A DNA stretch of 35,485 nt from Sorangium cellulosum (GTDB lineage: Bacteria; Myxococcota_A; Polyangia; Polyangiales; Polyangiaceae): positions 1 through 35,485 of the forward strand of contig NZ_JEMA01000197.1 of assembly GCF_001589285.1 (NCBI RefSeq), read 5' to 3'. Within the stretch, counting starts at the first letter, position 1; every line of letters begins with the position of its first letter. Below, piece after piece: positions 1-35,485 of the stretch. Both the position numbers and the translations under genes were made by a program. The notes beneath the pieces are model-generated. The model did not search any database, was not told where the DNA came from, and worked only from the letters and a program-made list of their open reading frames with translations.

Positions 1-1733
1 GGCGCCGCCGCGACCGCGCCGCGGCGACGGCCGCCGCCGCCGCGGAAGATCGACACGAGCAGCAGCACGATGACCACGCCGCCGAAGGTCACGCCGCCGA
101 TGAGCAGGTACGGCAGCGGCGCCTCCTTCGCCTTCAGCGTGAGGATCTTGTCGGCCGTGACGGCGCTCGTCCGGCGCGCCTGGTTGTCGTAGACGATGAG
201 GCGCGCCGTCATCTGGTCGCCCTTGCCCACGAGGAACTTGTCGGTGTCCGGGAGCTCGAACTCGACGACGCTGTCGCCGGCGGTGACCGCCTTGCCGCGC
301 ATCCCGCCCTCGATCAGCGTCCGCTGGGCCTTCTTCGCGTCCTCGAGGTTCCCGCCCTGCAGCGACTGCGGCGCGGCCTGGTTCTTCGGGACCATGTAGA
401 TCTCGGCCCGCTGCGTGTTGCCGCCCCAGCAGAAGTTGCCGAAGATCTTCACCGTGCTGCCCGGGTAGAGCGGGTCCTTCTTCGCTGCGCGATCGGTCGC
501 CTCCCGGTCGATGTCGAGCGGCCACGCGGTGGGATCGATGCCGACGGGGACGTTCTGGAACGTGGCGTCGCCCGCGATCGGCGGATCCGTGTTGATGAAC
601 GCGAGCTTGAACGTCTGCGTGATGCTCGGCGCGACGCACGAGACCCGCCACTTCACGATGTGCATCTTGTTGAAGCGGGTGCGGATCGCGTTGACGATGT
701 TGGCCGCGCGCCGCTGCTGGCCGTCGCGCACCACGCTGAAGAAGCCGCCGATCTCGGTGTTCGCCATCCCCTCCATGAACTCGCGCGCGTTCGCCGTGAA
801 CTCCTCGACGAGCCGGCTCGGGAACCAGATCGAGATGACGGGCACCGGCGTCTTCGGCAGGACGTCGTTGTTCTCGGGGAACCGCCCCTTCGTCAGGTAG
901 TCCCGCAGGAGGTTCGACGCCGCGGCGGTTGAGCTCGGATCCGCGCCCGCGGAGCCGTTCGAGAGCACCACCATCGCCTGGTGCATCGGCACCGGGACCC
1001 CCTGACCGGCGTTGCCGAGCTCCTTGAACGCGTCGGTCGCGGCGTTCTTGATGATCGTGAAGAGCGGGCGCGTGCGGCCCTGCGTCGGGTAGGTGCGCGT
1101 GACGCCGGCGATGGCCTGCGCCGCCGTCTGCTTGTTGCTGACCCACTTCGAGTCCTCGACGACGCCGCGATCGTTGAAGAAGATCACGTCGACGATGTCG
1201 TTCGGCTGCATCGCGTTGACGAACGCGCTCGCGACCGCCTTCGCCTCGTCGAAGCGGGTGCCCATGCTCGACGCGGCGTCGATCAGGATGAGCCACGCCG
1301 TCCCGACGCCCGGCTGGCCGGCGCTGTCGCCCCACCGCGCCTTCGACTCGAACTTCGCCGGCAGGTCCGTCCCGTCGACAGTGACGGAGAAGATCGCGTT
1401 CTTGTCGGGGAAGTCGAAGGACGAGTAGAGCGCCGACGGCTGCTCGATCGCGTCGGAGATGCAGTCGAGGTTCGCGTCGCCCGTGAGCGCGGCGCAGTTG
1501 CGGGTGATGTCGCTCAGGCGCTTGTTCTGCACGACCTCGAGCACGGTCGTGAGCACGGGGGAGCCGTCCACGGTGCTCGCGCGCGGGTCGACGCGGAGCA
1601 GGTGCGCCTCGGGGGCGGCCTCGGCGCGGCCCTGGCCGGCGAGGAGCGCGAGGACGGCGGCCGCGAGCGCGAGGAGCGGGGCGCAGAGCAGGGCTCTGCC
1701 CCCGCGCCCCCCGCGACGGGCGGGGGCGCTCAT
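1..1733 (-). CDS. Secreted von Willebrand factor A domain protein with C-terminal membrane anchor (3' end outside window)
   Basis: About 577 codons are open on the minus strand and run off the left edge, so the C-terminus is missing. The N-terminus is basic, followed by a hydrophobic Leu/Ala segment and an AEA-type cleavage region (signal peptide, about residues 1-40). A VWA-like fold starts near residue 150 with LILIDAASSMGTR. This is a degenerate MIDAS, because the canonical DxSxS would need Ser where the second Ala is. A later VVLSNGSAG resembles the LTDG strand. Near the edge, a hydrophobic segment (YLLIGGVTFGGVVIVLLLV) followed by Gly/Arg-rich sequence looks like a membrane anchor. I chose the ATG at 1733 because it gives a compact signal peptide. 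An in-frame ATG at 1772 would add 13 residues, and neither start has a clear ribosome site. It follows the FHA gene on the same strand after a gap of about 230 bp. It is probably a periplasmic or surface-anchored protein; no enzymatic role is evident. Confidence 0.8.
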   Translation of the reverse strand, partial: MSAPARRGGRGGRALLCAPLLALAAAVLALLAGQGRAEAAPEAHLLRVDPRASTVDGSPVLTTVLEVVQNKRLSDITRNCAALTGDANLDCISDAIEQPSALYSSFDFPDKNAIFSVTVDGTDLPAKFESKARWGDSAGQPGVGTAWLILIDAASSMGTRFDEAKAVASAFVNAMQPNDIVDVIFFNDRGVVEDSKWVSNKQTAAQAIAGVTRTYPTQGRTRPLFTIIKNAATDAFKELGNAGQGVPVPMHQAMVVLSNGSAGADPSSTAAASNLLRDYLTKGRFPENNDVLPKTPVPVISIWFPSRLVEEFTANAREFMEGMANTEIGGFFSVVRDGQQRRAANIVNAIRTRFNKMHIVKWRVSCVAPSITQTFKLAFINTDPPIAGDATFQNVPVGIDPTAWPLDIDREATDRAAKKDPLYPGSTVKIFGNFCWGGNTQRAEIYMVPKNQAAPQSLQGGNLEDAKKAQRTLIEGGMRGKAVTAGDSVVEFELPDTDKFLVGKGDQMTARLIVYDNQARRTSAVTADKILTLKAKEAPLPYLLIGGVTFGGVVIVLLLVSIFRGGGGRRRGAVAAA

Positions 1734-1962
1734 GGAGTGGATCGGGCGAGTCGCGTCATGAGAGGGAGTCATGCGTGGGGATCTCCAGCGAGCGCGAGGG
1801 AGCAGAGGAGCGCTCCCCGCGCGAGCGGGGCGGCCGCCGCGCGCTGGCGGCGGCTATCCGGTTGGTTTTCACGCAGCCTGGCAGGGGCGCCAAGTGCCGC
1901 TCGAACGTCGCGGGGGAAGGGGGCCGGGCTGGGCAACGGCTCTCCTCGTGCGATGGGGCCGG

Positions 1963-3132
1963 TCAAGCCCGCGCGGCCACGTTGAACAGGATGACGCTGA
2001 AGCCGCCGAAGCGGACCTTGTCGCCATCGCGCAGCTCGCGTCGGCCCTGGAAGCCGATCGCCTCTTCGTTGTGGAACGTCCCGTTGGTGGAGCCGAGGTC
2101 GGCGAGGATGATGCGACCGCCGTCGATCTCGATCGTCGCGTGGTGCGTCGAGGTCGTCCCGTGAGCTATCTCGATGTCGACCTTCTGCCCTGTCTCCGCG
2201 CGGCCAATGATGTTCTTGCCGTGCCAGAGCGGCCAGAACCTGCCGAGCGGGTCGTCCTGGAAGCTCACGAGGAAGCCCGCGAGGGGGCGGCGCTCCTGCC
2301 CGATGCTCCCCGCCCTCGGCGGCGACGACGTGTGCTGGTGCACCGCTGGCGGCGCGGACATGTACTGCGGCGGCGGCGCCGGCAGCGGCATGCCCTGGTG
2401 GGGCGGCGGGGGAGGAGGCGGGGGCGGCGGCTCGCCATAGCCGCCGCCGAGGCCGCCCGGCTGCATCATCGGCGGGGGCGCGGACGGCCCGCCCTGGTTG
2501 GGCGGGTAGGCGGTCTGGTTGAAGGCTTCGCCGCTCATCTGGATGCCGTCGAGGGCGATCGGGTGGCCTCCCTCCATGCAGAACGAGCCGCCCGCCGGGA
2601 TCGAGTGCCCCTGCACGCAGCGCGCGCCCTGCTGCTGCGGGGGCGGACCGAAGCCCGGCCGCGGGGCCCCGGGGTAGCCGCCTTGCTGCTCCTGGTAGCC
2701 CGGGGACGAGCCGTAGCTGCCGCCCGGCGCGCCGAACACCGGCGGCTCCGGCGGGAAGGGCGGCGGCTTCAGCGGCAGCGGAGGCGGCGGCTGGGGCGCG
2801 CCGTAGCCGCCGGGCTGCGCCCCGAAGGGCGGGGGCGGGCCGAAGCCGGAACCGCCACCCTCGGGCGGCGGCGGGAAGCCGGGAGGCGAACCGGGAGGAG
2901 CCCCGAAGGGCGCCGGCGGGGGCGGACCAAAACCGCCGCTCGGCGAGCCGAAGTTGGGAGGAGGCTCAGGGGGTGAGCCGAAGCCCGGACCAGCAAAGGG
3001 GGGCGGAGGAGGCGGGGGCGGAGGAGGCGGCGCACCAAACGCGCCGGGCCCGGACGGGGCGAGCGGCGAGGCGCAGACAGCGCAGAACTTATCGGCGGGG
3101 GTCGCGGGCGCACCGCAACGCGGACAGAGCAT
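1963..3132 (-). CDS. Zinc-ribbon, proline-rich linker, FHA domain protein
   Basis: This 389-aa protein has three parts. At residues 3-20 a zinc ribbon shows two CxxC pairs (CPRC and CAVC). A very long Pro/Gly/Phe-rich low-complexity linker follows (about 25-280), interrupted by a second Cys/His patch (CVQGHSIPAGGSFC). The C-terminus (about 295-385) is an FHA domain with the expected IIGR, DLGSTNGT and LRDGDKVRFG strands; FHA domains bind phosphothreonine peptides. The upstream ATG at 3183 would add 17 Ala/Arg-rich residues, but the ATG at 3132 is preceded by AGAAGGATCACC, a good ribosome site. Proteins of this architecture are common in myxobacteria and usually belong to Ser/Thr kinase networks. 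It is cytoplasmic by composition; the partner kinase is not visible here. A regulatory link to the neighbouring VWA gene is only an inference from proximity. Confidence 0.88.
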   Translation of the reverse strand: MLCPRCGAPATPADKFCAVCASPLAPSGPGAFGAPPPPPPPPPPPFAGPGFGSPPEPPPNFGSPSGGFGPPPPAPFGAPPGSPPGFPPPPEGGGSGFGPPPPFGAQPGGYGAPQPPPPLPLKPPPFPPEPPVFGAPGGSYGSSPGYQEQQGGYPGAPRPGFGPPPQQQGARCVQGHSIPAGGSFCMEGGHPIALDGIQMSGEAFNQTAYPPNQGGPSAPPPMMQPGGLGGGYGEPPPPPPPPPPHQGMPLPAPPPQYMSAPPAVHQHTSSPPRAGSIGQERRPLAGFLVSFQDDPLGRFWPLWHGKNIIGRAETGQKVDIEIAHGTTSTHHATIEIDGGRIILADLGSTNGTFHNEEAIGFQGRRELRDGDKVRFGGFSVILFNVAARA

Positions 3133-3399
3133 GGTGATCCTTCTCGGGTTTCGCGGCGCCCGGGGCGCCGCCGCCGCGAGCATACCGTGGGCGCTCGGCC
3201 GAGGATCAAGAAGAAGTATGCGGGAATCCTTGCTGGCGGGCCGACAATGCGGCCGGCGCGCGGGCGCGCATCGCGCAGGGGCTGCGGCGGCGCGCTGGTG
3301 AAGGCGGCTGCGCGCGCGGAGCCAGAGGACGGCTGCCCGCCGGGTAGGCGGATCTGCGGGGCGCTCTCTTCAAGCGGCCGGGACGCCGGCCGGGGCGGA
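3133..3399. other. Intergenic region between rplS and the FHA gene
   Basis: I see no gene here. It holds the rplS downstream hairpin (listed separately) and presumably the FHA promoter, which I could not identify. Confidence 0.5.
3375..3392 (-). terminator. Hairpin just after rplS, possible terminator without U-tract
   Basis: CGGCCGG (3375-3381) and CCGGCCG (3386-3392) form a 7-bp stem with a 4-nt loop, 8 bases past the rplS stop. On the minus strand it is followed by CTTGAAGAG and not by a T-run, so intrinsic termination would be weak. Confidence 0.35.
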
Positions 3400-3753
3400 T
3401 CAGTCCTTCGCGTCGCGGACGCGGGCGGCCTTGCCGGCGAGGTTGCGCAGGTAGAACAGGCGCGCGCGGCGGACCACGCCGCGCGAGACGATCTCGACCT
3501 TGTCGATGCGGGGGCTGTGGAGGAGGAAGATGCGCTCGACACCGACAGTGAAGCTCACCTTGCGCACGGTGAAGGTGCTCCGGACCCCGGCGCGGTGCCG
3601 CTTCAGCACGACGCCCTGGAACACCTGGATGCGCTCCTTCTCACCCTCGACGATCCGGTAGTGGACGCGCACCGTGTCGCCGACCCGGAAATCCGGGATC
3701 CCCTCGCGGAACAGGGGAGCTTCGATCTTCGCGAGGATGTTCGAGGTCTGCAT
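3400..3753 (-). CDS. rplS: 50S ribosomal protein L19
   Basis: This 117-aa protein matches L19 along its whole length: the N-terminal helix, then [28 protein letters not shown] and the [24 protein letters not shown] block typical of the family. L19 sits at the 30S-50S interface of the ribosome. The length is normal. In many bacteria rplS follows rpsP-rimM-trmD; here it stands alone, 300 bp downstream of khpB on the same strand, so it has probably moved away from the usual cluster. It likely has its own promoter in the 3754-4053 leader. Confidence 0.98.
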
Positions 3754-4053
3754 GGTCGGTCAATCCTTCAAGGTCGGGGATCCGTCTTCGCGGTTCCTGC
3801 TCAAGGGGGCAGGGCCGCCGCCGTTCATCGGCTGCGTCCGGCGGAGCGGAGGCCGCGTGCGGCCGTGTGCTTCACGCCATGAACGCAGATGCTGCCCGGT
3901 TGCGGTTCCGGGAGCATGGACGCGAGCGCAGGCTCGCGTACCTCCCCGGGGGGTACCGGAGAGGTGCGGCATTATGCATGCGGGCGATCCGGTGTCAACG
4001 GCGGCAACGGCGCGGATGCGCGCTGCGCGTCGCGTTCTGTGTCGGCGACGGGC
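3754..4053 (-). other. khpB-rplS intergenic leader with two adjacent hairpins
   Basis: This 300-bp stretch has no convincing gene. It carries CGCGAGC/GCTCGCG (3921-3927 with 3932-3938; 7 bp, 4-nt loop), followed at once by a second palindromic element around GTACCTCC...GGGGTAC (3938-3956). Together they could end the yidC-khpB transcript or form a leader structure for rplS. Neither has a U-tract. Which role applies cannot be told from one sequence. Confidence 0.4.
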
Positions 4054-4623
4054 TCAGCGACGGACGGGGATGATCTGCACGCGGCGGGCTTCTCCCTCGC
4101 CGTCGCTCTTCGTGACGACGCCGGGGAACTTCGCCAAGGCGAGGTGGACGACGCGGCGATCCTGCGGGTTCATCGGCTCGAAGGTGATGATCTTGCCCTC
4201 CTCGACCGCCTGCTTGCCCAGCCGGCGCGCCATGGAAGAGAGCGTGTCCTCGCGGCGCTGTCGGTAGCCCTCGGCGTCGATGATCACGTGGCGCCGCTTC
4301 TTGCCGGGCCGGTTGATCACGCGGTTGGCGAGGAACTGCAGCGCCGAGAGCGTCTGCCCCTTCTTGCCGATCACGCGGCCTGCGTCCTTCCCCTCGATCT
4401 CGAGGCGGATCTCCTCGGGCGGATCCTCCTCTTCGTTCTCGAGGAGGTCGACGGTGCAGTCCATGCCCATCGCCGCGAGCACATCGATGACGAAGTCGAG
4501 CGCGATGTCGGCGCGCCCGTCCTCCACGAACTCGGCCGCGTCGCCAGCGCCTTGCGCCTCCGCGTCGACATCGACGTCCGCCGCGTCGATTCCCCTTTCG
4601 GCAGCTTCACTATCCACGGACAC
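4054..4623 (-). CDS. khpB: KhpB/Jag, KH-R3H RNA-binding protein
   Basis: This is a 189-aa protein. An acidic N-terminal stretch (1-35) leads into a KH domain (about 35-110) with the RNA-contacting GKKG loop at 86-89, in VIGKKGQTLSALQFLANRV. An R3H domain follows (about 115-189) with the R-x3-H signature in DRRVVH (R156, H160). The family (Jag, SpoIIIJ-associated, KhpB/EloR) binds RNA and is nearly always encoded after yidC, as here. The start overlaps the yidC stop by 14 bases, which implies translational coupling. The protein lacks the N-terminal Jag_N domain found in many Firmicutes, so it is the short form. Confidence 0.95.
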   Translation of the reverse strand: MSVDSEAAERGIDAADVDVDAEAQGAGDAAEFVEDGRADIALDFVIDVLAAMGMDCTVDLLENEEEDPPEEIRLEIEGKDAGRVIGKKGQTLSALQFLANRVINRPGKKRRHVIIDAEGYRQRREDTLSSMARRLGKQAVEEGKIITFEPMNPQDRRVVHLALAKFPGVVTKSDGEGEARRVQIIPVRR

Positions 4624-6394
4624 GTGCTTTTCCCTTTCCGAGAGCAGGCGCCGACTTGTCGTCGTCGCCGGGAGTCTTCTTCATCGCGGATTGGGGCTCC
4701 GCGGTCGCGACCTCGCGCACCACGATGCCGCCGGCCCGTTCGTCCCTCGCCTTCAGGTACCGCTCGACGAGCACCTGCTGCCCGATGCCGAGCCAGGTGT
4801 TCGTCAGCATGTAAACGCCGAGGCCGGCCGGGAGGAAGAGCATCATTGCGGTGAAGATGCCGGGCATCAGGTACAGCATCATCTTCTGCTGCGCCGGGTC
4901 GCCCTGCGGGGGCATGATCTTCTGCTGGATGAAGCTCGACGCGCCGAGGACGATGGGGATGATGAAGTACTTCCCCGGAGCGGACAGGTCCGGGATCACG
5001 GGGCCGAACGGGGTGTGGTAGAGCTCGACCGCCGTCTGGAGCGCGGTGTAGAGGGCGAACCACACAGGCATCTGGAGCAGCATCGGGAAGCAGCCGATGA
5101 CCGGGTTCGCGACCTTGTTCTTGCGCCAGAGCTCCTGCATCGCGAGGCCGCGCTGGGTGGCGTCGTCCTTGTACCTCGCGTTGATCTCGTCCATCTCCGG
5201 CTTGAGCTTGCGCATCGCCGCGGCGCTCTTGATCTGCTGAATGCTCAGCGGGAAGAGCAGCATCCGCACGGTGATCGTCAGCAGGCAGATCGCCCAGCCC
5301 CAGCTCCCGACGGCGCCGTAGAGGACGTAGAGGTACGAGACGAGGATCTTCGCGATCGGCGAGAACCAGCCGAGGTTGATGACCTCGCTCGCCCCGTGGC
5401 CCACGGCGGCGAGCAGATCGCGCTCCTTCGGGCCTGTGAAGGAGAGGACCTTGTAGGTCACCGCGCCGCCGGGCGCGAGCTCGTGCTCCGGATAGGCGAG
5501 CCGCGCGCGGTAGACGTGCCCGAAGCTCGGATCGTTGCCCTTCTGCGGGTGCTTCGCCGCGTCCCAGATATCCTCGATCTGGGTCTCGGCCACCGGCTGC
5601 CCGGGCCCCTCCAGCGGGATCGCGACCTTGCTGAAGTAGCTGCTGGCGACCGCGACGAACCGCGCGTTCCCGGGCGTGCGCCGCCAGCGCTCGGGGGTGA
5701 ACTCCGGGTCCTTGAAGTCGTCCGGCTCGAAGGCGTCGGGGTGCTGGCGCTCCGTCTTCTGGTCGGTCGCGGCGACCGTCTCGGTGATCCACTCCGAGAG
5801 CAGGCCGAGGTGGCCCTCGGTCTCCTTCTGCGTCCGCCACGAGGTCTGCTCGACGGCGAACCGGTGCTTGCGCGGCTCCTGCGCGAGGTTCTCGACCGTC
5901 ACCTGCAGCGAGAGCTCGAAGGGGCGGCCCGTGGCGGCGACGAGCTTGGTCAGCCGCGTCGTGTCGTCGGTGTAGGTGAAGGTGCAGCTCTTGCCGTCCT
6001 GCGCCGAGAGCTTCCAGTCAAGATCATCGAACGGCACCTGCGGCGCGCTGCCGCCGGGCAGGCGCAGGTCCGTCCTGAGGGGCATGCGCGACTCGAGCGA
6101 CGTGGTGACCAGGTCCATCGGCTGGCGCTCGCCGTTCGCGGTCGCGTACTTCGGGTCGGTCATCCAGAGATGCCGCACCGACCCGCCCCGCGTGGACAGC
6201 TCGGCCTTGAAGCGAGGTCCCTCGATGACGCAGGCCTCCTCGGGGGCGCGCTCCGCGGGGGCCGTGCTGTCGTTGACGTCGAGCGGCTGGAACTGCACCT
6301 CGGCGCTGCCGAAGAGGAGCGGCTTGCCGTACTGGATGAACAGGAAGATGGCGAGGCCGAGGAACAGCCATTTGGCGATATTGCTGCGTTCCAT
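4610..6394 (-). CDS. yidC: Membrane protein insertase YidC
   Basis: This 594-aa protein has the Gram-negative YidC layout. One N-terminal membrane helix (about 8-28) is followed by a large periplasmic beta-rich domain (about 50-340). The conserved five-helix insertase core (about 350-565) includes FPLSIQQIKSAAAMRKLKPE, the cytoplasmic coiled hairpin, and GCFPMLLQMPVWFALYTAL. The tail is Lys/Arg-rich. YidC inserts inner-membrane proteins alone or with SecYEG. The gene order rpmH-rnpA-yidD-yidC-khpB is the conserved bacterial order. A gap of 155 bp separates it from yidD, while khpB overlaps its 3' end. Confidence 0.98.
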   Translation of the reverse strand: MERSNIAKWLFLGLAIFLFIQYGKPLLFGSAEVQFQPLDVNDSTAPAERAPEEACVIEGPRFKAELSTRGGSVRHLWMTDPKYATANGERQPMDLVTTSLESRMPLRTDLRLPGGSAPQVPFDDLDWKLSAQDGKSCTFTYTDDTTRLTKLVAATGRPFELSLQVTVENLAQEPRKHRFAVEQTSWRTQKETEGHLGLLSEWITETVAATDQKTERQHPDAFEPDDFKDPEFTPERWRRTPGNARFVAVASSYFSKVAIPLEGPGQPVAETQIEDIWDAAKHPQKGNDPSFGHVYRARLAYPEHELAPGGAVTYKVLSFTGPKERDLLAAVGHGASEVINLGWFSPIAKILVSYLYVLYGAVGSWGWAICLLTITVRMLLFPLSIQQIKSAAAMRKLKPEMDEINARYKDDATQRGLAMQELWRKNKVANPVIGCFPMLLQMPVWFALYTALQTAVELYHTPFGPVIPDLSAPGKYFIIPIVLGASSFIQQKIMPPQGDPAQQKMMLYLMPGIFTAMMLFLPAGLGVYMLTNTWLGIGQQVLVERYLKARDERAGGIVVREVATAEPQSAMKKTPGDDDKSAPALGKGKARVRG

Positions 6395-6549
6395 GAAGTC
6401 CTTCGTCGGTCCCAGGATCTCGATCCGCGCCCCTCGCGGCTGGAACCTCGTGACCCCTCACGAGGCTGCCCAGGGTCGCTCCAGATGGGCTTCGCTCCGT
6501 GACGTGTCGGGCGCCGCGCCGCCGGGGCCGAGTCGACGGTCGAGCGGGA

Positions 6550-6924
6550 TCAGTCCATGAGATTGACCCGGCCGCTGAAGCCCGCCTGCCCGGGAGGCGA
6601 GGCGAGCTCCGTGCCAGTAGACGAACAGCGTGCCGCATCCCGCCGGTCAGCGTCCCGTTGCGGCGGCATCTGGGCCGCCGCACCACGGCGAAGACGAGGT
6701 GGAGGAGGAGGGTCGAACCCGCCCGGATGAAACGGGTGACACCTACACAGTCGTCTGAGCGAAAGCAAGCTCCCCCGCAGCGCTCCATGCCCCAGGATGC
6801 AGGCTGCGGCATAGCGCGAGCAGGAAGGCTCGAACCGGCAGACCGGCCCCATCAACGCCACGATGACCTTGGAGAGGGTCATCTGGTAGGCGCGGATCAG
6901 CGCGAGGAGGAGCTTCGCCAGCAT
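6550..6924 (-). CDS. yidD: YidD, membrane protein insertion efficiency factor
   Basis: The first 75 residues are classic YidD: an amphipathic N-terminal helix (LLLALIRAYQMTLS), then CRFEPSCSRYAA and CRCHPFHPGGFDP with the conserved cysteines. YidD assists YidC-dependent insertion at the inner membrane. I chose the ATG at 6924 because it gives the family N-terminus. An upstream ATG at 6993 shares an ATGA overlap with the rnpA stop and would add 23 residues lacking similarity, though the coupling is attractive. After HPGGFDP the frame continues for about 50 Pro/Arg-rich residues to 124 aa, much longer than usual for the family (about 70-90). Confidence 0.92.
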   Translation of the reverse strand: MLAKLLLALIRAYQMTLSKVIVALMGPVCRFEPSCSRYAAACILGHGALRGSLLSLRRLCRCHPFHPGGFDPPPPPRLRRGAAAQMPPQRDADRRDAARCSSTGTELASPPGQAGFSGRVNLMD

Positions 6925-6989
6925 GCGGTGACCCGTGGGAGAGCAGGGAGCTTGGGGCTCGGCGCACCACGGCGCAAGGCTGCACGGCA

Positions 6990-7550
6990 TCATCCTCGGG
7001 CCGGCAGCGCCGGATTTGCCTCGGCGCGCTCGTCCGCGTCGCGCGCCGCAGCGGCGATCGGCGGCGCGGCGGCGAGCGCGTCCCGCGCCCGCCGGCGGAC
7101 CACCGGGACCACGCTGCGCAGCTCTGCGAGGACGTCCTCGAGGCCGAGCGAGCCAGCGCCGGTGCGCAGGATCACCACGATGTCGACGTGGTCCGGGAAC
7201 AGCTCCGGAAACTTCCGGAACGCCTCCCTGAGCAGGCGCTTCGCGCGGTTGCGGGCCACGGCGCCGCCGACCTTGCGCGAGGCGACGAGGCCCAGGCGGG
7301 ACGCCGCGCCCGGCGAAGGCGGCGCGGCGGCGGCGCCGCTCTCGCTGAGCGCGGCGCTGCGCTCCTTGCCGCGACGGGCCGCGCCGCGAGGCGTCGCGGC
7401 TGTAGGGGCTGCGACGAGGATCAGCAGGTGGCGGGTGGTGACGCGATGACCGCCGTTCTGGATGCGGACGAAATCAGCCCGCTTGCGGATGCGCCTCACG
7501 CGCGGGAAAGAAGCGGACGCCGACGAGCGCTGGCGCGCTGGCGTCGTCAC
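6990..7550 (-). CDS. rnpA: Ribonuclease P protein component
   Basis: This is a 186-aa RnpA. The family core is clear: RIRKRADFVRIQNGGHRV at the N-terminus, the RNR box in KVGGAVARNRAKRLLREAFR, and HVDIVVILRTGA. It is the protein cofactor of RNase P, which matures tRNA 5' ends. RnpA is usually near 110-130 aa. The extra length here comes from an Ala/Ser/Pro-rich insert between the first strands and the RNR helix (about residues 50-84) and a C-terminal Ala/Arg tail. It starts 6 bases after the rpmH stop and shares an operon with it. GTG or ATG alternatives downstream would cut the conserved N-terminus. Confidence 0.96.
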   Translation of the reverse strand: MTTPARQRSSASASFPRVRRIRKRADFVRIQNGGHRVTTRHLLILVAAPTAATPRGAARRGKERSAALSESGAAAAPPSPGAASRLGLVASRKVGGAVARNRAKRLLREAFRKFPELFPDHVDIVVILRTGAGSLGLEDVLAELRSVVPVVRRRARDALAAAPPIAAAARDADERAEANPALPARG

Positions 7551-7556
7551 GCCGCG

Positions 7557-7706
7557 TTACTTCTTGTAGATGCTGGGCGCGAGCCGGGCGCGGCCCTTGC
7601 GGCGGCGGTTGTTGATGACCTTGCGACCGCCGGCGGTCGCCATTCGCGCACGGAAGCCGTGGGTCCGGGCGCGGCGGGTGTTATGGGGCTGGTAGGTGCG
7701 CTTCAT
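7557..7706 (-). CDS. rpmH: 50S ribosomal protein L34
   Basis: This 49-aa protein begins [18 protein letters not shown] and continues with [19 protein letters not shown], an unmistakable L34. The frame opens earlier, at 7748, but the family start is the ATG at 7706. It is slightly longer than the usual 44-46 residues because of a C-terminal LAPSIYKK. L34 is a component of the large ribosomal subunit. It heads the rpmH-rnpA-yidD-yidC-khpB series; dnaA, its frequent divergent neighbour, is absent and an OmpA-family gene lies there instead. Confidence 0.98.
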
Positions 7707-7913
7707 GGCTGATGGTCCCTTGGCGTTCTGGACCGCGAACGGCGGCAACCTGGCCGCACGTCAAGCGGGCGCGCAAGAAAGCACGGCATTCGGCTCAGGT
7801 CAACACCAGACGACGCGGCGTGGCCCCGGTTCGCCGTTCTCTCTCACCTTTCTAGGTACCTGGGTTAGCGTGTAGCCTCCGAACGACCGCGATGACCGTT
7901 CTAGGCGGGTCAC

Positions 7914-7926
7914 AGGAGGGAATTTG
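7914..7926 (+). promoter_or_regulatory. Perfect Shine-Dalgarno before a TTG start of the OmpA gene
   Basis: AGGAGG (7914-7919) lies 4 bases before the TTG at 7924. A second purine run (AGGGGGGA) precedes an alternative GTG at 7963, so the start is not settled; both give a signal peptide. Confidence 0.5.
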
Positions 7927-9720
7927 GCGCGCACCGGAGGACACAGGGGGGAAAAGCAGCACGTGACTGCGCGGAGCGTCAGGCGACGCGCGCTGGGCGC
8001 TGCTGCGGCGGGAGCGTTGTTCCTGGGCGCGCTCCCTGCCAGCGCACAGACCAGAACGTTCTACCTGGACCGGCTCTACATGGCCGGCGCTCCCGACGAC
8101 TCGATCGCGCTCTGGCGGCCGCAGGTGGCGCCGCAGACGCGCTTCTTCGGGCAGTTCGGGCTGGGCTTCGGCCTCAACCCCTTCCGGGTCGAGAACATGC
8201 TGAACGACGAGCGCTCCGCGGAGCGGTTCAGCAGGGAACACGGCGCGCCGGTGTCCTCGCAGTTCATCGGGTACCTCAACGGAGGCGTCGAGTTCCTCGA
8301 CCGCTTCAGCGTCCAGGTGGGGCTGCCGTTCATCGGATTCCAGACGAGCAACCAGACGAACGACTCGGACGTCGGCGGCGCGCAGGACGCGGCGAGCCCG
8401 TCCGCGGCCGCGATCATGGACATGCGGCTCGACGCGCGGGCCATCCTGTACCGCTCCGACGATCGCTCCTTCAAGCTGGGCGTCAACGCGGCGGCGTGGG
8501 TGCCGACGGGCAACGCATACTCGTTCTCCGGCGACAAGGGCACGAGCGCCCTGATCGGGCTCTCGGGCGAGATCGACCTCAAGTCGATGTTCTTCGTGCT
8601 CAACACCGGGGTGCAGTTCCGTCCGTTCACCTCGCTCAACGACTTCAACGTGTCGAACGAGTGGCGCTGGGGGGTCGGCGGCTTCGTGCCGCTGCGGAAC
8701 GGGACGATGCGGCTCGGCGCGCAGATCTTCGGGTCGACCGGCCTCGGCCGCAGCACGACGTTCACCGGCGACAACACCCCGCTCGAGTGGATGGCCGAGG
8801 GGCGGGTCGCCCTCGACGAGAAGAAGAAGGGGTGGCTCGGGGTCGGCGGCGGGACGCGGCTCAGCGGCGGCTATGCGCCGGATTTCCGGCTGGTCGGCGT
8901 CATCGGCTACGCGTTCGGCATCTCGGACGTCGAGCCCATGTCGCCCGGCAGGCGCTTCCAGGCGCCCCCGCCGCGCTCCGCGGACACGGACAAGGACGGC
9001 TACCCGGACGACATCGACCTCTGCCCGACCGATCCCGAGGACGGCAAGATGCCGAACCCGAGCGACGGCTGCCCGGCGCTGCCCGATCGCGACGGCGACG
9101 GCATCCCCGACACCAGCGACAAGTGCCCGGATCAGCCCGAGGACTTCGACAAGATCAACGACGCCGACGGCTGCCCGGAGGACGACGCCGACGAGGACGG
9201 CATCGCGGACGCGAAGGACGCCTGCCCGAAGGAGCCGGGCGAGCCCAGCCCCGAGCCGGCGAAGAACGGCTGCCCGCAGTTCATCCGCCGCATCACGGGG
9301 TCGAGCGAGATCCAGATCCTGAAGCAGGTGCAGTTCGCGACCGGCAGCGCGAGGATCCTGCAGAACAGCTACGGCATCCTCGACGAGGTCGTCCGGCTGC
9401 TCAAGGTGAACCCGGAGATCTCGCTCGTCGCGATCGAGGGCCACACGGACAACCGCGGCCCCGACCAGCTCAACGAGAAGCTCTCGAACGACCGCGCCCA
9501 CTCGGTGAGGACGTACCTGATCGAGCGGGGCGGCATCGACCCGGCCCGCCTCACGGCGGCAGGCTTCGGGCCGAGGCGGCCGATCGACACCAATGACACC
9601 GAGGCCGGGCGCCAGAAGAACCGCCGCGTCGAGTTCCACATCCGGGAGAGCAACACCGGCGGCACCAAGGCGGGCGGCGACAACGGCGGCGGCAGCAGTG
9701 GCGGTACGGTCACGCCGTAG
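7924..9720 (+). CDS. OmpA-family outer-membrane protein with thrombospondin type 3 repeats
   Basis: This protein is 598 aa from the TTG at 7924, or 585 from the GTG at 7963. A signal peptide ends in ALPASAQ. Residues about 45-340 form an aromatic, amphipathic-strand-rich region that probably makes an outer-membrane beta barrel. Residues about 355-450 hold several Asp-rich thrombospondin-3 repeats (DTDKDGYPDDIDLCP, DRDGDGIPDTSDKCP, DADEDGIADAKDACP), which bind calcium in this family. The C-terminal OmpA/MotB domain (about 460-575) has the peptidoglycan-binding EGHTDNRGPDQLNEKLS and NRRVEFHI motifs. A Gly/Ser-rich tail ends the protein. It should tether the outer membrane to peptidoglycan. It is divergently transcribed from rpmH. 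Confidence 0.93.
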   Translation: MARTGGHRGEKQHVTARSVRRRALGAAAAGALFLGALPASAQTRTFYLDRLYMAGAPDDSIALWRPQVAPQTRFFGQFGLGFGLNPFRVENMLNDERSAERFSREHGAPVSSQFIGYLNGGVEFLDRFSVQVGLPFIGFQTSNQTNDSDVGGAQDAASPSAAAIMDMRLDARAILYRSDDRSFKLGVNAAAWVPTGNAYSFSGDKGTSALIGLSGEIDLKSMFFVLNTGVQFRPFTSLNDFNVSNEWRWGVGGFVPLRNGTMRLGAQIFGSTGLGRSTTFTGDNTPLEWMAEGRVALDEKKKGWLGVGGGTRLSGGYAPDFRLVGVIGYAFGISDVEPMSPGRRFQAPPPRSADTDKDGYPDDIDLCPTDPEDGKMPNPSDGCPALPDRDGDGIPDTSDKCPDQPEDFDKINDADGCPEDDADEDGIADAKDACPKEPGEPSPEPAKNGCPQFIRRITGSSEIQILKQVQFATGSARILQNSYGILDEVVRLLKVNPEISLVAIEGHTDNRGPDQLNEKLSNDRAHSVRTYLIERGGIDPARLTAAGFGPRRPIDTNDTEAGRQKNRRVEFHIRESNTGGTKAGGDNGGGSSGGTVTP

Positions 9721-9998
9721 GTGCCGGGGCGGGGCGGCGCGCGCGGGGGCTCTGCTGTTCGCGGTCCTCTCGTGCGCGTGCCGCCCCGAGCAGGGGGCGC
9801 CCTACCAGTGCGATTGCACCTTCGTCACGGACTTCGACGACGACGCGAGGCTCGATGTGGAGATCTGCGCGCCGAGCGAGGCCCGCGCCGAGGGCGTGGG
9901 GCGCGGGTGCGCTCAGACCCACGCGCCGGGCCCGGTGTCCGGGTGCTCGTGCAGGAGCATCCCGGGCCGCGGGCCGTGCGAGCTCCGCGCGTGCCGCG

Positions 9999-10018
<20 letters not shown>
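9698..10018 (+). CDS. Small cysteine-rich putative lipoprotein
   Basis: From the GTG at 9698 a 106-aa protein reads [20 protein letters not shown], then FAVLSCAC, which is a basic n-region, hydrophobic core and lipobox. The mature part is Cys-rich ([30 protein letters not shown]) with paired cysteines suited to disulfides, as expected for an exported protein. The start lies 23 bases inside the end of the OmpA gene in another frame, so it is probably co-translated. Its end overlaps the convergent YyaL-type gene by 20 bases. I do not recognise the family. The lipobox and cysteine spacing argue that it is real; no strong ribosome site is visible. Confidence 0.55.
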
Positions 10019-12158
<2,140 letters not shown>

Positions 12159-12220
12159 GGCGCCCACCTAGCGCCGGGCGGAGGGGACCGCCAGCGGTGG
12201 CCTGGACGGCGCCGGGGCGC

Positions 12221-13540
12221 CTACGCCCGCTCCAGCACGAGCGCGCAGTTGTGCCCGCCGAAGCCCGCCGAGCACTTCACCGCGTACCGCACGTCGACCC
12301 CGCGCCGCTCCCGCACGACGTCCAGGGCGCAGCCCGGATCGAGCTCATCCACGTTGATCGACGGGTGCAGGAGCTGATCGCGGAGAGAGCACACGACGGC
12401 GATCGTCTCCACGGCGCCGGCGCCGCCGAGCAGGTGCCCCATCATCGACTTGGTCGCCGAGATCGGGATGCGCGCGAGGCGATCGCCGAACACGCGCCGC
12501 AGCGCGAGCACCTCCGCGGCGTCGCCCTGCGGCGTCGAGGTCGCGTGCGGGTTGATGTAGCCGATCGCCTCCGGCGCGGCGCCCGCACGCGCGAGGGCGC
12601 GCTCCAGCGCGAGCGCGAGCCCGAGCCCGCCGGAGTGCGGACGCGTGAGGTGCTCCGCGTCCGTGGTCATCCCGAAGCCGGCCAGGTACGCGAGCGGCCT
12701 CGCGCCGCGCGCCAGCGCGTGCTGCTCGTCCTCGAGCACGAGGGCGCCCGCGCCCTCGCCCATCACGAAGCCCTGGCGGCGCCGATCGAACGGGCGGCTC
12801 GCGCGCGTCGGATCGCCGTCGACAGCGCGGGCGAGCGCCTTCGCGTTGCCGAACCCCGCGACGGTGTTGAGCCGCGTCGCGGCCTCGGCGCCCCCGGCGA
12901 CCATCACGTCGGCCTCCCCCGCCTCGATCATGAGGGCCGAGGTCGCGATCGAGTGCGTGCCCGTCGCGCACGCGCTCGCGAGGTTGTACGACGGCCCCAT
13001 GAGCCCGTAGCGCATGGAGATGAGCGCCGCGGCGCCGTTCGGCATGACGCCCGGGATGAAGAAGGGCGACACGGCCCTCGGCCCGCGCGCCGCGCTGCGG
13101 GCGACCTGCTCCTCGAAGATGTCGACGGAGCCCATCCCGGTGGACATCAGGCACCCGACGCGGGTGCGATCGAGGCCGCCCGCCGCCGGCGCCGCGTGGT
13201 CGGCCGGCGACGCCGCGCCGGCGCTCTCCGCCGCCTCGTCGTCCGGCGCGGGGGCGCGCTGGATCGGCGCGATGCCCGCCTCGCGCAGCGCCTCCACGGC
13301 CGCCGCCAGGCTGAGGTGGGTCACCCGGCCGTAGATGCTCGCTTCCTTGGGCGACAGGTACTGTCCGACGTCGAACCCCTTCACGCTGGCGGCGATGTCG
13401 CTGCGGAGCTTGTCGACGGGGAAGTCGCGGATGTAGTCCACGCCGGATTTGCCGGCGAGGAGGTTCTGCCATGTGGTGGCGGCGTCGTTGCCCAGCGGGC
13501 AGACGGCGCCGATCCCGGTCACGACGACGCGCCTTCGCAT
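12221..13540 (-). CDS. Beta-ketoacyl-ACP synthase, FabF-like, last gene of the lipid operon
   Basis: This 439-aa condensing enzyme begins [15 protein letters not shown]. The catalytic set is complete: nucleophile Cys191 in SACATGTHS, His332 in [11 protein letters not shown], Lys364 and His369 in SATKSMMGH, and the GFGGHN loop. It should condense an acyl group with malonyl-ACP. A 25-residue Ala/Asp/Pro-rich insert at about 98-122 makes it longer than housekeeping FabF (about 412 aa). The active-site context (threonine-rich NPHATSTP) is that of stand-alone KAS II enzymes rather than modular PKS. It lies 47 bases after the desaturase gene on the same strand, so I infer it works on the acyl chain made by this operon and is not the main fatty-acid synthase. 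Confidence 0.93.
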
Positions 13541-13587
13541 CGGGGGGCTCGCTCTTGTGGGGGAAGGGGGGGGCAGGGGAGAGGGGC

Positions 13588-14463
13588 TCAGGCGGAGAGC
13601 GCCTGCGGAGCGTCGGTTACGTTGGGAGCGCCCGCGAGGCCCTCGATCGACGTGTCGCGGCGGCGCTCCCCGCTGCGGCGCAGGTCGATCGCGGCGCGCT
13701 GTGCGGCGAGCATCTCGTGCCGGCCCACCCCGAGGTACTTCAGGATCGGCATGTAGACCTTCTGGATGAACACGTTCCGGTCGATGCCGGCCTCGCGCAT
13801 CTTCAGGATGCGCGAGTCGTAATCGGGGACGATCCCGACGCCCGGCATCTCGAAGTTCGCGAACACGTGCGCCATGTCCGCGAGCGTCCCCTCCCGGTCC
13901 TCCTCGAGCAGCACCTTGATGACGCTCTGGTAGAAGCGGCAGTGGGCGATCTCGTCGCGGGCGATGTAGTCGTAGATCGTCCGCAGGCACTCGTCGTTCT
14001 CCGCCGCCGCCCGCTCCCGGTGCTTCACGTAGATGACGAACGTCGCCATCTCCTGCACGCAGCCGTAGAACGTCATCTGCCGCGGCGTGTGGAACGGGAG
14101 GTTCCACTGCTTCGCGAAGATCTGGTGCTGCAGGTCGGTGAGCTGCTCCTCGGTGCGCTTGCCGGAGCGGAGGAGATACTGCATCAGCGTGAGCGAGTGC
14201 TTCGACTCCTCGTAGGCCCAGTTCGCCTGGAACCACGCCTGGCCGAAGTAGCTCCGCACGAGGTTGATGCCGTTCGCCACGTAGTCGGGCAGGTACATCT
14301 CGACCGAGCAGAACGTCTCCGCGCAGAGCGCGAGCTCCTCGCTCGCCTCCTTGTTCGCGCGCTCCCAGGGGATGTCCTGGAAGAGGTTCCAGCGGCGCTC
14401 CCGCTCCGCCTTCTCGAAGAAGGCCATGTACTCCCGGAAGATCTTCTCCTCCAGCCCGCTCAT
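13588..14463 (-). CDS. Soluble acyl-ACP desaturase (di-iron, FA_desaturase_2 family)
   Basis: This 291-aa helical protein carries the ligands of soluble acyl-ACP desaturases: Glu55, the EExxH pair at E86-H89 (WAYEESKH), Glu138 (CVQEMA) and the second DExxH at E171-H174 ([12 protein letters not shown]). These bind two irons. The family inserts a cis double bond into acyl-ACP using O2 and reduced ferredoxin. It resembles mycobacterial DesA1/DesA2 and plant stearoyl-ACP desaturases more than membrane desaturases, and no membrane helices are seen. The ATG at 14463 overlaps the ACP stop (ATGA), which gives tight coupling to the carrier protein that should present its substrate. Chain length and position specificity cannot be read from sequence. 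Confidence 0.92.
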
Positions 14464-14711
14464 GCGCCTGCCTCCAGCCGCTCCCCGACCTTCTTGCAGA
14501 GGTCGCCCACGGTGATGAGCTCGACCAGATCCTCGTCCGGAATCATGATCCCGAGCTCCGTCTCCATCTCTCCGACGATCTGCATCATCGAGAGCGAGTC
14601 GATGCCGAGCTCCGTGATCACCGACGCCGCGGTGACGTTGGGGAACTCGCGCTTGTCCACGCGGGCGGCAACCGTCTTGAACATCTCGAGCAGATTGGTC
14701 TTGTCCGTCAT
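14460..14711 (-). CDS. Dedicated acyl carrier protein
   Basis: This 83-aa acidic protein has a four-helix ACP fold. The phosphopantetheine attachment site is Ser39 in ELGIDSLSMMQIV, and recognition helix II follows it. It lies 3 bases after the methyltransferase stop and overlaps the desaturase start by 4 bases. Because it sits among an acyl-AMP ligase, a desaturase and a ketosynthase, it is probably a dedicated carrier and not the housekeeping AcpP, which normally sits with fabD/fabG/fabF. Confidence 0.95.
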   Translation of the reverse strand: MTDKTNLLEMFKTVAARVDKREFPNVTAASVITELGIDSLSMMQIVGEMETELGIMIPDEDLVELITVGDLCKKVGERLEAGA

Positions 14712-14714
14712 GGT

Positions 14715-15599
14715 TCAGTCGATCCTGCGAAGCTCGTATTGAGCGAGGGAGCTGTAGTGCTTGTCGAACGCGTTCACGCACGTCGAGAGGTAACGATCGT
14801 AGTCATCGAAGACCTTGTCCCCCCACGTCGACCGGATGGTCTTCTCGTTCAGCCTGAGCCGGCGGAGCCACTCCGCGGTGGTGCGCTGGTAGTGCTCCCG
14901 CCGGGTGTTCACCTGCATCACCTCCCAGTAGGGGTTCGCCGCCTGGATGATGTCCTCGAGCCGCGGGTTCAAGCCCCCGGGGAAGATCTCCTTGGTGACG
15001 AAATAGATGTCCTCGAGGTCCTTCCGCGTGCCGGCGGGGAGCCCGCCCCAGGGCGTCATCCGCGGCGTCCGGTTGCGGAGGATCGTCTGGAGGCCGAACC
15101 ATGCGCCCTTGTTCGTGAGCTCCCAGGCCTTCTTGAAGTAGGCCCGGTAGATGTCGATCGCCTTGCCCTGGCGCGCCTCCTCCGGCGAGCACAGGTGATC
15201 GATCATGCAGATCGAGATCAGGCTGTCGAACCGCTCGGCCGTCGTGAAGGTCCGGAAGTCGCCGCCGATCACCTCGACCCCCGGGATCTTGCGGGCGTTC
15301 ACCTCGGCGGCCTGCGCGGTGGACAGGGTGACGCCGACGGCGCGCTTCACGCCGCGCGAGGTGGCCACGTACTCGAGCGCCGCGCCCCAGCCGCAGCCGA
15401 TGTCGAGGACCTTCTTCTCGGGCGTCACCTTCGCGAAGTCCGACAGGATCCGGAGCTTGTTGAGCTGCGCGGCCTCGAGGGACTGCTCGGGGGACTCGTA
15501 GACGGCGCTCGTGTAGTTCATGCGCTCGTCGAGCCACAGCCTGAAGAACTCGTTCGAGACGTCGTAGCTGACCTCGACCTCGGCCTTACTGGATCCCAT
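14715..15599 (-). CDS. Cyclopropane-fatty-acid-synthase-like SAM methyltransferase with altered active site
   Basis: This 294-aa protein starts at the ATG at 15599, preceded by GAAGGAGTCATCG. It aligns by eye with the mycolic-acid cyclopropane synthases: YDVSNEFFRLWLDERMNYTS, SAM-binding VLDIGCGWG (64-72), EIFPGGLNP and the C-terminal REHYQRTTAEW. From memory of CmaA1, the bicarbonate pocket uses Cys35, Glu140, His167 and Tyr232. Here the matching positions appear to be Ser31, Asp134 (CMIDHL) and Gln171 (GLQTI), with the Tyr kept. The product may therefore be a methylated rather than a cyclopropanated chain. It overlaps the acyl-AMP ligase gene by 14 bases. It most likely acts on the unsaturated acyl-ACP of this operon. 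Confidence 0.88.
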   Translation of the reverse strand: MGSSKAEVEVSYDVSNEFFRLWLDERMNYTSAVYESPEQSLEAAQLNKLRILSDFAKVTPEKKVLDIGCGWGAALEYVATSRGVKRAVGVTLSTAQAAEVNARKIPGVEVIGGDFRTFTTAERFDSLISICMIDHLCSPEEARQGKAIDIYRAYFKKAWELTNKGAWFGLQTILRNRTPRMTPWGGLPAGTRKDLEDIYFVTKEIFPGGLNPRLEDIIQAANPYWEVMQVNTRREHYQRTTAEWLRRLRLNEKTIRSTWGDKVFDDYDRYLSTCVNAFDKHYSSLAQYELRRID

Positions 15600-17403
15600 C
15601 GATGACTCCTTCGACACGTGCCGGGGCGCCGCCCGCGCGTCCCCCTTCGGTTCGCGACGTCGATCCGCTCGCGCGGTCCGCGTCGACATGGGCAGAGGGC
15701 AGGACGCCCCCGTCGAGCTCCGAGGCGAGCTCGAGCTCGCCGGCCTCATGGCGCCGCTTCATCTCGCGGCGCCGCACCTTGCCGCTCGACGTCTTCGCCA
15801 GCGTCCCCCGCTTGATCAGCGCGACCTCGGAGAGCTGGACGCCGAGCTCTGCGCGCACGGCCTGGGTGATCGCCTGCGCGACGCCCGCGACGCTCCGCTT
15901 GACCTCGGCGACGACCACGGCCCGCTCGGCCCCCGAGGCCTCGATGCACGAGAACGCGACGCAGTGGCCGGCGCGCACGCCCTCCACGGAGGACGCGACG
16001 CGCTCGATGTCCTGGGGGAAGTAGTTCTTGCCGCCCAGGATGATGAGGTCCTTCGAGCGACCGCAGAGGTAGACCTCGCCGGCGACGGTATAGCCGAGAT
16101 CGCCCGTCCGCAGCCAGCCCCCGCCGAAGGCGGCCTCCGTCTGCTCCGGCTCGTTGAAGTACCCGGCCGCCACGCTCGGACCGCGCACCCAGATCTCGCC
16201 CACCTCGCGCTCGCCGAGCGGCGCCCCGTCGGGCCCCGCGATGATGAGCTCGTGGCAGGGGAGGGGGCGACCGCAGGACACGAGCTCCAGCGAGGCGCCG
16301 CCGTTCGCGGGCCGCGCCTTGCCGGCCTGCATCGCCCTGGCGTCCACGCGGTCGGTGGTGAGCGGGGCCTCGAGGTCGCTGAAGGTGATCGCCAGCGTGG
16401 CCTCGGCCATGCCGTACGAGGGCAGGATGCTCTGCGGGCGGAGCCCCCGCTTGCCGAAGCGGTCCAGGAACGCGCGCAGCACGTCGGCCTGGATCGGCTC
16501 CGCGCCGCACCCGAGCGCGCGCAGGCAGGAGAGGTCCCAGCTCCCCGCCTGCGTGTCGGTGACGGCGCGCGTCGCGAGCGCGAAGGCGAAGTTCGGGGCG
16601 AAGGTGATCGTGCCGCGGAACCTGTGGATCGCGTCGAGCCAGAGCGACGGGCGGCGGATGAACGCCGTCGTCGGCAGGAACATCACCGGCACGAGCGCGT
16701 AGAGCGGGGCGACGACGAAGCCGATGAGCCCCATGTCGTGGTAGAGGGGCAGCCAGCTCACGCCGCGATCTTCCGGGGTGGACCGCAGCCCGTCGAACAT
16801 GATCGCGTGGCTGTTCACCGACAGGTTGCGGTGGGTCACCATCACGCCCTTCGGCCGCGAGGTGCTCCCCGACGTGAACTGGAGGAACGCGAGATCGTCG
16901 AGCGACACCTGCCAGGGCTCCGGCGCGCCCGGGGCGTCGAAGCCATCGGTCTCGCGCAGGTCGCGCTCGACAACGATCTTCAACCCTTGCCCCCCGGCCG
17001 CCCCGCCGTGGCCGTTCGCGGCGAGGTACGCGTCGATCATCTCCTTGAGCTGCTCGTTCGTCACCAGCACGCGCGCGCCGGACGCCGCCAGGATGTGCTG
17101 CACCGTCTCGCTGTACGCCTCGAGCTTCGCCAGCGACTGCGGCGGATACATCGGGACGGCGACGATACCGGCCGTGAGCGCTCCGACGAAGGTGAGGACG
17201 AACTCGTCGGCCTCGGTCAGGATGAGCGCGACGCGGTCACCCTTGCGGAGCCCGAGCTTGCGGAGCGCGTGCGCCCTGCGCTGCGCCTCGAGCCAGAGCT
17301 CGGCGTAGCTGATCGATCGCTCCTCCCCCGAGCTGCGAACGAACGTGACCGCGCGATCGGCGTGCACCGCATTTTGCTGGAGGACTTCGACGAACGTTCG
17401 CAT
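15586..17403 (-). CDS. Fatty acyl-AMP ligase (FAAL, FadD32-like), first gene of the lipid operon
   Basis: This 605-aa adenylate-forming enzyme has the P-loop LQFTSGSTSRPKGVMVTH, the adenine-side SYGMAEATL, the hinge GDLGY and the catalytic Lys region KTSSGKVRRREM. FAAL-type markers are AVPMYPPQ, WLPLYHDMGLIG and the FAAL-specific insertion, with AFIRRPSLWLDAI and FAPNFAFALATR. FAALs activate free fatty acids as acyl-AMP and pass them to a carrier protein rather than to CoA; the ACP two genes downstream is the obvious acceptor. A Ser/Gly-rich C-terminal extension of about 40 residues follows the catalytic region. The start at 17403 gives the family N-terminus MRTFVEVLQQ; longer frames do not. 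Confidence 0.94.
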   Translation of the reverse strand: MRTFVEVLQQNAVHADRAVTFVRSSGEERSISYAELWLEAQRRAHALRKLGLRKGDRVALILTEADEFVLTFVGALTAGIVAVPMYPPQSLAKLEAYSETVQHILAASGARVLVTNEQLKEMIDAYLAANGHGGAAGGQGLKIVVERDLRETDGFDAPGAPEPWQVSLDDLAFLQFTSGSTSRPKGVMVTHRNLSVNSHAIMFDGLRSTPEDRGVSWLPLYHDMGLIGFVVAPLYALVPVMFLPTTAFIRRPSLWLDAIHRFRGTITFAPNFAFALATRAVTDTQAGSWDLSCLRALGCGAEPIQADVLRAFLDRFGKRGLRPQSILPSYGMAEATLAITFSDLEAPLTTDRVDARAMQAGKARPANGGASLELVSCGRPLPCHELIIAGPDGAPLGEREVGEIWVRGPSVAAGYFNEPEQTEAAFGGGWLRTGDLGYTVAGEVYLCGRSKDLIILGGKNYFPQDIERVASSVEGVRAGHCVAFSCIEASGAERAVVVAEVKRSVAGVAQAITQAVRAELGVQLSEVALIKRGTLAKTSSGKVRRREMKRRHEAGELELASELDGGVLPSAHVDADRASGSTSRTEGGRAGGAPARVEGVIDGIQ

Positions 17404-17478
17404 GTCTGTCGTCTCACGCTGACCGGACGTAAGGATCCGTCCTAGGGGACACCCCGGGCCGGAGTGAGCGCAGCCATA

Positions 17479-17494
17479 AGCGAAATTCGGGCCA
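17479..17494 (-). promoter_or_regulatory. Possible sigma-54 promoter of the lipid operon
   Basis: On the minus strand TGGCCCGAATTTCGCT matches the -24/-12 consensus TGGCACGN4TTGCW at 10 of 12 fixed positions with correct GG-N10-GC spacing. It lies about 75 bases before the acyl-AMP ligase start, inside a locally AT-richer stretch. No activator gene is nearby. Confidence 0.3.
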
Positions 17495-17810
17495 GGGCAA
17501 ACAGAAAACAATGAAGTCCAGCATTCGAGCCTGATTTCGCCGTCCGGGCTCGCCTTGACGCCGCGCGGCTCGCCCCGAGTGACGAAAAATCGTGCGCAGA
17601 GTGCGTCGAATACTCGTCACATGGCACCCTGGGCGCGAAGCGGGTTTCGCGTGCCTCGCGGGGCCTCCCCGGCGCCGTGGCGCCGCCTCTGGCCCGGGCG
17701 CTGTCGCGGGCGGGCTGGCACCGGCGCGACCGATTACCACGGCTGCCGGTGTGTTGCCTCGGGTTCTCCGCGGCGCCCTTCACGCCGCGCCGCGCGGCCC
17801 CCGGGCCCAC

Positions 17811-17843
17811 AAAACGCGAGAGGCGCCGGTCTCCCGGCGCCTC
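17811..17843 (-). terminator. Rho-independent terminator of the ABC/Gld-like operon
   Basis: A perfect 10-bp stem GAGGCGCCGG (17820-17829) / CCGGCGCCTC (17834-17843) with a 4-nt loop lies 25 bases after the DUF4340 stop. On the minus strand it is followed by TCGCGTTTT. The position and stem are convincing; the short T-run is displaced by five bases. Confidence 0.65.
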
Positions 17844-17868
17844 CCTACCTCATGCGCGATGTCGCGAG

Positions 17869-18951
17869 CTACTCCATACCGCCCATGTCCATGTGGCCTG
17901 CGGCCTCGTCTTCATGGGCGTCCTCGCCCTTCTTGTCGTCCTTCTTCTCGGTCTTCTCGAACTTCTTCGGCTCCGCGAGGGCCCAGTCCGCCGACCAGGA
18001 CGAGATCACGTAGATGGTGCCGTCTCCGCCCTCCTTCGTGGCGTAGCGGCTCTGCCCCTTCGCGGTCTTGCCGACGTTGATGGTGAAGTCGCCGGCGTTG
18101 TCCTTCAGCTTGATCTTGACGATGCCGCCGCTCGTGACCGGCGCGTCGAGCCCCGTGTCGGCGGCGGACTTGCCGTCGCCGAAGTCCTCCGCGCCGAGGC
18201 CCTGGAAGGCGCGGAGCATGTCCTTCACCTTGGCCTCGTCGAACTTCTCCCACTTCGCGGAGGCCGCGCCGATCTTGCCGGCCTTGTCGCGCGGCGCGAA
18301 CGTGCCGCTCCACTTGTCGTCGTTCTTCGAGAAGCTGAACAGCCCGTTCTTGTTCTCGACCGAGGCCTGGATCGCGTTGTCGTCCTCGAACTTGAGGATC
18401 GAGTTCTCGCGCCAGTTCTTCGCCTCGCGCGTGTAGAGGTAGCTCGAGTAGCCACCCGCGACGTACACGCCGTCCTTCCCCTCGACGCGCGCCATCTGCC
18501 CGCGCGAGCCGCTCTTGCCGAAGTAGATGTCGAGCGCCTTCTCGTCGCCCTTGTAGGCGACCACGTGGACGGCCTTGTCGTCCGTGAGCTCGTACTGGCC
18601 GTAGGTGGCGGTCGTCCGGTCGATCGCCTCCTTCAGCTTGAGCTCCTTCAGGTTGTCGAGGATGCTCCGCACGTTCGCCGTGTGCGCCTTGGCGCTCACG
18701 GGCTTCGTGACCTCCCACGTGTCGCCCTTCTTCTCGAGCGTCACGTCGGCCTTGTCGGCGTTCTTGATCGAGAGCTTCGTGATCTTCTCGACGTCGTCCT
18801 TCGACATCCCGATGCTCGGCAGGTCCGCCGTCGCGGCGGTCACCGAGTGCGCCTCGCGCTCCGCTCTCTCTCTCTTCTGCGTGAAGTACACGCCGACGCC
18901 GAGGAGCGCGAGGACGACGAACGCGATGTAGATTTTCTGCTCGGTCTTCAT
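17869..18951 (-). CDS. DUF4340 membrane-anchored protein of the Gld-like ABC operon
   Basis: This 360-aa protein has an N-terminal membrane helix (IYIAFVVLALLGVGVYF) and a long soluble domain of repeated beta modules (WEVTKPVSAKA, VYFGKSGSRGQMARVEG, WRENSILKFEDD) typical of DUF4340. That family is commonly encoded after GldG-like transporter genes. The tail is odd: a Lys/Glu/Asp-rich segment ends HEDEAAGHMDMGGME, with His, Met and acidic residues that could bind a metal. It is the last gene of the operon, 27 bases after the GldG-like gene. It probably sits outside the inner membrane as an accessory subunit; its biochemical function is unknown. Confidence 0.88.
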   Translation of the reverse strand: MKTEQKIYIAFVVLALLGVGVYFTQKRERAEREAHSVTAATADLPSIGMSKDDVEKITKLSIKNADKADVTLEKKGDTWEVTKPVSAKAHTANVRSILDNLKELKLKEAIDRTTATYGQYELTDDKAVHVVAYKGDEKALDIYFGKSGSRGQMARVEGKDGVYVAGGYSSYLYTREAKNWRENSILKFEDDNAIQASVENKNGLFSFSKNDDKWSGTFAPRDKAGKIGAASAKWEKFDEAKVKDMLRAFQGLGAEDFGDGKSAADTGLDAPVTSGGIVKIKLKDNAGDFTINVGKTAKGQSRYATKEGGDGTIYVISSWSADWALAEPKKFEKTEKKDDKKGEDAHEDEAAGHMDMGGME

Positions 18952-18978
18952 GGCTCTTTCACCCCACGGGGCTCTGGC

Positions 18979-20820
18979 TCAGTCGAGCGTGATGTTCTCG
19001 CGGGCGCTCTCGCGCCGCCGCCACCGGACGAGGCCGAACGCGGCGAAGAGGGCCGCCGGCAGGAGCGTGAGCGTCCACTGCACGCGCTGCTGCACGGTCT
19101 TCCGCTCCGCCCGGTACTCCTCGGCCTTCTTGGCCAGCGTGGCCTCGTCGTCCGTGGCCTCCTGCTTCGGCTTCTCGATGTCCGCGTAGGTCAGGTTGGT
19201 CTCGCTGAACATCTTCGCTGTCGCGGCGAGCAGCGTGCTGTCCCCCGCCATCCAGTCGAGCGTGTTCTTGAACGCCAGGATGGTGGCGGTCAGGTACTTC
19301 TGCGCGTAGGACTGCGAGAGCATCTGGAGATCTTCGTCGCCGCCCATCCCGCCCATCATCTGCATCTGCGGCGGCATGGGGGGCGGGTTGCCCGAGCGGG
19401 CGAACGGGTTCGCGAGGAACTGCGACGCCGAGAGCACGAGGATCCGGCCGCGGTCCGCGCTCTCCGCGGGCGCCGAGATGCCGAGCCCCTCCTGGCCGCC
19501 GAAGGCGCTCTTGAGCTTGCCCTCGATCGTCACCGCGATCGCGCGCTGCGCGTACTCGCCCTTCGGCTTCCACTCGGCCGAGAACTTCATGTCGATGTTC
19601 TCGGACGTGTCGATCGTGGTCTTCGGGGTCGAGCGGGCCACGACCTTCATCGTCGCCTCGGGCTGCTTCTCCGGGTGCGGCACCAGGGTCGACGGGAAGG
19701 GGAAGGCGAGCTCGGGCAGGCGGAAGAAGCCAGGGAACGACGAGTCGAGGATCTGCTCGTCCTCGTCGAGGCGGCTGTCCTCCTGGAGCTGGAGGATGCC
19801 CGGCGCGCGGAACCACATGAGCTGGCCCGTCTGCGTCTGCACCGGGATGGCCATCGAGCGGCTCCAGTCGAGGATCGCCTCCTTCTTCATCTCGACGCCG
19901 TAGCCGTCGAGCAGCTTCTCGAGGCCCCAGGTGTTGAGCGTCGCCTTCATCGAGGGGTCGGACGCCTTGAGGTTCACCGCGCCGGCGAACACGGCGAGCG
20001 CCTTGTTGCCGAGCATCAGGAACTGGTCGATGCGGCGCAGCTCCTTCTCGGTGAACTCCTTGCCCGGCTGCGTGATGACGAGGCCGGCGAGCTCCTTGTT
20101 GACCTCGCTGTCGCCGCCCTTCAGGTCGACGTCCTCGAACTTGTAGAACGGGAAGTGGTGCTCGAGCAGCGCGCGCATCGAAGGTCCGCCGCGGCCGCCC
20201 TGCGCGGCGACGAGGTTCGCGTCGCTGAGCTTGATCTCGTCCTTGCCGGTCACGATCCCGATCTTGGTGTCGATGCCGTCCGCCTTGTCGCGGATCTCGC
20301 GGATCGTGTTCGTGATCCAGAACTCGAGGCCCTGCGCCTGGTCGGGCGAGAGCATCGGGATCGCCTCCTTCTCGCTGCCGTACTTGAAGGCGATGCCCAT
20401 GAACCCGCGGGTGATCGTGGCCTGGTCCTGGCCGGTCTCGCTCCCCTCGCCGAACGCGGCCTCCTGGAGGCCCGCCTCCTTCGCGGCGGCGCGCTGCTCG
20501 TCCGTCTTGGCCTCGATGAGCGCGTAGCGGAGCTTGCCGTTCGAGGCCTGCTCGTACTCGTTCATCAGGTCGGTGAGGTCCTGGATGAACGCCTCGTGCT
20601 TCGGGAGCCCCCGGGTGACGTAGACGTCGATCTGGAGATCCTGCTTGAGCCCCTCGCGGACGAGGTGCGCCGAGCCCTTCGAGAGGGTGAACCTCTCGTT
20701 CTTGGTCATGTCGACGCGCTTGTAGGCGCTCAGCGAGATGACGTTGGCCACCACGAGGATTGCGGCCACGATGGCCAGGTAGACGCCTGTTTGCGTCGCG
20801 GCTTTGACTTTCCGTTCCAT
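18979..20820 (-). CDS. GldG-like auxiliary component of ABC export system
   Basis: This 613-aa protein has a membrane helix near each end (GVYLAIVAAILVVANVISL at the N-terminus; LLPAALFAAFGLVRWRR at the C-terminus). Between them is a large extracytoplasmic domain containing RVDMTKNERFTLSKGS, the start of the GldG/ABC_transp_aux module. In Bacteroidetes GldA, GldF and GldG form an ABC transporter needed for gliding; similar sets occur widely without a gliding role, so function here is not proved. I chose the ATG at 20820 because TAAGGACTACC precedes it; the frame opens 18 bases earlier. It starts 8 bases after the permease stop. Confidence 0.9.
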   Translation of the reverse strand: MERKVKAATQTGVYLAIVAAILVVANVISLSAYKRVDMTKNERFTLSKGSAHLVREGLKQDLQIDVYVTRGLPKHEAFIQDLTDLMNEYEQASNGKLRYALIEAKTDEQRAAAKEAGLQEAAFGEGSETGQDQATITRGFMGIAFKYGSEKEAIPMLSPDQAQGLEFWITNTIREIRDKADGIDTKIGIVTGKDEIKLSDANLVAAQGGRGGPSMRALLEHHFPFYKFEDVDLKGGDSEVNKELAGLVITQPGKEFTEKELRRIDQFLMLGNKALAVFAGAVNLKASDPSMKATLNTWGLEKLLDGYGVEMKKEAILDWSRSMAIPVQTQTGQLMWFRAPGILQLQEDSRLDEDEQILDSSFPGFFRLPELAFPFPSTLVPHPEKQPEATMKVVARSTPKTTIDTSENIDMKFSAEWKPKGEYAQRAIAVTIEGKLKSAFGGQEGLGISAPAESADRGRILVLSASQFLANPFARSGNPPPMPPQMQMMGGMGGDEDLQMLSQSYAQKYLTATILAFKNTLDWMAGDSTLLAATAKMFSETNLTYADIEKPKQEATDDEATLAKKAEEYRAERKTVQQRVQWTLTLLPAALFAAFGLVRWRRRESARENITLD

Positions 20821-20828
20821 GGTAGTCC

Positions 20829-21563
20829 TTACGCCCACTTCCTGCGCTCGAGCGCCCTGAACGAGGCCATGAGGCAGCCTGCGGTGACCGAGAGGAAGAA
20901 GACGATGTCTCGAGTGGACACCATGCCGCGCGCGAACGGCGCGAGGCGGGTGTCGAAGCTGATGAAGGAGAGGACGTCGCGGATGAACGACGGGGCGTAG
21001 TCAGAGAAGTTGTCCACGCCGTGCAGGAACGCGAGCACCAGGAAGGTGATGAAGAACGCGATCACCTGGCTGTCGGTCAGCGACGAGATGAGGAGGCCGA
21101 TCGAGACCGCCGCCGCGCTGTAGAGCACGAGGCCGATGTAGCCCGAGGCCACGGGCCCGGTGTCGAGCGCGCCGAGGTGCCAGGGCCACGAGAACATCAG
21201 GATCGGGTAGAGGATCGTCGAGAAGACGAGCACGAGCACGAGCCCCCACGCGCCGAGGAACTTGCCGAGGACGACCTCGTGATCCTGCACGGGGAGGGTG
21301 ATCAGCATCTCGAGCGTGCCGCTGCGCTTCTCCTCGGCGAGGAGGCGCATCGTGATGACGGGCACGATGAGGAAGGAGAGCCCTACCGGCGCCCACGTGA
21401 AGAGCTGCACCAGCGAGGCGCGGTCCGCCTGCCAGAAGCCGCCGTTCATGAAGAAGAAGATGACGCCGAGCGCGATCAGCCCGAAGCAGATCACGACATA
21501 GGCCAGGGGGGAATCGAAGTTGGAGCGGAACTCCCGCTTCGCGATGGTCAGGGTGGTGCTCAT
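20829..21563 (-). CDS. ABC-2 type permease (GldF-like)
   Basis: This 244-aa integral membrane protein has six predicted hydrophobic segments, for example LAYVVICFGLIALGVIFFF and LVLVLVFSTILYPILMF. The family hallmark LLAEEKRSGTLEMLITLPV, the coupling region next to the ATPase, lies between helices 2 and 3. It forms the membrane channel of the transporter with the ATPase encoded 5 bases upstream. The length matches GldF-type permeases. The substrate is unknown. Confidence 0.94.
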   Translation of the reverse strand: MSTTLTIAKREFRSNFDSPLAYVVICFGLIALGVIFFFMNGGFWQADRASLVQLFTWAPVGLSFLIVPVITMRLLAEEKRSGTLEMLITLPVQDHEVVLGKFLGAWGLVLVLVFSTILYPILMFSWPWHLGALDTGPVASGYIGLVLYSAAAVSIGLLISSLTDSQVIAFFITFLVLAFLHGVDNFSDYAPSFIRDVLSFISFDTRLAPFARGMVSTRDIVFFLSVTAGCLMASFRALERRKWA

Positions 21564-21568
21564 ACCGT

Positions 21569-22747
21569 TCAGCCCTTCTTCTTGGCCGGCGCTTCGTCCT
21601 TCGCGGCCTCGTCGTCGTCGCCGTCGTCGTCCTTCGCGGCCTCGTCGGCGGCGCCGTCCTCGTCGTCTTCCTCGTCGTCTTCCTCGTCGTCGGCCGCGGC
21701 GCTCGCCTCGTCCTCGTCCTCGTCGTCGGTGATCAGCTTGCGGCCGCGGTCCTTGCGCTCGTCGCCGCGCGTGAGCGACTTGAAGACGTCCTCGAGGCTC
21801 TGCGAGTCGCGGCGCATCTCGAGGAGGAGCCAGCCCTTCTGCACGACGAGCTGGAAGAGCTCGGGCCGGATGTCCCCGCCGAGCGCGCCGAGGAGCTGGA
21901 AGCTGTGGGCGCTGTCGTCGGTCGGCAGCTCGGTGACGCTGGTCACGCCGGGCAGCCTGGAGAGCGCCTCCTGGACCTCCTGGGCGGTCGGGGGCTTGCG
22001 GGCGCCGGCCCCACCGCCCTCGAAGACCCTCTTCTCGTGGACGGTGACGACGTACCGGACCTTGCCGCTCTTGGAGCGGATCTCGTCGAGGGGGCCGTCG
22101 GCGACGACCCGCCCCTTGGAGACGATGATGGCGCGGGCGCAGGCGGCCTCGACCTCGGAGAGGTTGTGGGTGGAGAGCAGGATCGTCCGCTCCTTGCCGA
22201 TCTCCTTGATGTAGCGGATGACCTCCGCCTTCTCGTTCGGGTCGAGGTCGCTCGTCGGCTCGTCGAGGATGAGGATCGGCGGGTCGTGGACGAGCGCCTG
22301 CCCGAGGCCGACGCGCTGGCGGTAGCCGTGGGAGAGGGTGCCGATGTCCTTGCCGAGCACCTGGGCCAGGCCGCACACCTCGACGATCCCCTTCATCCGC
22401 TTCTTGAACACCGACGGATCGAGCCCGCGCATGTCGGCGACGAAGGAGAGGTATTCCCAGACGTTCATCTCTCCGTAGAGGGGGGCGCGCTGGGGCAGGT
22501 ACCCCAGCTTGCGTCGCACATCGAGCGGCTCGTCGAAGACGTCGTACCCATGGACCCGCGCCGTCCCGGCCGAAGCCGAGATGAAGCAGGTGAGGATGCG
22601 CATCGTCGTCGACTTGCCGGCCCCGTTCGGTCCGAGGAAGCCGACGACCTCGCCGCGATGGACCTCGAAGCTCACCTTGTCGAGCGCGCGCAGCGACCCA
22701 TAGCGCTTGGTCAGCGAGCTCGCCTCGATCATCACATCGCTAGCCAA
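21569..22747 (-). CDS. ABC transporter ATP-binding protein (GldA-like) with acidic tail
   Basis: This 392-aa protein contains a full nucleotide-binding domain: Walker A GPNGAGKST (39-47), signature LSHGYRQRVG (139-148, LSHGY in place of LSGGQ), Walker B ILILDEP (158-164) and switch His194 (STHNLSEVE). A linker domain of about 100 residues follows. The last 55 residues are almost pure Asp/Glu/Ala (about 338-385), ending in APAKKKG; this tail is unusual for the family. The start is a TTG, strongly supported by AAGGAGGTCATT just before it. It is the first gene of the four-gene export operon and powers the permease. Confidence 0.95.
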   Translation of the reverse strand: MASDVMIEASSLTKRYGSLRALDKVSFEVHRGEVVGFLGPNGAGKSTTMRILTCFISASAGTARVHGYDVFDEPLDVRRKLGYLPQRAPLYGEMNVWEYLSFVADMRGLDPSVFKKRMKGIVEVCGLAQVLGKDIGTLSHGYRQRVGLGQALVHDPPILILDEPTSDLDPNEKAEVIRYIKEIGKERTILLSTHNLSEVEAACARAIIVSKGRVVADGPLDEIRSKSGKVRYVVTVHEKRVFEGGGAGARKPPTAQEVQEALSRLPGVTSVTELPTDDSAHSFQLLGALGGDIRPELFQLVVQKGWLLLEMRRDSQSLEDVFKSLTRGDERKDRGRKLITDDEDEDEASAAADDEEDDEEDDEDGAADEAAKDDDGDDDEAAKDEAPAKKKG

Positions 22748-23101
22748 AATGACCTCCTTCGATGGTTCCTTGGACGCGGAGCGCCCTGCCCCGCGGTTCG
22801 CCTTCGCGATCCCCCGCCGTGACCGACGGGCGCGCCGTCGGGGCGCCCTGGATCGCCCATTACCCAGGCGAAAGGCGGCGCCATCGTAGCGACGGGGGGA
22901 TCTCTGTCAACAGCGCCGACCCGAAGCGGCGGGGTCGGGGGGTTTATTCCCGGTGATCGGGCCTTCACCGGGCGTGGAATGTTCGGGCTATCCCGGGCTC
23001 GACCCGGGAGGAGGGGGGACGGCTCTTCCGCTACATGCTGTGTTCGTCTGTCCGCGGTGATGTCGAAAATCCTCTTGACCCGGGCGTCCACGTTGGACTA
23101 G
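22748..23101. other. Divergent intergenic region between the ABC operon and aspartate kinase
   Basis: No gene is supported in these 354 bases. The right half has two hairpins: CCCGGTGA/TCACCGGG (22949-22956 with 22965-22972) and CCCGGG/CCCGGG around CTCGA (22992-22997 with 23003-23008). TTGACC at 23075-23080 is a fair -35 candidate for the kinase gene but lacks a good -10. The hairpins could belong to a kinase leader; I cannot assign a riboswitch class. Confidence 0.45.
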
Positions 23102-24364
23102 TTGGCCACACCTCGCGTGAGCCTTATCGTCCAGAAGTTCGGCGGCACGTCCGTCGGGTCCATCGAGCGCATCCAGCGGGCGGCCGCGCGTGCGCTTGAA
23201 ACACAGCGGGCCGGTCATGACGTCGTGGTCATCGTGAGCGCGATGGCCGGCGAGACGAACCGGCTGCTCAAGCTGGCGTCGGACATCGCGCCCGTGCCTG
23301 ACGCGCGGGAGATGGACGCGCTGGCGGCGACCGGAGAGCAGGTCTCGGCGGCGCTGATGGCCATCGCGATCCAGGCGCAGGGCGGCAAGGCGCGGAGCTT
23401 CCTTGGCCACCAGCTCAAGATCCTGACGGACAGCGCCTATACCAAGGCGCGGATCAAGGCGATCGACGCGCAGCGGCTGCACGAGGCGCTCTCCGGCGGG
23501 AAGATCGCGGTCGTCGCTGGTTTCCAGGGCGTGGACGACGCCGGCAACATCACGACCCTCGGGCGCGGCGGCAGCGACACGAGCGCGGTCGCGATCGCGG
23601 CGGCCGTCGGCGCCGAGTGCGAGATCTACACGGACGTCGACGGCGTCTACACGACGGACCCGAACATCTGCAAGACGGCGCGGAAGATCGAGCGGATCAG
23701 CTACGAAGAGATGCTGGAGCTCGCGTCGCTGGGCGCGAAGGTCCTTCAGATACGGAGCGTGGAGGTTGCGATGAAGTATGGTGTCCCGGTGCACGTGCGG
23801 TCGTCGTTCTCGGACGTGCCGGGCACGTGGGTCGTCGGCGAGGACAAGTCGCTTGAGAGCGTGACGGTGACGGGCGTCGCCCTGGACCGGAACGAGGCGC
23901 GGGTGATGCTGGTCGGCGTCAACGACAAGCCGGGCGTCGTCGCGCAGATCTTCGGCGCGCTGGCCGAGGAGAACATCAGCGTCGACATGATCATCCAGAA
24001 CGCGCCGAGCTACGGCCAGGAGGCGCGCGGCGCGTCCGGCGAGGTGAAGGCGGACGTGACCTTCACGGTCGGCAAGGCGGACCTGCCGCGCGCGAAGGTC
24101 GTGATGGAGAAGGTCGCCGGCGGCGTGGGCGCGGTGGGCATCCGGTACGAGGAGGACATCGTGAAGGTGTCGATCGTCGGCCTCGGGATGCGCACGCACG
24201 CGGGCGTGGCGGCGCGGATGTTCCAGCTCCTCGCGGCGGAGGCGATCAACATCCAGGCGATCTCCACGAGCGAGATCAAGATCTCGTGCCTTGTCTCGAC
24301 GAAGTACGCTGAGCTCGCCGTGCGCGCGTTGCACGATGGCTTCGGGCTCGGCGGCAAAGCGTAA
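23102..24364 (+). CDS. lysC: Aspartate kinase
   Basis: This protein is about 420 aa and monofunctional. The kinase domain starts [13 protein letters not shown] and includes [19 protein letters not shown] and [12 protein letters not shown]. Two C-terminal ACT domains follow (from about residue 265: [20 protein letters not shown] and [19 protein letters not shown]), the usual site of Lys/Thr feedback. It phosphorylates aspartate at the entry to Lys, Thr, Met and diaminopimelate synthesis. The frame opens with TTG at 23102. A GTG at 23117 would give [10 protein letters not shown], closer to the usual family N-terminus; neither has a clear ribosome site. It is transcribed alone, divergent from the ABC operon. 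Confidence 0.95.
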
Positions 24365-24509
24365 CGAAACCTGTGCTACCGTCGTAATGCGCTCGCTGTG
24401 AGCGGCCACCGACACTGTCGGGAAGGCTGCTCGCAGCGCGTTGCGTTATGGCGTCGCGATCGCTCCTGAGGAGCGCCCGGCGTCGCTTCGGGTCGTCGTG
24501 GAGGTTCGC

Positions 24510-25622
24510 ATGCGTAGCAGGGAAGTTGGGCTGCTGGGGCTGGGCGCGCTCTGCGCCGTGGCGGTTTTCCTCGGCGCTGGCGGCTGCCAGCCCGAGGGGA
24601 ACACAAGGCCGCCGGGGTGGTCCGGACGGCCGGGAGGGACCATCGGCGAGGGCGGCAGCGGGGCCGAGACGGCGAGCTCGGGCGACGGCGGCCGCGAGGG
24701 CGAGGGCGCGGCGGGGACGGCGGCGACGGGGAGCGCTGGTGGGGACGGGGTGGGGACGGGGGATCCGCCGGTGGCGCGGGTGGCGACGATCGAGGAGATC
24801 ACCACGGGGGTGGTAGGGGAGGGGGTTGACGTCGAGGCCAAGGGCGTCGTGGCGATGAGCCGGAAGTGGCTCGTGTCGAAGAGCAAGAGCAGTGGTTCAT
24901 GCCTCTGGGGTGTGTTTCTCTCTGCTCCTGGCATTCCCGTGACCGAGGCAAACTCGGGCATTCTCGCCCTCAGTTACGGCACTCGCGGTGTGACGGACGA
25001 CCAAGGCAACGTTACTTGCCCGAATATCGAGCAAGCGTCTGCGGGCGATGCGTTCCCCGATGACGTCAAGCCCGGCGATGTCCTCGATGTGACCGGAAGG
25101 ACGTCCTATTACAGTCCGGCGGATTGCGACGAACAGCCGCCGGAAGCGAATCCAACTCGAGTCAAGCAGCGTCAACTGGCCAGCGTGACCAAGGTGAAGC
25201 TCGTCGGCTCGGCGCCGATCCCGGAACCCCACGTGTTCTCCGGTGAGGACATCGCTAAGCTTGCCGCCCCGTCAGATCCAGATGGAGAGAAATTCCACGA
25301 TGCATGGGGCGGGGTGAAGGTGCGTGTAGCCGGTCCCCTCAGCCCGACACTCCAGGGCGAGATGCAAACCGTCGTAGGCGCATATGGAAACATCGTGCTT
25401 GCCGGGAGCGGGCTTCGGGTGGGAGATAAGTTCTACTACGTGCAGGGATCCATGGATGCCTGCCATGGAGCGCCTGACTACCCCAGCACTGACGTCGAGT
25501 GGGCTCGAATCGACGGCTTCAGCACGCTTGACTACTGTACCTGGAGTCTGCAGCCCTTGAACAAATGTGCGGATTTCGATCCTGCGGGGAAGGACTGCAC
25601 GGACGGATTGCTCTGCGAATAG
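24510..25622 (+). CDS. Putative lipoprotein of unknown function
   Basis: This 370-aa protein has a good start: GTGGAGGTTCGC before the ATG. A lipoprotein signal follows (LLGLGALCAVAVFL, then lipobox GAGGC). Residues about 25-90 form a Gly/Glu/Ala-rich low-complexity linker, common between lipid anchor and folded domain in myxobacterial lipoproteins. The remaining globular part (ATIEEITTGVVGEGVDVEAKG onward) contains eight or so cysteines, and phrases such as VKPGDVLDVTGRTSYYSPADCDE suggest a beta-rich, OB-like exported domain. I do not recognise the family. Base composition changes inside the gene: the signal and linker are very GC-rich, while from about 24,890 codon use is visibly less GC-biased. 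Confidence 0.8.
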   Translation: MRSREVGLLGLGALCAVAVFLGAGGCQPEGNTRPPGWSGRPGGTIGEGGSGAETASSGDGGREGEGAAGTAATGSAGGDGVGTGDPPVARVATIEEITTGVVGEGVDVEAKGVVAMSRKWLVSKSKSSGSCLWGVFLSAPGIPVTEANSGILALSYGTRGVTDDQGNVTCPNIEQASAGDAFPDDVKPGDVLDVTGRTSYYSPADCDEQPPEANPTRVKQRQLASVTKVKLVGSAPIPEPHVFSGEDIAKLAAPSDPDGEKFHDAWGGVKVRVAGPLSPTLQGEMQTVVGAYGNIVLAGSGLRVGDKFYYVQGSMDACHGAPDYPSTDVEWARIDGFSTLDYCTWSLQPLNKCADFDPAGKDCTDGLLCE

Positions 25623-25701
25623 AGTCCTCGTTCATCACTGACGACGGCGAGACCCCGCGACGACAGCGAGACCGGTCGAGGTGCGCGCGATCGACGGCGC
25701 T

Positions 25702-27354
25702 TCAACGTCCGAACCTGGCGAGCAGGACGTCACTGCCACCGCTAGAGTACAGTGTGCCTGCGCCGACATCGATGCCGCCCTCGATATCGCTCCCTAAGAT
25801 GGTCTCTCCGGAGGGCAGCATCGCGACCGCCTTCGAAGTCTGATTCCTGTCGTCGCCGAAGAGCTTGCTCCAGACGTGCGCTCCGTCTGGGGCTAGCTTG
25901 ATCAGGGGCAAGTCGACGCCGCCGGCTGCGACCAGGGGGCTTCCGCCGTAGTCGACATCTCCCTCAGCCCTCCCGGTGACAGCAATGGTGCCGTCGGCTG
26001 CAACCGCCAGCTCGATGGCAGTTTCGTCGCCGGAGCCTCCGAGAGATCTGTTCCATAGGCAAGATAGCTGGTTGTCCAGTTTTGCGACGAGTATATCGGT
26101 CATGCCAACTGACGAGGTGCTATGGATGCCTACCGCTGTCCTGCCGTCGTGATTTGCCAATACGATGACGTTGTCGTCCTTGTCTGCTGCAATGTCGACG
26201 CTTAACTGTGTCCCAGGGCCACGAATGGTCTGCTGTGCCTTGAATTTCCCGTCGTTGTCGAGCTTGACAATGAACCCGTCGAGATCGTCCCTGAGCTCTA
26301 AGATGGGACCGCCGAATTCTACTGGGCGAGCTTCCTCGCTGCTGGCCAGAGACCCCGTGATGTAGACGTTGTTCATTCGGTCTAGGGCGATGTCTCCGGC
26401 GAGACGTTTCCCCTCAGAGTCCGAGCCGACAAAGAATTTGCACCAGGTGCGCTGTCCGTCGGTATTGTACTTGCATAACCAGAGCCCCTCCCCGGGGATG
26501 TGGCAGACGGACCTGCAAGTGTCACGCCCATAGATAAACACGTTACCAAGTGTGTCGGTCGCAGCTCCGGCTATCTCTACGAATTCTTGAGATACAGCCT
26601 CAGATATAGCCCATGATAGGGTGCCGGACGGGGTCCATTTGGCTACATAGGCAGAGAAGATACTGCGATCGTCGCCGGTGAGCGTTGTGTCTTCAATTTG
26701 CAGTTGAGACTGAAAGTCCCCGGCTAAAATCACGTTGTTCTCTGAGTCGACTGTTAGGCTGGCCGTGCTCGCGTACGCTCCGCCGAACTTTCTGCTCCAT
26801 ATGGGGGTGCCGTCTGCTGCGAATTTTGCCAGGTAGAGCGCGCGAGCTTCCGCTGTCAAGGGGGCTGACTCGGGAATGGCCAGTGTTCCACTGAAGGTGC
26901 CTGTGACGAGAATGTTGCCATCGCTGTCGAGCGCGATGTCGCTTACGGTTTGATTGCTGGCGTCTCCGAGGATTTTTGACCAGATCACGCAGTCGTGCGT
27001 GTCACAGTTTTCGTCTGCCGGGTTTGTGCATGTTTCGGCTTCTGGCGTTTTCTGACCGTTGCAGCTGCCATAGGCGGTACCTTCGTCGTTGCACATCTTT
27101 TGGCCAGCCTTGCAGATGCCGGTGTTCACAGTATCGTCAGGGCCCTCGTAACAGCTCACGGCTCTGCGAGGCTCGCAAGCTGCGCCTCCGCCTTCGCCTC
27201 CGGTACCAGTGCTGGTTCCGGGTCCGGTTCCCCCGGACTCCGATGGTGCATCCTTGAATTCGTCCAACCCCAGGACCAGTCCGCAGCCCGCTCCTGTCCC
27301 TGCTGACGCAACGAGGAGAAGCCGGGAACAGCGCCGAAGCCATCGATCTCGCAT
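25702..27354 (-). CDS. SBBP-repeat beta-propeller lipoprotein
   Basis: This 550-aa protein has a lipoprotein-type N-terminus (RLLLVASAGTGAGC) and a Gly/Thr/Ser-rich linker. Next is a Cys-rich module (AVSCYEGPDDT, CTNPADENCDTHDC) often found in myxobacterial surface proteins. About nine repeats of 45-55 residues follow (VSDIALDSDGNILVTGTFSG, ASLTVDSENNVILAGDF, DIALDRMNNVYITGS, VDIAADKDDNVIVLANH), the SBBP/beta-propeller pattern. It is probably displayed on the cell surface; a binding partner cannot be inferred. The start is the ATG at 27354; a frame extending to 27774 has no similarity upstream. Codon use is clearly less GC-rich than the neighbours, over the whole gene. It lies 77 bp downstream of the PAAR-like gene on the same strand. 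Confidence 0.88.
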   Translation of the reverse strand: MRDRWLRRCSRLLLVASAGTGAGCGLVLGLDEFKDAPSESGGTGPGTSTGTGGEGGGAACEPRRAVSCYEGPDDTVNTGICKAGQKMCNDEGTAYGSCNGQKTPEAETCTNPADENCDTHDCVIWSKILGDASNQTVSDIALDSDGNILVTGTFSGTLAIPESAPLTAEARALYLAKFAADGTPIWSRKFGGAYASTASLTVDSENNVILAGDFQSQLQIEDTTLTGDDRSIFSAYVAKWTPSGTLSWAISEAVSQEFVEIAGAATDTLGNVFIYGRDTCRSVCHIPGEGLWLCKYNTDGQRTWCKFFVGSDSEGKRLAGDIALDRMNNVYITGSLASSEEARPVEFGGPILELRDDLDGFIVKLDNDGKFKAQQTIRGPGTQLSVDIAADKDDNVIVLANHDGRTAVGIHSTSSVGMTDILVAKLDNQLSCLWNRSLGGSGDETAIELAVAADGTIAVTGRAEGDVDYGGSPLVAAGGVDLPLIKLAPDGAHVWSKLFGDDRNQTSKAVAMLPSGETILGSDIEGGIDVGAGTLYSSGGSDVLLARFGR

Positions 27355-27431
27355 GACCAACACCCCTATAATACGACCTAGATCTGGGCCACGGTGCGCC
27401 GCGATCCCGTTACGTGCTGTACCCGCCCCCC

Positions 27432-27824
27432 TCACGGCGCCAGCATCAGCACCTTCACCTGGCTCGGCGAGACGCGCATCCCCGGGCAGTTCGTGCTGTT
27501 CTGGAGCGACATGCTCGTCAGCCTGCTCGCCGGCATCCCGCGGATCAGCACCGTGAAGGCCCCGGTCAGGTGGCGGCTCGGCCCCATGACCGTGCCCGAC
27601 GCGACCCCCATCGCGACGCCGGCGTTGTCGCCGTTCGTCAGCGGGATCGTCGTGGCCAGGTTGTGCGCCGGCGCGCCCATGAAGAGCACGTTGTACACCG
27701 CGGGCACGCCCATCGGCCCGGCGGCGATGTTCGGGTAGGGCACGGGCACCGGCGCGGGCGAGGGCGTCAAGCACACGTCCGGAAGCCCCACGTCGACGCC
27801 CATCATCTGCGAATTGGCAAACAT
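27432..27824 (-). CDS. PAAR-like DUF4150 protein, type VI secretion spike tip
   Basis: This 130-aa protein is a stand-alone PAAR-like (DUF4150) domain. It starts MFANSQMMGVDVGLPDVCLT and continues with VPYPNIAAGPMG, with VLFMGAPAHNLATTIPLTNGD and a final Cys in STNCPG. PAAR proteins cap the VgrG spike of the type VI secretion system and carry effectors. The ATG is preceded by AGAGGAGCAGGAGCG. It has no C-terminal toxin extension. It is the last of four same-strand genes (DUF2169-pentapeptide, pentapeptide, DUF3540, DUF4150), a set that recurs next to VgrG in other bacteria. Confidence 0.9.
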   Translation of the reverse strand: MFANSQMMGVDVGLPDVCLTPSPAPVPVPYPNIAAGPMGVPAVYNVLFMGAPAHNLATTIPLTNGDNAGVAMGVASGTVMGPSRHLTGAFTVLIRGMPASRLTSMSLQNSTNCPGMRVSPSQVKVLMLAP

Positions 27825-27854
27825 CGCTCCTGCTCCTCTACTCCCCTGTTCAGC

Positions 27855-28517
27855 TCAGCCGAGGTGGATCTGCGCGCCGTCGAGCTTGACCAGCTCCTCG
27901 GCCGTCACGAGCGTGTTCTCGCCGCGCAGGCTCATGTTCTTCTTCGCCACGTAGTCGACGCGCTCCGCGCGGAGCTGCTCGATCTCCTCGACGAAGCGGT
28001 ACGCCCGCTTCACCCGCTGGACCACCCGCTCGACCGAGGCGTCGAACGCCGCCGCCTTCACCTTCGCCCTCTCGATCTCGGCCTGCACCGCCGTCCCGAG
28101 GTACGACAGGCTCTCCACGAAGACGCTGCCGAGGCGCGCGTTGACCTTCAGCTCCCCGGCCACCACCCCGACCTCCTTGCCGGACGCGAAGGTCACGCCC
28201 TCGGCGGCGCCGACAACGAACCGCCCGCTGGGCAGCTTCACGTGCAGATCCCCCTCGAGCACCACGCTGACGTCGCGCCCCTGGCGCTCCAGCACGGCGA
28301 GGATGTAAGCGCCGCGCGCGGGCAGCACCGCGACGAGCACCACGTCGTCCGTCTCGGGCTCGACCATGCAGCTCACAGCGCGGCGCGCCTCGAGCTCGGC
28401 AGCGCCGGAGGCCACGACGAACGCGCCGCCCGCCGCGCGCACAACGCGGCCGACCTCCTGGTAGGCGGCCTCGGGCTCGATCTGCCTCGCAACCTTCCTC
28501 GCAACGTTGTTTCGCAT
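27855..28517 (-). CDS. DUF3540 type VI secretion accessory protein
   Basis: This 220-aa protein has N-terminal beta strands (VVLVAVLPARGAYILAVLERQG), a central region of short beta repeats (LHVKLPSGRFVVGAAEGVTFASG, ELKVNARLGSVFVESLSYLG) resembling the needle part of the VgrG/gp5 fold, and a helical segment before GENTLVTAEELVKLDGAQIH. This matches DUF3540, encoded beside DUF4150 and DUF2169 genes. Two ATGs are adjacent (28520 and 28517); the second has the better distance to GGGAGG. It lies 18 bases after the pentapeptide gene stop. The exact role is unknown; an adaptor on the secretion spike is likely. Confidence 0.82.
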   Translation of the reverse strand: MRNNVARKVARQIEPEAAYQEVGRVVRAAGGAFVVASGAAELEARRAVSCMVEPETDDVVLVAVLPARGAYILAVLERQGRDVSVVLEGDLHVKLPSGRFVVGAAEGVTFASGKEVGVVAGELKVNARLGSVFVESLSYLGTAVQAEIERAKVKAAAFDASVERVVQRVKRAYRFVEEIEQLRAERVDYVAKKNMSLRGENTLVTAEELVKLDGAQIHLG

Positions 28518-28535
28518 CATGCCTCCCGCGCCGGC

Positions 28536-29600
28536 TCAGCCGGCCTTGCCTCGGAGCCTGTCCTGCCACGTCTCCGCCTCGGCGAGCCGCTCGTCATCGC
28601 CCAGCGCGAGCGCGCGGCTCGTGAAGACGGCGCGCTCGTCCCGCGTCCGGTGAAAGCGCGCCCGGAAGAGCGTGGCGCCCGTGAAATCCGCCCCCCGGAC
28701 GTCCGCGTGCGAGAAGTCGGCGTACGTGAGCTCTGCGCCAGGGAACCGGGCGCGCTCGCAGCGCGCGCGATGCCAGATGCTCTGATCGAGCGTCGCCCTC
28801 GACAGGTCGGCGCCCGCGAGCTCGGCGTCGACGAAGATCGCCTGTCGGAGCAGCGCGCCGCGCAGGCTCGCGTCCGTCAGGTTGGCCTCGACGAAGATCG
28901 CGTTCGCCGCCCTGGCCTCGTCGAGCCGAGCGCCGGTGAGGTTCGCGCCCTTGAAGCCGCACTGCGTGAGGTTCGCGCCGGCCAGGTTCGCCCCGGTGAG
29001 ATCCGCCTCGGTGAACTGGCTCAGCGTGAAGTCGAGCCCCGAGAGGTCCATCCCCGCGAACCGTCCGCCGATGAAGACGACGCTCCGGCAGCGCGCCCCG
29101 GCCAGCGCGACCGTCGTCATGTCCGCCTTGATCAGGTGCGTGAACTCCAGCCGAGCGCCCGAGAGATCGAGGTGCGCCACGTCCGCGTCGACGAGCACCG
29201 TGCGATCCAGGTTCGCACGCGCGAGCCTCGCGCCTGCAAGGCGAGCGTTCGCGAACGCGGCGATGATCAGATCCGCCTCCGAGAGATCGGCGCACGACAG
29301 GTCGGACTCGGCGACCTGCGCCGCCGCCCAGGTGCTGCGAGCCAGCTTCGCGCGGGCGAGCACGCACCGGTGCATCGCCACGTGGTGCAGGTTGGCGCCG
29401 GTCAGATCAGCCTCGGTGAAGTCGCACGCGGTGAGGATCGACTCCTTGAACGAGGCGCCCGCGAGCCGGGCCCCCTTGAAGCTCACCTGCTCGAAGAGCC
29501 CGCCGGAGAGATCGGCTCCGCCGAGGTCCTCCCCGTCGAGGCAGGCGCCGGCGACCGTCTCGCCGCCCTGGATCATCGCGATGAGCTCAGCCCTGTCCAC
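28536..29600 (-). CDS. Pentapeptide-repeat protein of the type VI module
   Basis: This is a 354-aa protein of nearly uninterrupted A(D/N)LxG-type pentapeptide repeats, for example GADLSGGLFEQVSFKGARLA and EADLTGANLAGANLTQCGF. They form a right-handed quadrilateral beta helix of about 60 coils' worth of repeats. The start is GTG, preceded by CGGAGGTCGC, and overlaps the upstream DUF2169 gene by 14 bases, so the two are coupled. Such proteins pair with DUF2169 genes in type VI clusters. The helix is probably a structural or adaptor element; gyrase-mimicking activity, known for some pentapeptide proteins, is not suggested by this context. Confidence 0.9.
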   Translation of the reverse strand: MDRAELIAMIQGGETVAGACLDGEDLGGADLSGGLFEQVSFKGARLAGASFKESILTACDFTEADLTGANLHHVAMHRCVLARAKLARSTWAAAQVAESDLSCADLSEADLIIAAFANARLAGARLARANLDRTVLVDADVAHLDLSGARLEFTHLIKADMTTVALAGARCRSVVFIGGRFAGMDLSGLDFTLSQFTEADLTGANLAGANLTQCGFKGANLTGARLDEARAANAIFVEANLTDASLRGALLRQAIFVDAELAGADLSRATLDQSIWHRARCERARFPGAELTYADFSHADVRGADFTGATLFRARFHRTRDERAVFTSRALALGDDERLAEAETWQDRLRGKAG

Positions 29601-32253
29601 GCGACCTCCGCGGCACGAACCGCACCTCGTCCATGTTCGCCTCGTCGAAGCGCGTCCGCTCGTCGCCGAACACCTTCGCGAGATCGGCGCGGAACAGGTT
29701 CGCCCGGGTGAAATCGGCGCCCATGAGCCTCGCCTTCTGGAGGACGCCCAGCATCAGATCGGCGCAGGTCAGATCGGCGTCCGACAGATCGGCGCGGATG
29801 AACCGCGCCTCCCTCGCCGCGATCCACGCCATCCGGGCGCCGCGCAGGTCGCAGTCGCTGAGATCGCTGCCGTTCATGCGCGCCTCGGTGAAGTCGGCGC
29901 CGGAGAGGCTCGCCCCCCGGAGGTTCGCGCCGCTCAGCGTGGCGCCGCGGAAGTCGGCGCCGTCGAACGCGCACTCCTTGACCATGCGCAGGTTCTCCGC
30001 GTGCGCGCCTCGGAACACGGCGCCTCGACCCTCCGAGGAGAAGAAGGCTGTCGAGATCAGCCGGGCGCCCGAGAGATCGACGCCCGCGAGCTTGCACTCG
30101 ATGAAGGTGGACCTGGAGAGATCCGCGCCCGCGAGCCTCGACCCGGCGAAGTCGACCCGGAGCAGCGTCAGCAGCTGCGCCAGGGCGTCGGAGAGGTCGT
30201 TGTCGCGCAGCGTGGCCTCGGAGAGATCCGCCAGGGTGAGCTCCGCGCCGCGAAACGACGCTCCCGTGAGATCCGCCTGGTAGAGCGCCGCGCCGGACAG
30301 GTCCGCGCCGGAGAGATCGGCGCCCCTGAGCTTCGCCAGACCCAGGTTCGCCTCTTCGAGCTTCGCGCCCCGGAGCGCGGCGCGGCAGAGGTCGGCGTGG
30401 GCGAGGACGGCCCGCTCGAGGTTGGCCTCCTGGAGGTCGGCGCCCGCGAGGCTCGCGCCCTCAAGCAGCGCGCCGGTGAGGATCGCGCCGCGGAGATCGA
30501 GGCCGGAGAGATCCGCGCCGGTCAGGTCGCGCCCGGCGAGCGAGCGCCCCGCGCGGTGGGCCTCGATCACCTCGTCGCGCAGGCGTCGCCCGGCCTCGCC
30601 GGCGAGCCTGCCGGCCGCGGGGCCGAAGTGCGCGGTGTGCCGGTACCCCTCCAGCACCTGCGCCTCCATCTGCGCGAGCCTGTGATCCAGCGCCGGATCC
30701 GCGAGCGTCGCCTCGAGCTCGGCGTTCGGGTAACCGGCGTTCGCGAGCAGCGTCGCGAGGTCTTCGAGCCGCTCGCGTTCGGCCTTCGCCGAGAACTTCG
30801 GCGGACCGGCGGCCTGCTTCATCGCCTCTTCCTGGAGCGCGTCGTGGTCCATCCCGGCCGCAGCGTACGCCGCGCGCGCCTCGGCTTCGGCCCTGGCCCG
30901 GCGGTCCTCCGCCTCGGCCCGCTCTCGCTCCGCGCGCGCCTCCAGCGCCTCGACGAAAGGCCCCAGATCCTCGATGTCGGGGAGGGCTTCCTCGACGGCG
31001 GGCTCGTCGGCCTGATCGAGGCCGAACTGCGCCGGGTCGAGCCCGAGCTCCACGACCGTCGCGCGCGCCTGCCGGCGGTTCGCCTCCGCCCTGCGCCGCG
31101 CGCCGCCCTGCATGTTCTTCCGGAGGAGATCGTCGCTCGCCAGGAGCCGCTCGACATCGGACACGTCGCGCGGCGGCCGCGCTCCCGAGGGGAGCAGCGG
31201 CAGGAGATCGCTCTCGCGCAGCGCGGCCAGGTGCCCTGCTTTCGGGTCGAGGCGCCGCGCCAGCACGTCGCGGTAGTGCTCCACCGGCCTGGGCTCGCCG
31301 AGCGCCTCTGCGCCGATCACGATGTGCAGCACGTCGGCTGCGTCGTCCTCGTCGACGAGCGCGATGCCCCGGAAGAGGAGGACCCCACGCTCGGCGTGCG
31401 GAAAGAGGTGCACTGTCTCGAGGCGCATCGGCACCTCGCTGAAGCTCTCCCCGTCTCCGTCCTTCCGGTTGATGAACGCGCGCGCCGCGATCCCCGGCAA
31501 CGCCGCCTCGATCAAGGGCCTCTCCGGGTGCATGTTCTCCAGCACCATCGGCTCGTCGCCGCGGAAGAACCCCTGGATCTGTTGATCTTCGGGAGCAGCG
31601 TTGAACATGCCGAGATCCGTGTCCTCGGCGAAGCCCGGGAACCGTTCCTTGAGCCATTTGTGGTCGTAGGTGCCCATCCTGGCGAAGCGCTGCGGCCACA
31701 TGATGTCGATGGGCCCGAAGCCCGCCGGCGCAGGCTGATCGGTCGGCGACGTGATCAGCGCCCCCGGCAGCTCGATGTTCGGGAGCGGGTGGAGCTCTCC
31801 CGCGTCGGTCTCCACCGGCTGGGCGCCCTTGCCGACGGGGTTCATCGCGAACCCCGGCCCGCCGAAGGCGCGCTCCCAGACGATCGGCATCTCGGTGAAC
31901 GGCTCGGGCTCGGTGGGCACGCCGCGCCGCCAGGTCCGATCGCCGATGGCGTAGAGCGTCTTGTCCACCGCGCCGAGCCGCGCCCGCACAGCGCACGCCG
32001 GCGCCCGCCCCCCGCGAGGGCAAGCCCGCCCGGAGATCAGGAGCTCTCCCCTGGGCTTGGGCATTCCCATGTCGAGCACGGCGTCCTTGCCGAGCTCGGC
32101 CGCGACGAACTTCCAGAGATCGATCTCCGAGAGGAGGGCTGCCGGCGGACCCAGCGAGAAGAAGGCGAAGATCGTGACCGATAGATAGCAGTCGCTGCCG
32201 TCCTCGAAGGCCCGGTGGAGGAGGCCGAGCTTCTGGGGTTTGATCGTCTTCAT
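29587..32253 (-). CDS. DUF2169 protein fused to a pentapeptide-repeat domain
   Basis: This is an 888-aa protein. The N-terminal DUF2169 domain (about 10-310) includes KTLYAIGDRTWR, PIVWERAFGGPGFAMNPVGKG, PLPNIELP, and WPQRFARMGTYDHKWLKERF. A charged helical segment rich in Glu/Arg/Ala follows (about 390-560) and may be coiled coil. The C-terminal third (about 590-880) is pentapeptide repeats (LTGADLSGLDLRGAILTGAL). DUF2169 genes precede secreted effectors and PAAR-like genes in type VI loci and are thought to help load cargo. The ATG at 32253 gives the family N-terminus MKTIKPQKLG; no good ribosome site is seen. It is the first gene of the module, 182 bp after the Ro60-like gene. Confidence 0.9.
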   Translation of the reverse strand: MKTIKPQKLGLLHRAFEDGSDCYLSVTIFAFFSLGPPAALLSEIDLWKFVAAELGKDAVLDMGMPKPRGELLISGRACPRGGRAPACAVRARLGAVDKTLYAIGDRTWRRGVPTEPEPFTEMPIVWERAFGGPGFAMNPVGKGAQPVETDAGELHPLPNIELPGALITSPTDQPAPAGFGPIDIMWPQRFARMGTYDHKWLKERFPGFAEDTDLGMFNAAPEDQQIQGFFRGDEPMVLENMHPERPLIEAALPGIAARAFINRKDGDGESFSEVPMRLETVHLFPHAERGVLLFRGIALVDEDDAADVLHIVIGAEALGEPRPVEHYRDVLARRLDPKAGHLAALRESDLLPLLPSGARPPRDVSDVERLLASDDLLRKNMQGGARRRAEANRRQARATVVELGLDPAQFGLDQADEPAVEEALPDIEDLGPFVEALEARAERERAEAEDRRARAEAEARAAYAAAGMDHDALQEEAMKQAAGPPKFSAKAERERLEDLATLLANAGYPNAELEATLADPALDHRLAQMEAQVLEGYRHTAHFGPAAGRLAGEAGRRLRDEVIEAHRAGRSLAGRDLTGADLSGLDLRGAILTGALLEGASLAGADLQEANLERAVLAHADLCRAALRGAKLEEANLGLAKLRGADLSGADLSGAALYQADLTGASFRGAELTLADLSEATLRDNDLSDALAQLLTLLRVDFAGSRLAGADLSRSTFIECKLAGVDLSGARLISTAFFSSEGRGAVFRGAHAENLRMVKECAFDGADFRGATLSGANLRGASLSGADFTEARMNGSDLSDCDLRGARMAWIAAREARFIRADLSDADLTCADLMLGVLQKARLMGADFTRANLFRADLAKVFGDERTRFDEANMDEVRFVPRRSRGQG

Positions 32254-32435
32254 GGGCAGGGGTGGCGCGCCGCCGGAGAGCTGGCCCACGGCCCCGGCGC
32301 GGATGGGTTGCGAGGCCGCCGGGCTGGCTGTGGATCGTTGTCGCTGCGGGCCACGCCGCGGCGCCACTGTCATCGAGCCGCTCGCGTCCGTCAATGCGGC
32401 GGCCAGGAATCCGGCGGGATTTCTGGGGCGCTCCG
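32254..32435 (-). other. Gap between the Ro60-like gene and the type VI module
   Basis: It probably holds the module's promoter. TTGACG (minus strand, 32394-32389) is a possible -35 with a poor -10 (GACAGT) 17 bases on. No terminator hairpin with a T-run is visible after the Ro60-like gene. Confidence 0.25.
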
Positions 32436-34034
32436 CTACTCCTGTGCCATGGCCGCGGCGAAGCGCAGGAGCCCCTCGCCCCAGCCGCCGAGGATGTACG
32501 TGCGATCGTAGAACTCGGGCATGAGCGTGTCCTTGTATCCGGCGACCTGCACCAGGAACACCCGCACGTCGCTGTGCACGCGCGCGCGGTACCTCGCGAC
32601 GAGCTTTGCCACGTCGATGTACTGCTCGTTCCAGGCGAACTCCGCGTAGTCCTTCGGGCGCGAGCCGTAGAGGCCGCCGTGTCCTGCCTGCATGTCGCTC
32701 AGCACGAACACAGCGTCCCATCGCTGCCGCTCGCGGATGGCGCGATCCCAGAACAGCCACACGCCGTTCTCGGTCGCCGTGCCGATCGTGCGGGCGATCT
32801 GCTCCGCCCGGTCGACAGCCGAGAACACGCTCTCCTTCCGGCGCACGGCGAAGGTCTCCAGCCGGTCGCCGAACACGCCGAGGTGCCCCTCCTCCGCGCG
32901 CATCCCGGCCACGACCCCGGTGAGGTTCGCGATCGTGGAGACGCGCATGGTCCCGAGGCTGCTCGTCGTCGTGCTCTGCGCGGAGCCGCTGTTGTCACAG
33001 AGCACCATCACCCGGCCAGGGAAGTGCGGCACCTGGCCGAGGGAGCGGTGCAGGCACTGCTCCACGGCGTCCAGCACGGCGCCCGGCGCGCGGTCCTTCA
33101 CCGCGCAGTAGGCGCTGTAGTACCGGAAGGGGAGCTGCTTGCCCTCCGCCGCCGTCGCGACGAGCTTCGGCAGGAACACGTCGTGCGGCACGCCCGCGTC
33201 CAGCAGGTTGCGCAGGTTGCGCAGCAGGGCCATGTGGCCCATGACCGGCAGCGCCTTGCGCCACGCGCAGCGGTTCGAGCCGCGCGACGAGACGATCGCC
33301 TCCCAGGTGCGGCCGGTCGCGCGGAGCGCGCCCTTCGCGAGGCGGTCCACGCTGGGGCTCTTCGGGTGCACGAGGTTCACGACGTCCACTGTCTTGCTCC
33401 CCTTGCCCTCGAGTCGGTACTTCGCGAGGGCGTGATCGTCGAAGCGCTCGAGCGCGTCGCGGAGCGCGCGCTTCAGCGCGTTGGGCACCGGCTTGCCGAA
33501 CCGGTAGAGCTGGTACGCGAGCGCGACCGCCGGCTCGTCCGCGCGCTGGAGGACGCGCGGCGCGTAGCGGCGCACGAGGCCCGTCCCGCGCACGGACGCT
33601 GTGTTCGCCGCGCGCACCAGGATGACCTGGGGCGTCGTGCGCAGGTGCTCCTCCTCGCGCAGCCGCGCGGCCTCGGCGAGCGTCGCCTCCGGATCGGCCG
33701 CGAGCGCGTCGTCGATGGCCTTCTCGATCAGCGCGGCCGGCGAGAGCGCGCGCCACTCGGCCGGGTCGACGGCGCCGAGCGTCTCGCGCAGGCGCTTCAC
33801 GTCGGCGTCGGAGAGCCGCGCGCGATCGGCGGGGTGCTTCCTCTTCGCCTTCGCCGGGCGCGGGTCCGCCGCGTCGCGGTGGTAGTACATCGGCTCGCCG
33901 AAGAAGCACGACGAGGCCGCGAGGCGGAGGCGCTTCAGCGGATCGGCGATGTCGTAGGAGCGCCCGCCCATCCAGTTCATGTGCGACGCGCTGTCGTGCT
34001 TGGCCTTGCGCTTGAGCTGCTGAAAGAACGCCAT
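32436..34034 (-). CDS. rsr: Ro60/Rsr orthologue (TROVE domain RNA-binding protein)
   Basis: This 532-aa protein has the Ro60 layout. The TROVE helical-repeat ring (about 1-330) includes MNWMGGRSYDIADPLKRLRL, FFGEPMYYHRD, LPVMGHMALLRNLRNLL and KQLPFRYYSAY. A VWA domain (about 335-532) has an intact MIDAS DNSGS in VMVLCDNSGSAQS and VFVLSDMQAGHGG. Ro60 proteins form a ring that binds misfolded RNA in the cavity and Y RNAs on the rim. In bacteria Rsr works with exonucleases and, in enterobacteria, sits with RNA ligase genes rtcBA; those genes are not in this window. The ATG at 34034 follows AAGGAGGTGTCATC, so the longer frame to 34109 is rejected. Two structured RNAs lie just upstream on the same strand. 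Confidence 0.93.
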   Translation of the reverse strand: MAFFQQLKRKAKHDSASHMNWMGGRSYDIADPLKRLRLAASSCFFGEPMYYHRDAADPRPAKAKRKHPADRARLSDADVKRLRETLGAVDPAEWRALSPAALIEKAIDDALAADPEATLAEAARLREEEHLRTTPQVILVRAANTASVRGTGLVRRYAPRVLQRADEPAVALAYQLYRFGKPVPNALKRALRDALERFDDHALAKYRLEGKGSKTVDVVNLVHPKSPSVDRLAKGALRATGRTWEAIVSSRGSNRCAWRKALPVMGHMALLRNLRNLLDAGVPHDVFLPKLVATAAEGKQLPFRYYSAYCAVKDRAPGAVLDAVEQCLHRSLGQVPHFPGRVMVLCDNSGSAQSTTTSSLGTMRVSTIANLTGVVAGMRAEEGHLGVFGDRLETFAVRRKESVFSAVDRAEQIARTIGTATENGVWLFWDRAIRERQRWDAVFVLSDMQAGHGGLYGSRPKDYAEFAWNEQYIDVAKLVARYRARVHSDVRVFLVQVAGYKDTLMPEFYDRTYILGGWGEGLLRFAAAMAQE

Positions 34035-34080
34035 GATGACACCTCCTTCCTCGACGCACGCGCGGCGAGGGGTCGAGAAG

Positions 34081-34166
34081 AAGGGCGCAGCGCGGAGGAT
34101 GGTGGTCACGGGGGTTGTCGTATCGGAACGAAGGAACCGTGACGCTCACTGCCGCGCTGCGCCCTT
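34081..34166 (-). ncRNA. Putative Y RNA: long stem with shared internal loop, upstream of rsr
   Basis: Reading the minus strand, AAGGGCGCAGCGCGG (34166-34152) pairs perfectly with CCGCGCTGCGCCCTT (34095-34081), a 15-bp closing stem. Next come an internal loop CAGTGAGC (34151-34144) opposite CACCATCCT (34104-34096), an inner 7-bp stem GTCACGG/CCGTGAC (34143-34137 with 34111-34105), and a 25-nt pyrimidine-rich apical loop. Closing stem, asymmetric internal loop, upper stem and large loop is the architecture of Y RNAs. It starts one base after the tRNA-like RNA's discriminator and ends about 33 bases before the rsr ribosome site. The same CAGTGAGC strand recurs in the tRNA-like RNA. It could instead be a leader structure of rsr; the two are not exclusive. 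Confidence 0.7.
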
Positions 34167-34167
34167 G

Positions 34168-34301
34168 TGCCAGAGGCGGGACTCGAACCCGCGACCTCGT
34201 CCTGAGAAGGGAAGTAACCCCGGAGCTCACTGCCGGCGCTCATCGCGCCGGAGAACACCGTCCGGAGTTGTTTCGTGCTCTGACCGCTGAGCTACTCTGG
34301 C
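34168..34301 (-). ncRNA. tRNA-like RNA with Y-RNA-like arm in place of the anticodon arm (YrlA-like)
   Basis: The acceptor stem GCCAGAG (34301-34295) / CTCTGGC (34175-34169) pairs perfectly, with discriminator A at 34168. TA, then D arm GCTC-AGCGGTCA-GAGC (34292-34277), is canonical and keeps the GG of the D loop. AGGTC (34197-34193) and T arm GCGGG-TTCGAGT-CCCGC (34192-34176) are canonical too. No normal anticodon arm exists. Instead AACTCCGGA/TCCGGGGTT (34269-34261 with 34224-34216; 9 bp, one G-U) leads to an internal loop CGGTGTTCT (34260-34252) / CAGTGAGC (34232-34225), then CCGGCGC/GCGCCGG (34251-34245 with 34239-34233) closed by GATGA. About 20 unpaired bases precede AGGTC. No CCA is encoded. 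At 134 nt it is not a usable elongator tRNA. Next to rsr, the best reading is a tRNA-mimicking Y RNA. Confidence 0.75.
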
Positions 34302-34319
34302 GTGGACGCTGAGGGGTAT

Positions 34320-34335
34320 TGCAGGGAGGATGCCA
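34320..34335 (-). promoter_or_regulatory. Sigma-54-like promoter upstream of the tRNA-like RNA
   Basis: TGGCATCCTCCCTGCA on the minus strand matches TGGCAC-N5-TTGCA with two mismatches and correct GG-N10-GC spacing. Transcription would start about 8 bases before the tRNA-like acceptor stem. In enterobacteria the rsr-yrl-rtcBA RNA-repair operon is sigma-54 dependent under RtcR, which makes the match more credible; no RtcR gene is visible here. Confidence 0.5.
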
Positions 34336-34597
34336 GGCGGCCTCGGGCGGGGTTTTCCGGGGGGGCCGCGTGGAACGCGGGTGGAGGCTCGGGGCGGCCT
34401 ATCCCGGAGGATAAATGCTTAGACGGAGCGATAGAGGCGGAGCGCGTCGCCGCGGGGCGGGGGCGAGCTGCGGCTGGCTGCGCTCCCGCCGCCCGGCCGG
34501 CGGCACGCGGTGAGGCCCTGGGGCAGGGCGTACAGGGGCGCACGGCCGGGGGCGGGGACGGCGCGGCACCGGGCGGATGGCCCGATGGGGGCCGGGA

Positions 34598-34774
34598 GGT
34601 CGCGACCGTGGCCGGCGCTCGTGACGAGCGCGCGCGGAGGTCGCGACCTATCGGATCGCATGATTTCGACGGATCGGAGAGGTCGCGACCAAACGCTCCG
34701 CATGATTTCGACGGAATGGACCGGTCGCGACCTATCGCACTGCATGATTTCGACGGATCGGAGAGGTCGGGACG
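34598..34774. repeat. 42-bp tandem repeats with GGTCGCGACC palindrome
   Basis: The palindrome GGTCGCGACC occurs at 34598, 34639, 34681 and 34723, with a decayed copy (GGTCGGGACG) at 34765. The last four are spaced exactly 42 bases apart. Between them a conserved GCATGATTTCGACGGA is present in all three complete units, while the flanking 6-9 bases vary. The first palindrome is followed by unrelated sequence. No cas genes or variable spacers exist, so this is not a CRISPR array; it is a tandem or dispersed intergenic repeat, possibly protein-binding. Confidence 0.85.
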
Positions 34775-34887
34775 TGGGCGGGGCTGTGAAACGAGGGAGC
34801 GGGTTGGTCGTGGCTTCCCCGGCGATTGCGGGCCGAGGGGGGGCGAGGTCGGGATCGTTGTCGAGCCTGCTGTGTGCGCCGCCGGGC

Positions 34888-34928
34888 CGCGTTGCGCGAT
34901 GCCGCTTCGTGTACAGTCGCGCAACGCG
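34888..34928. repeat. 12-bp perfect inverted repeat before the zinc-ribbon gene
   Basis: CGCGTTGCGCGA (34888-34899) and TCGCGCAACGCG (34917-34928) are exact reverse complements separated by 17 bases, ending 29 bases before the ATG at 34958. It could be an operator for a dimeric regulator or an RNA hairpin in the leader. Confidence 0.6.
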
Positions 34929-34957
34929 TTCGAGCGCGCCGTCGACCCGAGGACAGG

Positions 34958-35485
34958 ATGAGCACCGCGACCGTCGAGTTTGCCGGCATCGAGCTCCTCA
35001 GCCCGTGCCCCCACTGCAGCGCGCCGATGGCGATCAACACGCTGACCGACAGGTGCCGCTGCTCGAGCTGCCTCATGGAGTCGGCGCTGCCGCCGTCGGC
35101 CTGGGACGAGGCGCTGCGCGGCGTCGAGAAGGACGTTGTGCAGTTCGCGCCCGGGTACCTGCGGCACGGCCCGGAGTGGGGGGAGGGCGGGCCGCCGCCG
35201 GGGCCGCACGTCGAGTGGCACCGCGGGCACGACGCGCCGCCGTGCCCGCGCTGCCAGCGGCCGATGCGCCTCGCGCCGCAGGGGGGCTGCGTCTGCGCCG
35301 CGTGCGGGGCGGGGCGCGCGATCCTGCCGAAGCCGGCGTGGCTGCCGGTGGACAGCCCGGTGCTCGGGTTCGTGAGCGACGAGCCGGCGATGGCCGAGGA
35401 GCGCCCGCGCCAGCCCGTGCACGTCGCCTGCACCCAGTGCGGCGGGCCGCTCGTGGCGGACGGGTCGAGCCGGATCGTGCCGTGC
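34958..35485 (+). CDS. Multi-zinc-ribbon protein (3' end outside window)
   Basis: 176 codons are open from an ATG preceded by GAGGACAGG and run off the right edge. The protein carries repeated zinc-ribbon modules: CPHCSAPM...CRCSSC (about residues 16-38), CPRCQRPM...CVCAAC (about 92-112) and CTQCGGPL (about 155-162). The CxxC pairs are about 15-20 residues apart, as in structural zinc ribbons. Between them are Gly/Pro-rich stretches. No catalytic domain is seen in the visible part. Such proteins in myxobacteria are mostly uncharacterised; the style echoes the zinc-ribbon end of the FHA protein at the other end of the window, without evident homology beyond it. Confidence 0.8.
   Translation, partial: MSTATVEFAGIELLSPCPHCSAPMAINTLTDRCRCSSCLMESALPPSAWDEALRGVEKDVVQFAPGYLRHGPEWGEGGPPPGPHVEWHRGHDAPPCPRCQRPMRLAPQGGCVCAACGAGRAILPKPAWLPVDSPVLGFVSDEPAMAEERPRQPVHVACTQCGGPLVADGSSRIVPC

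Follow-up and report, generated by a model that had tools for sequence, protein, structure and literature searches.

Layout of the locus and folding of its RNAs

Three elements follow one another on the minus strand of the window, the whole 35,485-base stretch analysed: a predicted 134-nt RNA combining a tRNA body with a Y-like hairpin, here called tY RNA (34301-34168), a Y-like RNA of 86 nt, RNA2 (34166-34081), and the TROVE gene winT (34034-32436). With its ATG at 34034, winT encodes a TROVE/Ro60-like protein of 532 aa and lies after both RNAs on their strand, as the initial annotation stated. The protein matches Pfam PF05731 (TROVE), the domain of Ro60/Rsr proteins, with 36.3 bits against a cut-off of 23, in an alignment restricted to residues 267-333 of the ORF scanned. 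Its closest solved chains, 9l5y and 9kop (71 bits), are named only TROVE domain-containing protein, and Rsr 2nvo was not found with winT at E values up to 1. The canonical TROVE paralogue of the same genome does match 2nvo (408.9 bits). The NCBIfam Rsr equivalog NF041674 gave no match to winT and scored the canonical paralogue at 558 bits, below the cut-off of 900. Judged by these matches, the TROVE protein of the window is a divergent member of the Ro60/Rsr type. PADLOC had no match to any of the three TROVE proteins submitted.

The tY RNA matches the Rfam tRNA family with 48.2 bits (gathering score 29), the only family to pass in the window; the YrlA family, RF02553, did not reach its cut-off there, and ARAGORN called no tRNA anywhere in the window. 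Genes of this kind are easily missed: neither ARAGORN nor the YrlA model reports this one. Pairing is perfect in the acceptor (7/7), D (34277-34292, 4/4) and T arms (GCGGG-UUCGAGU-CCCGC, 34176-34192, 5/5), as had been read from the letters, and the discriminator is A. Between nt 28 and 29 of the tRNA body (tRNA numbering was assigned by hand) lies an insert of 61 nt carrying the Y hairpin (34216-34269), which comprises a proximal stem AACUCCGG/CCGGGGUU, an internal loop and a distal stem with a GAUGA loop. The minimum free energy (MFE) fold of -64.2 kcal/mol (z -3.3, equalled by 2 of 200 shuffles) contains the two-helix arm, and both stems of the hairpin show compensatory changes. This arm had been taken to stand in place of the anticodon arm; the two helices are there, and the anticodon arm is kept beside them. 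C27 and G28 (34275-34274), together with U29, C30 and C31, pair with G39, G40, A41, C42 and G43 around a 7-nt loop CUUCUCA (nt 29-43 at 34212-34198), with the Y arm on one side and the variable region AGGUC on the other. The MFE fold lacks the pairs 27-28/42-43, and the full proposed fold reaches -52.8 vs -64.2 kcal/mol. The uninterrupted anticodon stem that follows the D arm of a functional tRNA is thus broken by the insert. Apart from the anticodon arm, the locus is largely as first described.

One base downstream of the tY RNA, RNA2 has the 15-bp closing stem already noted, an internal loop and an upper stem; its MFE fold has a z of -7.4, and 0 of 200 shuffles fold equally well. A putative Rsr-binding motif is common to both RNAs in opposite strand order. 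In the tY RNA it is GUUCUC on the 5' side (34251-34256) and GCAGUGAG on the 3' side (34226-34233) of the internal loop, both invariant in 8 tY RNAs. In RNA2, GCAGUGAG lies on the 5' side (34152-34145) and AUCCUCC on the 3' side (34100-34094), and the RNA's ends lie in the stem adjoining the motif. Beside canonical Rsr genes, the tY internal loop is instead CUUGUCC/GGGCCGA-like; the pair CUUGUCC/GGGCCGAAG presumably resembles animal Y RNA stems. In a pattern search, 27 of 88 tY RNAs lacked both motif pairs in their expected order.

Covariation and the retained anticodon arm

Both RNAs are conserved in the window and seven relatives (the genus names of relatives are inferred), and changes on both sides of a pair occur at 11 of the 38 predicted pairs of the tY RNA and 3 of the 18 of RNA2. 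This conservation with compensation argues that the locus is not a chance arrangement. The initial annotation had proposed a covariance-model search of TROVE neighbourhoods for covarying helices, and covariation proved strong. Among 47 tY RNAs from 80 named TROVE loci, in an alignment fitted to the model and with one member (L106) equal to a model seed under another name, 96.5% of cells are paired vs 74.1% in shuffles, both-sided change occurs at 21 of 25 pairs, and the covariation score is 0.628 vs 0.178 in shuffles and at most 0.150 in slid registers. The proximal Y stem is unpaired in model R1 because MAFFT misaligned it. A decayed tRNA pseudogene with a chance hairpin would agree with the silence of ARAGORN and with the want of a conserved anticodon identity across the class. 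The covariation already contradicts it, the linkage to TROVE genes and the conserved motif likewise speak against it, and its probability is negligible.

The anticodon arm was examined in 88 tY RNAs. A descriptor gave 111 distinct matches, of which an ARAGORN filter removed 28; seven were restored by hand because of their tY-like appearance, all seven being matches to model R1 above 60 bits, and two implausible ones were removed by hand. Tandem pairs of ordinary tRNAs mimic long descriptor matches and were dropped by the filter, and a 113-nt tRNA match at L010:2582-2694 was rejected as a tRNA-Tyr in which an assembly duplication spans an N. Four doubtful members (L033, L134, L158, L163:2437) were kept, so that the pairing counts are lowered; the L033 match is probably a scan across a YrlA-type RNA, such RNAs being present at that locus. 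Of 42 registers tested, only a variable region of 5 with a loop of 7 stands out, a register that had first been noticed by eye among some of these 88. In it, 60 of the 88 form at least four of the five anticodon-stem pairs (28 fall below), and 333 of 440 pairs form vs at most 223 in 2000 permutations, which ignore relatedness. Of those 60, 54 have U33 and 48 have a purine at position 37. The second tY RNA of the Sorangium source genome forms only 2 of the 5 pairs. Anticodons vary widely across the tY RNAs; the anticodon is UCU or CCU in the 8 tY RNAs in which the motif is invariant, and other loops occur in Polyangium (read by eye), and a general arginine identity was rejected. Inserts are mostly 42-71 nt, with extremes of 32 and 131, too short for a group I or other long intron.

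An interrupted tRNA gene, whose Y-like hairpin would be an intron and whose functional tRNA would result from splicing, perhaps with the help of RtcB, would account for the complete tRNA that deletion of the insert leaves, for the frequent U33 and purine 37, and for RtcB in 12 of 12 winT genomes. Against this, strain So0157-2 has ordinary tRNA-Arg genes for CCU and UCU, the anticodons differ so widely, and the insert motif is also found in free-ended RNAs that are not tRNAs. Moreover, excising the Y part from YrlA-type RNAs, whose order of the same parts is permuted, would leave no tRNA. Splicing of this kind is regarded as improbable.

Distribution, promoter-like site and RNA-repair genes

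The tY RNA is a bacterial Y RNA in the broad sense of being encoded beside a Ro60/Rsr-type gene. In 40 of the 80 named TROVE loci there are 51 tY matches, at most 2.5 kb from TROVE and on its strand; the other 40 gave no tY match above 60 bits. Many of these loci come from MAGs, where mis-binning is possible. A TROVE-blind scan of 377 Myxococcota genomes gave at least 35 matches over 100 nt, in 20 genomes among the matches listed, counted by hand and including 7 model seeds among the 35; 19 of these 20 genomes have TROVE, which was found in 22 of 282 genomes. For winT itself, tY RNAs were seen in 11 of 19 genomes; none was found in the examined flanks of five distant winT relatives (L087-L091) or closer than about 1.5 kb to winT in L078-L083. 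In the Sorangium cellulosum strains So0157-2 and So ce26, tY genes lie at the winT locus and at the canonical one. The tY sequence of genome G370 is common to Polyangium record L101. The initial annotation proposed a myxobacterial Y RNA pair beside Rsr. A pair beside a TROVE gene stands at the level of sequence; the restriction to myxobacteria does not, since by model match tY RNAs occur beside Ro60 genes in several bacterial groups.

A sigma-54-like site, CTGGCATCCTCCCTGCA (34320-34336, minus strand), begins 35 nt upstream of the tY RNA. It agrees with 12 of the 13 positions of the sigma-54 consensus, at a GG-GC spacing of 12 nt, and no other site on either strand of the window reaches a score of 12 with both dinucleotides present. 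The promoter-like site is conserved in 5 of 5 loci of the same genus and is present upstream of 11 of 13 related tY RNAs; for these 11, the score is reached by 0 to 5% of mononucleotide shuffles. No such site was found at the remaining two, which look like downstream members of clusters. The transcription start of the tY RNA would be placed by this predicted promoter. RtcR was found in 12 of 12 winT genomes vs 1 of 14 controls, in a census limited to winT genomes and these controls; RtcB is also present in 9 of the 14 controls. In three of the four genomes of genus g189, a stretch of 15-19 kb contains rtcB, rtcR, tY RNAs and winT, and in the fourth, G292, rtcR and winT are on different contigs. 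In Sorangium genomes RtcR is far from the winT/tY locus or on another contig. The promoter-like site and RtcR in the genome, both sequence matches, make control of the tY locus by sigma-54 and RtcR likely, and the tY RNA probably belongs with the RNA-repair genes. Through this probable tie to the RNA-repair regulon, one could guess at an inducing stress and try it.

The RtcR link would also fit a role as decoy or sensor: anticodon nucleases would be baited by the anticodon loop, and Rsr would shield the RNA or pass it on. The loop is retained with its U33, and Rsr genes are seen in arrays of tRNA genes that also contain HNH and RtcB-like genes. The anticodons are not fixed, however, and the Rfam YrlA consensus has no anticodon arm, so this role is seen as rather doubtful.

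Proposed function and relation to known Y RNAs

The preferred and fairly probable reading is that the locus is a sigma-54-driven unit of a tY RNA, a free-ended Y RNA and an Rsr-type TROVE protein, with Rsr binding, tRNA processing and RtcR control all predicted. The tY RNA would be a complete tRNA body with a Y hairpin on the 5' strand of its anticodon stem. The Rsr ring would bind the internal loop of the hairpin, at GUUCUC/GCAGUGAG in the window, leaving the tRNA body free for a tRNA-handling partner, such as PNPase (known from the RYPER complex), a tRNA nuclease or a repair enzyme. From the open acceptor it is predicted that the ends arise by tRNA processing, that is RNase P, 3' trimming and CCA addition, which would also release RNA2, one base downstream. 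RtcR control would place the tY RNA in the RNA-repair response. A bolder and only tentative proposal is that tY RNAs are mature CCA-ended tRNAs wearing a Ro60 ring on the anticodon stem. These tRNA-Y fusions would form a widespread class, may be ancestral to YrlA by circular permutation and would serve as tRNA-damage baits or sensors in RtcR-controlled repair, and every Ro60 paralogue would have a hairpin code of its own. On the preferred reading, the tY RNA would link tRNA and bacterial Y RNAs structurally: one set of parts is found in two circular orders in a single phylum, with the anticodon arm retained. Some Y RNAs would then be products of the tRNA-processing pathway, and the two orders would offer a natural experiment on which end of a Y RNA Ro60 function depends. 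A tRNA-order Y RNA was not mentioned in the titles or passages found in a literature search whose scope left out the main Y RNA papers; an earlier description is possible and novelty is unproven.

Like YrlA (RF02553; PDB 6CU1), the tY RNA has a Y stem with tRNA-like D and T arms and is encoded beside Rsr; the junction CUA and the D-arm flank ACGUA are recognisable in the YrlA-type RNA L032b. The Rfam YrlA consensus runs T arm, closed acceptor hairpin, D arm, with free ends in the Y stem and no anticodon arm. The tY RNA differs in running acceptor, D, anticodon, T, acceptor, with an open acceptor, a Y stem closed by GAUGA and the anticodon arm present. The circular permutation relative to YrlA that had been proposed is thus borne out at the sequence level, with opposite connectivity. 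The solved Y RNA is itself described as a circular permutant of tRNA in PMC11472068. RF02553 has no match in the source genome at E 1e-6 and reached its cut-off in 0 of the 80 named TROVE genomes; weaker matches, some of which may be true YrlA, occur in 35 of these and in 6 of 14 controls.

Eight YrlA-type RNAs of Myxococcota (L032, L229-L232, L243) were tested, variable regions of either 4 or 5 being accepted. Five keep a full anticodon arm with the Y stem at the 28/29 site and T before D; the arm is absent in the other three, including L032a, the only one above the Rfam cut-off. With L235 and L236 added the arm is present in 6 of 9, L235 having been dropped, with at most 2 in other registers; L235 was read from its letters as two tandem tRNA-Phe genes. 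Two features set these RNAs apart from tY RNAs: the T arm precedes the D arm, and a hairpin closes the acceptor. TROVE was looked for at L032, L229, L232 and L243, where the genes found nearby have only weak similarity to the canonical Rsr.

RNA2, which has no tRNA domain, appears to share with the free-ended bacterial Y RNAs (YrlB/DrY type) the position of its ends, in the stem by the putative Rsr motif. In gene content the tY locus is close to the RNA-repair operon rsr-yrlBA-rtcBA of Salmonella with RtcR, as described in PMC7790460: an Rsr-type protein, Y RNAs, RtcB, RtcR and a sigma-54 promoter are common to both. The tY locus differs from that operon in its tRNA-order Y RNA and, in Sorangium, in having rtcB and rtcR elsewhere in the genome.

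Architecture and structure of the window locus

On the negative strand, a 134 nt tRNA-like RNA carrying an inserted Y-type hairpin (tY RNA; 34301-34168; 48.2 bits with the Rfam tRNA model, no tRNA called here by ARAGORN) is followed one base later by RNA2, an 86 nt free-ended Y-like RNA with a 15 bp closing stem (34166-34081). The gene winT (34034-32436), encoding a TROVE protein of 532 aa from an ATG at 34034, lies 3' of RNA2; all three parts are present in the order reported in the initial annotation. The region downstream of winT (27855-32757) encodes a DUF2169-pentapeptide protein, a pentapeptide protein, and a DUF3540 protein. In the raw sequence, near-identical repeats with GGTCGCGACC and CATGATTTCGACGG occur at 34600-34790, upstream of the tY promoter.

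Helix covariation, proposed in the initial annotation as a check, is evident in both RNAs across eight loci (the window and seven relatives): RNAalifold predicts 38 pairs in the tY RNA, 11 with changes on both sides, and 18 in RNA2, three with such changes. Among 47 tY RNAs from 80 named TROVE loci, in an alignment fitted to the covariance model and including one model seed, 96.5% of cells are paired and both-sided changes occur at 21 of 25 pairs, with covariation of 0.628 vs 0.178 when shuffled and at most 0.150 when slid. The proximal Y stem is paired at 346/360 positions in 60 tY RNAs, compared with at most 310 in 300 permutations.

The two-helix arm had been taken to stand in place of an anticodon arm. 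A register test on 88 tY RNAs, collected with our own descriptor, overturns this reading: the anticodon arm is retained and the Y hairpin is added beside it. The arm was first spotted by eye in the tY RNA list and then tested on the same set, scoring stems upstream of the T arm, including nt 27-28 after the D arm, in 42 registers that differ in the lengths of the variable region and the loop. One register alone stands out, a 5 nt variable region with a 7 nt loop, which is the standard tRNA geometry. It gives 5/5 pairs in 40 RNAs and at least 4/5 in 60, against 9 and 37 for the best other registers. Anticodon-stem pairs total 333/440 (at most 223 in 2000 between-sequence permutations), and among the RNAs with at least 4/5 pairs U33 is present in 54/60 and a purine at position 37 in 48/60. 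In the window the stem comprises C27 G28 / C42 G43 and U29 C30 C31 / G39 G40 A41, with loop CUUCUCA. Because the arm is retained around this register, the Y hairpin is, on sequence grounds, an insertion into a complete tRNA, placed between its nt 28 and nt 29. Fewer than 4/5 pairs form in 28/88 RNAs, including this genome's second tY RNA (2/5), and the full fold of the window tY RNA has -52.8 kcal/mol vs -64.2 for the MFE, which is without the lower two anticodon-stem pairs.

Hairpin motifs and TROVE paralogues

A GGGCCGN-like strand is found in 73 of the 88 tY RNAs and a CUUGUCC-like strand in 67, with both in the expected order in 54 (mean 1.7 in shuffles). The pair GUUCUC/GCAGUGAG is carried by seven, those of the Sorangium and g20 winT loci, and neither pair by 27. 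Canonical-type Rsr adjoins most of the 88. The winT protein is divergent: the solved chains nearest to it are 9l5y and 9kop, while the canonical paralogue matches Rsr 2nvo. Both TROVE types are present in Sorangium and Polyangium genomes, and in those read the tY motif type tracks the neighbouring TROVE protein, which suggests cognate recognition between motif and adjoining paralogue. A second Rsr gene, of canonical type, lies within a tRNA cluster of the genome that contains the window (L009:1-4701), with its own tY RNA (1601-1482, negative strand) and a candidate free-ended Y RNA (approximately 3486-3418, negative strand).

Relatives of winT occur in 19/183 genomes of the order. tY RNAs lie near winT in 11 genomes, comprising eight loci including the window and three Polyangium-like genomes where the distance is 5-8 kb. 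In six loci of genus g189 (L078-L083), the search out to about 1.5 kb from winT gave no tY RNA, but all six have the RNA2-type motif GGCAGTGA upstream of winT. None was found near winT in five distant relatives (L087-L091) either. One Polyangium locus (L248:127-2874) has three tY RNAs; an RNA2-type Y RNA comes after two of them, and a further RNA2 sits directly before winT.

Distribution and genomic neighbourhood

The covariance-model search around TROVE genes suggested in the initial annotation was carried out with R1, a tY RNA model built from seven RNAs. Across the 80 named TROVE loci, all from one scan, 51 matches (at least 60 bits, >100 nt) fall in 40 loci; the other 40 have no match at these thresholds. 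All 51 are on the TROVE strand and within 2.5 kb, most TROVE ends being approximated, with 26 upstream and 25 downstream. The RNA, originally described as myxobacterial, does occur in Myxococcota but by record title extends to Chloroflexi, Gemmatimonadetes, Armatimonadota, Brocadia, Thiotrichaceae, Desulfonema, and Cyanobacteria, mostly as MAGs. Greatly enlarged inserts, in tY-like RNAs of 163-202 nt, are seen at L110:3252, L129:2824, L152:6714, L157:3445, and L161:1789. When R1 was run on 377 Myxococcota genomes regardless of TROVE, matches of tRNA size or longer appeared in all, and matches >100 nt numbered at least 35 in at least 20 genomes (seven of those 35 being seeds). Among the matches >100 nt listed, 19/20 genomes have a TROVE gene, and the 34 tY genes found in these 19 all fall, by coordinates, within 8 kb of it; in the remaining genome (G366) 473 bases separate the tY RNA from the contig end. 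Overall, TROVE is present in 22/282 genomes.

On the negative strand, a sigma-54-type (-24/-12) promoter-like site has its start 35 nt before the window tY RNA; no other site in the window scores at least 12/13. Sites scoring at least 11 precede 11/13 winT-family tY RNAs; the two without look like downstream cluster members. The RNA-repair regulator RtcR is encoded in 12/12 winT genomes vs 1/14 controls, a comparison confined to winT genomes and these controls, and RtcB in 12/12 and also 9/14 controls. Together rtcB, rtcR, tY RNAs, and winT fall within 15.4 kb (G370), 18.8 kb (G339), and 18.0 kb (G368). G292 has rtcR and winT on separate contigs, and in Sorangium the two are far apart or on separate contigs. 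An RNA-repair operon with RtcR, Rsr, and Y RNAs is described in Salmonella (PMC7790460).

Canonical Rsr loci are often in accessory-tRNA arrays, with at least three ARAGORN tRNAs in 48/80, an upper bound because some ARAGORN calls within tY RNAs are false. Calls at these loci (L097-L176) total 636 in 663 kb, 35/80 having at least six. Genes for HNH nucleases and RtcB-like proteins are close by: an HNH-type relative is present in 32/80 and an RtcB-like protein in 16/80, under our own cluster names. In the array of this genome, Pfam confirms the HNH type. Mycobacteria are reported to have tRNA arrays that contain HNH genes (PMC5966550). An apparent 113 nt tRNA at L010:2582-2694 was rejected, being a tRNA-Tyr that carries a duplication made in assembly at an N.

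Proposed working and relation to YrlA

Most likely, the Rsr ring would hold the Y hairpin of the tY RNA, leaving the tRNA body to be presented to a partner that handles tRNAs; both the tY RNA and RNA2 would be freed by tRNA-type processing. Tethering of PNPase is described for YrlA (PMC8394870) and DrY (PMC4726728). Ordinary tRNA-Arg CCU and UCU are present in So0157-2, so the tY RNA is not needed to decode those Arg codons. A literature search of titles and passages, which did not reach the likeliest Y RNA papers, returned no description of a tRNA-order Y RNA.

The Rfam YrlA family (RF02553) hardly covers these loci, since its cut-off is reached in 0/80 named genomes and 1/356 Myxococcota. 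Its order is T arm, closed acceptor hairpin, and D arm, with the ends in the Y stem, whereas tY RNA arms follow tRNA order. The circular permutation relative to YrlA put forward in the initial annotation is backed by two sequence tests that support a true permutation: the putative Rsr motif order is reversed between tY RNA and RNA2 and an anticodon arm occurs in RNAs with T before D. In the window, the putative motif reads GUUCUC...GCAGUGAG in the tY RNA and GCAGUGAG...AUCCUCC in RNA2, GUUCUC replacing AUCCUCC in L084-L086. Both orders are kept in the eight loci of the alignment, RNA2 showing small changes, and the arrangement of tY RNA then RNA2 recurs in Polyangium. Despite the T arm preceding the D arm, 5/8 Myxococcota YrlA-type RNAs have a full anticodon arm (5/5 pairs, 7 nt loop). 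The standard register is found in 7/10 YrlA-type candidates, of which one is a tandem tRNA-Phe, and no other register exceeds two; the sole YrlA-type RNA over the Rfam cut-off (L032a) is without the arm. The solved Y RNA is described as a circular permutant of tRNA (PMC11472068), and the window tY RNA is taken as a form of tRNA-mimicking bacterial Y RNA.
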